From: Anaerolineae bacterium UTCFX2
GTDB lineage: Bacteria > Chloroflexota > Anaerolineae > Anaerolineales > UBA4823
Length of the DNA stretch: 64,000 nt
Assembly: GCA_002050125.1 (NCBI GenBank)
Contig: MWTA01000038.1
Span: 1-64,000 of the forward strand
Direction of reading: 5' to 3'
Part shown: positions 1-64,000 of the stretch, in pieces
Position numbering within the stretch: the stretch's first letter is position 1
Layout: each line of letters opens with the position of its first letter
The notes under the pieces: generated by a model
Seen by the model: the letters and a program-made list of their open reading frames with translations, nothing else
Databases searched by the model: none
What the model was told of the DNA's origin: nothing
Translations under genes and position numbers: made by a program

Positions 1-15
1 CCTGGAACAGGCAGC

Positions 16-552
16 ATGACATCTGAAACTATGGCTTGCATGGACCTCCCCAGAGAGGGCGGCAGCTACGCCCTCGAGCTAATCCTGCCCCAAGCTGCCC
101 GTTTGCAGATCGGCAGGTTGGGCGTCTTTAACTTTCCCGCGGGGCATTACATTTATACGGGCAGCGCCTTCGGTTCCGGCGGGCTGCATGCCCGTTTGAA
201 CCGCCACCTTTCCCCCTCAACAACCCACAAATTACACTGGCACATCGATTACCTGCGCCAGGTTGCCAGCCCTTGCGCGCTGATCTTATTCTCCCATGAA
301 CCTGAAAGAGACGTGGAAACCCGGCTGGAATGTCTTTGGAGCCAGCTCTTTCTGCGGATGCCCGAAAGCAGTCTGCCAGCGTTCGGGTTTGGCGCGAGCG
401 ACTGCGCCGCCGGCTGTGGAGCGCACCTGATTATGTTCCAAGCGCCGATCCTCCAACCGCTATTAGCGGAAGCGGCTGTCCGCCGCCGGATAGCCGCTTC
501 CGCAGGGGTTCAAACGGATTTGCTGCGTTTCTATACCTTACTGGTAAAATGA
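16..552 (+). CDS. DUF123 / GIY-YIG-like domain protein
   Basis: A 178-residue protein of the DUF123 family, a compact GIY-YIG-like fold found alone or fused to endonuclease III. The N-terminal half shows the family pattern: a YALEL strand, GHYIYTGSAFGSGGL at about residues 43-57, then RLNRHL and HWHIDYL. The YIYTG segment corresponds to the YIG part of the nuclease signature. Several conserved cysteines and a histidine (C128, C132, H135 region) lie in the second half. Nuclease activity is not proven for this family. The gene is followed 50 nt later by lspA on the same strand. The ATG at 16 lacks upstream context, so the start is provisional. Confidence 0.75.
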   Translation: MTSETMACMDLPREGGSYALELILPQAARLQIGRLGVFNFPAGHYIYTGSAFGSGGLHARLNRHLSPSTTHKLHWHIDYLRQVASPCALILFSHEPERDVETRLECLWSQLFLRMPESSLPAFGFGASDCAAGCGAHLIMFQAPILQPLLAEAAVRRRIAASAGVQTDLLRFYTLLVK

Positions 553-602
553 TCGCAGCAACCAGCGAGTTGCATGGATAAGCTCAACTTTCGGAGTGTA
601 TT

Positions 603-1160
603 TTGAAAAAATATCTACAGGATTACTTTTGGTTGTTCTTGGTTGCGGGAATCATTGTAGCGGTAGACCAGTTGACCAAAGCCTGGATTCGCCAGAACCT
701 CGTGCTTGGCGAGGTCTATCTCCCTGAATTCTGGCTTACAAATTATGCCCGCATACTTTATTGGAAAAACACCGGCGCCGCCTTTGGGATATTCCAGAAC
801 TTAGGTGGAGTCTTCACGGTTCTCCCATTCATCGTATCGGGCGCGATCCTGTACTACTTTCCCCAAGTCCCGTCCCAAGACTGGCTCATTCGCCTGGCGT
901 TGGGGATGCTGTTCGGAGGCGCAATCGGGAACCTAATCGACCGCCTGACCCTGGGATATGTAACCGATTTTATCTCGCTCGGTGAATTTCCGGTTTTTAA
1001 CATTGCCGATGCGAGCATATCAATTGGGGTGGTGGTGCTCTTTATTGGGATGTGGGTTCAGGAGCGCCGCAAAATGAATGCCTCCAAATCAACCGAAGAT
1101 GATTCAAGTGGTTCAAACATCGCCGAATCCACCCAATCTTCCGAGGGAAATTCAGGGTGA
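603..1160 (+). CDS. lspA: Lipoprotein signal peptidase (signal peptidase II)
   Basis: A 185-residue integral membrane aspartic protease that removes signal peptides from prolipoproteins after lipidation. Four hydrophobic segments are visible. The two family motifs that carry the catalytic aspartates are NLIDR (Asp at about 113) and FNIADASIS (Asp at about 136). VDQLTKAW near residues 20-27 and the NTGAAFG segment are also typical. The start is TTG at 603, preceded by CGGAG. The C-terminal tail of about 25 polar residues is a little longer than usual. The stop codon overlaps the GTG start of the next gene by 4 nt, so lspA and the pseudouridine synthase are translationally coupled, a common arrangement in bacteria. 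Confidence 0.95.
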   Translation: MKKYLQDYFWLFLVAGIIVAVDQLTKAWIRQNLVLGEVYLPEFWLTNYARILYWKNTGAAFGIFQNLGGVFTVLPFIVSGAILYYFPQVPSQDWLIRLALGMLFGGAIGNLIDRLTLGYVTDFISLGEFPVFNIADASISIGVVVLFIGMWVQERRKMNASKSTEDDSSGSNIAESTQSSEGNSG

Positions 1161-2089
1161 CTGACAGCCAGCCCACGGTGATCGATCTCACTTTCACCGC
1201 AGGACAACCAGAGCGGTTGGATAAATTTCTGACGGCGCACATGCCCGAATTCTCACGCACGCGCGTCCAGGACCTGATCAAAGACGGCTCGGTCACCGTG
1301 AACGGCGCGCCGCCGCGCAAAGCCGGGCAGATCCTGGAGACTAACGCTCACATCCGGGTGGTCCTCCCGCCGGTACAGCCCGGCGGAATCATCCCTGAGG
1401 CGATCGCCCTGGATATTATCTATGAGGACGACGACCTGATAGCGCTGAACAAGCCTGCGGGCATGGTCGTGCACCCGTCGGCAGGTCATTCATCCGGTAC
1501 TCTGGTGCACGCGGCGCTCGCGCACGCGCCTCAAATGGACGGCATAGGCGGCGAAAAGCGCCCCGGCGTGGTGCACCGCCTGGATAAGGACACCTCCGGT
1601 TTAATTCTGCTCGCCAAAAACAACCGCGCCTACGTCTGGCTGCAGGATCAATTTCGGCGCAGAGAGATTCAGAAAGCCTATCTCGCATTGGTCGATGGAC
1701 GCCCCCCGACACCGGACAGCAGGATCGAAGCTCCCATCGGGCGGGATGCGCGCACGCGCCGAAAAATGGCAATCGTCACCCCGGAGCAGGGTCGCCAGGC
1801 GGTCAGCGAATACCACACCCTGGAGACCTTCCCCAACCACACATTTTTGAAAATCCACCCGATCACCGGTCGGACGCATCAGATACGCCTGCATCTCGCA
1901 TTTATCAATTGCCCGGTCGCAGGCGACACGGTTTATGGGCGCAAACGCTCGACCATCCCAGTCGCCCGGCATTTCCTGCACGCCTGGCGGTTGACCCTGC
2001 GTCTGCCGGGGCAATCCAACCCGATCACTTTCGAAGCGCCGCTGCCGGAGGACCTCGAACGCCTGCTGCAATCGCTGCGCCGCGCCTGA
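1157..2089 (+). CDS. rluD: RluA/RluD-family 23S rRNA pseudouridine synthase
   Basis: A 310-residue RluA-family pseudouridine synthase. An S4 RNA-binding domain occupies about residues 10-75 (RLDKFLTAHMPEFSRTRVQ). The catalytic domain contains the signature HRLDKDTSGL with the catalytic aspartate at about residue 143, and GRTHQIRLH further on. By homology it converts specific uridines in large-subunit rRNA to pseudouridine. The S4 domain and length fit RluD best, but RluC or another paralogue cannot be excluded without alignment. The GTG start at 1157 overlaps the lspA stop. Confidence 0.9.
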   Translation: MTDSQPTVIDLTFTAGQPERLDKFLTAHMPEFSRTRVQDLIKDGSVTVNGAPPRKAGQILETNAHIRVVLPPVQPGGIIPEAIALDIIYEDDDLIALNKPAGMVVHPSAGHSSGTLVHAALAHAPQMDGIGGEKRPGVVHRLDKDTSGLILLAKNNRAYVWLQDQFRRREIQKAYLALVDGRPPTPDSRIEAPIGRDARTRRKMAIVTPEQGRQAVSEYHTLETFPNHTFLKIHPITGRTHQIRLHLAFINCPVAGDTVYGRKRSTIPVARHFLHAWRLTLRLPGQSNPITFEAPLPEDLERLLQSLRRA

Positions 2090-2125
2090 CAGGCGCCGCC
2101 AAACTACGAAAATAAGGAGCCAGAG

Positions 2126-3160
2126 ATGCAAACCATCGATTTGCGATCCGATACGGTTTCGCTGCCCACCCCGGAGATGCGCCGCCGCATGGCAGAAGCC
2201 GAACTAGGCGACGACGTGTACGGGGAAGACCCCACCGTGAACCAACTTCAGGCGGAGACCGCCCGTTTGCTGGGAAAAGAAGCTGGGCTTTTTGTGCCAT
2301 CGGGGACGATGGGAAATCTGGTTGGGATACTCGCCCACTGCACCCGCGGCGATGAGGTAATCCTGGGAAACAAATCGCATACCTTCCTTTACGAAGCCGG
2401 CGGCATTTCGGTTTTGGGCGGGGTGCATTCTTGTCAGATTCCCAACCAGCCGGATGGCACGCTGCTTTTGGAGGAGATCGAAGCGGCGATCCGCCCGCCC
2501 GACCCCCATCATCCGATTACGCGCTTGATTTCAATCGAGAACACCCATAATCGCTGCGGCGGCGTGGCGCTAAGCCGCGAATACACCCAACAGGTCGGCG
2601 AACTGGCGCGCCAGCACGACCTGAAACTCCACCTGGACGGCGCCAGGTTGTTCAACGCCGCGGTTGCCTGCGGCGTTCCCGCCGCGAAACTTGCAGCGCC
2701 GGCAGACTCGGTCACCATTTGCCTGAGCAAAGGCTTATGCGCGCCGGTAGGTTCGGTTTTATGCGGCAGCCAGGAGTATATCCACCGGGCTCACCGTTTG
2801 CGCAAGATTCTGGGCGGCGGAATGCGCCAGGCTGGGGTGCTGGCCGCCGCCGGGCTGGTCGCGCTGGAACAGATGACCAACCGGCTGGCGGAGGATCACC
2901 GCCGCGCCGCGCGCCTGGCAGACGGGTTGTCGCAGATACCGGGCGTGCAGTTCGACCCTGCCAAACCGCCAACCAACATGGTCTTCCTGGATCTCGAAGT
3001 CCCAATCACGTTGACAGCCGTCCAGGTCGCCGAGCTTTTGAAAGCCCGCGGCATTCAGGTCGGCGTGGTCGGACCCAGGCGGTTCCGCCTGGTGACCCAT
3101 TATTGGATCGACGACGCCGCGATCGAACAGGTCATTTCCGCTTTTACGGAAATTCTGTAA
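2126..3160 (+). CDS. ltaE: Low-specificity L-threonine aldolase
   Basis: A 344-residue fold-type I PLP enzyme that cleaves L-threonine or L-allo-threonine to glycine and acetaldehyde. Visible motifs are the N-terminal [15 protein letters not shown], the EDPTVNQL segment, [10 protein letters not shown] (cofactor-binding Asp) and [11 protein letters not shown], with the PLP lysine at about residue 202. The length is normal for the family. An AAGGAG Shine-Dalgarno lies 8 nt before the ATG. It follows the rluD-type gene by 36 nt and is probably co-transcribed with it. Confidence 0.93.
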
Positions 3161-3172
3161 AAACACAGCGCA

Positions 3173-3181
3173 TGTTATAAT
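3173..3181 (+). promoter_or_regulatory. Extended -10 promoter for the purine nucleoside phosphorylase gene
   Basis: The sequence TGTTATAAT is an extended -10 element (TGnTATAAT). No good -35 is seen 17 nt upstream, as expected for an extended -10 promoter. The predicted start is near 3188, leaving a short leader with a Shine-Dalgarno before the ATG at 3204. Confidence 0.55.
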
Positions 3182-3203
3182 ATTCACAACTTAAGGTTAG
3201 AAG

Positions 3204-4046
3204 ATGACAGAATTTGTTACGCTTGCCCAAATCGATGAAGCCAGCGCCGCAGTGCGCGCCAGGCTGGAAGCGTCCCCGCGCGTGGGGATGATCCTTGGGT
3301 CCGGTCTGGGAAGTCTGGCGGATCAAATTGAGCAGCCTGTTCACATCCCTTATCGCCAAATACCGCATTGGCCCGTTTCGACCGTGATCGGACATGAGGG
3401 TCGCCTGGTAGCCGGGCAACTGGAAGGTCAACCGGTAATGGTAATGCAGGGTCGTTCGCATTACTACGAAGGTTACAGCATGTCTCAAATCACGCTGCCC
3501 GTGAGGGTGATGCGCCGTCTTGGGATCGACATCGTCATCATCACGAACGCGGCTGGAGGGGTCAACCCAAGTTTCGAACCGGGGCAGGTGATGCTGATCG
3601 TGGATCACCTCAACCTGATCGGTATGGCGGGCTTGAACCCGCTGCGCGGACCCAACCTGGACGAACTCGGACCCCGTTTCCCGGATATGAGCGTGCCGTA
3701 TGACCCCGCGCTGCGCCAACTCGCCCTCGAAGCCGCGCAGGAAAAGGGCATCTTGCTCCAACAGGGCGTCTACGCCTCTCTGGCGGGTCCTTCCTTCGAA
3801 ACCCCTGCCGAATTGCGGTTTCTGCGCAGCGCCGGGGCAGACGCGGTGGGTATGTCCACCGTCCCTGAAGTCATCGTTGCCCGTCACGCCGGCATGCGCG
3901 TCCTGGGCTTTTCCGGGATCAGCAATAAAGCGAACCTGGATGGCAGCACAATCACGACCCATGAGGAGGTCCTCGAAGCTGGAGAGAAAATTGCACCTCA
4001 GTTATTGAGCTTACTGCGCGGCGTTTTGCGCCGTCTATTTGCTTGA
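3204..4046 (+). CDS. punA: Purine nucleoside phosphorylase, trimeric type
   Basis: A 280-residue purine nucleoside phosphorylase that splits (deoxy)inosine and guanosine with phosphate into base and sugar 1-phosphate for purine salvage. Family motifs in order are GSGLGSL (phosphate binding, about residues 31-37), MQGRSHYYEGY, ITNAAGGVNPSF, GPSFETPAE and VGMSTVPEVIVARH. The last one and SGISNKAN place it in the trimeric PNP/MTAP family, on the PNP side. The salvage enzymes hpt and guaB occur elsewhere in the window. Confidence 0.93.
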   Translation: MTEFVTLAQIDEASAAVRARLEASPRVGMILGSGLGSLADQIEQPVHIPYRQIPHWPVSTVIGHEGRLVAGQLEGQPVMVMQGRSHYYEGYSMSQITLPVRVMRRLGIDIVIITNAAGGVNPSFEPGQVMLIVDHLNLIGMAGLNPLRGPNLDELGPRFPDMSVPYDPALRQLALEAAQEKGILLQQGVYASLAGPSFETPAELRFLRSAGADAVGMSTVPEVIVARHAGMRVLGFSGISNKANLDGSTITTHEEVLEAGEKIAPQLLSLLRGVLRRLFA

Positions 4047-4097
4047 TATTATTGGACAAAATTACCGGCTCTGGATTATCCCCTACCTTGGAGCGGC

Positions 4098-4814
4098 ATG
4101 GAGGAAGCACTCAGCTTTTTTCGCGCCTTTGAGATGTGGATTTACCTGCTTCTCGGGCTTGGGGGGTTGATCTACATCAGGAAATTTATTCTTGCCTGGC
4201 AAGATTTGCGTGGAGCTACCTTTGGGCTTGAGCGTGAAAGCGCCCAGGCGCGATTAAACCAGTCTGCCAGCGTTCTTGTATTGTTTTTAACGATGATTTT
4301 GACCGAGTTTATTCTGGTTTCTTTTATTGCCCCCGCGATGCCCGGTATCGCTTCGCTGCCAACCCCCACGCTCAATCTATTGGCGACCCCCACGACCACG
4401 CTGCTTGCCGGAACCCAGCAAACCGCCCCGGTTGGAGCTGCGACGCCCACGGGGCTGGCGGAAACCATCCCAGCCATCAGCAGCGGGTGCGTCCCCAACG
4501 AAGTCGAAATCGTCATCCCGCAAAATGGCGAAGAAATCCGCGGCGTGATCCCGGTGGTGGGCACCGCCAACACCCCGAATTTTGGCTTTTATAAATTTGA
4601 GATCAAGAGACCGGAAGAAGCCGTGTGGCTCACAATCCAGGCGGGAAATGTCCCCATCGATAACGGAAAACTCGGCGATTGGGATACCTCGCGCCTTTCT
4701 CCGGGCGAGTACCAGTTGGCTCTCGTCGTGGTTGATAATCAGGCAAAACCATCCGAGCCCTGCATTGTACAGGTGCGCGTTTCTCCCCCTCCCGAGGTCA
4801 CTCCCGGTCCCTAG
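4098..4814 (+). CDS. Membrane-anchored protein with Thr/Pro linker and Ig-like exported domain
   Basis: A 238-residue protein of unknown function. Two hydrophobic segments (about residues 14-30 and 55-80) flank a short charged loop. A Pro/Thr/Ala linker (about 85-130) follows, then a C-terminal domain of about 95 residues beginning CVPNEVEIVIPQNGEEI. That domain reads as an Ig/FN3-like beta sandwich (GVIPVVGTA, then WLTIQ, then SPGEYQLALVVVD). Two cysteines (in CVPN and EPCIV) may form a disulfide across it. This layout suggests a domain held outside the membrane. No enzymatic motif is visible. A GNAT gene follows 15 nt later. Confidence 0.7.
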   Translation: MEEALSFFRAFEMWIYLLLGLGGLIYIRKFILAWQDLRGATFGLERESAQARLNQSASVLVLFLTMILTEFILVSFIAPAMPGIASLPTPTLNLLATPTTTLLAGTQQTAPVGAATPTGLAETIPAISSGCVPNEVEIVIPQNGEEIRGVIPVVGTANTPNFGFYKFEIKRPEEAVWLTIQAGNVPIDNGKLGDWDTSRLSPGEYQLALVVVDNQAKPSEPCIVQVRVSPPPEVTPGP

Positions 4815-4829
4815 AAGGTATGCCTAGCG

Positions 4830-5372
4830 ATGCCAGAAATCCAAATCCGTCCCGTTTTGCCAGGCGATATCGCCGAGTTGATCGAACTGGATCATTCGTA
4901 TTCCAGCGATCTGGTCTGGCAAATGGATTTCAAACACGACCGCCTGCATGGTCAGATCAATATTGCGTTTCGCAAAGTGAATCTGCCCCGCTCGGTGCGC
5001 CATGAAGTCCCGCGACCGCCGCGCACCCTGGCGGATGACTGGCAGCGCTTCTCCGGCATGCTGGTGGCAGCCATCGAGGAGCAGCCGGTTGGGTACATCA
5101 GCATCCTTCTGGATCCCATCACACGGGCTGCCTGGATCCCCGACCTGCTGGTCAACCGTCCGCTGCGCCGTCAGGGCATCGGAAGCGCATTGCTGCTCTC
5201 CGCCGCGGACTGGGCAACCACCAAAGACAGCCGCGATATGGTGCTGGAAATTCAGCCGCGCAACGGACCTGCCATCGAAATGGCGCTCAAGCTGGGCTTT
5301 GAATTCTGCGGTTACAACGATTTTTACTACCCGGTTAATGAGATCGGATTGTTCTTTCGGAAATCCTTTTAG
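4830..5372 (+). CDS. GNAT-family N-acetyltransferase
   Basis: A 180-residue acetyl-CoA-dependent N-acetyltransferase of the GNAT fold. The N-terminal strand IQIRPVLPGDIAEL is typical. The acetyl-CoA pyrophosphate loop is RRQGIGSALL (Q/RxxGxG/A) at about residues 115-124. The later segment LEIQPRNGPAIEMALKLGF, followed by GYNDFYYP, matches motif B. The substrate cannot be inferred. It lies 15 nt after the Ig-like membrane protein and may be in the same transcript. Confidence 0.85.
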   Translation: MPEIQIRPVLPGDIAELIELDHSYSSDLVWQMDFKHDRLHGQINIAFRKVNLPRSVRHEVPRPPRTLADDWQRFSGMLVAAIEEQPVGYISILLDPITRAAWIPDLLVNRPLRRQGIGSALLLSAADWATTKDSRDMVLEIQPRNGPAIEMALKLGFEFCGYNDFYYPVNEIGLFFRKSF

Positions 5373-5419
5373 TTTGCGATGAGCTGCCGCTTTGCAGCCT
5401 TATTGACCACCTTATTGAA

Positions 5420-7393
5420 ATGCACGATCTGTTGATCAGTTCGCTCCGAACGTTAAATAGCTTTCTTGCAGCCGGGATCGCCATCACAGCCTTCTCGCTG
5501 CTGCTCTATGCCTTATCGTTCAACTTGCGCGATTGGGTGGCGCGCTCGTTTACAATCATCCTGGCGTGTGTGGTAACCGTGTTCGTTGGCGAGGCGTTGA
5601 GCAGCGTCGCGCCGACCCAGGAGCTGCTGGAGTTCTGGCTGCATTTTCAATGGGTGGGCATCATCATCCTTCCCGCGGCTTACCTGCATTTTTCAGACGC
5701 CCTGCTCGCCACAACCGGACGACCATCGCGGGGACGGCGCCGCATCGCCATCCGCCTGATGGATCTGATCGCGATTGGCTTTTTGCTGGCGCTGCCAACT
5801 GGCTTCCTGGTAGGACCCATGGTCGCGGAGGCGGTCCCGATCCCCCATCTTCAGCGCACCGGGGTGACCTGGGTGTTTGCGCTGTTTTACGCCATCGCCA
5901 TGCTGGTTTCCTGGATCAACTTCTGGAGAGCCTACAAACGCACCGTGACGAGCACAACCCGGCGCCGAATGACCTACCTGATCGCCGGGGCGCTTGCGCC
6001 TGCCTTGGGTTCATACCCATACCTCCTTTTCGGTTCGGGGATCGCTGCCCGCTCTCCGTTGTTGTTCTGGTTCACGGTAACCTTCAGCAATCTGTTGATC
6101 ACTTTCCTGTTGGTGCTGATGGCTTACGCGGTCGCGTTTTTTGGCGTTCCCTGGCCAGACCGGGTAGTCAAACGCCGCTTATTCAAATGGCTGATGCGCG
6201 GACCGGTCACCGCTTCCACGGTCCTGGTTTTAACCACCACTTTCCGCCGTTTGGGTGTGCGCGCCGGGGTGGATCTTTCGGCGATTATCCCGGTGATCAT
6301 GGTCGGCGCGATCCTGTTGTTGGAGCATTTAATTACCCTGGTCGCCCCCATCTGGGAACGCTGGCTTTTCTTTGGAAAAGACCGATCGGAAATGGAACTT
6401 TTGCAAACGCTTGACGAACGTTTGCTCACCCTGGGAGACCTGCAGCAGTTTTTAGAGGCAATTCTGGCGGCGGTGTGCGACCGCCTACAGGCGCCTCAGG
6501 CTTTTATCGCTACCCTGGGATCTCAAGAGATCGAGACTTTGATCATCGTAGGAGGTGAAAAATCGCTTAAGAATGAAGATTTTCCGGTCAGTTCAATTCG
6601 CGCCGCCGCCAGCGATGGCGGCAGCCGTCCGCTGTTCGCCTGGGGCGATTACTGGATCGTTCCATTAACGGACCTGGACGACCAACCGAACGATCTGATC
6701 GGCTTGCTGGGCGTCTGGCGTCATCCGGATCAGGAACTCGATCACGAGCAGTTGGACGACCTGTTGCTATTGAGCCGCCGGGCAGCCCTGGCAATCGGCG
6801 ACCGCTACCGCCAGGAGCAGGCGTTTAGCTCGTTAGAAGAGCTCTCGCCAGAAATCGAGATGATCCAACGCTTGCGCGCCGCTTCGCGCTACGCCGGCAC
6901 GGACGTGCTGACTTCGCCGGAAATTCCCATCAAAGAAAGCGACCTCTCTTCGCTCGTAAAAGATGCCCTGACCCATTATTGGGGGGGTCCCAAGCTGACC
7001 GGCAGCCCGCTGCTAAATTTGCGGGTTGTGCGGCAAACCGCTCAGACGCAAAAGGAAAGCTCGATCAACGCCCTGCGCTCGATTTTGCGCAAGGCGATCG
7101 AGCACGTCCGCCCGGAAGGAGAAAGGCGCTTTACAGCGGATTGGATTTTGTATAATATATTGGAAATGAAGTTTCTCGAAGGTCGCAAGGTTCGGGAAGT
7201 CGCCATGCGGCTGGCAATGTCCGAAGCCGACCTCTACCGCAAACAACGCGTGGCAATCGAGGCAGTCGCACAGGCAATCATTGAAATGGAACAGGATGCG
7301 CTCCGGGAGGGATCGCTGCCTGGTCTAGACGATCTGAATTTCAAACAAAAAATCGAGGAATATGCACGGGGAGGAGTTCTTAATGGTGAATAA
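5420..7393 (+). CDS. Membrane sensor protein: multi-TM domain, GAF domain, possible C-terminal HTH
   Basis: A 657-residue protein. About residues 10-300 form an N-terminal multi-pass membrane region (seven or eight hydrophobic stretches) like the sensor part of 7TM histidine kinases. A short charged link (FFGKDRSEMELLQTLDERL) leads to a GAF-like domain at about 330-475. No H-box or HATPase motif follows, so it is not a histidine kinase. The last 130 residues (from about 510) are helical and basic and contain REVAMRLAMSEADLYRKQR, which reads like a helix-turn-helix. I infer a membrane-bound one-component sensor or regulator, with moderate uncertainty. Its stop overlaps the start of the S1-repeat gene by 11 nt, so the two are coupled. 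Confidence 0.7.
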   Translation: MHDLLISSLRTLNSFLAAGIAITAFSLLLYALSFNLRDWVARSFTIILACVVTVFVGEALSSVAPTQELLEFWLHFQWVGIIILPAAYLHFSDALLATTGRPSRGRRRIAIRLMDLIAIGFLLALPTGFLVGPMVAEAVPIPHLQRTGVTWVFALFYAIAMLVSWINFWRAYKRTVTSTTRRRMTYLIAGALAPALGSYPYLLFGSGIAARSPLLFWFTVTFSNLLITFLLVLMAYAVAFFGVPWPDRVVKRRLFKWLMRGPVTASTVLVLTTTFRRLGVRAGVDLSAIIPVIMVGAILLLEHLITLVAPIWERWLFFGKDRSEMELLQTLDERLLTLGDLQQFLEAILAAVCDRLQAPQAFIATLGSQEIETLIIVGGEKSLKNEDFPVSSIRAAASDGGSRPLFAWGDYWIVPLTDLDDQPNDLIGLLGVWRHPDQELDHEQLDDLLLLSRRAALAIGDRYRQEQAFSSLEELSPEIEMIQRLRAASRYAGTDVLTSPEIPIKESDLSSLVKDALTHYWGGPKLTGSPLLNLRVVRQTAQTQKESSINALRSILRKAIEHVRPEGERRFTADWILYNILEMKFLEGRKVREVAMRLAMSEADLYRKQRVAIEAVAQAIIEMEQDALREGSLPGLDDLNFKQKIEEYARGGVLNGE

Positions 7394-8375
7394 ATCTCGT
7401 CACTATCAAGAGCAAATTGAACCACCACAGCCAATGGATGAATCCTGGTGGGAAGCCGTTTTGGCGCAAGAGGATGAACAAATCGAATCAAACCTGGGGC
7501 GTTCCGCCCGCGCGTCAGCCGCAGTCTCGCATTGGGATGAGCTAAGGCACGATCAACTCGGTGAAGATGAATACCTGAACTGGGAACAAGCATTCGAGCT
7601 GTATGAACAGGATCAGGTCATCCGCCTGGCTGTCTCCGGCTGTAATCGGGGGGGGCTGCTGGTCAGCGGAGAGCATTTGCACGGCTTTGTTCCGCTCTCG
7701 CACCTGGTCGAATACCCATGCCAGAGCGAAGACCCGGAAAGCTGGCTTGCCACCTATCTCGATCGCATGCTCGACTTAAAAGTGATCGAATGCGACCGCG
7801 AACGTGGGCGCGTCGTCTTCTCCGAACGAGCCGCCCAATCCCACCCTGGCAGCCGAAATACCCTGCTTACCAACCTTACTCCGGGTAATTGCGCCAAGGG
7901 GATCGTAACTAACATCACAGATTTCGGGGTGTTTGTTGATTTGGGGGGCGTCGAAGGGCTGGTGCACGTTTCCGAGATTTCCTGGGGACGGGTGCAGCAC
8001 CCTTCGGGAGTGGTCTCGCTGGGGCAGGAAGTGGTCGTGTATGTGATCTCCGTCGATCCAAAACGGGCGCGCGTCGCCCTCAGCCTCAAGCGCCTGCACA
8101 AGAACCCCTGGGAGACTGCTGAAATCCGCTACGTTCCGGGTCAGATCGCCGACGCGGTGATCACCAGCATCGTCCCTTTCGGGGCGTTCGCCCGGCTTGA
8201 AGAGGGTTTGGATGGTTTGATCCACGTATCCGAGATCGCCTCTGGCGACGACCCGGACGCGCTCGCCGGGTTGTTCGAAGGTCAACCGGTGCGCGTGCGG
8301 ATTTTACACGTCGATGCGCCAAAACAGCGCCTGGGGCTCAGCCTGAAGTTGAACGACGAGCTTGTCTTGAGCTGA
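7383..8375 (+). CDS. S1 RNA-binding repeat protein (ribosomal protein S1-like)
   Basis: A 330-residue protein with three S1/OB-fold RNA-binding repeats. The first is divergent (GGLLVSGEHLHGFVPLSHL, about residues 80-98). The second is canonical (GIVTNITDFGVFVDLGG, then VEGLVHVSEISWG, about 175-205). The third contains VPFGAFARLEEGLDGLIHVS near 265-284. It probably binds mRNA and acts in translation or RNA turnover, like a short RpsA. I chose the ATG at 7383 over the one at 7362 because GGGGAGGAG at 7368-7376 is ideally spaced for it. It overlaps the upstream sensor gene, which suggests translational coupling. Confidence 0.85.
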   Translation: MVNKSRHYQEQIEPPQPMDESWWEAVLAQEDEQIESNLGRSARASAAVSHWDELRHDQLGEDEYLNWEQAFELYEQDQVIRLAVSGCNRGGLLVSGEHLHGFVPLSHLVEYPCQSEDPESWLATYLDRMLDLKVIECDRERGRVVFSERAAQSHPGSRNTLLTNLTPGNCAKGIVTNITDFGVFVDLGGVEGLVHVSEISWGRVQHPSGVVSLGQEVVVYVISVDPKRARVALSLKRLHKNPWETAEIRYVPGQIADAVITSIVPFGAFARLEEGLDGLIHVSEIASGDDPDALAGLFEGQPVRVRILHVDAPKQRLGLSLKLNDELVLS

Positions 8376-8471
8376 TCGTTCGCGTGCAGTCAGCTTACCT
8401 GTTAGTCGCGCGCGGGGAACATATCAGATGGGCTTTGTTCGGGTTAGCACATTCTACTGTTTACTTCCATC

Positions 8472-9098
8472 ATGAAGGACCTGTGGAAGATCCTTTTCAG
8501 TGTTTTTGCCACGCTGTTGGGGGTCGGACTTATTTTGCTAGTCAGCGCGCCGCCGCGCGGTCATTCGATCCAATTGGAACCGCTTCCATCGCCTGCCCCG
8601 CTCATCATCCACGTCACAGGCGCTGTCGAATATCCAGGAGTCTATCAACTGCCGCCCGGCAGCCGGATACAGGACGCGGTCCTGGCAGCCGGCGGCTTTG
8701 CAGCCCTGGCTGATGAGGGGGCGCTCAACCTGGCAGCCAGGCTGGAGGACGGCGGTCAGATCGACATCCCAGCCCTCACGCCCACGCCTAACTTCGTTCA
8801 AATTACCGAACCCGGTCCGCCTACAGCCACTGCGCCGCCAGCCGCGACCGAAACGCCGACTCCCAGACCCGTTTTCCCGATCGATATCAACACCGCCTCT
8901 CAGCTTGAGTTAGAGCTTCTCCCGCAGATTGGTCCCGTGCGCGCCGCGCGCATCGTCGCTTACCGCCAATCGCACGGCTTCTTCCACAGCATCGAGGATG
9001 TTCGTAAAGTGTACGACATCAATCCCGAGGTCTTCGCCGCGATCCGCGATCTGATCACCGCCTCTGAACCGCCTGCAGCCACCCCCACCCCCACATGA
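8472..9098 (+). CDS. comEA: ComEA-like DNA-binding protein (SLBB plus helix-hairpin-helix)
   Basis: A 208-residue protein with an N-terminal membrane anchor (about residues 7-24), an SLBB domain (about 43-100, with HVTGAVEYPGVYQLPPGSR), a Pro/Thr linker (about 110-135) and a C-terminal ComEA-type helix-hairpin-helix pair (DINTASQLELELLPQIGPV, then ARIVAYR). Related proteins bind incoming DNA at the outer face of the membrane during natural transformation. A ComM-like ATPase gene at 41606 and recO at 22758 are also in the window, but no comEC is visible nearby. Confidence 0.85.
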   Translation: MKDLWKILFSVFATLLGVGLILLVSAPPRGHSIQLEPLPSPAPLIIHVTGAVEYPGVYQLPPGSRIQDAVLAAGGFAALADEGALNLAARLEDGGQIDIPALTPTPNFVQITEPGPPTATAPPAATETPTPRPVFPIDINTASQLELELLPQIGPVRAARIVAYRQSHGFFHSIEDVRKVYDINPEVFAAIRDLITASEPPAATPTPT

Positions 9099-9128
9099 TC
9101 CAGCCCGCTCTGCTGGGCGTTAACTAAG

Positions 9129-9170
9129 AAAATCCCCGCCGCGCAGCCTTCTGAGGCTGATCGGCGGGGA
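9129..9170 (-). terminator. Intrinsic terminator between comEA-like and methyltransferase genes
   Basis: TCCCCGCCG (9133-9141) pairs with CGGCGGGGA (9162-9170), with an inner CAGCCT/AGGCTG stem. On the minus strand the hairpin is followed by TTTTC, so it terminates the methyltransferase operon. It may act in both directions because the comEA-like gene converges on it. Confidence 0.8.
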
Positions 9171-9200
9171 ACATTCCTTAGTCTGCGTGAACAATCCGCG

Positions 9201-10058
9201 TCAGGCGGCCGCCTGCGCGCGCTTGCGAAAAGCTTTGATCCAGCGCGCCGCATACTCATCATGCCCGGTCAACAAATCGCACGCCAGAATGGTCGTCTGA
9301 ATTTCCGGCACCGTGGGGTCTGTAATGGCAGTCGTCAATCCGCTTCCGATCGCTAATGCCAGATAAGCGATATTGAGTATCTTGCGATCCGGCAAGCCAA
9401 ACGAGACATTGCTGGCGCCCAGCGACAAATTAACGCCCAATTCCTGGCGTACGAGCTTCATCGAATCCAGCGTAATTCGTCCCGCGTGGTGGTCTGCGCC
9501 AACCGTGAGCGCCAGACAGTCGATGATTACATCTTCCGGCGGAACGCCAAAGTCCGCCGCCCGGTTAACCAGCTTGCGTGCGACCTTCAGCCGGGTTTCC
9601 GGCGTAGCGGGGATGCCGCTCTCATCCTGGATCACGCCGATGACCGCCGCGTTGAATTGCTTGGCGAGCGGGAGAACCCGAACCATCATCTCCTCTTCGG
9701 CGGTTGTGGAGTTTATCAGCGCCTTACCGGGATAAATCTCCAGCGCGGCCTTCAAAGCATCCGGGTTCGCCATGTCGAAGCACAGCGGCACATCCACTAT
9801 TCCCATCACCGCCTGCACCGCGCCGCGCATCAGGGCTGGCTCATCCGCGCCCGGAATGCCCACGTTCACGTCCAGCACGTGCGCGCCAGCCTCAACCTGT
9901 TTAAGCGCGTCCTGCTGAGCTACGGAGAAATCTCCCTGCGCCATGGTCTCAGCCAGTTTTTTGCGGCGGGTCGGGTTGATCCGTTCGCCAATGACCACGA
10001 ACGGCGCCTCCGGGCTAATCACAACGGTGTTATCTTTGAAAGACAGCTTAGTTTCCAT
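9201..10058 (-). CDS. Methyltetrahydrofolate:corrinoid methyltransferase (MtgA/AcsE-like)
   Basis: A 285-residue TIM-barrel protein of the pterin-binding (DHPS-like) family. Signatures are VIGERINPTRRKKL near residues 22-35, AGAHVLDVNVG, ALINSTTAEEE, and NVSFGLPDRKILN near 217-229. The last two are typical of methyltransferases that move a methyl group between a corrinoid protein and tetrahydrofolate (MtgA, AcsE, the MetH pterin domain). It lies 14 nt downstream of the corrinoid protein gene and so probably uses that protein as partner. Here it would produce methyl-THF from methyl groups delivered by the MttB-family enzymes encoded divergently. The direction in vivo is inferred. Confidence 0.88.
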   Translation of the reverse strand: METKLSFKDNTVVISPEAPFVVIGERINPTRRKKLAETMAQGDFSVAQQDALKQVEAGAHVLDVNVGIPGADEPALMRGAVQAVMGIVDVPLCFDMANPDALKAALEIYPGKALINSTTAEEEMMVRVLPLAKQFNAAVIGVIQDESGIPATPETRLKVARKLVNRAADFGVPPEDVIIDCLALTVGADHHAGRITLDSMKLVRQELGVNLSLGASNVSFGLPDRKILNIAYLALAIGSGLTTAITDPTVPEIQTTILACDLLTGHDEYAARWIKAFRKRAQAAA

Positions 10059-10072
10059 CAGACTTTCACTCG

Positions 10073-10699
10073 CTATGCTACGAGTTGCTTGATAATTCGG
10101 ACCGCGCTCGAAGCATCGGGCGCAAAAGCGTCCGCGCCAACTTGTTTGGCATAGGCGTCCGTAACCGGCGCACCGCCGATCACGACCTTCACAGTATCCC
10201 GTAACCCGGCAGTTTGCAGCGCCTGAATGGTGGTCTGCATGTAGCTCATCGTGGTGGTCAGCAGCGCCGACATACCGATTATATTTGCGCCATCCTGCGC
10301 CGCTTGCACGAACTTCTGGGAATCCACATCTGAACCAAGATCCTGAACTTCAAAACCCGCGCCTTCGAGCATCATCGCGACCAGGTTCTTGCCAATGTCG
10401 TGTAAGTCGCCTTTTACCGTGCCCATCGCCACTTTCCCGGCAGCTTTCACGCCGCTATCGATCAGGTGGGGTTTCAGCAGACCCAGCCCAGACTGCATAG
10501 CGCGGGCTGCAATCAGCATTTCCGGAACAAAGAAATCGCCCTCTTCGAACCGCTTACCGACCTCTTCCATGGCTGCGATCAAAGCCTGATTCAAGATCAC
10601 ATCCGCTGCAACGCCTTCCGCCAATGCCGCCTGAACCCCGGCTTGTACTTCTCCAGCGCTACCATCAACTACACTCTGATAAATCTTCTGAAGTTCCAT
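10073..10699 (-). CDS. Methyltransferase corrinoid protein (MtbC/MttC-like)
   Basis: A 208-residue cobalamin-binding methyl carrier. The N-terminal helical cap domain covers about residues 1-88. The Rossmann-like B12 domain contains GTVKGDLHDIGKNLV, with the cobalt-ligating histidine at about 100 (DxHxxG). SVDSxK-like and GGAPV segments follow. The length matches MtbC/MttC/MtgC. It carries a methyl group on cobalt between an MttB-family enzyme and the pterin-dependent methyltransferase encoded just downstream. A GAGG Shine-Dalgarno precedes the ATG. A separate reactivating enzyme (RamA-like) is not seen in the window. Confidence 0.92.
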   Translation of the reverse strand: MELQKIYQSVVDGSAGEVQAGVQAALAEGVAADVILNQALIAAMEEVGKRFEEGDFFVPEMLIAARAMQSGLGLLKPHLIDSGVKAAGKVAMGTVKGDLHDIGKNLVAMMLEGAGFEVQDLGSDVDSQKFVQAAQDGANIIGMSALLTTTMSYMQTTIQALQTAGLRDTVKVVIGGAPVTDAYAKQVGADAFAPDASSAVRIIKQLVA

Positions 10700-10791
10700 T
10701 TTAACCTCGCTTGATGATTGATATTGATCTTCCTAACTTCTTGCGTCTAATTTTATGATTTCCTTTGCACCCGATCTGACCGATCGAGAGT

Positions 10792-11487
10792 TTAATCTAC
10801 ATGCCAGGATGGCGCAATTTCGTCCAATACGCGATCCAGGATGGCATCCTCAGAGGTGTCGATATCATCCAATAGCGCTGCCTTTGCGGCTGCGACATCC
10901 TTGTTCACCAGCGCTTCCACAATTTTCGCGTGGGTGATTTCCTGTGAAAAACCGCCATGTCGCAGCACCATAAAGCGCGCCAGGCGGTCATGCAGATGGC
11001 CGATCATCTCCGCCAGTTCCAGGTTTCCCGAAGCCAGCCCAATCAGGTAATGAAAACGACGGTTCTCGTCTGTGTACCGGTCGTAAGATTCGTCGTCATC
11101 CCCGGTGTAGCCTGCATGGACGCTGCGCAGTTCGCTAACTTGCTCTGCTGTGATCCGCTGCGCCGCCATTTCAACCGCGGAAACCTCCAGGATTTTGCGC
11201 AATTGTAACATATCCCGCAGTTTTTTCAATGTAAGCCGAGCCACAAAATAACCCGAACGCGGCTTAATCTGCACCAGTTCTTCCTGACCCAGCATCTGCA
11301 GCGCGTCGCGCACGGGCGTTACGCTGGTTTGATAGCGCCCAGCCAACTCATCCACGTCCAACCGTTCTCCTGGCTTGATATGCCCCATGATGATCAAACG
11401 GCGCACCTCCCGGAAGATCCGGGTCTTCGATGTGTCGTTCTCCACTTTGTGCGCGGCAGGTTCAGAGGGATGGTCAATCAAATTCAT
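10792..11487 (-). CDS. GntR-family transcriptional regulator (FCD/FadR subfamily)
   Basis: A 231-residue regulator with an N-terminal winged HTH (about residues 18-85: FREVRRLIIMGHIKPGERL, then ELAGRYQTSVTPVRDALQML) and a C-terminal all-helical FCD ligand domain (about 95-220) with the usual Asp/His metal-site residues (RFHYLIGLASGN). It is encoded upstream of the corrinoid and methyltransferase genes and divergently from the first MttB gene. A perfect palindrome sits on the divergent promoter, which makes it the likely local regulator. Its ligand may be the methylated substrate or a product. There is no clear Shine-Dalgarno before its ATG. Confidence 0.9.
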   Translation of the reverse strand: MNLIDHPSEPAAHKVENDTSKTRIFREVRRLIIMGHIKPGERLDVDELAGRYQTSVTPVRDALQMLGQEELVQIKPRSGYFVARLTLKKLRDMLQLRKILEVSAVEMAAQRITAEQVSELRSVHAGYTGDDDESYDRYTDENRRFHYLIGLASGNLELAEMIGHLHDRLARFMVLRHGGFSQEITHAKIVEALVNKDVAAAKAALLDDIDTSEDAILDRVLDEIAPSWHVD

Positions 11488-11558
11488 AGTGTGTAAGCGT
11501 TATCGTACCATAAGGGATGCAGAATATCAAGCGCTAATATTTCTGAATTGTCTTACAC

Positions 11559-11587
11559 TTGACATCTGATATATTAGATGCTAATAT
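11559..11587 (+). promoter_or_regulatory. Consensus sigma-70-type promoter of the MttB operon
   Basis: TTGACA (11559-11564) and TAATAT (11582-11587) are separated by exactly 17 nt. The predicted start is near 11594, giving a leader of about 57 nt before the ATG at 11651. Confidence 0.8.
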
Positions 11588-11588
11588 A
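11570..11588. promoter_or_regulatory. Palindromic operator over the MttB promoter
   Basis: TATATTAGATGCTAATATA is a perfect inverted repeat with 8-nt arms and a 3-nt centre. It covers the whole -10 box. A longer imperfect repeat (ATCTGATATATT at 11564-11575 against AATGTATCAGAT at 11590-11601) surrounds it, and an extra half-site GCTAATAT occurs at 11533-11540. This is the most likely binding site of the adjacent GntR regulator. Confidence 0.65.
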
Positions 11589-11650
11589 AAATGTATCAGA
11601 TACGGCAGAACCAACTTTTATAATAATGAACTACCCCGCGAGGCAACCCG

Positions 11651-13093
11651 ATGATTGAAACCCATGGTAAAGAAATGACAAGCGCCCATTATGCACGCAT
11701 GGGTCAGACAGAGTGTGAAAAAATCCATCTGGCGACCCTGGAGATCCTGGAGCGCGTTGGCGTGGATGTCCATGATGAAAACGCGCGCAACTTGCTGGTG
11801 CGCGGCGGCGCTAAAGTCGATAGCATCCGCGTCCGCATCCCCGAGTTCATGGTAACCAGGGCGCTTTTAACCGCCCCAAAGCAATTGACGCTATACGACC
11901 AAACCGGGAAAGTCGCCATCCGCGCCGGCGGCTATCGTTCTTATTACGGCGGTGGTTCAGATTGTTTGAACATCCTGGATCACCGCACCGGTCAGCGGCG
12001 CAAACCCACGCTGAATGACGTGCGCGACGCCGCCCGACTGATGGATGCCCTGCCGGAGATCGATTTCTGCATGTCGGCTTTCTTGCCCGCGGATGTCGAC
12101 CCTCGCATCTACGACCGCTATCAAATGGAGGTCATGCTCAACAACACCACCAAACCGATTGTCTTTGTTACCCCAGACTTCGAAGGTTGTGTGGCAGCGG
12201 TCGAAATGTGCGAGATCGTCGCTGGCGGCGCCGAGGCTTTTCAGCACCGCCCTTTTGCAACCTGTTATATCAACGTGACCTCCGGTCTGACCGCCAACGC
12301 CGAAGCCCTTCAAAAATGCATGTACCTGGCTGAAAAGGGGCTGCCCCAGTTGTACATCCCGCTCAACGCTGGCGGGGTTAACTCGCCCGTAACGACCGCG
12401 GGCTGCATGGCATCCATGAACGCCGGGATCCTGCTCGGGGTCGTGCTTTCTCAACTGGTCCAGGAAGGCGCCGCGGTCGCGGTCCCGGGCTGGAACGGCG
12501 GTCCTTACAACCTACAGACCATGGTCGGCAACTACGTCCTGGCAGACGAGCAGGGCGTGCCAACGTCTATGGGCAGATACTACGACCTGCCGGTCTTTGG
12601 TCTGGGCGGTTCGACCGATTCGAAAATCCTCGATCAGCAATGCGGTTTTGAAGTCACGCTGAGCTTGATGACTTCCTTGCTTCACGGCGCCAACATCGTC
12701 CACGATGCGGGTTTCATGGACGCCGGCTTGCAAGGCTCCTTACAACTGATCGCGCTGGTCAACGACTATCTCGGATTTCTGCGCGCCGCCACAGCCGGGG
12801 TGAAGGTCAACAGCGAAACCCTTGCTCTGGACGTCATCGAAGAAATGGGACCGACGGGGAATTATCTCGGTCACGAACATACGCTGCGCCACTACAAAGA
12901 GCCGTTCTACTCCGCGCTAGCCGATAAAAACCCCTATTCGGTCTGGGAAAAACGCGGCGCGACCTCGATGGAAGAGCGCGCCGCCCGGCTGGTCGACCGC
13001 TTGCTCTCCGAACACCCTGTCAGATCTCTGCCGGCGGACGTTCAGGCTGGGATCAAGGCGATCGTCCAACGCGAACAGGCACGCCTCGATTAG
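11651..13093 (+). CDS. MttB-superfamily corrinoid methyltransferase, non-pyrrolysine type
   Basis: A 480-residue member of the trimethylamine methyltransferase (MttB) family. The frame is open from ATG to stop with no internal TAG, so it lacks pyrrolysine. It therefore belongs with the non-Pyl branch, whose known members demethylate quaternary amines such as glycine betaine, proline betaine or carnitine. Typical segments are LATLEILERVGVDVHDE at the N-terminus, YYGGGSDCLNILDHRTGQRR, and the C-terminal VWEKRGATSMEERA. It would transfer a methyl group to the corrinoid protein encoded divergently. GAGG lies 7 nt before the start. The exact substrate cannot be read from sequence. Confidence 0.9.
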   Translation: MIETHGKEMTSAHYARMGQTECEKIHLATLEILERVGVDVHDENARNLLVRGGAKVDSIRVRIPEFMVTRALLTAPKQLTLYDQTGKVAIRAGGYRSYYGGGSDCLNILDHRTGQRRKPTLNDVRDAARLMDALPEIDFCMSAFLPADVDPRIYDRYQMEVMLNNTTKPIVFVTPDFEGCVAAVEMCEIVAGGAEAFQHRPFATCYINVTSGLTANAEALQKCMYLAEKGLPQLYIPLNAGGVNSPVTTAGCMASMNAGILLGVVLSQLVQEGAAVAVPGWNGGPYNLQTMVGNYVLADEQGVPTSMGRYYDLPVFGLGGSTDSKILDQQCGFEVTLSLMTSLLHGANIVHDAGFMDAGLQGSLQLIALVNDYLGFLRAATAGVKVNSETLALDVIEEMGPTGNYLGHEHTLRHYKEPFYSALADKNPYSVWEKRGATSMEERAARLVDRLLSEHPVRSLPADVQAGIKAIVQREQARLD

Positions 13094-13183
13094 TGACCCA
13101 CTTGAGGAAGACTGCCCAGCCAGCCTGACGAATTCATTTTTGCAACCCTGAACACAAACGGCAAACCAGAAAGGCTAAAGTTG

Positions 13184-14434
13184 ATGCACACCCCAGAAGA
13201 AAAACCGTTTTTCATGCGCGATCCCTGGGTGTACGACCCGGAGAAGCAGCCTCAACCGCGCCCCGACGCCGGGCTGGGTTTCGATACGCGCGCCCTGCAT
13301 GCCGGGTTCCACCCCCTGAAGAACGTGGAGCAATTCCGCGCCTTTGTCCCGCCCATTGCTCAATCGATGACCTATCCGTATGCCTCATTCGATAAATTCC
13401 CCGATTACATCTATGGGCGCAGCAAAACCCCCACGACAAGCGTATTGGAGGAGCGTCTGGCTGCGCTCGAAGGGGGCGAGAGCGCCGTAACTGCCGGTTC
13501 CGGCTCGCAGGCTTTGTTCAATCTGATCTTCACCATCGCCCGCCCCGGCGATAACGTGGTCACCTCCCTGAACACTTTTGGCGAGGGCTACAAACAGGCT
13601 GCGACGATCTTTCCCGAACGCTGCCACGTTGAGTTCCGTTTCGTCAAAGACTACACCAATCCGGCTGCCTGGGATCGCGCCATCGATAGCAAAACCCGCC
13701 TGGTCTGGGTCGAGACGCCGAGTAACCCCTGCCTGCAGGTCACCGACATCGCCGCGGTCGCGCAAGTCGCCCACGCGCGCCGGGTGCCGTTACTGGTCGA
13801 TAACACCACCGTCACTTCCGCCCTGCAAAAACCGCTGGAACTGGGCGCGGATATCATCCTGCTCTCACTCACCAAGTTTCTCTCCGGAAACGCTACCGTG
13901 CTTGGCGGGGCAATCGTTGGTCCAGAAGCGCTGGTCGAGGATATTCGCTGGAACACAACCGAATTTGTCGGCGCCATTTTGCAGCCTTTGGAAGCCTGGC
14001 TCATGCTCCAGTACTTGGAAACCCTCTCGCTGCGCATGGAGCGGCACAGTTCAAACGCCCAGAAAGTCGCCGAGTTCCTGGCTACTCATCCCAAGGTCAC
14101 GCAGGTCAATTACACCGGTTTGCGGGCGCATCCCCAATTCGACCTGGCGCAGCGCCAGATGAAAGCCAACGGCGGGCTGCTCTCCTTCATTGTTCCAGGC
14201 GGGATGAAAGGCGCTGAAACCGTGATGGACAACGTTAAACTGATCGTACACGCCGTCACCTTTGGCACCAGCCGGACAATTTGTATGCATCCGCGCACCA
14301 TCACGCACGAGCATATGACCCAAGAAGAGCGCGACGAAGCTGGCATCGCCGACGGGCTGATCCGCCTCTCGATCGGTCTTGAAGACCCGGCTGATATTAT
14401 CAGCGATCTTGATCAGGCGCTCGCCAAATTGTGA
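13184..14434 (+). CDS. Cys/Met metabolism PLP enzyme (cystathionine gamma-synthase / methionine gamma-lyase-like)
   Basis: A 416-residue fold-type I PLP enzyme of the trans-sulfuration family. Motifs are GFDTRALHAGF, YGRSKTPTTSVLEERLAALE (substrate loop), GSGSQALFN, WVETPSNP, and LLSLTKFLSGNATVLGG with the PLP lysine at about residue 231. Members include cystathionine synthases and lyases, O-acetylhomoserine sulfhydrylase and methionine gamma-lyase; I cannot assign which. I start at the ATG at 13184, not the adjacent TTG, because AGAAAGG is well placed for it. Its position between two MttB-type genes suggests that the demethylated product, or the methyl acceptor, is a sulfur or 4-carbon amino acid. 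Confidence 0.88.
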   Translation: MHTPEEKPFFMRDPWVYDPEKQPQPRPDAGLGFDTRALHAGFHPLKNVEQFRAFVPPIAQSMTYPYASFDKFPDYIYGRSKTPTTSVLEERLAALEGGESAVTAGSGSQALFNLIFTIARPGDNVVTSLNTFGEGYKQAATIFPERCHVEFRFVKDYTNPAAWDRAIDSKTRLVWVETPSNPCLQVTDIAAVAQVAHARRVPLLVDNTTVTSALQKPLELGADIILLSLTKFLSGNATVLGGAIVGPEALVEDIRWNTTEFVGAILQPLEAWLMLQYLETLSLRMERHSSNAQKVAEFLATHPKVTQVNYTGLRAHPQFDLAQRQMKANGGLLSFIVPGGMKGAETVMDNVKLIVHAVTFGTSRTICMHPRTITHEHMTQEERDEAGIADGLIRLSIGLEDPADIISDLDQALAKL

Positions 14435-14565
14435 TCCACGCTTTCACTCTTGTTTCGGACAGCAGTTCATCTTATATCTGCCCGAAATGCATTGGTTTTC
14501 TATCTTTTTAGATCAAATCAAGCTAAAATATCTCCAAATTAGAATCTTGCTATCTGGAGGAACCG

Positions 14566-15732
14566 ATGTCCGATTTTTCTGATCGAGTTATGAACCTTGC
14601 CTCAGAAGGCGCCTATCAAATGATGGCGCGCGCCCAGGCTCTCGAAGCCACCGGGAAAGAGATCATCCACCTGGAAATTGGTCAGCCGGATTTCCCGACC
14701 TACAAAAACATCGCCGAAGCGGGGATGGGCGCGATTGAAGAAGGCTATACCCGCTACACCCCATCGGCGGGCATACCCGCGCTGCGCAAAGCGATTGCCG
14801 AAGACGCCGGAAATCGGCGGGGCATCAATTTCGACGCTGCTCAGGTGGTGGTCGGTCCCGGCGCCAAAACGGCGCTCTTCTTCCCCACGCTGGCGCTCGT
14901 CCGCCCGGGAGACGAAGTCATCTACCCCGACCCGGGCTTTCCCACGTACAGAGCCATGATCGAGGTCGCGGGCGGCGTGCCGGTTCCGGTCGCGCTGCGC
15001 GAGGAACAGGACTTTTCCTTCGACCTGGATGCCTTTGACCGGCTGTTGAGCCCCAAGACCCGCCTGATTGTTCTGAATACGCCCAGCAACCCCACGGGCG
15101 GGGTGATGCCGCTGGCAGCCCTCGAACACATCGCCGAAGCAGCCCGCGAACGTGACATCTGGGTGCTCTCCGATGAAATCTATGCCCGCCTGGTCTACGA
15201 TGCGCCAGTCCCCAGCATCGCCGCCCTGCCCGGAATGCTGGAGCGCACCATCATCTGCGACGGTTTCTCTAAAACCTACGCGATGACCGGCTGGCGGCTC
15301 GGTTATGGGATCATGCCAGCCGCGCTCGCGGGGCGCGTCGAGTTACTGCTCAACCATTCGGTTGGCTGCACCGCCTCCTTCACCCAGATCGCCGGCTTGG
15401 AAGCCATCCAGGGCCCGCAGGATCAGGTGGATGTGGTGGTAGCGGAATTCAATCGTCGCCGCCTGGCGCTGGTTGCGGCGCTGAACGAACTGCCCGGCGT
15501 GCACTGCCGCATGCCGCAGGGCACGTTTTACGTCTTCCCCAACGTCACCGCGCTCGGAAAATCATCCGATTGGTTGGCGGATTATATATTGAACGAGGCA
15601 GGCGTGGCGCTGCTCCCTGGCACCGCCTTTGGCGAAAACGGCGAAGGCTATCTGCGGCTGTGTTTCGCCAATTCACTCGAAAACCTGCAAATCGCAGTAG
15701 AGCGCATTGGACGCGCGCTTGCCAGGCTGTAG
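14566..15732 (+). CDS. Class I/II pyridoxal-phosphate aminotransferase
   Basis: A 388-residue AspC/AvtA-type aminotransferase. Family signatures are LEIGQPDFPT, YTPSAGIPALRKAIA, NTPSNPTGG, VLSDEIYARLVYD and GFSKTYAMTGWRLGYG, with the PLP lysine at about residue 236, and LRLCFAN near the C-terminus. It transfers an amino group from an amino acid to a 2-oxo acid; specificity is unknown. CTGGAGG precedes the ATG. A 131-nt AT-rich gap separates it from the upstream PLP gene, so it may have its own promoter. It lies 27 nt before the second MttB-family gene. Confidence 0.88.
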   Translation: MSDFSDRVMNLASEGAYQMMARAQALEATGKEIIHLEIGQPDFPTYKNIAEAGMGAIEEGYTRYTPSAGIPALRKAIAEDAGNRRGINFDAAQVVVGPGAKTALFFPTLALVRPGDEVIYPDPGFPTYRAMIEVAGGVPVPVALREEQDFSFDLDAFDRLLSPKTRLIVLNTPSNPTGGVMPLAALEHIAEAARERDIWVLSDEIYARLVYDAPVPSIAALPGMLERTIICDGFSKTYAMTGWRLGYGIMPAALAGRVELLLNHSVGCTASFTQIAGLEAIQGPQDQVDVVVAEFNRRRLALVAALNELPGVHCRMPQGTFYVFPNVTALGKSSDWLADYILNEAGVALLPGTAFGENGEGYLRLCFANSLENLQIAVERIGRALARL

Positions 15733-15759
15733 GTTCGGTTTCTCTCAGGAGCATTTCTA

Positions 15760-17214
15760 GTGACGCTGACTAATTACTCCGATCGTCAGTCCCCGCAATT
15801 TCGCGTGCTCTCGGACGCTCAATGCCGCGAGCTCTACCTTGCCACGCTGGAATGTCTCAACCGCATCGGGGTGCTGGTCTATGAGGAACAGGCGCGCAAC
15901 TTGCTTGCTTCCGCCGGAGCTGATGTGGACGGTGAACGGGTTTATATCCCGCCCCATATCATCCAGGAAGCGCTGGTGACCGCGCCGCGCACATTCACCC
16001 TGTGGGGGCGCGACCGCCAGCACGAATTGCGCATCTCGCCCGACCGGGTCTATTACGGACCTGGACCGACGTGCACCTATTTCCTGGACCCGGTTACAGG
16101 CGAGCGCCGCAAAGCGCGCCGCGGCGATGCAGCATACACCGCGCGAGTTTCCGACGCCCTGCCCAACATCGACTATGTAATGAGTTTGAGCCTATACGAT
16201 GATGTGACGCCAGTTCTTTCCCCGGTTTACGAATTTGCGGACATGGTTGCCAACACCGGCAAGCCGATTGCCGCCTGGGCAACCGACGTGCACACCCTCC
16301 AGGACATTCATCAGATCGCGGCAGCAGCAGCCGGCGGCGCAGAGAACTTGCGCCGTCAGCCGATTTACACCTACTTTGCCACCTACGAATCCCCGCTGCG
16401 TCACAGCGAAAAAACAATCGAGAACTTGATCTGGGCGGCGCGCAACGACGTGCCGATCGTCTATCTGGGTGGACCCTCGGTCGGCGTCGAAGCGCCGGTG
16501 ACCGGCGCCAGCGGGCTGGTCGTCTTTCTGGCAGCCGCGCTGAGCGGCTTGGCGATCGCCCAACTCGCCCAAAAAGGCGCGCCGGTCATCGTCGGCGGTG
16601 TAATCTCCGCTATGGATCTGCGCACCGCCCGACCCTCCTACGGCTCGCCGGAGATGAGCCTGTACGTCGCGGCGGCGGCTGACCTCACCCGCTACCTGGG
16701 TCTCCCGTTTATGGGCACCGCGGGCGCCTCCGAAAGCAAAAAGCCCGATGCGCAGGCTGCCATCGAAGCCTCGATCGAGGTTCTGATGAACGGCTTGAGC
16801 GGCGCTGGATTGGTTCACGACGTCGGTTTCCTGGACTGCGCCGACATCGGTTCGCTCGAGATGCTGGTCATGTGTGACGAAATCATCAGCCTTGTTCGCC
16901 GCATCCTGCGCGGCGTGGAAGTCAACCGGCAAACCATTATGCTCGACCTAATCGAAAGGGTTGGTCCAGGGAATTGTTTCATCGCCGAGCCAGAATCCGC
17001 CGCTTTGTGCCGCAGCGAGATCTGGATGCCAAAGCTGCTTAGCCGTGAGACCTGGGTTAACTGGGAAAAGCAAGGCGCGAAGAGCATGGAACAGCGCGTA
17101 AACGAGCGCCTGCAGCAGATCCTCGCCTCGCACCAGCCGCCGCCCCTGCCGCCCGGAGTGGCGGAGACCATCCAATCGGTGCTGAATGCCGCCGAGCAGC
17201 GCTGCGCGCGGTAA
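15760..17214 (+). CDS. Second MttB-superfamily corrinoid methyltransferase, non-pyrrolysine type
   Basis: A 484-residue paralogue of the MttB-family protein encoded at 11651. It shares the same framework: LATLECLNRIGVLVYEEQA, GPGPTCTYFLDPVTGERR, and the C-terminal NWEKQGAKSMEQRVN. The protein is a TIM-barrel methyltransferase without an in-frame TAG. The two copies have diverged clearly, especially near the substrate region, which suggests different substrates or sequential demethylation steps. The GTG start has a CAGGAG Shine-Dalgarno at 15746-15751. It is the last gene of the plus-strand arm of the methyl-transfer locus. Confidence 0.88.
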   Translation: MTLTNYSDRQSPQFRVLSDAQCRELYLATLECLNRIGVLVYEEQARNLLASAGADVDGERVYIPPHIIQEALVTAPRTFTLWGRDRQHELRISPDRVYYGPGPTCTYFLDPVTGERRKARRGDAAYTARVSDALPNIDYVMSLSLYDDVTPVLSPVYEFADMVANTGKPIAAWATDVHTLQDIHQIAAAAAGGAENLRRQPIYTYFATYESPLRHSEKTIENLIWAARNDVPIVYLGGPSVGVEAPVTGASGLVVFLAAALSGLAIAQLAQKGAPVIVGGVISAMDLRTARPSYGSPEMSLYVAAAADLTRYLGLPFMGTAGASESKKPDAQAAIEASIEVLMNGLSGAGLVHDVGFLDCADIGSLEMLVMCDEIISLVRRILRGVEVNRQTIMLDLIERVGPGNCFIAEPESAALCRSEIWMPKLLSRETWVNWEKQGAKSMEQRVNERLQQILASHQPPPLPPGVAETIQSVLNAAEQRCAR

Positions 17215-17260
17215 CCCTCCACCACGTCAACGAAACTCCGCACAAACTAATCACAGCAGC

Positions 17261-17301
17261 AAAAACCTGAGCGGCTGGCAGTCACAAACTACCAGCCGCT
17301 C
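17261..17301 (-). terminator. Intrinsic terminator after the large secreted repeat protein
   Basis: GAGCGGCTGG (17269-17278) pairs perfectly with CCAGCCGCTC (17292-17301). Read on the minus strand, the 10-bp stem is followed by AGGTTTTT. It lies about 50 nt past the stop of the minus-strand gene and between convergent genes, so it may work both ways. Confidence 0.8.
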
Positions 17302-17353
17302 GAGCTTGATTGAATCCAAATTCGTTATAACGCCAGGCGAATCACCTGCCCCG

Positions 17354-19930
17354 TCAATGGGCGGAAATGATCGGCAGGAAGACCGGGTTGGTGTTCGGTA
17401 TCGTTCCGTAGCTGATCGCCAAAAGCAAGTCGCCGCGCGTGTTATCGTAATAAGAGATCGCCGGGTCGCCAGCCGCAGTCAGATCCAGCGAACAGCTATA
17501 CCCCACGTCTCCAAAGTCATGTACGAGCTGGAATTGCCAGACGCCGCCCGAGTACTGCGCATACCGCAACGCCCCATTGGTAGCATCGTAATAGCACATG
17601 TGGCGCGTGTCGGTTGGGGTGTAAATCTTGAGCGAGGTGTACATCCCCACGTTTCCAGTAGACTGCAAGGTTTCCGTCACCCACGCCGCGCCGTTCCAAT
17701 AGGCATATTTCAAGTCTTTGTTCGTCACATCATAGTAGCTGATATGCGGGTTATCGGCGCTGTCCAACGCAACCGAGCTAAACCAGCCCACGTTGTCCTT
17801 CAGCACCCCGCCATCATCCACCGTCTGAATATTCCAGAAACTGGGCAGTTGGAGGAAGGCAATTTTTAGTTTCTCGCGCTCCGCGTCGTAGTAGCTGATG
17901 TACGGACGGTTGTCGCTGCTGAGGGCAATCGAAGTGAACATTCCAACATCACCCGACCAGTCCAGGGTATCCGTAATCCAGGTGGTTGCTCCCAAGTCTT
18001 TGTGAGCATAGACCAGGTCTTTATGGGTCGCATCGAAATAGCTCGCATGCACGATATTATTTGTCCCAATCGCCATCGAGACGTAGCGTCCCACGTCAAA
18101 GGTGCGGTCGATATATTTGAATTCCCAGCTTGTGCCGAGCGCTCCAAAGATCAGGTCGCCATCCTTTGATCCGTAGGAAGCGATGCGCGGGTTTCCATCC
18201 GGGGCGAGTTGAATCGAGGAATAGTATCCGTTCAAGAAATTGGTCAACGGGTAATATTTTATTCCCATATTTCCGTACTGCCGGGCGTATTTCATCATGC
18301 CGAGCGTCGCGTCGTAATAGCTGATGTTCGGGATCCCGTCGCCGGTCAGCGCCAGCGAGGAGGCAAACCCGACATCGTTGCCGTTGTAATCAACGATATG
18401 GGTTCCCCAGTCAACGCGGTTTCTGTAGTACGTATATTCAAGCTGGCTTCTGGTTGCGTTATAGTGGAAGATCGATGGTCGCAGATTAGTAGGTCGGATG
18501 GCAATCGAGGAGAACTGCCCGACCAGACCCGCCTTTGCGCGCACGGTTTCGAACTCCCAGGTTCCGTTCACTTTCTTGGTCGCCAGCCTCAAATCGCCCG
18601 TCGATTTTCCGGTTTTGTCGATCACCTGATAATAGCTGATGTTGACCCTTTTATTGATCGGTTCGATCGCGATCGAAGTCCACCAGCCGGTAATCCCCGT
18701 ACTGTCGACCACTTCCAGATCCCATTTATTTATGCTCAGGTCGACCAACCTTGCCATTTTGAGTCGACCTTGCGGCTTGTTGTTCGCGTCGGGTGTCCAA
18801 TCCAAATAGCTGATGTAAGGCGTAGCTTTCACGCCGGGGGCTTGATTGTCAAGCAGGGCAATCGAGCACATCGAACCGAGGCGCGGCAGGTTTTTAGTGT
18901 CCCCTTTGTTGCCGTCCACGGTCACCGGGGTCGCCCACTTGCCATTGAAAGCTCTCCAAAAAGCATACTTCAGGTCGTCGTATTTTTCGTCAAAATATGC
19001 GACGTGCAGGTTGCTGCTGGAATCCACCGCGATCGAAGACCACAATCCAACTGCGCCCTGGTCTCGGTAGTCGTCCACAACCTTGATCGTCCAGTTGCTT
19101 CCCCCTCTCCAGGTAGCAACCTTCAGGTTTCTCTCGTACTGGTTCAAGCTCGCATTGATGGTCCGGTCGTCGTAGTAGCTGATGTAAACACCGCTCCCAT
19201 CGACGGCAATCGAGGTGTATTTTCCAACCCCTTCGCTTTCGACTACAATATCCGGGCTGTCGGCTGCGGTTGGTCCCAGCCAGGGCAATTCGAGCGCCCG
19301 CATTTCGTTTGCAAAATCTCGCTCTTCCTCGGGTGCAACCTCTTCTTCCGGTACAACCCCTTCTTCCGGCGTAATTTCAACCGAATTGTCCGGGTTTTCC
19401 CACCCGCTGGTATCCAAGATTAAGGCGCCCGGAGGCGGGTTTGGCACAACGATCGGCGCCTGCCAGACCTGGCTGCTGGTGTACATAAATTTCAACTGCC
19501 CGTTGAGGGCATCGTAATAAGCCGTGTAGCCCTCGATCTTCCCGGTGATCAGATTATTGTAGAACGCCAGGGAGGCGTATTGCCCAACGCCGACGCTATT
19601 ATCCAGCACCTGACTCTCCCACGACCCGGTCGTGCTGTTCAAACAGGCAAAATACAGGTTGTCGCCTCCGTAGACTGCGCAGGGCGTCTCGCCGCGGAAC
19701 GCCAGCGACCGATCGGTCATGTTGGTAAAAAAGCGCGGTCCATCCACGGTGAGCAGTGTCCAGGTGGGCAGCGCATCCGGGGCGCTCAGGTCGTGCGATG
19801 ACGCTGGCTGAAAAGCAGACGGAATCAGCAGCGCCAGCAGCAAACCAACGCGCAGCCACAGGAAATCTGTCCGCCGTCGGCGCGGCTTGCTGCCGTCCGT
19901 CGATGTAATGGTGTCACTTTGACGGTCCAT
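17354..19930 (-). CDS. Large secreted repeat protein with YYD-type repeats and C-terminal FLP motif
   Basis: An 858-residue protein of unknown function. A basic N-terminus and hydrophobic stretch (about residues 24-42) form a Sec signal or anchor. The rest is built from about 13 repeats of 50-70 residues. Each carries a core such as YISYYDAEREKLKIAF, HISYYDVTNKDLKYAY or HASYFDATHKDLVYAH, preceded by a G-x-x-x-S-I/L-A strand. This looks like a beta-propeller. An acidic Glu/Pro insert (about 190-215) interrupts the early repeats. The last residues, NPVFLPIISAH, match the short C-terminal motif seen in other exported proteins here. An AAGGAG Shine-Dalgarno precedes the ATG. Confidence 0.8.
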   Translation of the reverse strand: MDRQSDTITSTDGSKPRRRRTDFLWLRVGLLLALLIPSAFQPASSHDLSAPDALPTWTLLTVDGPRFFTNMTDRSLAFRGETPCAVYGGDNLYFACLNSTTGSWESQVLDNSVGVGQYASLAFYNNLITGKIEGYTAYYDALNGQLKFMYTSSQVWQAPIVVPNPPPGALILDTSGWENPDNSVEITPEEGVVPEEEVAPEEERDFANEMRALELPWLGPTAADSPDIVVESEGVGKYTSIAVDGSGVYISYYDDRTINASLNQYERNLKVATWRGGSNWTIKVVDDYRDQGAVGLWSSIAVDSSSNLHVAYFDEKYDDLKYAFWRAFNGKWATPVTVDGNKGDTKNLPRLGSMCSIALLDNQAPGVKATPYISYLDWTPDANNKPQGRLKMARLVDLSINKWDLEVVDSTGITGWWTSIAIEPINKRVNISYYQVIDKTGKSTGDLRLATKKVNGTWEFETVRAKAGLVGQFSSIAIRPTNLRPSIFHYNATRSQLEYTYYRNRVDWGTHIVDYNGNDVGFASSLALTGDGIPNISYYDATLGMMKYARQYGNMGIKYYPLTNFLNGYYSSIQLAPDGNPRIASYGSKDGDLIFGALGTSWEFKYIDRTFDVGRYVSMAIGTNNIVHASYFDATHKDLVYAHKDLGATTWITDTLDWSGDVGMFTSIALSSDNRPYISYYDAEREKLKIAFLQLPSFWNIQTVDDGGVLKDNVGWFSSVALDSADNPHISYYDVTNKDLKYAYWNGAAWVTETLQSTGNVGMYTSLKIYTPTDTRHMCYYDATNGALRYAQYSGGVWQFQLVHDFGDVGYSCSLDLTAAGDPAISYYDNTRGDLLLAISYGTIPNTNPVFLPIISAH

Positions 19931-19958
19931 TTAACGCTCCTTTTTGCCTATTTTTGAC

Positions 19959-19964
19959 AGTATA
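19959..19964 (-). promoter_or_regulatory. Extended -10 promoter for the large secreted repeat protein
   Basis: On the minus strand TGCTATACT forms an extended -10 element 28 nt before the ATG at 19930, with an AAGGAG Shine-Dalgarno in between. No clear -35 is seen. Confidence 0.45.
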
Positions 19965-19991
19965 GCATAAACTGCGCTTCGAAAAACGCCC

Positions 19992-21251
19992 TCATGGATT
20001 CTCATGCGCGAAGTCCAACGCGTACTGCGCATCCTGATAATTAGGATTTTCGATCAAAGCCTGTTGGAAGTCTTTGACCGCCGCGTTAATATCGCCCCGG
20101 CGGTACATTGCCCAACCATGCCACAACAACGCTTCTTCCGAGTTTGGCGTCACCTTCAAGGCGTAATCCGCCAGCGCCGTCAAGTCGTCCAATTGACCGG
20201 TGTGAAAGTAGGCGATGAACGGGCTAAACTGGTAGCGCAGCATGCGCTGCGGCAGACCCAGTTCGCGCGCCTTGTCGAACGCATCGGTCGCTTCAATATA
20301 GCGCTCAAAGTACGTCAGATTCGAACCCAGATTGAACCAGGCAAACGCGTTCTTGGGGTCGGTTTCGGTTTCTGTCTGGGCGGTTTCGAGCCCCAGTTGG
20401 CGGCTGAAATCCTCGTCCCAGCGTTCCCCCAGGATTTGTTGCACCGTTTCTTCCCGGTCGGGCGGGTAAATCAAAATATACAGCCGGTTGAAGGCTTGCC
20501 AGTCTTTGTTCAACTTATCATAGCTGATGCGCAGGTCGGGTCCGTAAAAGCTGTCCTGACCGATAAAGGTCTGGCTCGCCTCATCGTAGCCCGTCAGGAG
20601 CTGATAGTGCGCCGCCCACAGATCGTCCCCGGTCCAATAGGGATCATCGAAATAAAAGCTTTCCTCGATCATCACCGGCAGCCCGGCGGCGATCAACTGT
20701 TTAAGCAGTTCAAGATCGCCCGCCACCCGGTATTGGGCGTTCAGCCAGCCGGCTTGGGTGCGCACGTAATACGCCAGTTCTTCGACGTTGACATTGCGGT
20801 CTTCGCGGTAAGGTTTGATCACCTGGGTGATCGTGGTTTGATCGCCCTCCCAACCGTAATAGCGCAAGTACATCGTCAGCGCCGCGGGACCGCAGTTGTT
20901 GATGTCCTGTTTTTCCCATTTTGGGGGCGTCAGCGCGATTGCAGCGGGCAGGGCGGTGGGCGTCAACGTCGGGGTTGGCGGCAGCTCCGGAGAAGGCGTA
21001 GGCTGGCGTGTGGCGGTCGCGCCAGGCGTAGGCGAAGCCTGCTCAACCGCCAGAATTTCAGGCGCGGGCAGCGCAGGCAGCGCGGTCGGCAGCGGCTCGA
21101 TCGGATCGAACTTGGTCCGCAGGCTGGTTAACGCGAAATCCACGCGCCAGGATAGCCGGTTGTACACGGGCGGAAGGCGATAAATCAACCCTGCCGCGGC
21201 TGCCAGCAACAGCAGGGCTGCCAATCCGTATACCCAGGTCAGTTTGCGCAT
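19992..21251 (-). CDS. Membrane-anchored C39-like cysteine peptidase with TPR repeats
   Basis: A 419-residue protein. It has an N-terminal anchor (residues 5-25), a Pro/Thr linker (about 55-108), and a papain-like C39 domain with INNCGPAALTMYLRYYG (Cys about 120), AAHYQLLTGYD (His about 215) and IGQDSFYGP (Asp about 233), so the catalytic triad is complete. Two or three TPR-like repeats follow (about 300-415). It probably processes or binds peptides outside the membrane. I chose the ATG at 21251 over the one at 21296 because it begins directly at the anchor and has a -10 box (TAGAAT) 7 nt upstream, which suggests a leaderless mRNA. Confidence 0.8.
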   Translation of the reverse strand: MRKLTWVYGLAALLLLAAAAGLIYRLPPVYNRLSWRVDFALTSLRTKFDPIEPLPTALPALPAPEILAVEQASPTPGATATRQPTPSPELPPTPTLTPTALPAAIALTPPKWEKQDINNCGPAALTMYLRYYGWEGDQTTITQVIKPYREDRNVNVEELAYYVRTQAGWLNAQYRVAGDLELLKQLIAAGLPVMIEESFYFDDPYWTGDDLWAAHYQLLTGYDEASQTFIGQDSFYGPDLRISYDKLNKDWQAFNRLYILIYPPDREETVQQILGERWDEDFSRQLGLETAQTETETDPKNAFAWFNLGSNLTYFERYIEATDAFDKARELGLPQRMLRYQFSPFIAYFHTGQLDDLTALADYALKVTPNSEEALLWHGWAMYRRGDINAAVKDFQQALIENPNYQDAQYALDFAHENP

Positions 21252-21258
21252 GGGCGCA

Positions 21259-21264
21259 ATTCTA
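21259..21264 (-). promoter_or_regulatory. -10 box of a probable leaderless transcript (C39-like peptidase)
   Basis: TAGAAT on the minus strand ends 7 nt before the ATG at 21251, so transcription would start at or next to the start codon. There is no Shine-Dalgarno. Confidence 0.45.
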
Positions 21265-21351
21265 TCATCACCCGTAGGGGCTTTGGTAAAGGGCATGTTA
21301 AGGAATATTTATCTGGTTTTAAGCATGCGTTTTCCACTTCGGACGCGCTTT

Positions 21352-21360
21352 TGTTATAAT
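21352..21360 (+). promoter_or_regulatory. Extended -10 promoter of a probable leaderless miaB transcript
   Basis: TGTTATAAT is an extended -10 element. Only 7 nt separate it from the ATG at 21368, so the mRNA probably begins at the start codon. There is no Shine-Dalgarno. Confidence 0.6.
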
Positions 21361-21367
21361 ATCGGAT

Positions 21368-22729
21368 ATGAAGTATCATATTTGGACCGAAGGCTGTCAG
21401 ATGAACGTCGCCGATTCGATGCGCGTTGCTTCGGCGTTGGAGCATCTCGGCTACCAGTCGACGCAACGGGCGGAAGACGCCCAAATCATCGTCTTAAATA
21501 CCTGCGTGGTTCGCCAGAGCGCTGAAGACAAGGCGTATGGGCGGCTCACCTCGCTGCGCCCGCTCAAAGAAAAACAACCGGAATTGGTGATCAACCTGAT
21601 GGGCTGTCTGGTTGGGGTGAAGGGTCACCAGCGTTTAAAGGAGCGCTTCCCCTTCGTCGATGTCTTCTCGCCGCCGTCGGATCCGGGTCCGCTCATCGCC
21701 CACCTCACCCAGCCGCAAATCCGCTCCGAGGAGGAGCGCCTGACGCAAAAGGTCTTCGCCGCCCTGGATGGCGATCTGCTCATCCCGCTGGATGAGCGGG
21801 GCAGGATGGTTTCAGCCCACGTGCCGGTGGTCATGGGTTGTTCGCACGCCTGCGCGTTCTGCATCATTCCATACCGGCGCGGCATCGAGCGCAGCCGTCC
21901 GGTCAGCGAGATCCTCGCCGAAGTTCACGCCCTGGTTTCACAGGGGGTCAAGGAAATCACCCTTTTGGGTCAGATTGTGGACCGCTACGGCAAGGACTTT
22001 ACAAACGGCTCGAACCTGGCAGGTCTGCTGCGCACTATCCACCCCGTAGATGGTCTGGAACGCATCCGCTTCTTGACCTCGCACCCCAACTGGATGACCC
22101 AGGAACTGCTCGATACCGTGGCGGAATTGCCGAAGGTGATGCCGCACATCGAAGTTCCAGTTCAGGCAGGCGACGATCAGGTGCTGGCGAACATGCAGCG
22201 CGGTTACACCTCCGGCGATTACATCCGCCTGGTCGAGCGCATCCGCCAGTCCATCCCAGACGTTTCGGTTGCCACGGACATCATCGTCGGTTTCCCCGGC
22301 GAAACGGAAGCTCAATTTCAGCGCACCAGCGATCTGCTGGCTGCCCTCGAGCTGGATGTTGCCCATCTGGCGCGCTACTCCCCGCGCCCGGGGACGGTTT
22401 CCGCCAGGCGCATGCCGGACGACGTACCGGAGGAAGAAAAACGGCGCCGTTTCCAGGCGCTCGAGGAGTTGCAGGAAGGGGTTGCCGAGCGCATCAACAG
22501 CCGCTACCTGGGCGAATCCCTGCCGGTTCTGTTCGAAGAAAAAGTCCGCGGGCGCTGGCGCGGCCGCACCCCCACCAATAAGCTGGTTTTCGTCGAGGCG
22601 GACGAGGACCTGCGCGGCCAGGTCCGCCAGGTTCAGATCACCTGGACCGGTCCCTGGTCAATGCAGGCTGCCCTTCCCAAGAAAGCCCTCCCCGTCCAGC
22701 CGGGGAAGCCGCTCCAGATCAACTTCTAA
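21368..22729 (+). CDS. miaB: tRNA-2-methylthio-N6-dimethylallyladenosine synthase
   Basis: A 453-residue radical SAM methylthiotransferase. The N-terminal UPF0004 domain has cysteines in TEGCQMNVADS, VLNTCVVRQSA and LMGCLVG for the auxiliary cluster. The radical SAM core has CSHACAFCIIPYRRG (CxxxCxxC). A TRAM-like domain (about residues 385-450) ends the protein. The QMN and IIPYRRG forms favour MiaB, which adds a methylthio group to A37 of tRNAs reading UNN codons, over RimO, whose gene is separate at 25811. The convergent recO gene ends 28 nt away. Confidence 0.92.
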   Translation: MKYHIWTEGCQMNVADSMRVASALEHLGYQSTQRAEDAQIIVLNTCVVRQSAEDKAYGRLTSLRPLKEKQPELVINLMGCLVGVKGHQRLKERFPFVDVFSPPSDPGPLIAHLTQPQIRSEEERLTQKVFAALDGDLLIPLDERGRMVSAHVPVVMGCSHACAFCIIPYRRGIERSRPVSEILAEVHALVSQGVKEITLLGQIVDRYGKDFTNGSNLAGLLRTIHPVDGLERIRFLTSHPNWMTQELLDTVAELPKVMPHIEVPVQAGDDQVLANMQRGYTSGDYIRLVERIRQSIPDVSVATDIIVGFPGETEAQFQRTSDLLAALELDVAHLARYSPRPGTVSARRMPDDVPEEEKRRRFQALEELQEGVAERINSRYLGESLPVLFEEKVRGRWRGRTPTNKLVFVEADEDLRGQVRQVQITWTGPWSMQAALPKKALPVQPGKPLQINF

Positions 22730-22757
22730 ACCCCGGCGGCAAACCCCGCGGCGCGAC

Positions 22758-23576
22758 CTACGCCTGATCCAGCCCATCTGGCAGGTCGATCAAGCGTTCG
22801 GGCTGGCGCAGCCGGCGCAAAAACGCCGGCGTGTTGAGCCTTTGTTCGAGCAAATAAGTCAGGTAATATTGCAGGATGTTTTCAAGCTCGCGCTGAACCT
22901 CGGTCGTCATGCGGGCTTTTTTGGCGTCAGCGAAGCTGCTCCTCTGAAAATGCCGCATGTACTTCAGCGCGTCTTTTGAGATGGGCTGGGCGCCGCTGGC
23001 GCCTGACCCACAGCGAGGACACAACGCCCCGCCTTCAGCCGCCGAAAAATACTGGTCTTGAGGCTGAATCTCCTCGCCGCACCCCAGGCAGCGAAACAAT
23101 TCGGGGCGGAAGCCAACCAGATCTAACAGGCGCAGCTCGTAATAGCGCGCCACCAGATCGCGGTCCTGTTCATCCGCGAGCCGCCGGAGGCTCTCCACCA
23201 GTAAGCGATAAAGCGCCCGGTTCTCCCCTTCTTCATACGTGAATCGATCCAGCAGTTCCACTATATACGAAGCATAAGTGGTTCCCGCCAGATCCTCGCG
23301 CAGCGTCAGAAAGCCATCCAGCGTATCAGCCTGGGTGATCAGCAGGATGTCGCGCCCTTTTGCGAGCAACAGACTGGTCCGAGTGAACGGCTCGAGATGC
23401 CCGGCTTTGCGCGAACGGATTTTTCGCACTCCTTTCGCAACCGCCCGGATCTTTCCCAACTCGAGCGTGAAAAGCCAGATCAACCGATCGGCTTCGCCCC
23501 AATCGCTGTGGCGCAAGACCACCCCTTCCAGCTTGAGAACCCGCTGACGTTTATCGCGCTGTTCCATCATCGTCAT
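22758..23576 (-). CDS. recO: DNA repair protein RecO
   Basis: A 272-residue RecO. An N-terminal OB fold (about residues 12-90: LEGVVLRHSDWGEADRLIWLF) is followed by a helical domain with a treble-clef zinc site (FRCLGCGEEI and LCPRCGSG). RecO anneals SSB-coated DNA and loads RecA with RecR in the RecFOR pathway. The start at 23576 (ATG ACG ATG ATG) has a TATAAT 6 nt upstream and no Shine-Dalgarno, suggesting leaderless expression. An internal ATG two codons downstream is possible. Confidence 0.93.
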   Translation of the reverse strand: MTMMEQRDKRQRVLKLEGVVLRHSDWGEADRLIWLFTLELGKIRAVAKGVRKIRSRKAGHLEPFTRTSLLLAKGRDILLITQADTLDGFLTLREDLAGTTYASYIVELLDRFTYEEGENRALYRLLVESLRRLADEQDRDLVARYYELRLLDLVGFRPELFRCLGCGEEIQPQDQYFSAAEGGALCPRCGSGASGAQPISKDALKYMRHFQRSSFADAKKARMTTEVQRELENILQYYLTYLLEQRLNTPAFLRRLRQPERLIDLPDGLDQA

Positions 23577-23582
23577 GCGCGG

Positions 23583-23588
23583 ATTATA
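23583..23588 (-). promoter_or_regulatory. -10 box of a probable leaderless recO transcript
   Basis: TATAAT on the minus strand is followed by 6 nt (CCGCGC) and then the recO ATG. No Shine-Dalgarno can fit. Confidence 0.55.
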
Positions 23589-23619
23589 TCAGCTAGGGAT
23601 TAAATGCCCGCGCTTTCAT

Positions 23620-23648
23620 TTGACTGTGCCTGGGGCTTCTGGTAGAAT
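23620..23648 (+). promoter_or_regulatory. Promoter of rplI
   Basis: TTGACT (23620-23625) and TAGAAT (23643-23648) are spaced by 17 nt. The predicted leader is about 55 nt and includes AGAAAGGG before the rplI ATG at 23712. Confidence 0.7.
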
Positions 23649-23711
23649 TGGCAGGCTATGAGCGTGGTACCCTTCGCTCGCAATATCCAAAGAACAGAAA
23701 GGGCTTGACAC

Positions 23712-24302
23712 ATGAAAGTAATGCTGATTAAAGACGTTTATAAGCTTGGCCGCGCCGGGGACATCAAAAAAGTGGCTGACGGGTATGGGCGCAACTTTCT
23801 AATTCCACAGGGTCTGGCGGTTCTGGCGACCGCCGGTGCAGTCGCCCAGGCTGAAAAGATCCGCACGCAGGCGGACGAGAAGCGCGCCGTGCTGAACAAT
23901 GAGCTCAGCGGCGTTTCCGACATTCTCTCCAAACTCGTGTTGGCTTTCCCGGTCAGAGCCGGCGAAACCGGAAAGCTCTACGGCTCGATCACCCCCGCCA
24001 TGATCGCGGACGCAATCAAAGCCGAATCGGGCATCGAGGTGAATCGCCGCCAGTTGGATTTCGAACCGATCCGCAACCTCGGAAAGCACGCGGCTCGGGT
24101 GCGCCTCACCATCGATCTGATCCCCGAAATCGCGGTGATTGTCCACCGCGAAGGCGAAGCAGTCCTGCTGGAACAAGAAGAGGCTTTGGAAGAAGAACTG
24201 CAAGAAGCTCCCGAAACCGCTTCCGAACCTCAACCGGTCGCCGAACCTGTCTCTGCACTGCCGAGCGAAGCGCCGGCTGAAGAGGAGACGGAAGCCGCCT
24301 GA
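23712..24302 (+). CDS. rplI: 50S ribosomal protein L9 with acidic C-terminal tail
   Basis: A 196-residue L9. The N-terminal rRNA-binding domain is plain: [34 protein letters not shown] long helix and the C-terminal domain follow ([14 protein letters not shown]). The usual length is about 148 residues. Here about 48 extra residues form an acidic Glu/Ala/Pro-rich tail (from about 148) that is probably disordered. The gene stands alone behind its own promoter. Confidence 0.95.
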
Positions 24303-24342
24303 CGGTTAGAAAGAACGAGGGCAGCAATGCCCAGACACCCCG

Positions 24343-24440
24343 CCGGTCTGAAGCGCTGAGAGACAGAAGCGGCTGCCAGCGCAGCCAAACCAGTTCAAAC
24401 CTGTTCTCTTTTGACCAACTCAGACCGGTGCGCTTTTTTT
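24343..24440 (+). terminator. Structured region with U-run between rplI and the RodZ-like gene
   Basis: CCGGTCTG (24343-24350) can pair with CAGACCGG (24421-24428). Inside it GCGCTG (24353-24358) can pair with CAGCGC (24377-24382), or alternatively GGCTG (24371-24375) with CAGCC (24382-24386). Seven T residues (24434-24440) follow. It may be a terminator for rplI or an attenuator for the next gene. The long loop makes this a weak call. Confidence 0.35.
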
Positions 24441-24444
24441 AGGT

Positions 24445-25770
24445 ATGGAAACCAGCATCGGACAGCAGCTCCGCAAGGCGCGCGAAACGCAGGCGCTGAC
24501 CATCGATCAGGCAGCCGCCGCAACGCGCATCCGAGCCCATTATCTGAGCGCAATCGAGCTCGGCGAGTGGGACAAGCTGCCTTCGGTCGTGCAAGCGCGC
24601 GGTTTTGTGCGCGCCTACGCCGACTTCCTCGGGCTGGACGCCGACCTGCTGCTGAACGATCAGTCGGGCAAAGAGCCGCCGAGCGAAAAGCCGGCGGCAA
24701 GCAAGCCAGCGATTGAAAGATCGCCGGCAGAACCAGCCGCGCCAGCCGCCGGGTTAGCCGAACCGGCTCCAGGCGCCGAAGCGTTCAAACAGTCGGAAAG
24801 AATTTTCGCCGAAATCGGTCAGCGGCTGCGCAGCCAACGCGAGTTGTTAGGGTTATCGCTGGACGATGTCGAGCGCCACACCTTTTTGCGCCAGCGCTAT
24901 CTGCGCGCCCTCGAAGAAGGCGACCTGAACGAGCTGCCCTCCCCGGTTCAGGGGCGCGGCATGCTCGATAATTACGCCTCATTCCTGGGGATGAACTCCG
25001 AGGCGCTGCTCCTGCTTTTTGCCGAGGGTTTACAGGCGCAATTAGATGCCCGCCGCGGCATCGACACCGCCGAAACCAAGCCGGAGCCGGTCGTCGAAAC
25101 CCCTTCCAAGCCTTCGCGCCTGCGCGGGCTGCTCGCCCCAGACATCTTAATCGGCGGCTCATTGCTAATCTTTTTGGGCACTTTTATCATCTGGGGCGCA
25201 ATTCGCATCTTCAACCAGGTTACCGCCCAGGATGCCGCCGTGGAAGCGACTCCCACCGCGCCCTCGATCGCCGAAGTCTTGCTCGCCACCTCCACGCCCA
25301 GCGAGACGCCCACCCCCGAGCCGGCTACCCCCACCAGCAAATCAGCGGCGCCGTTGTTTCCCACATTCCCAGCCGCCACCGGCACTGTGTCCGAAGGAGC
25401 GCCGCCGGGAGGAACCTCGCCCGTTCAGGTTTATCTCACGATCAGCCAGCGCGCCTGGATGCGGGTCACCGTGGATGGACAGGTTGAGTTCGAGGGACGC
25501 GTCATCCCTGGCAGCGCCTATCCGTTCGTAGGTCAGCAGCAAGTGGAGGTCCTTACCGGCAACGCAGCCGCTCTGCAGGTCTTTTATAACGGCTTTGATC
25601 TGGGCGCATTGGGCAACGTGGGGCAAATTGTGAACCAGGTCTTCACCGCGCAAGGCATTCTCACTCCGACCCCGACGGTTACGCCGACCTCGGCTGTCGC
25701 GCCGACCCCCGCCGAAACGCCCGCTGCGCCGCCCGCGGGCGAGCCCCCAACCTCTACGGCTGCCCCTTGA
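24445..25770 (+). CDS. RodZ-like membrane protein with two tandem HTH domains
   Basis: A 441-residue protein. Two RodZ-type HTH domains occur: GQQLRKARETQALTIDQAA (about residues 5-23, domain to about 70) and GQRLRSQRELLGLSLDDVE (about 121-139, domain to about 185). An Ala/Pro linker separates them. One transmembrane helix follows (about 233-253), then a Thr/Pro linker (about 260-320), a DUF4115-type beta domain (about 325-400) with VYLTISQRAWMRVTVDG, and a Thr/Pro tail. RodZ links the MreB cytoskeleton to the envelope. The duplicated HTH is unusual, and no mreB is near, so a regulatory role is equally possible. Confidence 0.82.
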   Translation: METSIGQQLRKARETQALTIDQAAAATRIRAHYLSAIELGEWDKLPSVVQARGFVRAYADFLGLDADLLLNDQSGKEPPSEKPAASKPAIERSPAEPAAPAAGLAEPAPGAEAFKQSERIFAEIGQRLRSQRELLGLSLDDVERHTFLRQRYLRALEEGDLNELPSPVQGRGMLDNYASFLGMNSEALLLLFAEGLQAQLDARRGIDTAETKPEPVVETPSKPSRLRGLLAPDILIGGSLLIFLGTFIIWGAIRIFNQVTAQDAAVEATPTAPSIAEVLLATSTPSETPTPEPATPTSKSAAPLFPTFPAATGTVSEGAPPGGTSPVQVYLTISQRAWMRVTVDGQVEFEGRVIPGSAYPFVGQQQVEVLTGNAAALQVFYNGFDLGALGNVGQIVNQVFTAQGILTPTPTVTPTSAVAPTPAETPAAPPAGEPPTSTAAP

Positions 25771-25810
25771 TGCGCTTACCCGTTTATTTATGGATGTTTA
25801 GAGGAAAACC

Positions 25811-27169
25811 ATGAAACCCAAGACTTTCTATTTAGTATCCCTGGGATGCGCCAAGAACAGCGTCGATTCGAGTTCCATGGCGCAGTTGTTGGTGCAATCC
25901 GGTTATCAACTCACGGATAACTCCAAAAAGGCTGAGTTTTTGATTGTGAACACCTGCGGTTTTATCGGACCTGCCCGTCAGGAATCCCTACAAGTCCTGA
26001 GCGAACTGGCTGCCCATAAAAGAAAAAACCAGCTTCTGATCGCGGCTGGCTGTCTCACCCAGCGCTACGGCGTCGAAGTCGCGCGCCAGGTTCCGGGGGT
26101 TGATGGGCTGCTTGGCACCCGGCGTTGGATGGACATCGTGCAGGTCGTCCAGAGTCTGCGCCCGGGTCAGCACCCCACCCCGCTCTATCATCTGCCGGAC
26201 ACCCCCACGGTCGGGGCGGACGAGGGTCAGGCGCGGCAGGCTGTCAAACAGGGCGCCAGCGCTTACATCAAGATTGCCGATGGCTGCCGCAGACCCTGCG
26301 CTTTCTGCGCCATCCCGCTCATCAAAGGCGCGCCGCACAGCCGCCCGGCGGCAACCATCCTCGACGAGGCGCGCTCCATGCAGGATCTCGGCGTGCGCGA
26401 ACTGGTTTTAATCGCCCAGGACACCACGGACTACGGTCACGACCTGGGTCAGAAAGACGGTTTGGCAAAATTGCTCGAGGACCTGGTTCAGGCGGTCCCG
26501 GAGATCGATTGGATCCGCATTCTGTACGCCTTTCCAGGTTACGTCACCGACCGGCTGATCGAGGTGATGGCTTCCCACCCGCGCATCCTGCCGTACCTGG
26601 ACATGCCGCTGCAGCACGCCCACCCGGATACCTTGCGGCGCATGCGCCGTCCGGCGAACATCGATTGGGTTTACCGCACGATCGAGAAGATGCGCCAAGC
26701 CATGCCCGCGCTGGCACTGCGCTCGACCTTCATCGTCGGCTATCCGGGCGAAACCGAGCAAGAATTCGAGACTCTGCTCGATTTTGTCCGCACGCTGCGC
26801 TTCGACCGCCTGGGGGCGTTCCAATTCTCGTTCGAACCTGGCACGCCCAGCGAACCGCTTGGAGACCCGATCCCCGCCGAAGTGAAAGAAGCGCGCTACG
26901 ACCAGCTTATGACCCTCCAGGCTGTAATTTCGCTCGAAAAGAATCAGGCGCTCGTCGGTCAGGTGCTGGACGTTCTGGTAGAGGGTAATAATGAAGGGAT
27001 CTCGCTGGGACGCACCTACCGCGACGCGCCGGAGATCGACGGTCTCGTGATCGTTGAAAACGAACTGCCGGTCGGAGAGATCGTTCCGGTGCGAATCAGC
27101 GGCGCGCTGACGTACGATCTGACCGGCGTTGCAGCCACCCAGCGCCTCGCCATCACTGAGATTAAATAG
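25811..27169 (+). CDS. rimO: Ribosomal protein S12 methylthiotransferase
   Basis: A 452-residue radical SAM methylthiotransferase. The UPF0004 domain starts FYLVSLGCAKNSVDSSSM and includes NTCGFIGPARQES. The radical SAM motif is DGCRRPCAFCAIP, and a C-terminal TRAM domain begins near residue 375. The SLGCAKN and NTCGFI forms are diagnostic for RimO, which methylthiolates an aspartate of ribosomal protein S12. AGAGGA precedes the ATG. The next gene starts 16 nt after its stop. Confidence 0.92.
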   Translation: MKPKTFYLVSLGCAKNSVDSSSMAQLLVQSGYQLTDNSKKAEFLIVNTCGFIGPARQESLQVLSELAAHKRKNQLLIAAGCLTQRYGVEVARQVPGVDGLLGTRRWMDIVQVVQSLRPGQHPTPLYHLPDTPTVGADEGQARQAVKQGASAYIKIADGCRRPCAFCAIPLIKGAPHSRPAATILDEARSMQDLGVRELVLIAQDTTDYGHDLGQKDGLAKLLEDLVQAVPEIDWIRILYAFPGYVTDRLIEVMASHPRILPYLDMPLQHAHPDTLRRMRRPANIDWVYRTIEKMRQAMPALALRSTFIVGYPGETEQEFETLLDFVRTLRFDRLGAFQFSFEPGTPSEPLGDPIPAEVKEARYDQLMTLQAVISLEKNQALVGQVLDVLVEGNNEGISLGRTYRDAPEIDGLVIVENELPVGEIVPVRISGALTYDLTGVAATQRLAITEIK

Positions 27170-27185
27170 AACCAAAAGGAACCGC

Positions 27186-28178
27186 ATGTTTAACACCCAT
27201 ACTCCCGAAGTCCAATTCGCAATCCAGGCGGTCCAGCAGGCGGCTTTGCTGGTGCGCCAGGTGCAGGCTGAGCTGGTCTCGCCCGCACTGACGAAAGATG
27301 ACCGTTCGCCGGTGACCGTCGCCGATTTCGCCTCGCAGGCGCTAGTCGCCCGCCTGCTCTCGCAAGCGTTCGCGGATGACCCGCTGGTGGCAGAAGAAGA
27401 TTCAGCCGCGCTGCTAGCGCAGGGCTCCGAGCAGGACCTGCAGCTCGTCACGCAATTCGTAACCCGGGTCACCGGACCTGCCGACCCGCGGCAGGTGTGC
27501 GCCTGGATCGACCGCGGGCGCGCCGACTCTGCCAGCCGCTTCTGGACGCTCGACCCGATCGACGGCACCAAAGGCTTCTTGCGCGGCGACCAGTATGTGG
27601 TTGCGCTGGCGCTCATCCAAGGCGGTCAGGTCCAGATCGGCGCGCTGGGATGCCCAAACCTGGTGGACGGGCAAACTCCAAATTTCAACGGTTCGGGGTC
27701 GCTGGTCATCGCCGTGCGCGGCGAGGGCGCCTGGACGACCTCATTGGAATCGCCCGGCGCTTTTCAGCCGTTGCGCGTCTCTGTTCAATCCGATCCTTCC
27801 CAGGCGCGCGTGCTGCGCTCTTTTGAGTCGGGGCATACCAACCTGAGCCAGATCGACCGGTTCACCGAAGCGCTGGAGATCCACGCCGCCCCGCTGCGCA
27901 TGGACAGCCAGGCGAAATACGCCGTGCTCGCCGCGGGGGGAGGCGACTTGCTCTTGAGGCTGATCGCCCCCTCCAAACCGGATTATCGTGAAAAAATCTG
28001 GGACCAGGCGGCTGGGGCGCTGGTCCTGGAACAAGCCGGCGGGCGTATCAGCGACCTAGATGGCAAAAACCTCGATTTTTCCGCCGGGCGCATGCTCGCC
28101 AACAACCGCGGCGTGCTCGCCTCGAACGGCACGCTCCATGCACCCGCTTTAGCAACCCTGGCGCAGATCGGGGCTTGA
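27186..28178 (+). CDS. 3'(2'),5'-bisphosphate nucleotidase (CysQ/HAL2-like inositol phosphatase family)
   Basis: A 330-residue metal-dependent phosphatase of the inositol monophosphatase superfamily. Metal and catalytic motifs are VTVADFASQAL, VAEEDSAAL, DPIDGTKGFLRGDQY and WDQAAGALVLEQAGG. The long insert between the second and third motifs and the DGTKGF form resemble HAL2/SAL1, which convert 3'-phosphoadenosine 5'-phosphate to AMP. I start at the ATG at 27186 because AAAGGA precedes it; an in-frame ATG at 27129 lies inside rimO and is unlikely. Confidence 0.87.
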   Translation: MFNTHTPEVQFAIQAVQQAALLVRQVQAELVSPALTKDDRSPVTVADFASQALVARLLSQAFADDPLVAEEDSAALLAQGSEQDLQLVTQFVTRVTGPADPRQVCAWIDRGRADSASRFWTLDPIDGTKGFLRGDQYVVALALIQGGQVQIGALGCPNLVDGQTPNFNGSGSLVIAVRGEGAWTTSLESPGAFQPLRVSVQSDPSQARVLRSFESGHTNLSQIDRFTEALEIHAAPLRMDSQAKYAVLAAGGGDLLLRLIAPSKPDYREKIWDQAAGALVLEQAGGRISDLDGKNLDFSAGRMLANNRGVLASNGTLHAPALATLAQIGA

Positions 28179-28194
28179 TCGGATTCGCCGGTTG

Positions 28195-29739
28195 ATGTCT
28201 CGATCTGTCCAAAGCGGCGCGGACCGGTTTGCCCTCCTGCTCAGTCTGCTGGCAGTTCTGGCGGCATACCTGGTCCACGATCGGGTGTTCGAGCGCATGG
28301 CGCATCTCGAGGACGAAATGGCTTACCTTTGGCAAGCCCAGGTGATTGCAAAAGGCGAACTGCTGTTACCCAGCCCCCCTTCTCCAACGAACTTCCTCTA
28401 CCCCTTTGTCGTGGACTACCAGGGGCAGCGTTTTGGAAAATATCCGATCGGCTGGCCCGTCGTCCTGTCCTTTGGCGAGCGATTAGGAGTGCGTTTCATC
28501 GTGAACCCGCTGCTCGCCGGCTTCGGCGTTTGGTTGACGTATCTGCTGGGCAAGCGCGTCTTCGGGAAGACGGTCGGGCTGCTAGCTGCGGGGCTGACGC
28601 TCAGCTCGCCCTTCTTTCTGATGAACTCGGGCTCGCTGCTTTCTCACCCGCTTGGGCTCGTGCTCAGCCTGGCGTTTGCCCTGGCTTGGCTGGACGCGTT
28701 TGTTTACAACTTCACCGCGCCGCGCTGGCTGCCAGCTCTGGTCGCAGCCGCCGCGCTCGGTCTGCTGGCGCTCTCGCGCCCGTTCACCGCTTTGTGCATC
28801 GGCGTGCCTTTTGCTTTTCATGGTCTATTCTTGTTGATCCGCGGCGATTCGGCGACCCGCTGGCGGCTGGTGATGCTGGGTGCGGTCGCGCTATCGATCA
28901 CCTCGCTGCATTTCCTCTGGCAGTACGCCGTCACCGGAAACGCCCTGCTGAACCCGTACACCTTGTGGTGGCAATACGATAAGATCGGTTTTGGGCCCGG
29001 AGTCGGGCGCGTTCCGGGCGGGCACACGCTGTATCAAGCTTGGATCAACACCCGTTTCAACCTCGTTGTCGGTCGCGCCGATCTTTTCGGTTGGGCAACC
29101 TTCTCCTGGATCTTCCTGCCGGTTGGGCTGCTGGCTATCCTGCGCAACCGCAACTGGCGCGCCCTGCTGCCGGTCAGCGTCTTTATCAGCCTGTTTGTGT
29201 TCTACAACGCTTATTGGATCGGCGCCTGGGTCTTTGGGCCGCGTTACTACTACGAAGGCTTGTTCAGCCTGACCTTGCTCAGCGCGGCTGGCATCGCGTT
29301 TTTAGCTGGCTGGCCCACCCTGCCGGAACAACCGTTCCCGAACTACGCTGGATGGCGCAAGGCGCAGCCCTTGCTGGTCACCGCGCTGGTGAGCCTGCTC
29401 GTGCTGTTCAATCTCATCTTTTACATTCCAGTTCGCCTGGCAATGCTTCACGGTTTATATGGGGTGAGCGCCTCTCACCTGGCGCCCTTTCAAACCCCGG
29501 AGGCTCAGGCACTTACGCCTGCCTTGATTATCGTTCACGCTACCCAGGGATGGATCGAGTACGGAACTTTGCTCGAGCTGGAAACGCCCTTTCTCGATAC
29601 GCCTTTCATCTTCGCTTACGCGCGCAGCCCGCAGGTGGATTCCAACCTGCCGGCGTTGTTCCCGGATCGAAATATCTATCATTACTACCCCAGCCGAAAC
29701 CCGTACCTTTTTTACCAGGCGCCCCTGACGCCCAATTGA
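28195..29739 (+). CDS. GT-C-type glycosyltransferase membrane protein (PMT/ArnT-like)
   Basis: A 514-residue polytopic membrane protein with about 11 hydrophobic segments. The first extracytoplasmic loop contains HLEDEMAYLWQAQV, the acidic pair expected of the GT39/GT83 (PMT/ArnT) fold, and a following GKYPIGWPV. Such enzymes use polyprenyl-phosphate sugars to glycosylate lipids or proteins outside the membrane. The acceptor is unknown. The ATG at 28195 is preferred to the overlapping TTG at 28192. It begins 16 nt after the phosphatase gene and is probably co-transcribed. Confidence 0.78.
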   Translation: MSRSVQSGADRFALLLSLLAVLAAYLVHDRVFERMAHLEDEMAYLWQAQVIAKGELLLPSPPSPTNFLYPFVVDYQGQRFGKYPIGWPVVLSFGERLGVRFIVNPLLAGFGVWLTYLLGKRVFGKTVGLLAAGLTLSSPFFLMNSGSLLSHPLGLVLSLAFALAWLDAFVYNFTAPRWLPALVAAAALGLLALSRPFTALCIGVPFAFHGLFLLIRGDSATRWRLVMLGAVALSITSLHFLWQYAVTGNALLNPYTLWWQYDKIGFGPGVGRVPGGHTLYQAWINTRFNLVVGRADLFGWATFSWIFLPVGLLAILRNRNWRALLPVSVFISLFVFYNAYWIGAWVFGPRYYYEGLFSLTLLSAAGIAFLAGWPTLPEQPFPNYAGWRKAQPLLVTALVSLLVLFNLIFYIPVRLAMLHGLYGVSASHLAPFQTPEAQALTPALIIVHATQGWIEYGTLLELETPFLDTPFIFAYARSPQVDSNLPALFPDRNIYHYYPSRNPYLFYQAPLTPN

Positions 29740-29901
29740 GCCAGCCTGTCGGCTAGATCGGTTCTGACCACTCGAGGAGTAGAAAAATTGTCCGGCAACC
29801 TTTACAGTAATTTTATGGAATTTTTGCCCGCCAAAGTATATCCTCAGCAATGAACCGTCGTACCAAAAAAAGCTGCACCGGCTTTTGATCGAATAACAAG
29901 G

Positions 29902-31767
29902 ATGAGCGAAGCCGCGTATCGGGTTCTGGTTGTGGACGATGACCTTGCTCAAGCCGAGATGGTCAGCGAGTTTTTGCGCATCTCGGGCTTCAAGGAGATC
30001 GACCGCGCCGCCAACATCCGCAGCCTGTGGCAAAAGCTCGCTCACAATGAATACGACATCGTCCTGCTCGACTACCGCCTGCCAGACGGCACCGGCTTGG
30101 ATGTGCTCGACCAGATGGCAAAGCAGGAGCAGAAGATCCCGGTCATCATGATCACCGGTCAGGGCAACGAGCGCATCGCGGCACAGGCGATCTTGCGCGG
30201 CGCCTCCGATTATCTGCTGAAAAGCGGCGATTACCTGATCACCCTGCCCGCCCTGATCCATAAATCCGTTCAAGCCCAGCGCCTCAAGCTTTCCATTCAA
30301 CGTTCGCTCGACCAGATTCGCTACCAGGCTTTGCTGCTGAACAACGTGCGCGACGCGGTAGTCGTGTGGGACCTGGCTGGACGGATCACCTATTGGAACG
30401 CCTCCGCCAAAGCCCTGTTCGGTTTCAGCGCCGAAGAGCGCCTCGGGCGTCCGGTGTCTCAGATGTATTTGTCCATCTTTTCTCCGCCGATCGTCCTTCC
30501 TAAGGAAGGTCAAACGCCGCAAGCGCATGTGACGCGCAATTTCACCAGCCGCCTCGGCAAAAAGACCTGGGTCAGTTCGCGGCTCACCGCGCTGCACGAC
30601 GAAAAACAGCACGACCGCCTGATCGGCTACATGGATGTGACCCACGACATCACCCGCAGCGTGGAAGCAGAACAGGCTTTGCGCGAAAGCGAAGCGCGCT
30701 ACCGCGCCATCGTCGAAGATTATCAGACCGAGTTGATCTGCCGGTTCAAGCCCAACGGTACGCTGACTTTTGTCAACGAGGTGTACTGCCGCTATTTCGA
30801 GCGCGAGCGCGAGCAGCTCTTGGGAATGAACTTCCTTTACTTCATTCCGGAGAGCGAACGCCCCAAGCTCATCCAACACCTGGTGTCCTATGGACCCGAT
30901 AAGAGCGTCGCCACCTTGGAACACCAGGTCATGCTTCCCGAACGGGGGCTGCGCTGGATGCAGCGCACCGACCGCGCCATTTTCGACGCCCGCGGCCGGA
31001 TTTTTGAGTTTCAATCGGTCGGTCGTGATATCACCGAACGCAAGCGCATGGAAGCCCAAGTGCAAGCTGCCCAAACCCACCTGATCCAGGCAGCGCGCCT
31101 GGCAACGATCGGCGAGGTTGCGGCAGGCGTCGCCCACCAGATCTACAACCCGTTGACAACCATCATCGCCGACGCTCAGATCTTACGGCGCAGCCTGGAA
31201 AAAGATCAGCCCGGCTGGGATTCTGCCGAAGCCATCGAACATGCCGGCTGGCGCCTCCAGCAGGTCGTCCAGCGGTTGATGGATTTTTCGCGCCCGCCCG
31301 GCGAATCCTCAGAAAAATTTTCGATCACGGATTCGCTGCGGTCCGCGCTCACCCTCGTCACTGCTAACCTCGAAGCCTCGGGGTCGCACCTGCAAATCGA
31401 CCTTGATCCAAACCCTGCCGAAATGATCGGTTACCGCCCTCAACTCGAAGCGCTCTGGGTAAACCTGCTCCTGCTCGCCCGGGATTCCGCCGAGGAGAGC
31501 CGCAGTCACCACATCTGGGTCGCCTCCCGCCTGGTTGAGCCGGACCAGATTATGGTCGAAGTTTGCGATGACGGTCGCCCAATCCCCAAGGATCAGCTCG
31601 CTGCGATTTTCGAGCCCAATTTCTTGGGGTCTAAAAGCGGGCGCGGCAGCGGCATCGAATACAGTATTTGCCGCGAGATCGTGCGCCAGCATGGCGGCGC
31701 GATCAGCGCAGAAAGCACGCCGGCGCCAAAAACGACTTTCCGGGTCGTGCTGCCTTTGGAGCTTTAG
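29902..31767 (+). CDS. Hybrid signalling protein: receiver, two PAS domains, degenerate histidine kinase
   Basis: A 621-residue protein. An N-terminal receiver domain (about residues 5-120) has the acidic pocket VVDDD, phosphoacceptor D57 (LLDYRLPDGTG) and a conserved lysine in LLKSGDY. Two PAS domains follow (about 140-255 and 265-385). The H-box AAGVAHQIYNPLTT (His about 412) is intact. The ATP-binding domain is not: the N-box reads NLLLLARDSA without the Mg-binding second Asn, the D-box reads DDGRPI, and the last G-box reads GSGIEYS instead of GLGLS. It may be a pseudokinase or phosphatase. The response regulator gene starts 3 nt after the stop. Confidence 0.87.
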   Translation: MSEAAYRVLVVDDDLAQAEMVSEFLRISGFKEIDRAANIRSLWQKLAHNEYDIVLLDYRLPDGTGLDVLDQMAKQEQKIPVIMITGQGNERIAAQAILRGASDYLLKSGDYLITLPALIHKSVQAQRLKLSIQRSLDQIRYQALLLNNVRDAVVVWDLAGRITYWNASAKALFGFSAEERLGRPVSQMYLSIFSPPIVLPKEGQTPQAHVTRNFTSRLGKKTWVSSRLTALHDEKQHDRLIGYMDVTHDITRSVEAEQALRESEARYRAIVEDYQTELICRFKPNGTLTFVNEVYCRYFEREREQLLGMNFLYFIPESERPKLIQHLVSYGPDKSVATLEHQVMLPERGLRWMQRTDRAIFDARGRIFEFQSVGRDITERKRMEAQVQAAQTHLIQAARLATIGEVAAGVAHQIYNPLTTIIADAQILRRSLEKDQPGWDSAEAIEHAGWRLQQVVQRLMDFSRPPGESSEKFSITDSLRSALTLVTANLEASGSHLQIDLDPNPAEMIGYRPQLEALWVNLLLLARDSAEESRSHHIWVASRLVEPDQIMVEVCDDGRPIPKDQLAAIFEPNFLGSKSGRGSGIEYSICREIVRQHGGAISAESTPAPKTTFRVVLPLEL

Positions 31768-31770
31768 GTT

Positions 31771-32535
31771 ATGGAAGCTGCAGAAATCCTGGTTATTGAA
31801 GACGATTATCTGGTAGCGCGCACGATCGAGCGCAGCCTGAAAGGCGACGAGTTTCACACCACCCTCGCCAGCCGCGGCGAGAAGGGCATCTTCATCGCCC
31901 GCCAGTCGCCCCCACATTTGATCATATTGGACATCGTTATGCCCGATATGGACGGCTACCAGGTTTGCCGGACGCTGCGCGCCGACCCGCAACTTGCCAA
32001 GGTCCCGATCCTCTTTCTGACCGCCCGGGTGAAACCGCAAGACCGCATCGAGGGTTTCAAGGTCGGCGCGGACGACTATCTCTGCAAACCTTTCAATGTG
32101 GACGAATTGATCCTGCGGGTCAGAGCAATCCTGCGCCGGACGCGCAAACCCGCCCCGGCGCTGGCGGAGGCGGCTGAGAAAGGTGGAACCTCCGAACCTC
32201 CGCCCCACTGTATAAAACTGGACGATTATCTGCTCGACACGCGCAGCTTTGAACTGCACATCCCGGGGCGGGAAAAAATCCGCCTTACCCCGCTCCAGTT
32301 TGACCTGCTGTACCATCTGATGACCCATCCGGGGCAGTCCTTCTCACCCAACCGCCTGCTCGATGAAGTCTGGGATTACCCTTCCGGCAGAGGCAGCCCC
32401 GACCTGGTGCGCGTGCACATAAAAACGTTGCGCGAGCGGATCGAGACCGACCCCGCCGCCCCGGCGTTTATCCGCACCGTCCCTGGCAAAGGTTATTCAG
32501 TTGGCAGCCTGCCTGAAACGGGAGATCAAGGTTAG
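31771..32535 (+). CDS. OmpR/PhoB-family response regulator
   Basis: A 254-residue regulator. The receiver domain (about residues 5-120) has VIEDD, phosphoacceptor D54 (IILDIVMPDMDGYQ), FLTAR and the lysine in LCKPFNVDEL. After a Pro/Ala/Glu linker, an OmpR-type winged HTH covers about 155-248 (LTPLQFDLLYHLM, then NRLLDEVWDY, VRVHIKTLRERIE, IRTVPGKGYSV). It lies between two kinase genes in one operon (3 nt and 9 nt gaps) and is their likely shared output, binding DNA when phosphorylated. Confidence 0.94.
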   Translation: MEAAEILVIEDDYLVARTIERSLKGDEFHTTLASRGEKGIFIARQSPPHLIILDIVMPDMDGYQVCRTLRADPQLAKVPILFLTARVKPQDRIEGFKVGADDYLCKPFNVDELILRVRAILRRTRKPAPALAEAAEKGGTSEPPPHCIKLDDYLLDTRSFELHIPGREKIRLTPLQFDLLYHLMTHPGQSFSPNRLLDEVWDYPSGRGSPDLVRVHIKTLRERIETDPAAPAFIRTVPGKGYSVGSLPETGDQG

Positions 32536-32544
32536 AATCAAGCG

Positions 32545-34197
32545 ATGACGCGCGCACGACCCGCCCCCGATCCACAGTCTGAAACGCAGGCTCGCCGGCT
32601 GCGTGAGACGACCTGCCTCCAGAGCGAGCTGGCAGAGCTGACGCTGCAGGCGGATCTGGAGGGTTTGCACCGGCGCGTGATCGAAGGCGTGCGCAGCCTG
32701 CTCGATAGCGAATCAGCGATCCTGGTGCTGGCTGAAGACCGCAATCCGGGTTGGCTCACTTACAAAACCCTCGACGAACAGTCCGGCTGGGCGTTTCAGC
32801 TCCAGCCGGATGAAGGCCGCGGACCGGTCAGCGACTGCCTGCGCTCCGGAAATGTGATCAACCTGGAAGGCAGTTCGGTTCAGATCAACTTCGATCCATC
32901 CTGCACCGGCGAGACCCCGATCCAGGCGCGTTCGCTCATCGCCGCGCCGCTCAAAACGAGCGGCGTGACGCTCGGAGCGATTCTGGCGGTCAACTGCAGC
33001 CGGGAGCACTACAGCGCCTCGGACGAGGAACTGATAACCGCGCTGGCGTCCACCGCAGCCAGCGCCATGCAGACCGTTCGATTAATCCAGGAATACCGGG
33101 TCAGCCGGGCGGACCTCGAAGCGGGCGGCTGGGAGCTGCTCGAATCGCACAACTTCCTGCGCGCCCTGTTCGACCATTTGCCGGTCAGCCTCTATATCAT
33201 CGATGCGGACTACCAGCTCGTCGCCGTAAACCAGAAGCGGATCGCGCAAATGCCTGCGCCTGTTTCGGCGGAGGCTCTCAGCGGTCAGGTCTGTTATCGC
33301 GCGCTGTTCAACCGGGATGAACCCTGTATCGGCTGCCGCGCCCACGAGACGCTGGCGCAGGGTCTTATCACCCAGCGCGAGGAGCGCCGCCGCAACGACC
33401 GGGAAGAGGTCAGCGATTGGGAGATCAGCAGCTACCCAATCCGGGACGACGCGGGCGCGGTCAGTCAAGTCATGCTGTTCGAACAGGATGTGACCGAAAA
33501 ACGGCGCTTGGAGGCGATCCTGGTCCAATCCGAAAAGCTGGCTGCGGTGGGTCAACTGGCGGCTGGCGTCGCACATGAGATCAATAACCCGCTCACCGCG
33601 ATCATTGCTAACGCCCAGATTCTCCAGCGCGAGCTCCCAGCCGGCTCCGACTTACAAGAATCGGTTGATCTGATCGCGCGCGCCGGGGCGCGCGCCGCTC
33701 AAGTCGTGCGCAACCTGCTCGATTTTGCCCGCAAGGAAGAATACCGCCTGCGTCCAACCGACATCAATCTGACTGTAGAGCGCGCGGTCGAGCTGGTTCA
33801 ACACGAATTGCTGGCACACGGCATCCAACTCCGGCTGGATCTCGATCCGAAGCTTCCTACGCTTCTTGCCAGCCCGGATCACCTGCAGAGCGTCTGGCTG
33901 AACCTGATCCTCAACGCAATCGACTCGCTCGAGAAGACGCCGGGCTGGATCTCAGTTTCGACCCGCAAAAAGCACCGCGAGATCCAGGTCGTCGTGGCTG
34001 ATAACGGAAAGGGAGTTCCAGCGGAACACATAGACCGCATCTTCGAACCCTTTTACACCACAAAATCTCCCGGTCGAGGCACCGGATTGGGTCTCTCGGT
34101 CAGCAACCGGATTGTCAAACAGCACGGCGGTCACATCCAGCTCGAGAGCCAGCCAGGGCAGGGCAGCGCTTTTACCGTCATCTTGTCAGTTCCCTGA
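32545..34197 (+). CDS. GAF-PAS sensor histidine kinase
   Basis: A 550-residue soluble kinase. A GAF domain (about residues 40-170) is followed by a PAS domain (about 195-320) containing a cysteine cluster in CYRALFNRDEPCIGC, which may be redox or metal sensitive. The kinase core is canonical: AAGVAHEINNPLTA (His about 344), N-box NLILNAIDS, D-box DNGKGV, and GRGTGLGLSVSNRIV. No transmembrane helix is seen, so it senses a cytoplasmic signal. It is the third gene of the kinase-regulator-kinase operon and probably the main phosphodonor. Confidence 0.92.
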   Translation: MTRARPAPDPQSETQARRLRETTCLQSELAELTLQADLEGLHRRVIEGVRSLLDSESAILVLAEDRNPGWLTYKTLDEQSGWAFQLQPDEGRGPVSDCLRSGNVINLEGSSVQINFDPSCTGETPIQARSLIAAPLKTSGVTLGAILAVNCSREHYSASDEELITALASTAASAMQTVRLIQEYRVSRADLEAGGWELLESHNFLRALFDHLPVSLYIIDADYQLVAVNQKRIAQMPAPVSAEALSGQVCYRALFNRDEPCIGCRAHETLAQGLITQREERRRNDREEVSDWEISSYPIRDDAGAVSQVMLFEQDVTEKRRLEAILVQSEKLAAVGQLAAGVAHEINNPLTAIIANAQILQRELPAGSDLQESVDLIARAGARAAQVVRNLLDFARKEEYRLRPTDINLTVERAVELVQHELLAHGIQLRLDLDPKLPTLLASPDHLQSVWLNLILNAIDSLEKTPGWISVSTRKKHREIQVVVADNGKGVPAEHIDRIFEPFYTTKSPGRGTGLGLSVSNRIVKQHGGHIQLESQPGQGSAFTVILSVP

Positions 34198-34218
34198 AGC
34201 AAGGCAAGCCGCCGGCGG

Positions 34219-34224
34219 TATAAT
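34219..34224 (+). promoter_or_regulatory. -10 box before the acyl-CoA synthetase gene
   Basis: TATAAT ends 16 nt before the ATG at 34241. The leader would be about 10 nt with no Shine-Dalgarno. No clear -35 was found, so this is tentative. Confidence 0.35.
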
Positions 34225-34240
34225 ATGACTCAGCAAATCC

Positions 34241-36361
34241 ATGGCATCCACCGCCTCTCTTGAACCCTTTTTTGCGCCGCGCGGCGTTGCGGTGATCGGC
34301 GCCTCTTCCGATCCGACCAAGCTGGGCTATGGGCTCGCCCGCAATCTGGTTCAAAGCAACTTCAAAGGCGCAGTCCATTTTGTCAACCCAAAAGGCGGCA
34401 GTCTGTTCGGACGAACGGTCTTTCCCGCCATCTCCGAAGCCCCCGACCCGCTTGACCTGGCGATTCTGCTGATCCCGGCTGGAGCCGTTCCGCAAACCCT
34501 GCAAGACTGCGGTCAGCGCGGCCTCAGAGCTGTCATCATCGGCTCGGGCGGTTTTCGCGAAACCGGTCCGCAAGGCGCCGCCCTCGAAGATGAATGTCTG
34601 CAGATTGCCCGTTCATTTGACATGCGCCTGATCGGTCCCAACTGCATTGGCTTGATCGACACCCACCTTCCGATCGACGCCACCTTTCTGCCGCCGCCGG
34701 GCCCGCTGCCGGGCGACGTTGCGTTTATTTCCCATTCTGGGGCGATTTGCGCGGCTGTGATCGATTGGGCGCGCGGCCACAGCTTTGGACTGTCGCTCCT
34801 GGTCAGCCTGGGCAATCAGGTTGATGTCAACGAAACCGACGTCCTACAGCCCATCGCGGAAGATCCCTTTACCAAAGTCCTCACGCTTTATCTCGAAGGC
34901 ATTCGGGACGGCCGCCGCTTCGTGTCCGAGGCAGCCCGCATCACGCGCCAAAAGCCGGTCATCGCCCTCAAGGTGGGGCGTTTCGCCGGGGGCCGGCGCG
35001 CGGTCGCCTCGCACACTGGGGCGATGGCGGGTCAGGAAAGCGCTTACAACGCTGCCTTCCGCCGCGCCGGCGTGATCCGCGCCGAAACCAGTGAAGAGAT
35101 GTTCGATTGGGCGCGCGCGCTGGCGTGGTGTCCGCCGCCAAAGGGGCGCAGCATCGCGATTTTAACCAACGCCGGCGGTCCGGGCGTCACCGCGGCGGAC
35201 GCCCTCGAAATCCACGGGATGCACCTGGCTGCGCTGAGCGAGGCGGCTATCCAGCAACTGCAGGCAGAGCTGCCCCCGGCTGCCAGCCTCGCCAACCCGG
35301 TGGACATGCTCGCCTCGGCTTCGCCAGAGCAGTACGCCCGCTGTCTGCAAATTCTGCTGGACGACCCCAACGTCCACGGCGTGATGGTCATCCTGCCGCC
35401 GCCGCCCATGTTCACCGCCGGAGCGGTAGCACGGGCAATCATTCCGGTCATCCACCACAGCGAAAAACCGGTCATCGTTGCGCTGATGGGCGAACGGTTG
35501 ATACAGGAAGCGGTCGAGCACCTGCGCGCGGCGCACGTTCCAGAATACCGCTTTCCCGAGCGCGCCGCCTCGGCGCTTGCCGCGCTGACCTGGCGCGCCG
35601 AATATCTCGCCCGCCTGGAACAGGCGCCCGAGCCGCCGCTCGACCTTGATAGAGCGCGCGCCCGCAGCCTCTTTCAAGCCAACCGCGCCTCCTTGATGCC
35701 CGGCGCCTGGCTGCCGGTAGAATTGCTCGAGGAGCTGCTCGCCTGCTACGGGATACAAATCCCTCAATCCTCCCTGGCAAACTCGCCGGCTCAAGCCGTC
35801 GAGCAGGCGCGCCGGCTCAATTTTCCGGTCGCCCTCAAAATCGCCTCGGCAGATATCCCGCACAAATCTGATGTACACGGGGTGCTGTTGAACCTGTGGG
35901 ATGAAAATGCAGTAGCGTCGGGCTACGCTCAGATCATCGAAAACGTCAACCGGGCTCATCCGGCAGCCCAGATCGCGGGGGTTACGATTCAGAAAATGCT
36001 CCCCACCGGTCAGGATCTGATCTTGGGCGCCTTGCAGGACCCCCAGTTCGGACCGCTGGTCATGTTCGGCGCCGGCGGAGTGGAGGCTGAGCAGCTCAAA
36101 GACACCGCCTTTGCGCTCGCCCCAATGAGCGCTGAGGAGGCGGATTACGTCATCGAGGGCACCTGGGCTGGGCGGCGGCTCTCCGGTTACCGCAATTTGC
36201 CCCCGGCGGACCGCGCGGCTGTCAGAGGGGCTTTGCTGCGCTTCAGCTTCTTTGCCGCCGATTTCCCCGAGCTGGCTGAGGTGGAGATCAATCCCTTGCG
36301 CGCCCTGACGGACGGGCAGGGCGCTTTCGCTCTCGATCTGCGCGCCCGGCTCAACGCTTGA
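34241..36361 (+). CDS. ADP-forming acyl-CoA synthetase (acetate-CoA ligase), alpha and beta fused
   Basis: A 706-residue fused acyl-CoA synthetase. It has an N-terminal CoA-binding domain (about residues 8-135: GVAVIGASSDPTKLGYGLA), succinyl-CoA-ligase-like domains (about 150-450) with the phosphohistidine motif SHTGAMAG (His about 258), and a C-terminal ATP-grasp domain (about 485-700: FPVALKIASADIPHKSD, and MFGAGGVEAE). It interconverts acyl-CoA plus ADP and phosphate with acid, CoA and ATP. This gives substrate-level ATP in fermenting anaerobes. The preferred acyl group cannot be told from sequence. Confidence 0.9.
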   Translation: MASTASLEPFFAPRGVAVIGASSDPTKLGYGLARNLVQSNFKGAVHFVNPKGGSLFGRTVFPAISEAPDPLDLAILLIPAGAVPQTLQDCGQRGLRAVIIGSGGFRETGPQGAALEDECLQIARSFDMRLIGPNCIGLIDTHLPIDATFLPPPGPLPGDVAFISHSGAICAAVIDWARGHSFGLSLLVSLGNQVDVNETDVLQPIAEDPFTKVLTLYLEGIRDGRRFVSEAARITRQKPVIALKVGRFAGGRRAVASHTGAMAGQESAYNAAFRRAGVIRAETSEEMFDWARALAWCPPPKGRSIAILTNAGGPGVTAADALEIHGMHLAALSEAAIQQLQAELPPAASLANPVDMLASASPEQYARCLQILLDDPNVHGVMVILPPPPMFTAGAVARAIIPVIHHSEKPVIVALMGERLIQEAVEHLRAAHVPEYRFPERAASALAALTWRAEYLARLEQAPEPPLDLDRARARSLFQANRASLMPGAWLPVELLEELLACYGIQIPQSSLANSPAQAVEQARRLNFPVALKIASADIPHKSDVHGVLLNLWDENAVASGYAQIIENVNRAHPAAQIAGVTIQKMLPTGQDLILGALQDPQFGPLVMFGAGGVEAEQLKDTAFALAPMSAEEADYVIEGTWAGRRLSGYRNLPPADRAAVRGALLRFSFFAADFPELAEVEINPLRALTDGQGAFALDLRARLNA

Positions 36362-36460
36362 ACAACCGCTCAGTATTTGAACCTTATCCCAGCCGCGAAA
36401 CTCGATTTGCCGGCTGGCTCGCTGCCGCTAAAAAAACCCCACCCTTGAAGGAAGGTTTCA

Positions 36461-37180
36461 ATGTCTCCTGGCTTCCAATACCACCCGGATCTCCTCGCCC
36501 GCTTTCCAGCAGTCTGCGGCGGCGTGATCCTGCTGCAAGATTTCGTTAACTGCCCGTCACCCTCAGCCTTGCTCGAGACTTACCTGGCAGAGCAAAGCCG
36601 GGTAGCCGCGCAGATCGGTGAAAAACCGCTCAGTGAGATCCCCGCCCTGGCTGCCTGGCGCGGCGCTTTCCGCCAGTTTGGGGTGGATCCTACCAAATAC
36701 CGCAGCGCGGCTGAATCGCTGCTGCGCCGCCTGACAAAGAAAGGGGATATCCCCTCCATCAACACGCTGGTTGACCTGTGCAACCTGATCAGCATTCGTT
36801 GGGCGCTGCCAGTCGCGGCTTTCGACCTCCGCCAGCTCACCAGACCGATCACTGTGCATTTTGCCCGCGGATCAGAAAACTTCACCGCCCATGACGCCCC
36901 CGAACCCGAACAGCCTGCTCCGGGCGAGGTGATTTTCAGCGATCCAGCCGGTCTGGTCGCCGCGCGCCGCTGGTGCTGGAAGCAGTCCGCCGAGAGCGTC
37001 GTAGATCTGGACACCACCGCCGCGCTCATCACAATCGAAGCTCAGCACCCCGCCGGCGCGGTCGATGTCCAAGATGCGCTGGACACCCTGGCAGAGCTCC
37101 TTGGAAAATACCTCGCAGGAAATATCCAATCCGGCGCGATTGATAAAAAGAACCCTTCGTTTTTCGCAGACACCGTTTGA
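36461..37180 (+). CDS. Free-standing B3/B4 domain protein
   Basis: A 239-residue protein consisting of a B3/4 domain, the editing domain of the phenylalanyl-tRNA synthetase beta chain. Recognisable parts are WRGAFRQFGVDPTKYRSA (about residues 66-83), GDIPSINTLVDLCNLISI, and LPVAAFDLRQL. Free-standing copies may hydrolyse mischarged aminoacyl-tRNA or act on other small molecules; the role is not settled. GAAGGAAGG precedes the ATG. It lies 99 nt after the acyl-CoA synthetase gene and converges with the peptidase gene. Confidence 0.85.
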   Translation: MSPGFQYHPDLLARFPAVCGGVILLQDFVNCPSPSALLETYLAEQSRVAAQIGEKPLSEIPALAAWRGAFRQFGVDPTKYRSAAESLLRRLTKKGDIPSINTLVDLCNLISIRWALPVAAFDLRQLTRPITVHFARGSENFTAHDAPEPEQPAPGEVIFSDPAGLVAARRWCWKQSAESVVDLDTTAALITIEAQHPAGAVDVQDALDTLAELLGKYLAGNIQSGAIDKKNPSFFADTV

Positions 37181-37224
37181 AGGCAGGCGTCTCGGGATAT
37201 AAACCCCACTCTCCCCCGTAAGGA

Positions 37225-38349
37225 TTAACTGCTCAGTTCCTCAAACGCCCCCAACGCCACGTCGACCAGTTGCCCAAGCCCCTGGGCGAGCGGCGGGGTG
37301 TTGATATATTCATTCGTGGTGTGCGCGCCAAACCCGGTCGAAAGCCCAATCGTAATTGCCGGCAAGCCCTGGCTGAGCGGCACGTTCGCATCCGTCGATC
37401 CAATTGTCAGGTTAGGCTGCGTGCCCTGTTTTTGCAGGGCGCGCTTCGCCACCCGCACCAGCGGGTGGTTGGAGGCGAGCTTTCCAGCCGGACGCCGCCC
37501 GATCAGTTCCAGCGCAACCCGGACGCCGGGTTTCTCGGCTGCTGCGACAGCCCGCTCGACCTGCCGCACCAGACCCGCCAACGTCTCCGCGCCCTCGGAG
37601 CGCAGATCCAGTTCCAGGCGCGCCTCCGGGGCAATGGTGTTGATGCTCGTCCCGCCGGAGATCACGCCCACGTTCAGCGTGGAGCGCGGCTTGGCAGGCG
37701 CGTGAATGGCGGTGATCCTGGTGATCAGCTCAGCCAACTCGTGGATCGCCGAATGCCGCCCGTAATCGACCCAGGAATGCCCGCCCTCCGTGCGCACTGT
37801 GATCCGGTAGCGCTGGACGCCCAGCGCCCGGTGATAAACCTGTCCGAAAGCCATGCCTTCCAGAATCAGGTAAGCCAGCGGCTCGTCTTTGAAACGCTCG
37901 ACCACCGCCCGAATGCCGCGCAGATCGCCCAGTCCCTCTTCGCCGACGTTTGCCACGAGCCACAGGTCGCCTGGCAGTCCGGGCTGGTCGCCGCGTTCCT
38001 GGCGCAGCGCCCACAGCAAGCCGAACAACCCCGCCACCCCGAGCGAATTATCGCCGATCCCGGGTCCGAAGATCCGGTCAGCCTCGCGCCGCACCTTCAG
38101 GTCGGTGTCAAACGGAAAGACAGTATCGAGATGCGCGGACACCACCAGCGGTTTTGATCTGCCGCTCCCTGGCAAACAGGCAAAGACGTTCCCCAGCGCA
38201 TCCAGCGAAACAGCCTCAAGACCCTCGACTGCGAAGCGCTGGCGCACGAACTCCGCCCGCTGCGCTTCTCCAAACGGCGGCGCGGGGATTTGTTGGATCG
38301 TTACCGCCAGATCCAGCACCCGCGCCGATAAAGAAGCGTCGATTCCCAT
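37225..38349 (-). CDS. M20-family metallopeptidase
   Basis: A 374-residue zinc-dependent exopeptidase of the M20 family. Metal-binding segments are VSAHLDTVFPFD (His and Asp), GPGIGDNSLGV, and ANVGEEGLGDLRG with the catalytic glutamate. HTTNEYINTPPL near the C-terminus supplies the last ligand. A dimerisation lid lies at about residues 175-290 (TEGGHSWVDYGRHSA). The form resembles peptidase T or carboxypeptidase-like proteins. It starts 4 nt after the kinase gene and is co-transcribed with it. Confidence 0.88.
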   Translation of the reverse strand: MGIDASLSARVLDLAVTIQQIPAPPFGEAQRAEFVRQRFAVEGLEAVSLDALGNVFACLPGSGRSKPLVVSAHLDTVFPFDTDLKVRREADRIFGPGIGDNSLGVAGLFGLLWALRQERGDQPGLPGDLWLVANVGEEGLGDLRGIRAVVERFKDEPLAYLILEGMAFGQVYHRALGVQRYRITVRTEGGHSWVDYGRHSAIHELAELITRITAIHAPAKPRSTLNVGVISGGTSINTIAPEARLELDLRSEGAETLAGLVRQVERAVAAAEKPGVRVALELIGRRPAGKLASNHPLVRVAKRALQKQGTQPNLTIGSTDANVPLSQGLPAITIGLSTGFGAHTTNEYINTPPLAQGLGQLVDVALGAFEELSS

Positions 38350-38353
38350 GCCG

Positions 38354-39376
38354 CTACACCTTTCGCGCCATCTGGCGCAGTGATTCGAGCCTCGCCAGGT
38401 TTAGCCCGGGCAGAGCGTCCAGCGCGTAGGTCGCCAGGTTGCCTTCCACAACCAGCGAAGCCGCAATATTCCCGTACAATACCGCTTCGAGTGGATCGTA
38501 AGTGCGCCGGTAGCCCGCCAGAAACCCTCCACAGAACGCGTCCCCTGCGCCGATCGGATTGGCAAAGCGCGCCGGATAGGGAGGCACCTCCCAGCGGCTG
38601 CGGGTCGCGGCGTCGTAGAGCAGCTGGCCGCGCGCCCCGCATTTGATCACGATGAATTCGCACCCATACGACGCCAGCGCCTCAGCCATCTCCCACAGAT
38701 CGTGGGTGCGGTTCTGAAACAGCATCCGTACCTCTTCTTCCGCGGGCAGGAACGCCGTCAAGCCGGTCAGCAGCGCGGGGATATCGCCCCAACAAGCGGG
38801 GTTCATGTAGCCTGGCGAGGGATCGAGCGTGATCGTGGCAATGTCCGACTGGCGCATCAGCGCCGGCAGCAGGCTGTGGGTCAGGTAATCCAGCGGGCAG
38901 AAATGGGCTGCGTTGGCGCTCAGATATTCCTTCGGGATGTCCGCCTGGCGCAGCGAGAAAGGCTGCATCTGTGTCCGGCTGTCGATTGATATTCCATTGG
39001 AAGGCTTATAACCTAACAGCGCTTTGGGAAAAGGCAGCCCGGCGCGGGCAAAATGAGCCACCGGGTCGTCAAACGCACGGGTGTAGCGATCGATGATCGC
39101 GGTGAAAAAGCGCAGATCCAGCGCCTGCGGAAAGATCTTCACGCCGCGCACATCCAAACCGGATTGTTCGAAGGCGCTTAACCAGTCGTGGGGATAGTCT
39201 TCGCCTACCCGCGCCACAATTGCGGGAGGAGGCTGCGGTTCCCAGACTGCCAGCCCCACCGCGGCGTACAGGGCGCTGCCACCCGGAATATCCAACAGCG
39301 GCTCGCCATCCGGGAGCAAAACATATTCACGCAGCAACCGTCCCAGCACCAAATAGCGGGGGGTGGATTTCTCCAT
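38354..39376 (-). CDS. PfkB-family carbohydrate or nucleoside kinase
   Basis: A 340-residue ribokinase-fold kinase. The N-terminal LDIPGGSALYAAVGLAVW carries the substrate-binding GG motif. The C-terminal NPIGAGDAFCGGFLAGY holds the anion hole and catalytic aspartate. The substrate is not identifiable. The ATG at 39376 has GATAAT 7 nt upstream and no Shine-Dalgarno, which suggests a leaderless mRNA. The M20 peptidase gene follows 4 nt after its stop. Confidence 0.87.
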   Translation of the reverse strand: MEKSTPRYLVLGRLLREYVLLPDGEPLLDIPGGSALYAAVGLAVWEPQPPPAIVARVGEDYPHDWLSAFEQSGLDVRGVKIFPQALDLRFFTAIIDRYTRAFDDPVAHFARAGLPFPKALLGYKPSNGISIDSRTQMQPFSLRQADIPKEYLSANAAHFCPLDYLTHSLLPALMRQSDIATITLDPSPGYMNPACWGDIPALLTGLTAFLPAEEEVRMLFQNRTHDLWEMAEALASYGCEFIVIKCGARGQLLYDAATRSRWEVPPYPARFANPIGAGDAFCGGFLAGYRRTYDPLEAVLYGNIAASLVVEGNLATYALDALPGLNLARLESLRQMARKV

Positions 39377-39383
39377 ACGCGGG

Positions 39384-39389
39384 ATTATC
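39384..39389 (-). promoter_or_regulatory. -10 box of a probable leaderless PfkB-type kinase transcript
   Basis: GATAAT on the minus strand ends 7 nt before the ATG at 39376. Confidence 0.45.
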
Positions 39390-39512
39390 CGTCAGATCCG
39401 TTGAAATCAGGAAAATCTGCTTTGACCAGTCCTCAGCCGTTGCCGGAAAAACATCCTCCAGCGCTGGCTCGACCGCCTGGTTTTCCCATCCTGCCGCGCT
39501 TTGCTGCCCGGT

Positions 39513-39728
39513 TCACAAGCTCGCGATGCTGCGCAGCAATCCGAGAACTAAAACCCCGATCTTCACGCCCTCTCCAAGGGAGATTTCCGGCGAGGCGTCA
39601 TCTTCGTTTCTTTGGATCAACAAATATGTTGCCGCCACTCCTACGACAGCTCCGATGACGCCTCCAATCACCAGCGCCTTCGGTTTCCAGTCGTCTGCCG
39701 GAATGATTTCCACATTTTCTGCGCTCAT
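39513..39728 (-). CDS. Small membrane protein
   Basis: A 71-residue protein. One hydrophobic segment with small residues spans about residues 17-38 (ALVIGGVIGAVVGVAATYLL). A second shorter one lies at the C-terminus (VKIGVLVLGLLRSIASL). The linker is acidic. GGGAGAG precedes the ATG. The glycine-rich first helix resembles YtxH-like small proteins, but no function can be stated. Confidence 0.6.
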   Translation of the reverse strand: MSAENVEIIPADDWKPKALVIGGVIGAVVGVAATYLLIQRNEDDASPEISLGEGVKIGVLVLGLLRSIASL

Positions 39729-39812
39729 GGGTCTCTCCCTTATTTACATCTCGAATTAATCACATCCGCAGATGCTCGACAAACTTATCTCTGGATCATG
39801 CGGCTGGCGAAT

Positions 39813-40256
39813 CTATTTCCGGACGATCTGGCGTCCCAGCGCGCGCGCCGAAGCCTCAAACGATTTGAGGCGCAGAACCGGCTCAACCGCTCGGTCCTCT
39901 GCCTGATGCACGTACCGACCGATCAGGATCAGCCCATTCAATAACCTCAGGCTATAACGCGGCAGCACCTGGATCAGTTTTACAGTCGCGTAGATGCTCG
40001 CTGCCAGCGTCACGAATGTGAACAACGTCACCAACATCACAGGCGTGATCAGCCAGATGATCGAAATGTCCGCCCAGCGGCTGGTCTCGCCGCCGCCCAA
40101 TGTGAAGCTGAGCCCGGCAAAAACCAGCAGCGCCAGGCTCCCAAGCACAAGCGGAACGCTGATCTGCCAGAGCGCTTCCTTGCGGTGCCTTGCATGTGCG
40201 AGCGGGTTGCGCTCGCGTTTGGCTTCTACACTGCGGGTCGTATTTTTCATCTGCAT
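39813..40256 (-). CDS. Membrane protein of unknown function
   Basis: A protein of about 147 residues with a basic N-terminus, two transmembrane helices (about residues 35-55 and 68-98) and an amphipathic C-terminal tail. The start is uncertain. Candidates are a TTG at 40301 that overlaps the hpt stop, and ATG codons at 40256 and 40250. None has a good Shine-Dalgarno. It is probably expressed from the hpt transcript. Confidence 0.55.
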   Translation of the reverse strand: MQMKNTTRSVEAKRERNPLAHARHRKEALWQISVPLVLGSLALLVFAGLSFTLGGGETSRWADISIIWLITPVMLVTLFTFVTLAASIYATVKLIQVLPRYSLRLLNGLILIGRYVHQAEDRAVEPVLRLKSFEASARALGRQIVRK

Positions 40257-40297
40257 TTCTATATTTATTTTAGCATGGATTGCCGCGATTGATTCGC

Positions 40298-40840
40298 TCA
40301 ACGGGTATAAGCTTCCGGTTTTAACTCAGCCACATAGGGCAGCGTTCGAAAGCGATCCGCAAAATCCAACCCATAGCCCACAACCCAAACGTCCGGGATA
40401 TCAAACCCCAGATAATCCAGCGGCACATCCGTTTGGGCGCGGATTTTGCGCACCAGGGCGCAGGTTCGCAGCGAGGCGGGGGAACGCCCTTTCAGCACCC
40501 GGTGCAGATAAGAAAGCGTGTGCCCGGTATCGACGATGTCTTCGACGATCAGGACGTGTTGGTCTTCGATCGGCTCGCGCAGGTCCATCAGGATCCTCAC
40601 CGCGCCCGATTCGGTCGTCTTGCCATAGCTGGAGAGCGCCATAAAATCAACCACATGCGGGATGCTCAGCGCACGGGTCAGGTCCGCCATAAAGATGAAC
40701 GCCCCCTTCAAGATCCCGACCATATACAGACGCTTGCCGCGATAATCTTTCGAGATCTGGTCAGCCAATTCCTGGACCCGTTTTTGAATTTCCTCGGGGG
40801 CGATTAAAACTCGCTTAATATCACTCGGTAATTCACCCAT
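40298..40840 (-). CDS. hpt: Hypoxanthine phosphoribosyltransferase
   Basis: A 180-residue purine salvage enzyme that makes IMP or GMP from hypoxanthine or guanine and PRPP. The PRPP-binding motif is VLIVEDIVDTGHTLSYL. MVGILKGAFIFMADL (loop I), the flexible-loop SYGKTTESG, and the DYLGFDIPDVWVVGYGLDF segment are typical. The ATG at 40840 is chosen because GAGGAGAG lies just before it; the frame extends to 40921 but that segment has no such support. Together with punA and guaB it forms a purine salvage set. Confidence 0.93.
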   Translation of the reverse strand: MGELPSDIKRVLIAPEEIQKRVQELADQISKDYRGKRLYMVGILKGAFIFMADLTRALSIPHVVDFMALSSYGKTTESGAVRILMDLREPIEDQHVLIVEDIVDTGHTLSYLHRVLKGRSPASLRTCALVRKIRAQTDVPLDYLGFDIPDVWVVGYGLDFADRFRTLPYVAELKPEAYTR

Positions 40841-41026
40841 TTTGCACTCTCTCCTCAGCCGCGAAAATGTGGGGAGGTCGATCTCAGCCGCTTGCAGCTT
40901 TACATTTCTGAACCCATCCACCCTTAACCAATTTTACCTTAAATACCCCAAGCCTCGGCGCAAGTAGATCTAGAGTAGTTATTTGCTCGAGCGCGCTGCC
41001 TGAAATCGCACAGCTTTCGGCTGGGT

Positions 41027-41035
41027 TGTTATAAT
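41027..41035 (+). promoter_or_regulatory. Extended -10 promoter for the hypothetical gene at 41104
   Basis: TGTTATAAT, the same extended -10 word seen before punA and miaB. The predicted leader is about 62 nt and ends with GGAG before the GTG start. Confidence 0.55.
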
Positions 41036-41103
41036 CCAGTGCATACCGTTGCGGCGCGCGGCTGCGATGCACGACCGCGGCGCGTAATAATGGAGACTTA
41101 AAG

Positions 41104-41514
41104 GTGAGTTATCAACTGGTCAACCAGAACCATCCTGATAATCAAATTCGGATGAACAACTGGACCTGGTACGGCGTTCTAAAACTGGCGCTTAAATATG
41201 GCTGGAACCCGCGCGGTGCGGTAGAACCTGAAAGGTTGGAGTTGGCTGGTCTTTCTGCGGGCAATGGACGCCCCAAAAATGGCGACTATTGGGGAAAGGA
41301 GCCCCGTCTGGTATTGTTTGAGGATGCGCTGAACCTGGGGGATGCCCTGGAGGAAGCCTTCATTAAATATGAGCCGGTGCGGCTGCCATCGCTGCACCCC
41401 TTTCACCTTGCGGGTGAAAACGGCGGCGCTGATAGCCAGCCGCCCGCACTCGGGGTGATCCAACTCATGATCAGCTTCTGCCACGCGGGCGCGTTTCTGA
41501 TCGAACCCGGCTGA
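41104..41514 (+). CDS. Hypothetical protein, unrecognised
   Basis: A 136-residue soluble protein that I do not recognise. It starts with GTG behind GGAG at suitable spacing and its own extended -10 promoter. Notable features are an aromatic N-terminus (MNNWTWYGVLKLALKYGWNP), which resembles a metal- or sugar-binding surface patch, a Gly/Asn-rich loop (about residues 52-65), and FEDALNLGDALEEAF (a helix). It has no signal peptide or transmembrane helix. Confidence 0.6.
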   Translation: MSYQLVNQNHPDNQIRMNNWTWYGVLKLALKYGWNPRGAVEPERLELAGLSAGNGRPKNGDYWGKEPRLVLFEDALNLGDALEEAFIKYEPVRLPSLHPFHLAGENGGADSQPPALGVIQLMISFCHAGAFLIEPG

Positions 41515-41570
41515 GCGATCGGTCCAGTTGACCCGGGATCCGCCCAACCGCGGCAGACGAATAGATTCCA

Positions 41571-41599
41571 TTGACATTTTAGACCTCCCCTTCTAAACT
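41571..41599 (+). promoter_or_regulatory. Consensus promoter of a probable leaderless comM-like transcript
   Basis: TTGACA (41571-41576), a 17-nt spacer and TAAACT (41594-41599) are followed after only 6 nt by the ATG at 41606. Both boxes and the spacing are good, so the start codon itself is the likely +1. This is the clearest leaderless candidate in the window. Confidence 0.7.
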
Positions 41600-41605
41600 A
41601 GAGCC

Positions 41606-43144
41606 ATGCTCGCCCGCGTCTTTTCCTGTGCAGTCATCGGTCTCGAAGGCGTCATCGTCGAAGTCGAAGTAGATACGAGCGACGGCTTACCAGCCATTGT
41701 GATCGTGGGTCTGCCAGACGCGGCTGTGCAAGAGAGCCGTGAACGGGTGCAATCTGCCATAAAAAACGCGGGGTTGTATTTCCCACGCAAACGGTTGACC
41801 GTCAACCTGGCGCCCGCGGCGGTGCGCAAAGAAGGGCCCGCGTATGACTTACCCATCGCCCTGGGCGCATTAATCGCCAGCAACCAGCTTCCACCGGAGT
41901 GCGTGGAAGACGCCTTGATCATCGGCGAACTTTCGCTGGATGGCAGCGTCCGGCACGTGCGCGGCATTCTGCCCATGGCGGCGCTGGCGCGTGAGCAGGG
42001 TTTCAAACGCATATTCACCCCCGCCGTGGACGCGCTCGAGGCGGCTTTGATCCCCGAAATCGCGGTGATACCAATTTCCTCCCTCACCGGCTTGGTGGCG
42101 CACCTCTCCGGCGCGCTGCCAATTTCGCCCCAGCCCACCATCCAACCCGAAGACCTGCCCGTCTACGTCCAGACCGATTTCAGCGAGATCAAAGGTCAGG
42201 AGCACGTCAAGCGCGCCCTCGAAGTCGCGGCTGCGGGCGGTCATAATATCATTATGATCGGTCCGCCGGGCTCGGGCAAGACCTTGCTGGCGCGCGCCAT
42301 CCCGAGCATCCTGCCGCGCATGTCCCTCGACGAAGCGTTGGACGTCACGCGCATCTATTCCGTCGCCGACCAGCTCCCGCCCGATGTGCCGCTGATCCGC
42401 AACCGCCCCTTCCGCGCCCCTCACCACACTATCTCTCACGCCGGGCTGGTGGGCGGCGGTAACCTGCCCCACCCTGGAGAGATCTCGCTCGCCCATCGCG
42501 GCGTTCTGTTTCTCGACGAACTGCCCGAGTTCGGCATGCGCGTGCTGGAAGTGCTGCGTCAGCCCATCGAGGACAAGGTGGTTACCATCAGCCGCGCCCA
42601 GGGCACGCTCACCTTTCCCGCCAATTTCATGCTGATCGGCGCGATGAACCCCTGCCCGTGCGGCTACTACGGCGACCCGGTCAAGCCCTGCACATGCTCA
42701 TCCAGCACCGTGACCAAATATCAAAAGCGCATTTCGGGTCCGCTGCTCGACCGCATCGATATCCACATCGAAGTCCCGCGCCTTGAATATGACAAACTCG
42801 CCGACCGCCGCCCTGGAGAACAATCCGCCGCGATCCAACTGCGCGTCGAAGCGGCGCGGCAGATCCAGAGGCAGCGCTTCGCAGAACATCCTTCAGAGGC
42901 GCACCCGCTGGCTTGCAACTCCGACATGGGACCTGCCGAAGTTCGCCGCTATTGCCAGTTGGACGACCAGGGGCGCGCCCTCATGAAAACCGCCATGAAC
43001 CAGCTCAACCTCTCGGCGCGCGCCTACCACCGCGTCCTCAAGCTCGCCCGCACCATCGCCGACCTGGCTGGCTGCGAGGCAATCGCCCCGCAGCACCTGG
43101 CTGAGGCACTGCAATACCGGCCCAGATTGATGGACGGGGGCTGA
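41606..43144 (+). CDS. comM: YifB/ComM-family Mg-chelatase-like AAA+ ATPase
   Basis: A 512-residue protein. The N-terminal ChlI-like/Lon-protease-like domain (about residues 20-145) starts FSCAVIGLEGVIVEVEVD. The AAA+ domain (about 190-400) has Walker A GPPGSGKTLLARAIPS, Walker B VLFLDELPEF and an arginine-finger region. A C-terminal Mg-chelatase subdomain (about 410-505) ends it. ComM is a hexameric helicase that extends branch migration during natural transformation. The ComEA-like gene at 8472 supports a transformation role, but many YifB proteins are uncharacterised. Confidence 0.88.
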   Translation: MLARVFSCAVIGLEGVIVEVEVDTSDGLPAIVIVGLPDAAVQESRERVQSAIKNAGLYFPRKRLTVNLAPAAVRKEGPAYDLPIALGALIASNQLPPECVEDALIIGELSLDGSVRHVRGILPMAALAREQGFKRIFTPAVDALEAALIPEIAVIPISSLTGLVAHLSGALPISPQPTIQPEDLPVYVQTDFSEIKGQEHVKRALEVAAAGGHNIIMIGPPGSGKTLLARAIPSILPRMSLDEALDVTRIYSVADQLPPDVPLIRNRPFRAPHHTISHAGLVGGGNLPHPGEISLAHRGVLFLDELPEFGMRVLEVLRQPIEDKVVTISRAQGTLTFPANFMLIGAMNPCPCGYYGDPVKPCTCSSSTVTKYQKRISGPLLDRIDIHIEVPRLEYDKLADRRPGEQSAAIQLRVEAARQIQRQRFAEHPSEAHPLACNSDMGPAEVRRYCQLDDQGRALMKTAMNQLNLSARAYHRVLKLARTIADLAGCEAIAPQHLAEALQYRPRLMDGG

Positions 43145-43201
43145 TGCTTATCCTGCCCCTGTCTTACAACTCGCACAAACCCGACCTTAAGCTGCATACG
43201 T

Positions 43202-43207
43202 TATAAT
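43202..43207 (+). promoter_or_regulatory. -10 box before the nitrilase gene
   Basis: TATAAT lies 78 nt before the ATG at 43286. No convincing -35 was found. Confidence 0.35.
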
Positions 43208-43285
43208 AGCTTGGCGCCTTTCAGACCAGCCGTATCGCTGGTGGGTAGATTCCTGTCAACCACGCAGCCTTGAGTGGAGAAGCCA

Positions 43286-44257
43286 ATGTCAGATCAAAAA
43301 ACCACCCTCAAAGTCGCGGTCATCCAAGCCGCGCCCGTACTGTTCAACCGCGACGCCACGGTCGAAAAGACCTGCCGCCTGACCCAGCAAGCCGCCGCTC
43401 AGGGCGCTGAGCTGATCCTTTTCCCCGAAGCCTTCATCCCCGCCTATCCGCGCGGCCTGACCTTCGGCGCGGTGGTCGGCAGCCGCAGCCCGCAGGGACG
43501 CCTCGCCTGGCAAATTTATTGGGAGAACGCGGTGGAGGTCCCCGGTCCAGCCGTCGATCGGTTGAGCGCCGCGGCGCGCCAGTCGGGGGCGTACCTGGTC
43601 GTCGGCGTGATCGAGCGCGATGCGCAATCCAGCCGCGGTACGCTCTACTGCACCATGCTCTATTTTGGTCCAGATGGATCGCTGCTTGGCAAGCACCGCA
43701 AGCTCAAGCCCACCGGGTCAGAGCGGCTGATCTGGGGCGAAGGCGATGGCAGCACCCTCACCGTGATCGACACCGAGTTTGGGCGGGTCGGCGGGCTGAT
43801 CTGCTGGGAGAATTACATGCCGCTGGCGCGCATGGCGCTGTACGCCAAAGGGGTCGAGATTTACCTCGCCCCCACCGCGGATGCGCGCGACACCTGGCAA
43901 GCCACGCTGCGCCACATCGCGATTGAAGGTCGCTGTTTCGTGCTGGGCTGCAACCAGTACGTGACCCGCTCGATGTACCCCGCGGGTCTCCCGGGCGTCG
44001 AGGAGCTTGCCAGCCAGCCCGAGGTGATGTGCCGCGGCGGCAGCGCCGTCATCTCGCCGCTCGGAGAGGTGCTCGCTGGTCCGCTCTTCGATCAGGAAGG
44101 CGGTCTTTTTGCCGAATTGGACCTGAGCGAGATCGCCCGCAGCAAGTTCGATTTCGACGTAATGGGTCATTACGCCCGCCCGGACGTCTTCCAACTCAGC
44201 GTGAACGAAGAACCGCAGCCAACGGTGATCACCCGGGGCGCGGGCGCGGCGCATTAG
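43286..44257 (+). CDS. Nitrilase (carbon-nitrogen hydrolase)
   Basis: A 323-residue carbon-nitrogen hydrolase. The catalytic triad is complete: Glu in LILFPEAFIPAYPRG, Lys in KHRKLKPTGSE, and Cys in GGLICWENYMPLAR (about residue 173). The EAFIPAYPRG and ICWENYMP forms match true nitrilases (branch 1), which hydrolyse nitriles to acids plus ammonia, rather than amidases. The ATG at 43286 follows a GTGGAG Shine-Dalgarno. It has no obvious operon partner. Confidence 0.9.
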   Translation: MSDQKTTLKVAVIQAAPVLFNRDATVEKTCRLTQQAAAQGAELILFPEAFIPAYPRGLTFGAVVGSRSPQGRLAWQIYWENAVEVPGPAVDRLSAAARQSGAYLVVGVIERDAQSSRGTLYCTMLYFGPDGSLLGKHRKLKPTGSERLIWGEGDGSTLTVIDTEFGRVGGLICWENYMPLARMALYAKGVEIYLAPTADARDTWQATLRHIAIEGRCFVLGCNQYVTRSMYPAGLPGVEELASQPEVMCRGGSAVISPLGEVLAGPLFDQEGGLFAELDLSEIARSKFDFDVMGHYARPDVFQLSVNEEPQPTVITRGAGAAH

Positions 44258-44403
44258 AACGACCGCGGCTACCTTTAGCAGCGCCCCCTGGGCTCGAACC
44301 AAAAAACGCCAAGGGTTATCCAGAAAAGCGGTTACACCAACTTATTTGTCTACGCCAAGCATGGGGAGCTTGCCGCTTTGCGCCGGCGCCTCCAAATCTG
44401 GAC

Positions 44404-44432
44404 TTGACAGACCAATCGATGTGCAGTATATT
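44404..44432 (+). promoter_or_regulatory. Promoter of the secreted glycosidase gene
   Basis: TTGACA (44404-44409) and TATATT (44427-44432) are separated by exactly 17 nt. The leader is about 87 nt, ending in GGAGGCGG before the ATG at 44526. I see no other structure in 44258-44403. Confidence 0.75.
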
Positions 44433-44525
44433 GCAATTAACTATTCTTTAATGTACGCTACATAGCAAGAAGATATTCTATTATGTCCAGCGTATTACAA
44501 AACCATTTTTCGATGGAGGCGGATA

Positions 44526-46349
44526 ATGAAAAAATCGGTTTCAATTCTCATGGTGATTCTGTTTGTATCGACGGCATTTATCAGCCCCGCAAATATTAAA
44601 GCGGTGCAAGCCGTCACGAACGAATCAGAAACAGCCGAATATGCGCATCAACCCGAACGCTTGGCGCCCGATGTGGATAACGTTGGTCTTTACGAGGCTT
44701 ATGAAATCACCTTCACTATTTCGAGCAATATTCCGCCTACGGACGCAGCCAAGACGTCCTTGTTGTTCGATGTGATTTTCACCAGTCCCGGAAACAGGAG
44801 AATATGGATGCCCGGTTTTTGGGCGGGGGGGAATACCTGGAAAGTCAGGTTTGCTCCCACCGAGTTAGGAACCTGGCATTGGGTAACTTTCTCAACAAAT
44901 CCGTCGCTCGACGCCCGGACCGGTTCGCTGGTCAGCGTTCCTTCCGATAACAAAGGGTTTATTCGGGTTGCTGAAAACAACCCCTACACGTTCAGCTATT
45001 CCGACGGCACGCCGTTCTTCATGTGGGGGAACACCGCCTACCAACTGCTGGAGCAGGCGCTGGAAGGCCCCGGGGTCTCGTATGAATATTTTAATCCAGA
45101 AGACCCTTCCATTTCGCACATCCTCACCACTCAAGACTGGCGTGAGTTTGTCGACAAAACCCAGGAACACGGGATGAACAAGATCCGTTTCCAGGCTACG
45201 ATGTGGGGTTGGGGCAACAACTACGGCACGCGCTGGTTTCCCTGGGAGAATTCCACCGTTCTAAATCCGCAGTTCGCCGTGTTCAATCAGTCCTATTGGG
45301 AAACACTCGATGAGGTCGTTCAGTACATGCAGGAAAAAGGCATGGTGGCGGAAATCGTCATTATCTCGGATTACAGCAACTGGGAGCCGACCGATCCGGG
45401 CATGTATTACATGACCCCAGCGGACGAGCAATTGCTGTTGCGCTTCACCGCCGCCAGGTACGCCGCCTATTCGAACGTGATCTGGCAAGTAGCGCAAGAG
45501 TTCTACTACACAGAAAGAGTCAGATATGGGGGACGGGTTCCGGAAGCGTGGGGCAGAGAAGTCGGCAGTTACCTGGCAGGGGTTGACCCATACCGAACGG
45601 TTGCCGGACGGCTGCTTACGATCCACAATCGGACTAAAATGCTGTTCAGCTTCCCCAACGACCCCTGGCCCACTCACTTCGCCATTCAGGTCGGAACGCG
45701 GATCACCCCCAAGTGGAAATATGAAAATCACCCAAGCCTGTGGGGCAACGACAGCATCCGGTATAACTGGGGCTATTACAAACCCATCGCCAATGACGAA
45801 TATGGTTATGCAGACAATTACGAACTCTCCCGCGCAATGGTAAGACAGGCTGCCTGGGGAATCGCGGTCGGCGGCGGTTACGGCACTTATGGCGAATGGA
45901 ACACGGATCCAACCTGGGACCCCTACTGGATTAAAACCGGCGGTCTTCTTGGCGTCTGGGTCGATGACCCCTCGCAGGAGGACATCAAAGTCATGACCGA
46001 TTTCATGAACAGCCTGGATTTCCCCTCCATGTCGCCCAACAACTTCCTCATTACGGCGAAACCCGCCGATGTCTATGCCTATATGTTGGCGGACGAAGGC
46101 AACACCTACGTGATGTATGCCGCTGAAGGCAGCGGTGGTCAATTTACCCTGAACTTGAAGAAGGGTGTATATGACGCCGCATGGATCGACACCACCACCG
46201 GCGACGTCGTTCAAGCCGAACCGAGTTTCGAACTGGCGCAAAATGGATCGGTGAATTTCGAATCGCCAGATTATGATGACGATATTCTTCTGGTGATTAA
46301 GGCGGTCAAGTTCGACAATAAGATCTATCTGCCGCTGATGGCGCACTGA
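44526..46349 (+). CDS. Secreted DUF4038-type glycoside hydrolase with C-terminal YLP motif
   Basis: A 607-residue exported protein. A Sec signal peptide (about residues 1-29) is followed by a DUF5060 beta domain (about 45-130), a DUF4038 TIM barrel (about 145-490) with FFMWGNTAYQLLEQ and NVIWQVAQEFYY, and a small C-terminal beta domain (about 510-600) of the type found after DUF4038. This layout matches apiosidase-like GH140 and related enzymes, so it probably degrades plant polysaccharides or glycans outside the cell. The protein ends DNKIYLPLMAH, the short motif shared with other exported proteins in the window. Confidence 0.85.
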   Translation: MKKSVSILMVILFVSTAFISPANIKAVQAVTNESETAEYAHQPERLAPDVDNVGLYEAYEITFTISSNIPPTDAAKTSLLFDVIFTSPGNRRIWMPGFWAGGNTWKVRFAPTELGTWHWVTFSTNPSLDARTGSLVSVPSDNKGFIRVAENNPYTFSYSDGTPFFMWGNTAYQLLEQALEGPGVSYEYFNPEDPSISHILTTQDWREFVDKTQEHGMNKIRFQATMWGWGNNYGTRWFPWENSTVLNPQFAVFNQSYWETLDEVVQYMQEKGMVAEIVIISDYSNWEPTDPGMYYMTPADEQLLLRFTAARYAAYSNVIWQVAQEFYYTERVRYGGRVPEAWGREVGSYLAGVDPYRTVAGRLLTIHNRTKMLFSFPNDPWPTHFAIQVGTRITPKWKYENHPSLWGNDSIRYNWGYYKPIANDEYGYADNYELSRAMVRQAAWGIAVGGGYGTYGEWNTDPTWDPYWIKTGGLLGVWVDDPSQEDIKVMTDFMNSLDFPSMSPNNFLITAKPADVYAYMLADEGNTYVMYAAEGSGGQFTLNLKKGVYDAAWIDTTTGDVVQAEPSFELAQNGSVNFESPDYDDDILLVIKAVKFDNKIYLPLMAH

Positions 46350-46384
46350 GACGCGGCAATCCAAACCGGTACAAGTTGCTAATA

Positions 46385-46415
46385 CAAAAGGGAGGCGGAA
46401 TTTTCCCCGCCTCCC
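46385..46415 (-). terminator. Intrinsic terminator of guaB
   Basis: GGGAGGCGG (46390-46398) pairs with CCGCCTCCC (46407-46415). Read on the minus strand, the stem is followed by TTTTGT. It lies just past the guaB stop and between convergent genes. Confidence 0.85.
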
Positions 46416-46439
46416 TGAACGCGCAATGACTTCCCGACG

Positions 46440-47882
46440 CTAGATCAATTCCACATCGTGCGGGTGTGATTCGCGCATGCCGGAAGGCGTCACGCGGATG
46501 AATTCCGCTTTCTCCCACAACTCTTCGAGCGTGCGCGCCCCCGCATAGCTCATCCCGGAGCGCAGTCCGCCCACCAGTTGATGAAGGGTGTCTGCCGCCG
46601 CCCCGCGGTAAGACACGATCGCTTCCACGCCCTCCGGCACCACGTCGCCCCAATCTTCAATCGGCATCTCGCTATGCTCCAGCTTTTTGCGATCCACATT
46701 GGCAGTCAGCGAAGCCATGCCGCGCACAATCTTATAGCGCCGCCCATTTCGGATCACCGGCGCGCCCGGGCTTTCGTCCATCCCCGCCAGGATGTTCCCC
46801 AGCATCACGCTCCCCGCTCCGGCTGCCAGCGCCTTGGTAATATCGCCCGAGTTGCGGATGCCGCCGTCGGCGATGATGCGCAAACCCAGCGCCTGCGCCG
46901 CCTGAGCGCACTCAGCTATAGCAGTCAATTGCGGCACGCCAAAACCGGTAACGATGCGCGTGGTGCAGGTCGAGCCTGCGCCCACGCCCACTTTGATCGC
47001 CTCCGCTCCCGCCTGCGCCAGGTCGATCACGCCCTGCGGAACGGCGACGTTGCCAGCCACGACCGGCACCCCTGGGAATCGTTGTTTCAACTGCCGGACC
47101 ATCGCGATGGTGTGCTCGGAGTGTCCGTGAGCGATATCCACCACCAGCAGGTCCGCCCCGGCGTTCACGCAGGCGGCGGCGCGCTCCAGGTCATCCGCCC
47201 GCACACCCACTGCCGCCCCCACGCGCAGCCGCCCGCGGCTGTCTTTGGTCGCGTCGGGGTGCTGCTGGATCTTGATGATGTCCTGTGCGGTTATCAAACC
47301 GGTAAGACGCCCCTCCCCATCCACCAGGGGCAGCTTTTCGATGCGGTTAGCGAACAATTTCGCCCGCGCCTGCTCGATCGTCTCATCCTGTGAGGCAACC
47401 ACCAGCCGGTTGCGCGGGGTCATCACTTGGCTGAGTGGGGCGCCGCCATCGGGCGCAAACAGCACATCCCGGTTGGTGACCATGCCGATCACCTGGTTGT
47501 GCGCATCCAGCACCACCAGCCCGCCCACATCCGCTTCCGCCATCAAACCGCGCGCCTGATCCACGCTGGCGTCCGCCGAAATCGTGAGCGGGTTCTCGAC
47601 CACGATGCTCTCCGCCCGCTTGACTTTCTGAACACAATCCGCCTGATCCGCGATCGACATAAAGCGATGCAGAAAACCGATGCCGCCCAATTGCGCCATG
47701 GCGATCGCCATACGCTCTTCTGTAACGGTGTCCATATTCGACGAAATAATGGGGACAGAAAGACGAATATCCGGCGTGAGCCAGGTGTGCGGAGAGACGT
47801 CCTTGCGGCTGCGGACGCTCGAAGGCTGCGGCGCCAGCAGGACATCATCAAACGTGAGACCGACATCGGGGCGAATTTTCAT
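46440..47882 (-). CDS. guaB: Inosine-5'-monophosphate dehydrogenase
   Basis: A 480-residue IMPDH, which oxidises IMP to XMP with NAD in guanine nucleotide synthesis. The TIM barrel carries [17 protein letters not shown] with the catalytic cysteine, [15 protein letters not shown], and the flap [13 protein letters not shown]. Two CBS domains (about residues 90-200) form the usual regulatory insert. GGGAGGTG precedes the ATG at 47882. It has a clear terminator. Confidence 0.96.
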
Positions 47883-48057
47883 GGCGTGCGCACCTCCCGG
47901 GTAAGTTTATCACAACACCTTCCCGGACTTAACCATCTTGCGCGAACGCCCCGGTACTACGCAGTTCTGAGCCATTCCGCCGGGGCAGGGTCAGCCCGAA
48001 CACCGCCCGATTGGGCAGAAAAATACGGATCGCGCGTTTGTGAAAATTATTATTAAC

Positions 48058-48086
48058 TTGCATATACTTCACCTATTTGATATATT
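48058..48086 (+). promoter_or_regulatory. Promoter of the small secreted protein pair
   Basis: TTGCAT (48058-48063) and TATATT (48081-48086) are separated by 17 nt. The leader is about 43 nt and carries AAGGAGG before the ATG at 48136. Confidence 0.65.
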
Positions 48087-48135
48087 AAACCTTGATTGGC
48101 GCTATACGATTCTTCGATTTAGTCAAGGAGGCACA

Positions 48136-48594
48136 ATGCTTAAGAAAACCACCTTACTAACCGTACTGCTATATGTTTGTGCAATTCTATTGGGGGCCGC
48201 GTTCGGACCGTCCATAGTCAAACTGACCGGAAGGCTGCAAGTTTTTCACCAAGAACCAGTGGCAGCTCTAGCAGCGCCAGCCAGCGAAATCGCATTGGCG
48301 CCCGAAAGCCCAGAGGCTCTCTTTACTTGCACGCCACTCTCCATCGCTGTGTTTTCTAATCGCATTCACGTGAAATGCACCGCTGCTGCGCCGCCCGGGG
48401 GTGCGATCTGGTATTTTGCTGCGCCAACAGGTACAGACCCTAAGTATGCCAACCGGGTCTTAAGCATTATGCTGACCGCCAAAGCGTTGGGCAAAAACCT
48501 GCTGATTACTTACGATTTGGCTGGTAGTGGATCTGCCTATGGCTGCCTGTTTGCTGATTGCCGCCCGATCCAAGCCATCGAATTGCTCAACTGA
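48136..48594 (+). CDS. Secreted cysteine-containing protein, unrecognised
   Basis: A 152-residue exported protein. An N-terminal signal or anchor (about residues 6-25) is followed by an Ala/Pro linker and a domain of about 90 residues with four cysteines (FTCTPLS, HVKCTAA, YGCLFADC). The domain alternates beta strands (SIAVFSNRIHVKC, IWYFAAP, LLITYDL), suggesting a small disulfide-stabilised beta fold. AAGGAGG at 48125-48131 fixes the ATG at 48136. I do not recognise the family. The next small gene starts 20 nt after its stop. Confidence 0.7.
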   Translation: MLKKTTLLTVLLYVCAILLGAAFGPSIVKLTGRLQVFHQEPVAALAAPASEIALAPESPEALFTCTPLSIAVFSNRIHVKCTAAAPPGGAIWYFAAPTGTDPKYANRVLSIMLTAKALGKNLLITYDLAGSGSAYGCLFADCRPIQAIELLN

Positions 48595-48614
48595 AGCCGA
48601 GAAAGGGACGCCTC

Positions 48615-48857
48615 ATGCGAGCTAATCCTCGGATTCTTCTGGTTCTATTGATAGAGGCGGCTTTGCTCTCTGCCTGGCTCTCTTCGGCGTTTTCCCCCGG
48701 CGGGGTGGCGGCGGACGTCGTCCCGCCGACCGCCCAGCCAAACCAGGTATCGGATGTGCAGTTCACCGCCGCCACGAACGACGTCTTACAGGCAGTCTAT
48801 CTGCTGCTGCTGGAGGATGACGACAATCAAGTGTACCTGCCGCGCATTGGTAGGTGA
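48615..48857 (+). CDS. Small secreted peptide with C-terminal YLP motif
   Basis: An 80-residue protein with an N-terminal signal sequence (about residues 5-33), a short Pro/Thr stretch, one predicted helix (FTAATNDVLQAVYLLLLED) and the terminal DNQVYLPRIGR. The mature part would be only about 45 residues. The ending is the same type as the ends of the glycosidase at 44526 and the repeat protein at 17354. GAAAGGG precedes the ATG. It is the second gene of a two-gene operon closed by a strong terminator. Confidence 0.65.
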   Translation: MRANPRILLVLLIEAALLSAWLSSAFSPGGVAADVVPPTAQPNQVSDVQFTAATNDVLQAVYLLLLEDDDNQVYLPRIGR

Positions 48858-48956
48858 AGCCATAAATGCCTGCCGAGCGCCCTCCTGCGAACGCCTGCTA
48901 AAGTGAGGGGGTAGGGTTGCCGCGGCTGTTTGCCATTCGAACAGAAGTCCTTCCAC

Positions 48957-48990
48957 AAAGACGCTGCAATAAGCAGCGTCTTTGCTTTTC
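48957..48990 (+). terminator. Intrinsic terminator of the small secreted protein pair
   Basis: AAAGACGCTGC (48957-48967) and GCAGCGTCTTT (48973-48983) form a perfect 11-bp stem with a 5-nt loop, followed by GCTTTTC. Confidence 0.85.
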
Positions 48991-48994
48991 AAAA

Positions 48995-49003
48995 TGGTAT
49001 AAT
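48995..49003 (+). promoter_or_regulatory. Extended -10 promoter of the CBS-ACT gene
   Basis: TGGTATAAT (TGnTATAAT) directly follows the preceding terminator. The leader is about 12 nt and contains AGGAGG before the ATG at 49022. Confidence 0.6.
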
Positions 49004-49021
49004 GCCCTGCAGGAGGCTAAA

Positions 49022-49669
49022 ATGCTTGTTGGCGAACGAATGTCCCATCCAGTAATCACCGTTACCCCCCAAATGCCCATCACTGAGGCGCTGAATCTGC
49101 TCAGAACCGAGCACATCCGCCGCGCGCCGGTGATCAAAAATGGCAAGATGGTGGGGATCATCTCGGAAAAAGACCTGCTCAACGCGGCGCCGTCTTCCGC
49201 TTCATCGCTCAGCGTGTGGGAGGTCAGTTACCTGATCAACAAAATTGCCGTCGAAGAAGTGATGGCAAAGAAGGTCTTCAGCGTTAGCGAAGACACCCCG
49301 ATCGAGGAAGCCGCCCGCATCATGGCGGATCACAAGATCGGCGGGCTGCCGGTGACGCGCGGCGACGAGGTCGTCGGAATGATCACCGAAACCAACCTGT
49401 TCAAGGTGTTCCTGGAATTGATGGGCGCCCGCGAGCCGGGCGTGCGCGTGACCGCCCTGATCCCGGAACAGCGCGGCCAGCTTGCCAGGCTCACCCAAGC
49501 GATCGCCGAGGCGGGCGGGAACTTTGTCGCGTTCGGGCAGTTCGCCGGCGAGTCTCCCAACAGCCGCCTGCTCACCTTCAAGATCGAGGGGCTGACAGAA
49601 GAACAGGTCAAAGAGCTGGTCGCCCCGCACGTACTGGAAATCCGCGACATCCGCACGAAACAGGTTTGA
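49022..49669 (+). CDS. CBS-pair protein with C-terminal ACT domain
   Basis: A 215-residue protein. Two CBS motifs form a Bateman module (about residues 3-58 and 78-132: MSHPVITVTPQMPITEALNL and VMAKKVFSVSEDTPIEEAAR). A C-terminal ACT domain (about 142-210: GQLARLTQAIAEAGGNFVAF) follows. CBS pairs bind adenine nucleotides and ACT domains bind amino acids, so this is likely a small metabolic sensor, similar to AcuB. AGGAGG before 49022 decides the start. Confidence 0.87.
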   Translation: MLVGERMSHPVITVTPQMPITEALNLLRTEHIRRAPVIKNGKMVGIISEKDLLNAAPSSASSLSVWEVSYLINKIAVEEVMAKKVFSVSEDTPIEEAARIMADHKIGGLPVTRGDEVVGMITETNLFKVFLELMGAREPGVRVTALIPEQRGQLARLTQAIAEAGGNFVAFGQFAGESPNSRLLTFKIEGLTEEQVKELVAPHVLEIRDIRTKQV

Positions 49670-49724
49670 CGGCTTCCGCAGCCTCCCAAACCTGAGCGCC
49701 GCAACACCCGGCGATTGACGACAA

Positions 49725-49768
49725 ACAGCCTTCCCGCAAGCGCTAAGGCAGCGGGAAGGCTGCTTCAT
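49725..49768. terminator. Bidirectional terminator between CBS-ACT and pirin genes
   Basis: CAGCCTTCCCGC (49725-49736) pairs with GCGGGAAGGCTG (49750-49761), a perfect 12-bp stem. It is followed by CTTCATT on the plus strand and TTTGTC on the minus strand, between convergent genes. Confidence 0.75.
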
Positions 49769-49832
49769 TAATAAATATAGTAGGCTCACGCTCGAACGCA
49801 CGCACGCAAGGTAAACGGCGCAGCCGCGCAGC

Positions 49833-50699
49833 CTACGCCTGCGCAAATACCCCGCGGCGCAAATCCTCCAACGTCTGCTGGATCTCCTCCCAGGTGTTCA
49901 TCACAAACGGACCATAGGGCATCACGGGTTCGCGGAACGGCGCTCCAGCCATGAGCATAAACCGCACGCCGGCGTCCGGCGAGGCTTGCACCCGCAGTTG
50001 GTCGCCGTCCCCGAAAACTGCCATTTTCACAGCTTCGACCGGCGCGCCGGCGCCGTGCTCGTCCATCCCAAAATCCCCAGCCCCCTCGAATACGTATGCA
50101 ATCGCCGTGTGCCCCTCCGGGATGGGCTGCTCAAAACGCGCTCCTGGCGCAAGCTGAACGTCCATGTAGACCGGCTGGGCGGCGATCTCGGTGACGGGTC
50201 CGGCGACCCCGTCCACCCCGCCAGCCACAACCCGGATGCGGGCGTCACCCCGCTGGACCGTCGGGATGTTCTCGGCGGTCACTTCCTGGTAGCGCGGCGC
50301 GCTCATCTTCAAGTCTGCCGGCAGGTTCACCCAAAGCTGAAACCCATAAATGTTGCCCGAAGGACCGCGGCGCGGCATCTCCTCGTGCAGAATACCCCGC
50401 CCGGAGGTCATCCACTGCACGTCGCCCGCTCCGATCGACCCCGAATTGCCCAGGCTGTCGCGGTGACGCACCGAACCCTCCAACATGTAGGTCACCGTCT
50501 CGATCCCGCGGTGCGGGTGCATCGGAAAACCCTGGATCGGACCCTCAATCGGATCGTTGAAGGCAAAATGGTCGAACAATAAAAAAGGATCGAACAGATT
50601 GGCGCGGCTCGGCGCAATCGAGCGCCTCAGCAAGACGCCCGCTCCTTCGATCACCAGCTTTGGCTCGATAATATTCGTAACAGCGCGTGTGTTTGTCAT
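49833..50699 (-). CDS. Pirin-family protein
   Basis: A 288-residue bicupin of the pirin family. The N-terminal cupin has FDPFLLFDHFAFNDP, FPMHPHRGIETVTYMLEG and HRDSLGNSGSIGAGDVQWMTSGRGILHEEMP, which provide the metal-binding His and Glu residues. The C-terminal pirin domain (about residues 180-285) follows. Bacterial pirins include quercetin dioxygenases and redox-responsive regulators. It is a single gene with a GATGAGGA Shine-Dalgarno. Confidence 0.92.
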   Translation of the reverse strand: MTNTRAVTNIIEPKLVIEGAGVLLRRSIAPSRANLFDPFLLFDHFAFNDPIEGPIQGFPMHPHRGIETVTYMLEGSVRHRDSLGNSGSIGAGDVQWMTSGRGILHEEMPRRGPSGNIYGFQLWVNLPADLKMSAPRYQEVTAENIPTVQRGDARIRVVAGGVDGVAGPVTEIAAQPVYMDVQLAPGARFEQPIPEGHTAIAYVFEGAGDFGMDEHGAGAPVEAVKMAVFGDGDQLRVQASPDAGVRFMLMAGAPFREPVMPYGPFVMNTWEEIQQTLEDLRRGVFAQA

Positions 50700-50852
50700 C
50701 GTATCCTCATCCCTTTTTTCTTATACGTCTTCCCTCTACTAAACAGATAAATTTTACCAATATTATGTTAAATATATATATGAATAACGCTCAAATGCGA
50801 ATTTGAGTAGAATTAGCTTCAGACGCATATACACGTGGCTTTCTGCTGATGG

Positions 50853-50892
50853 GTTGTGGGGCAATCGACTAACTGCCCCGCAACTATTTTAA
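50853..50892 (+). terminator. Orphan terminator-like hairpin at the left edge of the AT-rich block
   Basis: GTTGTGGGGCA (50853-50863) pairs with TGCCCCGCAAC (50874-50884) with one G-U pair, followed by TATTTTAAC. No gene ends just upstream on this strand, so it may be a relic of a lost gene. A small palindrome (CTCAAAT/ATTTGAG at 50790-50807) also lies in the gap 50700-50997. I see no gene there. Confidence 0.5.
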
Positions 50893-50951
50893 CTACGTTC
50901 CTACCAGCTTTGGAACGATCACTATACGTTTAACGCCAAATAGAGTCGCGG

Positions 50952-50957
50952 TATAAT
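50952..50957 (+). promoter_or_regulatory. -10 box before the AT-rich secreted protein gene
   Basis: TATAAT with a weak -35 (TTTAAC at 50929-50934, 17-nt spacer). The leader to the ATG at 50998 is about 34 nt. CAGGCGGCC lies before the start. Confidence 0.45.
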
Positions 50958-50997
50958 GAAAAAAATGTGCCATTAATTTTTTCAGGCGGCCCTGGCT

Positions 50998-52134
50998 ATG
51001 AGAAAAATTATTGGAAAAATATTGCCATATGTTTTCACAGGGGGTATTTGTTTTGCACTTATTTTCCCGAAACTAGCCTTATCAGCTAATGCAAGCTCAC
51101 TTGCAGTTGAAAACCTATATCCATCCCCAACCGGTGTTATTGCGACACCGTATGGAGGCAATATAGAAAGTCTTACGTTAATAAAAGTTTACATCCCTCT
51201 CATTTCGAAAACGTTCCCTCCTGATCCTACAACAAGTTGGTATATGGAGACTGTGAATACGGAAATGCTGTTGAGTTTAGGATGCCAATTGGGCAATAGA
51301 GATCGTGAACTGAGCGGACAACAAGACAGTATCGTTATCCTCGATTTCGATTCTCCGACTTATACGAGCGGAGTATACGGGGCAAATTTATTTGGTTATG
51401 GCCCTGTATCAACAAGTGCTGTAGCCGCTGCAGTTAAGTTCTTTGGTGCAGGTTATTACAATTGTGTATATCCCGACAGAGCATCAACCATTGTTATTGC
51501 TGTTGGAACAAATAATTGTGACTCAACAACTTGCTCTGGTGCTGCAATTGATGGCGAATACTATGCCCATGGAGCAGCTTGGGCAGTTATGGTAAATGAG
51601 ATAGGGTCATATTTTGTTACCAATGGTTACTATCCGCAAGTTCGCGCTTATGGCGCAAGTGATATAGAGGTTGGATGGAATGACTACTATACAACACGAC
51701 AATGGGTCGACGGATATGACAGTATAAACAATTGGCCTATGTTTAACTTTGGAGATGCTGAAGGATGTCCACAAGTTCGTACGGGCGAGAATTCTGGTTG
51801 CGCGAATGGTTGGTATCAATATACGATATGGTACGTCTCGGGAAGAGGCGGAGTAAATTCTTCATCACCCTTACCACTAATTTACGCAAAAGATGGTGCA
51901 AATGGTAGGCAATGGTATAGTCTCAGTGCATATGGAGTTGACCTGCAAAATGGAAGGTTGGAACTCCAAGGGGCTGTTACACAACACTTGGCTTGTAGCC
52001 AAAGGATTTGCCCTCCTGGTACAAATAATTCACCACAAGAGGGATATATTAATCTTTACTCTGCACTCAACTCAGACCCAGATACCAGTCAGCCGCTAAA
52101 ATGGTCTACGGATATTGGATATTCTGGTTGGTAA
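50998..52134 (+). CDS. Exported protein, unrecognised, in AT-rich block
   Basis: A 378-residue exported protein. A signal peptide (about residues 1-32) is followed by a short linker containing KVYIPLISK (about 63-71), the same motif type seen at the C-termini of other exported proteins here. The main domain (about 78-378) begins with WYMETVNTEMLLSLGCQLG and contains VILDFDSPTYTSGVYGANL, GAGYYNCVYPDRAS and AIDGEYYAHGAAWAVM. These read as an alpha/beta barrel with a lone Asp/Glu set, perhaps a hydrolase, but I do not recognise the family. Base composition is clearly more AT-rich than the flanks, so recent transfer is likely. Confidence 0.7.
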   Translation: MRKIIGKILPYVFTGGICFALIFPKLALSANASSLAVENLYPSPTGVIATPYGGNIESLTLIKVYIPLISKTFPPDPTTSWYMETVNTEMLLSLGCQLGNRDRELSGQQDSIVILDFDSPTYTSGVYGANLFGYGPVSTSAVAAAVKFFGAGYYNCVYPDRASTIVIAVGTNNCDSTTCSGAAIDGEYYAHGAAWAVMVNEIGSYFVTNGYYPQVRAYGASDIEVGWNDYYTTRQWVDGYDSINNWPMFNFGDAEGCPQVRTGENSGCANGWYQYTIWYVSGRGGVNSSSPLPLIYAKDGANGRQWYSLSAYGVDLQNGRLELQGAVTQHLACSQRICPPGTNNSPQEGYINLYSALNSDPDTSQPLKWSTDIGYSGW

Positions 52135-52154
52135 TTAATGAGGAGTGATCGACA

Positions 52155-52880
52155 ATGAACGAGAGGATCGACTCAAAAAGAAATATTTGGGGGGTTGCGA
52201 TTCTTATAGTCGCATTGGGATTAGTAAGTATGCTAGTTTTCCAATTTGTTTTAGCAAAGGACATTCCGGCGAATCGGAATTGTGAGGGCACAGAAATAGA
52301 AATGTTTCGCACACAACTAGCCCTTATTCCTGGCTCTGATCTGTCGAAGAGAAAAAAGGTAGAAGAAAAAATCACAGCATGGGAAACAATGGCTGCTATC
52401 TGTAAGAGTGCTACTCCCGTTACTGATATTCAAATTGTCACACCCCAATTCACACAAATATCCCCGGCTCCTTTTGTTACAGGAGTATTTGAGGGCCAGC
52501 CTGGTGCATATTTTCATGCATTTGAGGCAAAAATAGAGAACCATTGGAAGGGAATTGTAAACGGAAACCGCGTCATCGTATTTGCAGGTGCTTGGGTGAA
52601 GGACCCAAGCCAGGGGTTCATAGCTGTGCAAACAGCTCCTAAAAAGGGAAAGCCTATTTGGGGCTATTATCCTAGCGCCGCAAAATTAGGCGCTTTACGG
52701 ATTGTTGATACAAAGGGTTCACGATTGATTATTCAATCAGCAAATGATAAAGATGTACTATTTTTTGATGTACCTGCATTATCGTTTGTAAATTCACTCG
52801 ATGAAGTTGTAACCCCCAGTACACCAACTGATATTCCTGTTACGATACAACCAACTAATATTCCTTATCCTGTTCCATAG
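52155..52880 (+). CDS. Membrane-anchored protein, unrecognised, in AT-rich block
   Basis: A 241-residue protein with one N-terminal transmembrane helix (about residues 9-33), a helical region with a predicted coiled segment (RKKVEEKITAWETM), a beta-rich domain (about 95-215) and a Pro/Thr tail. It starts 20 nt after the preceding gene, with GAGGAGTGAT upstream, and shares its AT-rich composition, so the two form one operon and were probably acquired together. No function can be assigned. Confidence 0.65.
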   Translation: MNERIDSKRNIWGVAILIVALGLVSMLVFQFVLAKDIPANRNCEGTEIEMFRTQLALIPGSDLSKRKKVEEKITAWETMAAICKSATPVTDIQIVTPQFTQISPAPFVTGVFEGQPGAYFHAFEAKIENHWKGIVNGNRVIVFAGAWVKDPSQGFIAVQTAPKKGKPIWGYYPSAAKLGALRIVDTKGSRLIIQSANDKDVLFFDVPALSFVNSLDEVVTPSTPTDIPVTIQPTNIPYPVP

Positions 52881-52883
52881 CAA

Positions 52884-52906
52884 ACTCTCCGTAGAGAGTC
52901 CTTATT
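52884..52906 (+). terminator. Weak hairpin after the AT-rich operon
   Basis: ACTCTC (52884-52889) pairs with GAGAGT (52894-52899) around a 4-nt loop, followed by CCTTATTTG. It is a short stem but correctly placed 3 nt after the stop. Confidence 0.45.
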
Positions 52907-53031
52907 TGTCGTTTGGTGTTTTGACAAATCCTTCTCTATTTGGTATGAATATTATTTCTCAAGAGCGTTAGGTGTTCTTAAAGAAGAATATCTTATTGGT
53001 GGGGCGCGCCTTACAGCAGGCATAATAAAAT

Positions 53032-53982
53032 TCATTCGCTTGGATAATAGGAAGCGGCTGCGCTCCAAAATCGGACGCCCAAACGCTCTACGACCTGCGC
53101 CTTTCCGCTCTTTTCCAAAGCCTCCAACACAGAGGTCACTTCCGCGGAAGGATAATGTCCAAGCGCCTCGATCAATTCAGCTTCCCGCATGGGGTGGCGG
53201 GTGATGATCTCGAAAATAGCGTTTACCAGCGATTCGGCTTCCCCCAGATCGAACGTCCCGCTAACAGGGAGGATCACGCGGGCAACGTCGCCCAGAATGG
53301 CTTTTGCGCGCGCAAGCCCCTCTTCATCGGCGGGCTGCACCCAGGTCTCTGCCGGGGGGCGGGTGGGCTGAAGGATGTGAACCTCGTCGGGTTGGATGCG
53401 CCCCAGCACGGCGGCGATTTCTTCCAGAGCAGCCGCGGTGTCATTGAGACCCCGCACCAGCATCACCTCCACCCACAGGCGGCTCGGATATTCGCGGCGG
53501 AAGGCGGTCAACCCCGCTAGCAGCAGTTCAAAAGTCAGCCCTGCCAAAGGGCGGTTGATCTGGCGATAAAGCTTCGAGTCCCCCGCATCCAGGGAGGGCA
53601 AGACGGCGTCGGCAGCCGCCAGGTCGGCGCGAATTTCGGGCAGGTAGAGCAGCGCGCCGTTGGTAATGACCGCAACCGGCAGGTCGGTCATTTCCTTGAC
53701 CGCGCGGATCATCCTCCCCAGCTCGCGGTGCAGCGTCGACTCGCCCGAGCCGACAAAGGTCACCCAATCAATTTCTCCGGGTTGGTGATAAGCCAAAGCG
53801 CGCTGCGCCTCACTCAGGATATCCTGACATGGGACGTACTCACGCCGGGCATTTGTCAGCGGGCGGGTGCGACCCAACTGGCAATAGACGCAGTTCCAGT
53901 TGCAGGTCTTGAGCGGCACCGGATCGACGCCTAAGGATTGTCCCAGGCGCCGTGAAGGAACGGGCCCGAAAACATAGGTCAT
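53032..53982 (-). CDS. Radical SAM protein with C-terminal winged-helix domain
   Basis: A 316-residue radical SAM protein. The cluster motif is CNWNCVYC (CxxxCxxC) at about residues 28-35, preceded by GPVPSRRLGQSLGVDP. WVTFVGSGESTLH and VITNGALLYLP are the usual SAM-binding strands. This form belongs to the COG0731-like group related to wyosine-forming enzymes but lacks their extra domains. A winged-helix-like C-terminus (about 235-310, HPMREAELIEALGHYPSAEV) is unusual for an enzyme. It is downstream of the UroD-family gene (53-nt gap) on the same strand. Confidence 0.85.
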   Translation of the reverse strand: MTYVFGPVPSRRLGQSLGVDPVPLKTCNWNCVYCQLGRTRPLTNARREYVPCQDILSEAQRALAYHQPGEIDWVTFVGSGESTLHRELGRMIRAVKEMTDLPVAVITNGALLYLPEIRADLAAADAVLPSLDAGDSKLYRQINRPLAGLTFELLLAGLTAFRREYPSRLWVEVMLVRGLNDTAAALEEIAAVLGRIQPDEVHILQPTRPPAETWVQPADEEGLARAKAILGDVARVILPVSGTFDLGEAESLVNAIFEIITRHPMREAELIEALGHYPSAEVTSVLEALEKSGKAQVVERLGVRFWSAAASYYPSE

Positions 53983-54035
53983 GATTGCGCGCTTTTAGCT
54001 TTCCGAAACGACCATCAACACAGCGGGCGGGCTGG

Positions 54036-55013
54036 TCAATTACCGGACGCTGCTTGTTCCAACAGTTTCCGATAATAGCGGTAGTTCTCCCAGGGCACGT
54101 CGGCGCGCACCCGCCCGTCCGCCAGCGGAGCATAGCCGCCCTGGGCTAAAAGCGGCGGCACTTTCGTCTCCACCTCGCGCCGGATCGCTTCCTTACCTTC
54201 ACGCAGCACGTCCAGGTCGATCCCGCCAATCAGCCGCAAATCCGTGCCAAACTCGCGGCGCAGTTCGCGGTAATCCATCTCATAGCCAAACACCTCCACC
54301 GCCCACAGGCAGTTGAAGCCCGCCTCCAACAGCGCCGGGATCAACGCGCGGCAATTGGCGTACGTGCGCAGGATGATCGTACGCACCCTGTGATCGCGCA
54401 GTACGGCAAGGATCGGCTGGTAGCCGGGCAGCGCCAGCTCGCGATACATTTCGGGCGAGATCAGCGGGCCGTGGTTGGCGCCGATCGGCTCGCTGAACAC
54501 CGCCGCCTCGACCTCGACCTCTTCCAGCATCCGCGCGACCAGCCGGGCGTTGAGCTGACCCTGCAGATCCAGCATCTGGCGGATCACCGCCGGGTCGTCT
54601 TTCACCAGGTACATCAGCTCGTGAAAGCGGCTCCAGCCCTCCACCCCGGCGGATTCGAAAAAGCCATGATGCACATAAAGCATGCGCACCTGCGCGCCGC
54701 GGCGCCATTTTGTTATCACACGGCTCCAGTTCTTTGGCAAGCGTTTGGGGTCGTCGGGGTCCAGGCGGCGGCTGTACTCTTCCACCTCGTCCAGGTTGGT
54801 CGGCCAGGTGGCGGGCATCGGGATGGGCCACAAATGCGCTTCGACCTCCTCGCGTTTGTCCATCAGGAACAAACGGGGCAGCGCGGCGTTCCTGGGCATG
54901 CCCTGGCCCCGCCAGGTCGCCAGCACGTCTTTCCGCAGCCCCTCGGCAAACAGCGGCGCCCGGTCGGGCTGACCGGATTCCATCGTCGCGCGAAATCTCT
55001 CACGGGAGTTCAT
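54036..55013 (-). CDS. UroD-family (uroporphyrinogen decarboxylase-like) protein
   Basis: A 325-residue TIM-barrel protein of the UroD/MtaA/CmuA superfamily. NSRERFRATMESGQPDRAP starts it; GPLISPEMYRELALPGYQPI is a family hallmark. It lacks the full uroporphyrinogen site and is more like the corrinoid or thiol methyltransferases (MtaA, MtbA) and related proteins of unknown role. No gene for heme synthesis is nearby. It is encoded divergently from a peptide/nickel-type ABC importer. The ATG at 55013 has TATAAT 6 nt upstream and no Shine-Dalgarno. Confidence 0.82.
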   Translation of the reverse strand: MNSRERFRATMESGQPDRAPLFAEGLRKDVLATWRGQGMPRNAALPRLFLMDKREEVEAHLWPIPMPATWPTNLDEVEEYSRRLDPDDPKRLPKNWSRVITKWRRGAQVRMLYVHHGFFESAGVEGWSRFHELMYLVKDDPAVIRQMLDLQGQLNARLVARMLEEVEVEAAVFSEPIGANHGPLISPEMYRELALPGYQPILAVLRDHRVRTIILRTYANCRALIPALLEAGFNCLWAVEVFGYEMDYRELRREFGTDLRLIGGIDLDVLREGKEAIRREVETKVPPLLAQGGYAPLADGRVRADVPWENYRYYRKLLEQAASGN

Positions 55014-55019
55014 AGGCTC

Positions 55020-55025
55020 ATTATA
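55020..55025 (-). promoter_or_regulatory. -10 box of a probable leaderless UroD-family transcript
   Basis: TATAAT on the minus strand, with TTGCTC 17 nt upstream of it, is followed by 6 nt and the ATG at 55013. Confidence 0.55.
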
Positions 55026-55065
55026 TACTCGATTGGTTATCAGAGCAAATCAAGACTTTTTTAGC

Positions 55066-55082
55066 AATATATGGTATATATT
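55066..55082. promoter_or_regulatory. AT-rich palindrome and extended -10 in the divergent UroD/ABC region
   Basis: AATATATGGTATATATT is an inverted repeat with perfect 7-nt arms around GGT. It contains TGGTATATA, a possible extended -10 for the importer operon. It could be an operator controlling both directions. Confidence 0.45.
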
Positions 55083-55177
55083 AGATAACAAATCCAAAAC
55101 CGCACAGCCGGTCTGTTTTTTCGGGCAATCTGGGCACGGCTGTGTGGGCAACCCAATGTTTGTAAGGAGGAGAAAGA

Positions 55178-57772
55178 ATGAAACGCAATACCCTGATGTT
55201 GTTAATGAGTATGGTCATGATCGTCAGCCTGGTGCTGACCGCATGCCAGCAGCCGCCAGCGCCCCCAGCTGTGCCGACTGCCGCTCCGGCTGAACCCACC
55301 GCCGCGCCCGCCGAGCCGACCGCCGTCCCCGAACCAACGGAGGTGGTAGAACCCACGCCCGAGCCCGTCACCCGCCACGGCGGTTGGTTTGACGAAGTGG
55401 TCTTCTCCGCCGTCGATGCAGCTTCAGCAGTTACCCAGATCACCTCGAACGCGATTGACATATACGCTTCGGGTGTCGCCTCGGACAAACTGCCTGAAAT
55501 CGAAAAAGCAGGTCTTCCAAGAGCCAGCTCGAACGGTCTCTATTATGAGCTGACCTTCAATCCGGTTGGTCCAGTCTTTGAAAGCACGGGTAAGGTCAAT
55601 CCATTCAACGACGCCCGCGCCCGTGAAGCCATGAACTGGCTGATCGACCGCGATTACATCAATCGCGAAGTCTATAACGGCGGTGCACTGTCTAAGTTCT
55701 TCAGCATCGTCACTCAGTTCCCGGATTACGCCACCAACGCTCAGGTGGTCCGCACACTGGAATCCAAGTATGCCTATGACCTCGAAAAAGCCGAAAAACA
55801 GATGGACGAGGTCATGCTTGGCATCGATGGCGTCACCAAGGAAGGCGGCAAGTACATGTATAAGGGTGAGCAGGTCCCCATTATCCTGCTGATCCGTCCC
55901 GACTCCGACGGTACCCGCAAACCAATCGGCGATTACGTCGCCGACCAGCTCGAGAGCATCGGTTTCGCCACCGACCGCCAGTACAAGACCGCCTCGGAAG
56001 CCTCCCCGATTTGGGTTGGCGGCAATCCCGCCGACGGTTTGTTCCACATTTACACCGGCGCCTGGTCTGCTACGATCATCGACCGCGATGAGGGCGACAA
56101 TTTCCAGTTCTTTGACACCCCGCAGTCCGAATACGGCTTCTCTGCCCTCTGGCAAGCCTTCAACCCCACCCAGGCATATATGGACCTGGCGGATAAACTG
56201 GCTTATAACCGCTTCTCCACGCGTGAAGAACGTAACCAGGCTATGGCGGAGATGCTCGAGATGGCGATGACCGAGTCGATCCACGTTTGGCTGATCGACG
56301 GCAAGAACTACGTCCCCTACAAAGAGGGGCTGGATGTTACCTATGACCTGGCTGCGGGTGTTGACGGCAGTCAGATCTGGCCCGTCACCTTGCGCTGGGC
56401 AGACAAAGAGGGTGGTCAGTTGCGTTGGGCGGCAACCGACGTGTATGTCGACCCGTGGAACCCCCTGGCTGGGTCGAACTGGGCTTTCGATGCCTCGATC
56501 CAACGCGCCACGCGCGGCAGCGGTTACATGATCGACCCCTACACCGGGCTGCTCTGGCCGAATCGCATCGAGCGCGCTGAAATCACCGCCGAAAAAGGCT
56601 TGCCAATCGGCAAGACCCTGGATTGGATCTCCCTCGATTTCGCGGATGAAATCAAGGTCCCCGAAGACGCCATCGTCGACTGGGATGCCGCCAACCAGAA
56701 GTTCATCACCGCCGCCGAGAAATTTCCGGAGGGCACCACCGCCAAGATTAAGAGCGTGGTTTACTACCCGAAATCGCTGTGGACAGATGTCAAGTACCAC
56801 GACGGTTCTCCTATCACCCTGGCTGACTTCATCTATAGTTGGATCGTCAGCATCGACGCTGGTAAAGAAGAGTCGAAAATCTACGATGCATCCATCGCGG
56901 AAAACGTTGCAGCCGTTCTGGAGAACTACAAGGGTTTCAAGATCGTTTCCGAAGACCCGTTGGTCATCGAAGCGTATTCTGACGCTTACGAGATCGACGC
57001 CGAGTTGGACATCACCACCATGTGGCCCGAAGCACCTTACGGCGAGATGCCCTGGCCCACGACCGCCATCGCTGCCCTGGTTGACGAGGAAGGGAATGGC
57101 GCATTCTCGGCGGACAAAGCCGATACCAATTCCTCCGATACCAAGACGGTGGAGTGGCTCAACTACATCGGCGGTCCGAGCCTGGATCTGATGTCCGAAG
57201 CGCTTGACAAGGCGATTGAAGAGAAATACGTTCCCTACGCCAATGCGATGAGCGCTTACCTCACGCCCGATGAAGCCGTAGCCCGCTATGAGGCGGTGAA
57301 AGCCTTCAAAGAGAAATACGGGCACTTCTGGATCGGTTCAGGTCCCTATCTCCTTAAGGAAGTCCACCTGACCGAAAAGGTCGGCACCCTGGCTAGCAAC
57401 CCCGATTACGCTGATCTGTCTGACCGCTGGTCGATGTTTGGCCTCCCCAAGATCGCAGAAGTCGAGGTTGAAGGCGAGGGCAGCGTCGTCCTGGGTGGTG
57501 AGTTCTCGTTCGATGTCAACGTTTCCTTCGAGGGCGAACCTTACCCCGCCGATGAGATCTCAAGGGTCTTTGGTTTGCTCACAGACGCCACCGGCAACGT
57601 GATCGCTTCCATTCCAGCAGAGCTGGTTGAAGATGGTCACTACGTCATCACCGTCCCAGCCGACCTGGCTGCGACGATGGAAGCTGGCGCGGCAAAGATC
57701 GAAGCCGTTGTCGTGCCGCTGCCGGTTGCGATCCCGACCTTTGCGTCCTTCGAATTCGTCACCATCAAATAG
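55178..57772 (+). CDS. ABC transporter substrate-binding lipoprotein (family 5)
   Basis: An 864-residue solute-binding lipoprotein. The signal peptide ends in the lipobox LTAC (Cys about 24). A Pro/Ala/Thr linker follows (about 26-60). The binding domain is of the SBP_bac_5 type found in peptide, nickel and oligosaccharide importers: FNDARAREAMNWLIDRDYIN and the later RFSTREERNQAMAEMLEMA. It is longer than usual (about 550) because of an insertion and a C-terminal Ig-like domain (about 765-864). The ligand is unknown. AAGGAGGAG precedes the ATG. The permease and ATPase genes follow. Confidence 0.88.
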   Translation: MKRNTLMLLMSMVMIVSLVLTACQQPPAPPAVPTAAPAEPTAAPAEPTAVPEPTEVVEPTPEPVTRHGGWFDEVVFSAVDAASAVTQITSNAIDIYASGVASDKLPEIEKAGLPRASSNGLYYELTFNPVGPVFESTGKVNPFNDARAREAMNWLIDRDYINREVYNGGALSKFFSIVTQFPDYATNAQVVRTLESKYAYDLEKAEKQMDEVMLGIDGVTKEGGKYMYKGEQVPIILLIRPDSDGTRKPIGDYVADQLESIGFATDRQYKTASEASPIWVGGNPADGLFHIYTGAWSATIIDRDEGDNFQFFDTPQSEYGFSALWQAFNPTQAYMDLADKLAYNRFSTREERNQAMAEMLEMAMTESIHVWLIDGKNYVPYKEGLDVTYDLAAGVDGSQIWPVTLRWADKEGGQLRWAATDVYVDPWNPLAGSNWAFDASIQRATRGSGYMIDPYTGLLWPNRIERAEITAEKGLPIGKTLDWISLDFADEIKVPEDAIVDWDAANQKFITAAEKFPEGTTAKIKSVVYYPKSLWTDVKYHDGSPITLADFIYSWIVSIDAGKEESKIYDASIAENVAAVLENYKGFKIVSEDPLVIEAYSDAYEIDAELDITTMWPEAPYGEMPWPTTAIAALVDEEGNGAFSADKADTNSSDTKTVEWLNYIGGPSLDLMSEALDKAIEEKYVPYANAMSAYLTPDEAVARYEAVKAFKEKYGHFWIGSGPYLLKEVHLTEKVGTLASNPDYADLSDRWSMFGLPKIAEVEVEGEGSVVLGGEFSFDVNVSFEGEPYPADEISRVFGLLTDATGNVIASIPAELVEDGHYVITVPADLAATMEAGAAKIEAVVVPLPVAIPTFASFEFVTIK

Positions 57773-57819
57773 GTTTCCAGGCTTTTGTCTGCAAGCTTGA
57801 TGGTTGATTAACTCACACA

Positions 57820-57853
57820 GTAGGGGCAAGGCGATCGATTGCCTTGTCCCTAC
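57820..57853 (+). terminator. Intercistronic hairpin between binding protein and permease genes
   Basis: GTAGGGGCAAGGC (57820-57832) pairs with GCCTTGTCCCTAC (57841-57853) with one G-U pair and an 8-nt loop. The following TTGCCATTATTTG is only moderately U-rich. It probably causes partial termination or protects the upstream mRNA 3' end, so that more binding protein than permease is made. Confidence 0.65.
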
Positions 57854-57878
57854 TTGCCATTATTTGAGGGATAAACCG

Positions 57879-59015
57879 ATGGAACTAGAGCTTGATAGCA
57901 AAGCGCCAACCGAAAGAACCGCGCCCTCGGCTGCCTGGAATACAGCATCGCGGGTTCTGAAGTATTCCGTTGTCCGGCTGGTTTCTCTGTTTGTTACCGT
58001 GGTGATTGGCATCTACCTGACAATTATGATCGCCAACATGGGCGGATATGTCGACAAGATGATGATCGCGGAAATCCAGGAGCGCGTCACCGTCCAGGTC
58101 GCCAAGAACCCCGCCAACAAGACCATGGACCCGGCGACCAAGGCGAGAATCACCGAAGTACAAATTCAAAATGAGATCAAACGTTTGAAGCTGGACCAGC
58201 CGCTGGCGGTGCGCACCACGCGCTTTCTGAAAAACGCGCTGACGCTCAACCTGGGACGGGCGATGTTTCTGACCAGCGACAGCGGCTCGCGCTCGATTCG
58301 GGCGATCATCCTGGAGCGCATCCCCTACACATTGCTCTTGATGGGCACCTCTGAACTGATCTTGTTCTTCAGCACGCTCTACCTGGCGCTCGCCCTCTCC
58401 CGCTCGTACGGCAGTTTCTGGGATAAGCTGGTCATCGCCCTTTCACCCACTTCAGCCGTACCGCCCTGGTTTTTTGGTATTTTCTTGATTTTGATCTTCG
58501 CGGCTGCTTTGAGACTACTCCCCTTTGGCGGCGTGATCGACGCCCCAGTGCCCCAGGATTTTTCAGCCAGAGCGTTAAGCGTCCTGAAACATTTGATCTT
58601 ACCTGCCAGCGCCCTGATCATTTCATCCTTTTTCCTCAGCATTTATAACTGGCGCACATTTTTCCTGATTTATTCCAGCGAAGATTACGTTGAGATGGCA
58701 AAAGCCAAGGGGCTGCCCTCGCGCGATGTCGAGAGCCGCTACATCTTACGCCCTACGTTGCCCACCATCATCACTTCGTTTGCCCTGCTGCTAATCGGGC
58801 TGTGGACCGGCGCGATCATCACAGAAACCGTATTCCAATGGCCTGGGTTGGGCCGCACGACTTATAAAGCGATCGGGCTTTACGATACCCCGGTAATTGT
58901 CGGCACCACAATTATTTATGCCTATCTGCTCGCAATCACGGTCTTTTTGCTCGATTTTATCTACGCGCTTGTAGATCCCAGGGTAAAAATTGGCAGCGGA
59001 GAATCCCCCCAATGA
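57879..59015 (+). CDS. ABC transporter permease (DppB/OppB-type)
   Basis: A 378-residue integral membrane permease. Helix 1 lies at about residues 30-50, followed by an extracytoplasmic segment (about 55-130). The transmembrane core has the EAA-like loop SSEDYVEMAKAKGLPSRDV and the C-terminal VFQWPGLGRTTYKAI that characterise OppB/DppB permeases. TGAGGG precedes the ATG at 57879. The stop overlaps the next permease start by 4 nt (ATGA). Confidence 0.9.
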   Translation: MELELDSKAPTERTAPSAAWNTASRVLKYSVVRLVSLFVTVVIGIYLTIMIANMGGYVDKMMIAEIQERVTVQVAKNPANKTMDPATKARITEVQIQNEIKRLKLDQPLAVRTTRFLKNALTLNLGRAMFLTSDSGSRSIRAIILERIPYTLLLMGTSELILFFSTLYLALALSRSYGSFWDKLVIALSPTSAVPPWFFGIFLILIFAAALRLLPFGGVIDAPVPQDFSARALSVLKHLILPASALIISSFFLSIYNWRTFFLIYSSEDYVEMAKAKGLPSRDVESRYILRPTLPTIITSFALLLIGLWTGAIITETVFQWPGLGRTTYKAIGLYDTPVIVGTTIIYAYLLAITVFLLDFIYALVDPRVKIGSGESPQ

Positions 59016-60364
59016 AATCGCTCAAGAATACCCTGCAGGAAATTTTGAAGTATCCGTCGGCGGTCTTTGGCACGATCATCGTGCTGATTTTGGTCGTCGT
59101 TGCAATTATCGTGATGGTGAAAATCCCATACAGCCAAGCGATCAACGCCTGGCGCGGCGGCGAGCAAGTCGTCAGAAAGAACCCCAAAACCGTTCCGCCA
59201 AAGTGGTACAACTGGTTCAGGTCCGAGAAACTGGTTGAATCGCTGGACATGCAAGAGGGTGACGAAGATGTCATCGTCGAAGAACGCATGACCGAAGGCG
59301 GCACGGCAATTAAAACCACCACTTTTACAATCAATTATGAATATAACAGCTTCCCCCAGGAGCTAACGCTGTTTTTTACATCAGCCTACACGGCAAAACA
59401 GCCTTTTGTATCCATCAAATGGTTTACCCCCGATGGGCGGGAGATCAAGGTCGCGAATTTTGCCATCACCCAAAATTACACCTTTCCGATCAACCAGGAC
59501 GCCAAGCTAAAAAAGAAACTTGGCGACTTGTATCCGGTGATTGGTCTTTTCGCAAGCCCAGAGAGCGCCAAATCTGCGAACCCGGTTCCTCTTCAGGGCG
59601 AGTATAAACTCGAGATCGAGAGCGTCATGTTTGAAGAAGGATCGACCGTGCAGCCGGAGTTTGTGATGCTGGGTCAAGTTTTCGGTTGGGCAGGCACCGA
59701 CCACCAGCGGCGTGACCTGTTGGTCCCGATTTTATGGGGCGTCCCCATCGCGCTTGCATTTGGTCTGATCGCCGCCGTGGGCACCTCGATACTCACCATG
59801 ATGATCGCAGGTATAGGTACGTGGTACGGCGGCGTAACGGACGCGCTGATCCAGCGCGTCACCGAGATCAACCTGGTGCTGCCCTTCCTGTCAATCCTGA
59901 TTATGGTGGGCACATTCTATTCGCGCAGCATCTGGTTGATCTTGGGTGTGACCGTCTTATTAAGCATCTTCACCGGCGGGATAAAATCCTATCGCGCGAT
60001 TTTTATGCAGGTCAAAGAATCGACCTTTATCGAGGCGGCAAAGGCTTATGGCGCCAGCGATAGGCGCATCATCTTCCGCTATCTGATCCCGCGCATCATC
60101 CCATTGCTGATCCCCGGACTGGTGCTGGCGGTGCCCTCGTTCGTCTTCCTCGAGGCGTCCCTGGCGGTGCTTGGTTTGGGAGACCCGGTGCTGCCGACTT
60201 GGGGCAAGATGATCAACGACGCCTACGAAAACGCGGCGCTTTACCGCGGCTGGTATTACTGGATTCTCCAGCCGGCAGTCCTCTTGATGTTCACCGGTTT
60301 AGGATTTGCTTCCCTGGGTTTTGCCCTGGACCGCATCTTCAACCCACGCCTGCGAGGCATGTAG
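59012..60364 (+). CDS. ABC transporter permease (DppC/OppC-type) with large extracytoplasmic insert
   Basis: A 450-residue permease, about 150 residues longer than usual. The first helix lies at about residues 18-40. A beta-rich region of about 195 residues (to about 235) precedes the remaining helices. This places a soluble domain outside the membrane, perhaps contacting the binding protein. The core (about 240-450) has ESTFIEAAKAYGASDRRIIF (the coupling EAA loop) and LGLGDPVLPTWGKMIND, as in OppC/DppC. The start overlaps the preceding stop. Confidence 0.88.
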   Translation: MKSLKNTLQEILKYPSAVFGTIIVLILVVVAIIVMVKIPYSQAINAWRGGEQVVRKNPKTVPPKWYNWFRSEKLVESLDMQEGDEDVIVEERMTEGGTAIKTTTFTINYEYNSFPQELTLFFTSAYTAKQPFVSIKWFTPDGREIKVANFAITQNYTFPINQDAKLKKKLGDLYPVIGLFASPESAKSANPVPLQGEYKLEIESVMFEEGSTVQPEFVMLGQVFGWAGTDHQRRDLLVPILWGVPIALAFGLIAAVGTSILTMMIAGIGTWYGGVTDALIQRVTEINLVLPFLSILIMVGTFYSRSIWLILGVTVLLSIFTGGIKSYRAIFMQVKESTFIEAAKAYGASDRRIIFRYLIPRIIPLLIPGLVLAVPSFVFLEASLAVLGLGDPVLPTWGKMINDAYENAALYRGWYYWILQPAVLLMFTGLGFASLGFALDRIFNPRLRGM

Positions 60365-60370
60365 GATACT

Positions 60371-61330
60371 ATGGAAGATAATCGCCTGCTCCTCAAAGTA
60401 GAAAACCTCAAGCTCTATTTCAAAGCGTCCAAAGGCATCGTTCAGGCAGTCGATGACGTTAATTTCAGCCTGCCAAACAATCGAGCCGTGGTAGTGATCG
60501 GCGAATCGGGCTGCGGCAAGAGCTCGATGGCAAAAGCGCTGCTGCGTTTACTGCCCCGCAACGTGGCTGAGTATTCGGGAAAAATCCTGCTGAACGGCGT
60601 GGATACCATGGCAATGTCAGACGAAGCCTACCGCACCAACGTGCGTTGGGTGCGTATGTCCATGGTGCCGCAGGCTGCAATGAATTCGCTCAACCCGGTG
60701 CTCAAGGTGGGCGACCAGGTGGCAGAGCCGATCATGGTCCACCACGGCGTGGACAAAGCGGCTGCCCTGGACCAGGCAAAGACCATGTTTCAACGCGTCG
60801 GCGTGCCGGTTGATTTTCTCTATCGATATGCGTTCGAGCTCAGCGGCGGCATGCGCCAGCGCGTCGCGATTGCCATGTCGCTGGTCACCGTCCCGGACCT
60901 GGTCATCCTGGATGAGCCCACCTCGGCGCTGGACGTGCTTACTCAGGCGAACATCATGAACCTGCTCAAGCGCTTCAAGCATGAAATCTCCACCAGCTTC
61001 ATTTTGATCACCCACGATATCTCGACCTCCAGCGAACTGGCGGACGATGTGGTGGTGATGTACGCCGGGCAGATCGTCGAGATCAGCGACAACAAACGCT
61101 TTTTCACCGCCCCGCTGCACCCCTACTCCGCCAAACTGATGGCGTCGGTGCCGCGCCTGCGGGGCGCTACCCAGCCCGAATTTATCACCGGGCAGCCGCC
61201 CAGCCTGATCAATCCACCCACCGGCTGCCGCTTTGCCGACCGCTGTGCAAAACGCTTCTACAAGTGCGTGGAAGAACCGCCAACTGTCAATGTGGGCGGC
61301 GTTCAGGTTAAATGCTGGCTCTACACGTGA
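60371..61330 (+). CDS. ABC transporter ATP-binding protein (OppD/DppD-type)
   Basis: A 319-residue ATPase. Walker A is GESGCGKSSMA (about residues 43-53), the signature is ELSGGMRQRVAIAM, Walker B is LVILDEPTSALD, and the switch histidine is in ILITHD. The C-terminal oligopeptide-type extension (about 240-315) contains the cysteine motif CRFADRCAKRFYKC, which in this subgroup can bind an iron-sulfur cluster. It pairs with the next ATPase. Confidence 0.94.
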   Translation: MEDNRLLLKVENLKLYFKASKGIVQAVDDVNFSLPNNRAVVVIGESGCGKSSMAKALLRLLPRNVAEYSGKILLNGVDTMAMSDEAYRTNVRWVRMSMVPQAAMNSLNPVLKVGDQVAEPIMVHHGVDKAAALDQAKTMFQRVGVPVDFLYRYAFELSGGMRQRVAIAMSLVTVPDLVILDEPTSALDVLTQANIMNLLKRFKHEISTSFILITHDISTSSELADDVVVMYAGQIVEISDNKRFFTAPLHPYSAKLMASVPRLRGATQPEFITGQPPSLINPPTGCRFADRCAKRFYKCVEEPPTVNVGGVQVKCWLYT

Positions 61331-61349
61331 AACAGAAAGGTCTTCACTG

Positions 61350-62375
61350 ATGGCGATTGCAACGAAAGGGAAAGACAAAATAGAATACAGACCTATCAGC
61401 GCGGACACCCAGCTCTCAATCCAGAATTTGCACGTCTGGTATGAACTGCGCCGCTTTGGTTTTGGACATGCGGGTTACGTGCGCGCGGTGGACGATGTCA
61501 GCTTTGATTTGAAAAGAAAAGAGACAATTGCAATTGTTGGCGAGAGCGGTTGCGGCAAGTCGAGCCTGATGAAAACCATCCTGGGGATCAACACCCCCAC
61601 CAAGGGCGATATCTTCTATGAAAATCGCCCCATGACTTCATTCAGGCGGAAAGACTGGAACTGGTATCGATCTCAGGTGGGCTTTATCCAGCAAGACCCT
61701 TACGGCGCGCTGGCGCCTTTCATGAACGTTCAGGCGATTATGGAAGAGCCTTTGATCATCCATGGCGTAAAGAACAAGCAAGAGCGCCTGGACAAAATCC
61801 AAAAGATTTTCGAAGAAGTTAAACTCACGCCGGTCGATGAATTTCTACCCAAGTATCCCCACATGCTCAGCGGCGGTCAGCAGCAGCGCGTGGTCATCGC
61901 CCGCGCGATGATCTTGAACCCCAAACTGCTGGTGGCAGACGAACCGGTCTCGATGTTGGATGCCTCCGTGCGCGTTGAAATCCTCAAATTGCTGCGCACT
62001 CTGCAGGAAGCCCACGAACTGGCGGTGATCTACATCACCCACGACCTCTCCACAGTGCGCTACTTCTCCGAACGCATCTTCGTCATGTACGCCGGACAGA
62101 TTGTCGAGAAAGCCAACGTCGAAGAATTGGTTATGAACGCCCAGCACCCCTATACGCACGCCCTGCTGTCAGCCACCTCCGACCCGGATGCCAAGAATGT
62201 CGACGAGCTGCAAGACGTGCCTCCCGGCGAGCCGCCCAGCCTGGTGCACCCGCCAAAGGGCTGCCGCTTCTATCCCCGCTGCCCCAAGTTCATGGAGGGC
62301 ATCTGCAACGTCAAAGCCCCGCCAGAATTCGAGCCGGTGAAAGATCATTTCGTCAATTGCTGGCTCTACGAATGA
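61350..62375 (+). CDS. ABC transporter ATP-binding protein (OppF/DppF-type)
   Basis: A 341-residue ATPase. Walker A is GESGCGKSSLM, the signature is LSGGQQQRVVIARAM, Walker B is LLVADEPVSMLD, and the switch is YITHD. The C-terminal extension contains CRFYPRCPKFMEGIC, again the oligopeptide-type cysteine motif. An insertion (ELRRFGFGHAGYV) follows the first strand. AGAAAGG supports the ATG at 61350. Its stop overlaps the next start by 4 nt. Confidence 0.93.
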   Translation: MAIATKGKDKIEYRPISADTQLSIQNLHVWYELRRFGFGHAGYVRAVDDVSFDLKRKETIAIVGESGCGKSSLMKTILGINTPTKGDIFYENRPMTSFRRKDWNWYRSQVGFIQQDPYGALAPFMNVQAIMEEPLIIHGVKNKQERLDKIQKIFEEVKLTPVDEFLPKYPHMLSGGQQQRVVIARAMILNPKLLVADEPVSMLDASVRVEILKLLRTLQEAHELAVIYITHDLSTVRYFSERIFVMYAGQIVEKANVEELVMNAQHPYTHALLSATSDPDAKNVDELQDVPPGEPPSLVHPPKGCRFYPRCPKFMEGICNVKAPPEFEPVKDHFVNCWLYE

Positions 62376-62581
62376 TCAACCTCCCGCCGCGCCGCCTGCT
62401 GCTGATCGCTTTCCTGTGTATGGTGGTAGGAGGCGTGGCGTTCCCCTTTCTGATGATCATGCATGTGCTGGAATCAACGTTTTTCCTGAATTTCCTTTCT
62501 TTCGTTCTCATGCTGATCGGTTTGGTCGTGGGAATCCTGGGCGCAGCCGGCTATGCACGCTCAACTCGAAATGATCGGTGA
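62372..62581 (+). CDS. Small two-helix membrane protein at the end of the importer operon
   Basis: A 69-residue protein with two transmembrane helices (about residues 10-32 and 37-60) and a basic C-terminus. The ATG at 62372 overlaps the OppF-type stop (ATGA), so it is translationally coupled to the importer. It may be an accessory subunit, but its function is unknown. Confidence 0.6.
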   Translation: MINLPPRRLLLIAFLCMVVGGVAFPFLMIMHVLESTFFLNFLSFVLMLIGLVVGILGAAGYARSTRNDR

Positions 62582-62671
62582 GCCGGGCGCAAGCGCCACC
62601 CGCCTGACCGCGATATTTAGCCACAGCAGCCAACCTCGTTCTAGTTTCTCCTGAATAGTACTGATAACCTA

Positions 62672-62699
62672 TTTACAGCGGCGATTCTCTCGTTATACT
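62672..62699 (+). promoter_or_regulatory. Promoter of the GntR-ThiF fusion gene
   Basis: TTTACA (62672-62677) and TATACT (62694-62699) are separated by 16 nt. The predicted start is near 62706, giving a 37-nt leader that contains GAGAG before the ATG at 62743. Confidence 0.65.
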
Positions 62700-62726
62700 T
62701 GGTATTGTGGTCTGACCAACATACCA
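62700..62726. promoter_or_regulatory. GntR-type operator at the GntR-ThiF promoter
   Basis: The 27-nt inverted repeat has arms TGGTAT-tg-TGGT and ACCA-ac-ATACCA around CTG, with 10 of 12 positions paired per arm. Its perfect core TGGTCTGACCA (62708-62718) fits the TNGTNNNACNA pattern known for FadR-type GntR regulators. It begins immediately after the -10 box and covers the predicted start, so binding would block initiation. Confidence 0.7.
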
Positions 62727-62742
62727 CTACGAGAGTTGGATT

Positions 62743-64000
62743 ATGGAAATTATCCCCGTCCCCCGCCGCAGCCTAGCCGACTTTGTCGCCGGCAAGCTGG
62801 CAGCCTCCATCCTCAACGGCGCTATTCCGACCGGCAGCCAGCTCCCCCCCGAGCGCGAGCTCATGAAGCAGCTTGCCGTCTCGCGTTCAACCGTCCGCGA
62901 GGCGCTCAAAGTTCTGGGCGACAACCACATCATCGATGCGCGCCAGGGCGTCGGTTGGTTCGTCCGCAAGATCGACCAATCCAATTTCGCCCGCGCCCGC
63001 GAGCTGGCGCAGACCGAGCGCGAAGAAGCGCCTCCGCTCAGCCGACCTGCCTCCAGCGACATCCCTACCGGTCCGCGCCGCCTGCCGGTCGCCCCGGAAA
63101 AACCGCTGCGCATCCCAAACCTGCGCACCGACCGCCTCGGCACCTTCGATTTCATCTCCTGGTGGGAGCGCAAGCGCGTCGAAGAAGCCAAAATTCTGAT
63201 CGTCGGGGCGGGCGCTTTGGGCAACGAGGTGATTAAAAACCTGGCGCTCATGGGCGCCGGCAACCTCTTCATCCTGGATTTCGATACGATCGAAGCCGCC
63301 AACCTTTCCCGCTCGCCGCTCTTTCGCGAGAGCGATGAGGGACGGCGCAAAGCCGAGGTCGCCGCGGCGCGGGTCAAAGAGCTCAATCCGAACATCCACG
63401 TCCAGTACCACCACGGCGATGTCACCACTCAGCTCGGTCTGGGCGTCGTCCGCCGCATGGACGTGATCATCGGCTGCCTCGATAACCGCGAAGCCCGGTT
63501 GGCGCTCAACCGCTTTGCCTACTGGATGAAAAAGCCCTGGGTCGATGGCGCCATCCAGGAACTGCTTGGATTAGTGCGGGTCTTCATCCCCGGGCAGGGC
63601 GCGTGTTTCGAATGCACGCTCAACGAGCAAGCCCGCCGCGATCTGGCGGTGCGCTACTCGTGCCCGCTGCTCGCCCGCCAGAACATCCTGCTCGGCAAGG
63701 TCCCCACCACGCCGACCATCGCTTCTATCATCGGCGCGATGCAGTCTCAGGAAGCCCTCAAGCTGCTCCACAACATGCCGGTCGAGCCGGGCAAGGTCGT
63801 CCATTTCAACGGCATGATCAACGAGATGCACACCACCTCCTACAACCCGCGCGACGACTGCGAGAGCCATTGGACTTATGGCGAAATCACAGAACTGCCC
63901 GCCAGCGTCCATTCCACCACCCTGTCGGACTTGCTGCGCATCGCCGCCGCCGAACTCGGTCCCGATACGATCATCGAGCTCGACCAGGAACTCATCCTCT
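62743..64000 (+). CDS. GntR-HTH fused to ThiF/E1-like adenylyltransferase (3' end beyond window)
   Basis: An open frame of at least 419 codons, cut by the window edge. Residues 8-75 form a GntR winged HTH (LPPERELMKQLAVSRSTVRE, then RQGVGWFVRK). A Pro-rich linker (about 90-125) follows. Residues 130-365 form a ThiF/MoeB/E1-like domain: GAGALG (155-160), DFD (179-181) with NLSR (Arg 190), a Cys pair C288-x-x-C291, C307 in YSCPLL (candidate catalytic Cys), and C373-x-x-H376, which could complete a zinc site. ThiF-type enzymes adenylate the C-terminus of ubiquitin-like or sulfur-carrier proteins. This fusion to a DNA-binding domain is rare. About 45 further residues start another region. Confidence 0.88.
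   Translation, partial: MEIIPVPRRSLADFVAGKLAASILNGAIPTGSQLPPERELMKQLAVSRSTVREALKVLGDNHIIDARQGVGWFVRKIDQSNFARARELAQTEREEAPPLSRPASSDIPTGPRRLPVAPEKPLRIPNLRTDRLGTFDFISWWERKRVEEAKILIVGAGALGNEVIKNLALMGAGNLFILDFDTIEAANLSRSPLFRESDEGRRKAEVAAARVKELNPNIHVQYHHGDVTTQLGLGVVRRMDVIIGCLDNREARLALNRFAYWMKKPWVDGAIQELLGLVRVFIPGQGACFECTLNEQARRDLAVRYSCPLLARQNILLGKVPTTPTIASIIGAMQSQEALKLLHNMPVEPGKVVHFNGMINEMHTTSYNPRDDCESHWTYGEITELPASVHSTTLSDLLRIAAAELGPDTIIELDQELIL

Follow-up and report, generated by a model that had tools for sequence, protein, structure and literature searches.

Most work on bacterial ubiquitin-like (Ubl) conjugation operons treats them as phage-defence or stress systems whose regulators are separate, and versions with a RING finger and a YukD-like Ubl were reportedly covered by Burroughs et al. 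in 2011. Prokaryotic operons that combine E1, E2, JAB and Ubl genes were described by Iyer, Burroughs and Aravind (PMC1779556), in a text that makes no mention of winged or HTH domains. For the Bil and Bub conjugation operons the regulators are encoded by separate genes (CapW, CapH with CapP, or CapK with CapS) and respond to DNA damage (PMC13373217), and BilD contains an inactive as well as an active adenylation domain (PMC11354881). The locus analysed here begins inside a 64,000-nt window (the whole stretch of DNA examined, from Anaerolineae bacterium UTCFX2) and continues beyond its right edge. It shares with the PMC1779556 operons the grouping of E1-like, E2-like, Ubl and JAB genes, and with the 2011 examples the RING finger and the YukD-like Ubl; unlike the PMC1779556 operons, it has a GntR domain on the E1 (GntR-E1) with an operator of its own, a Ubl-E2 fusion, membrane FHA and VWA proteins and a fixed gene order. 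As in Bil and Bub, a bacterial Ubl conjugation operon appears to stand under a dedicated DNA-binding regulator, but there the regulators are separate genes and here the E1 itself would be the regulator. A Pfam search of the protein found a single ThiF domain, against the two adenylation domains of BilD, which sets GntR-E1 apart from Bil. With GntR regulators of the FadR/PdhR type it has in common the winged HTH, the DNA-contact arginines and the TGGTCNGACCA operator core; where those carry an FCD effector domain, it carries an E1 enzyme. BirA is an adenylating biotin ligase that represses its own pathway, and it resembles GntR-E1 in joining an adenylate-forming ligase and a winged HTH in one (here putatively) autoregulatory protein, although its catalytic fold is unrelated and its substrate is a vitamin rather than a protein modifier. 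Biotin protein ligase is presented as a bifunctional enzyme-repressor in PMC7235819. In the literature that could be searched, no self-regulating E1-transcription factor came to light, though the surveys of 2009 and 2011 may include the fusion. In this case the predicted regulator and the opening enzyme of the cascade are one polypeptide, and its predicted DNA site could be mapped by comparative genomics.

The original prediction, made from the letters of the window, was that one uninterrupted frame joins a GntR winged HTH to a ThiF-type adenylyltransferase, the latter standing where FCD would be expected. Both points held. The frame is open from its ATG to the window edge (419 aa) and reaches a stop at 64389 on the same contig (G000:C4, 87,968 bp), and Pfam finds GntR and ThiF domains that each score far over the curated cut-offs, and no FCD/FadR_C effector domain, in the protein (Table 1). 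We ruled out a frameshift or an assembly fusion: homologues are one gene, and the same fused architecture recurs in many independent assemblies, in proteins 65–81% identical over their full length. In a PDB profile search the ranking began with the eukaryotic E1s UBA7 and UBA1, followed by the SUMO E1, ThiF, the NEDD8 E1, MoeB and UBA5, and the N-terminus matched PdhR (9e-13). The conserved C-terminal region contains CxxC/CPxCG pairs of zinc-ribbon-like appearance and then a flexible tail with RIRL/KVIL-type motifs. An AlphaFold model made from an alignment of three sequences had a mean pLDDT of 43 and is usable for the GntR domain alone, which shows winged-HTH secondary structure at pLDDT ~80. 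As the linker between the domains (~residues 80–125) varies among homologues and is modelled with very low confidence, the GntR and E1 domains could act independently. Upstream of the GntR-E1 promoter, a small hydrophobic ORF (~69 aa; 62373-62582, + strand) separates it from a gene for a peptide ABC-transporter ATPase.

Table 1. Positions of the GntR-E1 gene, its domains and the predicted control elements (window numbering unless marked as contig).
Feature	Position	Strand	Basis or remark
GntR-E1 gene	62743-64389 (ATG 62743; window edge cuts at 64000)	+	ORF and contig read-out, 548 aa
GntR winged HTH domain	62776..62964 (residues 12-74)	+	Pfam GntR, E 7e-18
E1/ThiF adenylation domain	63154..63861 (residues 138-373)	+	Pfam ThiF, 1e-54
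Conserved C-terminal region	63862..64386 (residues 374-548; in window to 64000)	+	Kept in homologues
Sigma-70-type promoter TTTACA-N16-TATACT	62672..62699	+	10/12 matches
Left half-site TGGTAT	62700-62705		Site-aligned loci
Predicted operator TGGTCTGACCA, perfect FadR/GntR-type palindrome	62708..62718	+	Follows the -10 box closely
Accessory half-site ATACCA (extended operator TGGTCTGACCA-N2-ATACCA)	62721..62726	+	Site-aligned loci
14-bp-stem GC-rich hairpin	Contig 69410-69441		Directly 3' of VWA gene; terminator-like

To place the functional residues we used an automatic alignment of GntR-E1 with E. coli MoeB, ThiF, FadR and PdhR. The nucleotide-site, Arg and zinc residues that the enzyme had been said to retain are found in the alignment to MoeB: R131, D179, N187, R190, K203 and D247 correspond to MoeB R14, D62, N70, R73, K86 and D130, and the zinc ligands C288/C291 and C373 to C172/C175 and C244, with H376 (CxxH) probably serving as the fourth ligand. 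In the GntR domain R38, R48 and R52 align with the FadR DNA-contact arginines R35, R45 and R49. The automatic alignment has a gap around C307, and we read this residue by eye, from its flanking motif (YSCP... versus TCVEAG), as the candidate thioester Cys equivalent to ThiF C184 and MoeB C187. All of these, the MoeB-equivalent positions, the FadR-type arginines and C307, are invariant in twelve homologues. We infer that GntR-E1 is an active E1.

The distribution of the fusion was surveyed within Chloroflexota. Among 400 genomes sampled from the order Anaerolineales, 82 gave a match at a threshold of 1e-60, and in 75 of the 82 genomes it reaches into the GntR part; those that stop short of GntR are mostly contig-edge fragments or distant E1 copies. 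Intact fused loci read from many families of the order have an identical seven-gene order. The fusion is also present in the class families f129, f133 and f144, with some variation in JAB: the f129 and f133 loci contain an additional, second JAB, and the f144 locus has a single JAB, of the type that is added there. In a tree built on the E1 part common to all, the 31 fused rows group together (95/83) with the unfused E1 of G1005 next to them (99/98), the MoeB/ThiF rows are separate (100/100), and several distant unfused rows sit on long branches and are unsure in their mutual order. The simplest account of this topology would be a single origin of the fusion followed by long retention.

GntR-E1 had been expected to start its own transcription unit, and this agrees with the promoter directly in front of it. 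The palindrome TGGTCTGACCA behind the -10 box matches the operator core of E. coli FadR, and the operator type of the FadR subfamily, TNGTNNNACNA, is present in fused loci as TGGTCWGACCA. When we searched 44 non-redundant fused loci up to 60 nt from the start, scoring 11 positions with the centre free, TGGTCWGACCA was matched at 10/11 or better in 43, compared with 0.058 expected from base shuffles. Over the same 44 loci the operator positions are conserved at 0.91–1.00 and the centre at 0.80, and most other upstream positions lie at 0.3–0.6. A right half-site follows at fixed spacing (ACCA in 37 loci, exact ATACCA in 28), and TGGT on the left is seen in 19. Most homologues have a TATAAT-like -10 in front of the operator, most often 8–11 nt before it, so that the operator covers the expected transcription start (~+1). 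Five of six class-level fused loci beyond the 44 have the exact operator; the sixth (L136, G956, f144) has TGGTATACGTGGCATACCA upstream of the E1, a wider palindrome of the same half-sites. None of the ten unfused loci examined has the operator at its E1 promoter, and the stray matches there lie inside the E1 coding region (L053, 10/11) or far off in the locus (L091). The operator thus co-occurs with the fusion. Two TGGTCNGACCA sites are found in the source genome (2.9 Mb), the second of them inside a glycosyltransferase-like coding sequence. Twelve other genomes hold 1–6 copies each, in 10 of 12 including one at the operon's own promoter; the exceptions are G003, with a one-base variant at the operon promoter, and G333, which has no exact copy at the operon. 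With so few copies per genome, and one at the operon promoter in most, the target looks to be that of a dedicated, local regulator. We rejected a global regulator: these counts are near those of a reversed-pattern control and therefore indicate no regulon. A FadR-type operator conserved at the promoter of the operon itself supports a role of the GntR part in transcription.

The rest of the Ubl system was predicted to lie to the right of the window, and it does. On the same strand, with intergenic gaps of 3 to 93 nt, GntR-E1 is followed by genes for a membrane RING protein, a Ubl-E2 fusion, a YukD-like Ubl, a JAB/JAMM peptidase and two membrane proteins, first FHA and then VWA. Since a promoter precedes the first gene and a hairpin follows the seventh, the unit probably comprises exactly seven genes; terminator-like matches as a class were not commoner than in shuffles, and this hairpin stands out by its stem. 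The RING protein has three membrane segments by prediction and, at its C-terminus, a RING-like zinc domain with conserved ligand pattern (C-x2-C, C-x2-C-x4-H-x2-C and a final C-x3-H), whose Prok-RING_1 match (5e-5, 23.6 bits) lies below the Pfam cut-off of 29.1 here and above it in unfused relatives (2e-10). In the Ubl-E2 fusion (283 aa; UQ_con 2.9e-10) the E2 catalytic-Cys motif HPNI..GxVC is kept in most copies among the aligned fused loci, and the Ubl part also carries TAG with the E2 directly behind it. The free Ubl (88 aa; YukD 1.7e-11; pI ~4.3) ends in ...TAG in every fused locus read through except L101, where the end looks frameshifted; a modifier gene, whose presence in neighbouring loci the original prediction depended on, occurs at every intact locus. 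In G1005 the free Ubl (L138, 14066-14341) extends shortly past TAG, to ITAGRQL, suggesting proteolytic maturation after TAG. The JAB peptidase (JAB 9.6e-12) has the JAMM residues E..HTHP..S..D here and E..HxHP..S..D across loci. The RING and FHA proteins are predicted membrane proteins, as is the VWA protein, whose N-terminus is signal-like and which has a predicted membrane segment close to its C-terminus as well as a basic tail. In one locus (L107, G374, 5050-8146) the Ubl-E2, FHA and VWA frames are split, probably by sequencing errors in the assembly. For the question of where ubiquitin signalling came from, the operon contributes one more lineage in which a eukaryote-like cascade includes a RING protein.

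A short motif of the form [IV][RKH][LIVF] (for example RIRLK, KIKLKG or SIRLLP) is repeated among the operon proteins: five of the seven carry it in a flexible end. We noticed it in L002 (contig 62001-82000) and homologous loci and compared it with composition shuffles: it occurs in the last 12 residues of E2 in 32/33 sequences (shuffled mean 3.1), in the VWA tail in 29/31 (7.6), in the E1 tail in 21/24 (6.4), in the N-terminal extension of JAB in 23/31 (3.4) and in the stretch before RING in 19/36 (4.9). The C-terminus of JAB was at chance (2/33). The C-terminus of FHA also exceeded its shuffle (13/33 vs 3.2), probably because of a folded strand, and part of the signal elsewhere could therefore be ordinary strand patterning. 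As the motif was counted on the same data in which it was noticed, we treat it as a working idea: it is possibly a common docking motif for the Ubl, and an acidic Ubl would fit such a role for basic-hydrophobic tails.

These observations suggest that expression of the tagging machinery is probably under its own control. What the sequences establish is the fused gene, the operon, the conserved catalytic and DNA-contact positions, and an operator that accompanies the fusion; E1 activity, repression and allosteric coupling are inferred. We consider it likely that GntR-E1 is an active E1 for the operon's Ubl and represses its own operon, and we propose that its DNA affinity responds to ATP/Ubl binding or charging. 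ThiF/MoeB-type E1s are usually homodimers, and a GntR-E1 homodimer would bring two GntR domains onto the palindrome, in lieu of an FCD dimerisation domain. It would then bind TGGTCWGACCA (with the ATACCA half-sites) over the transcription start and block the promoter. As an enzyme it would adenylate the C-terminal Gly of the YukD-like Ubl encoded three genes downstream. Its C307 may then hand the Ubl on to the Ubl-E2, whose catalytic Cys lies in HPN..GxVC; the membrane RING protein would be the E3 and the JAB the deconjugase. Binding or charging by ATP/Ubl, or binding of the Ubl or E2, may alter the DNA affinity of the dimer, and expression of the conjugation machinery would track how much free modifier is available, much as with BirA. 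Repression is favoured because the operator is at +1, although autoregulation could also take the form of activation. A switch of DNA binding by adenylation or by binding of the modifier, as suggested earlier, is a plausible hypothesis. We are more tentative about a fuller scheme, to which we give a little less than an even chance, in which the E1 is both sensor and regulator (charging or modifier/E2 binding setting promoter occupancy, with direct feedback from free Ubl) and the shared tail motif docks the partners on a common partner, possibly the acidic Ubl. The system is small, and modifier supply, E1 charging and gene control could be addressed with one protein and one DNA fragment.

A dedicated operator at the operon's own promoter, and a variable, low-confidence linker between the domains, would also be expected of a constitutive autorepressor, in which the GntR domain provides plain negative feedback on E1 dose without any signal from the active site. 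This is a real possibility that we are nevertheless inclined to doubt: a separate repressor gene would do as well, and retention of the fusion since one origin in many families suggests that the covalent linkage itself matters. An active-looking E1 and a DNA-binding domain on one chain might instead serve to tether the E1 (with E2 and RING) to this promoter or the nucleoid, so that DNA-bound proteins are modified; we find this improbable given the few operator copies per genome, with one at the own promoter in most genomes, and given RING, FHA and VWA partners that are predicted to be in the membrane. Homology to ThiF and MoeB is what speaks for a sulfur-transfer enzyme of thiamine or molybdopterin synthesis with a regulatory domain attached. 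Here the NCBIfam scores are far under the cut-offs (140/275 bits for ThiF, 118/266 bits for MoeB), the MoeB and ThiF rows stand apart on the tree, the operon encodes E2, RING and JAB and not biosynthesis genes, and a separate MoeB-type gene is present on another contig of the source genome. On scores, tree and gene context we rejected a cofactor enzyme, which now seems extremely unlikely.

A search with PF00227 detected no proteasome in nine genomes (10 of 14 controls were positive, and the source genome, G000, is 83% complete), so a proteasomal or HslV fate looks unlikely. None of ten flanking genes at eight loci was of a defence type; they belong to metabolic or signalling families or have no Pfam match. 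PADLOC matched the locus with generic E1-E2 and JAB models only, and with such ordinary neighbours we rejected a defence-island context. What we see is a complete E1-E2-RING-Ubl-JAB system in fixed order across the class, and the few flanking genes that we looked at include none of defence or mobile type. Its vertical-looking retention, ordinary neighbours and membrane RING, FHA and VWA proteins, with no proteasome or HslV detected, point weakly away from phage defence and towards a non-degradative kind of modification at the membrane.

In family f20 and a few others, related E1s without GntR stand beside separate Ubl, E2, JAB and RING proteins. In three f20 loci (L091, L092 and L142) the E1 is unfused, Ubl and E2 are separate, and there are two JAB genes as well as RING genes; this arrangement is likely the state before the fusion. 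Several extended matches in f20 contain internal stop codons, which we took to be the E1's own stop with read-through, the open E1 frame being ~400 aa. A further, divergent operon (L093, G312:C1:1474500-1494400, 9146-17077) has neither GntR nor operator and lies in a genome that also has a fused one; its order is E1-E2-E2-Ubl-JAB-VWA-RING, and one of the two E2 copies reads ENGDVSIN, without the catalytic Cys.
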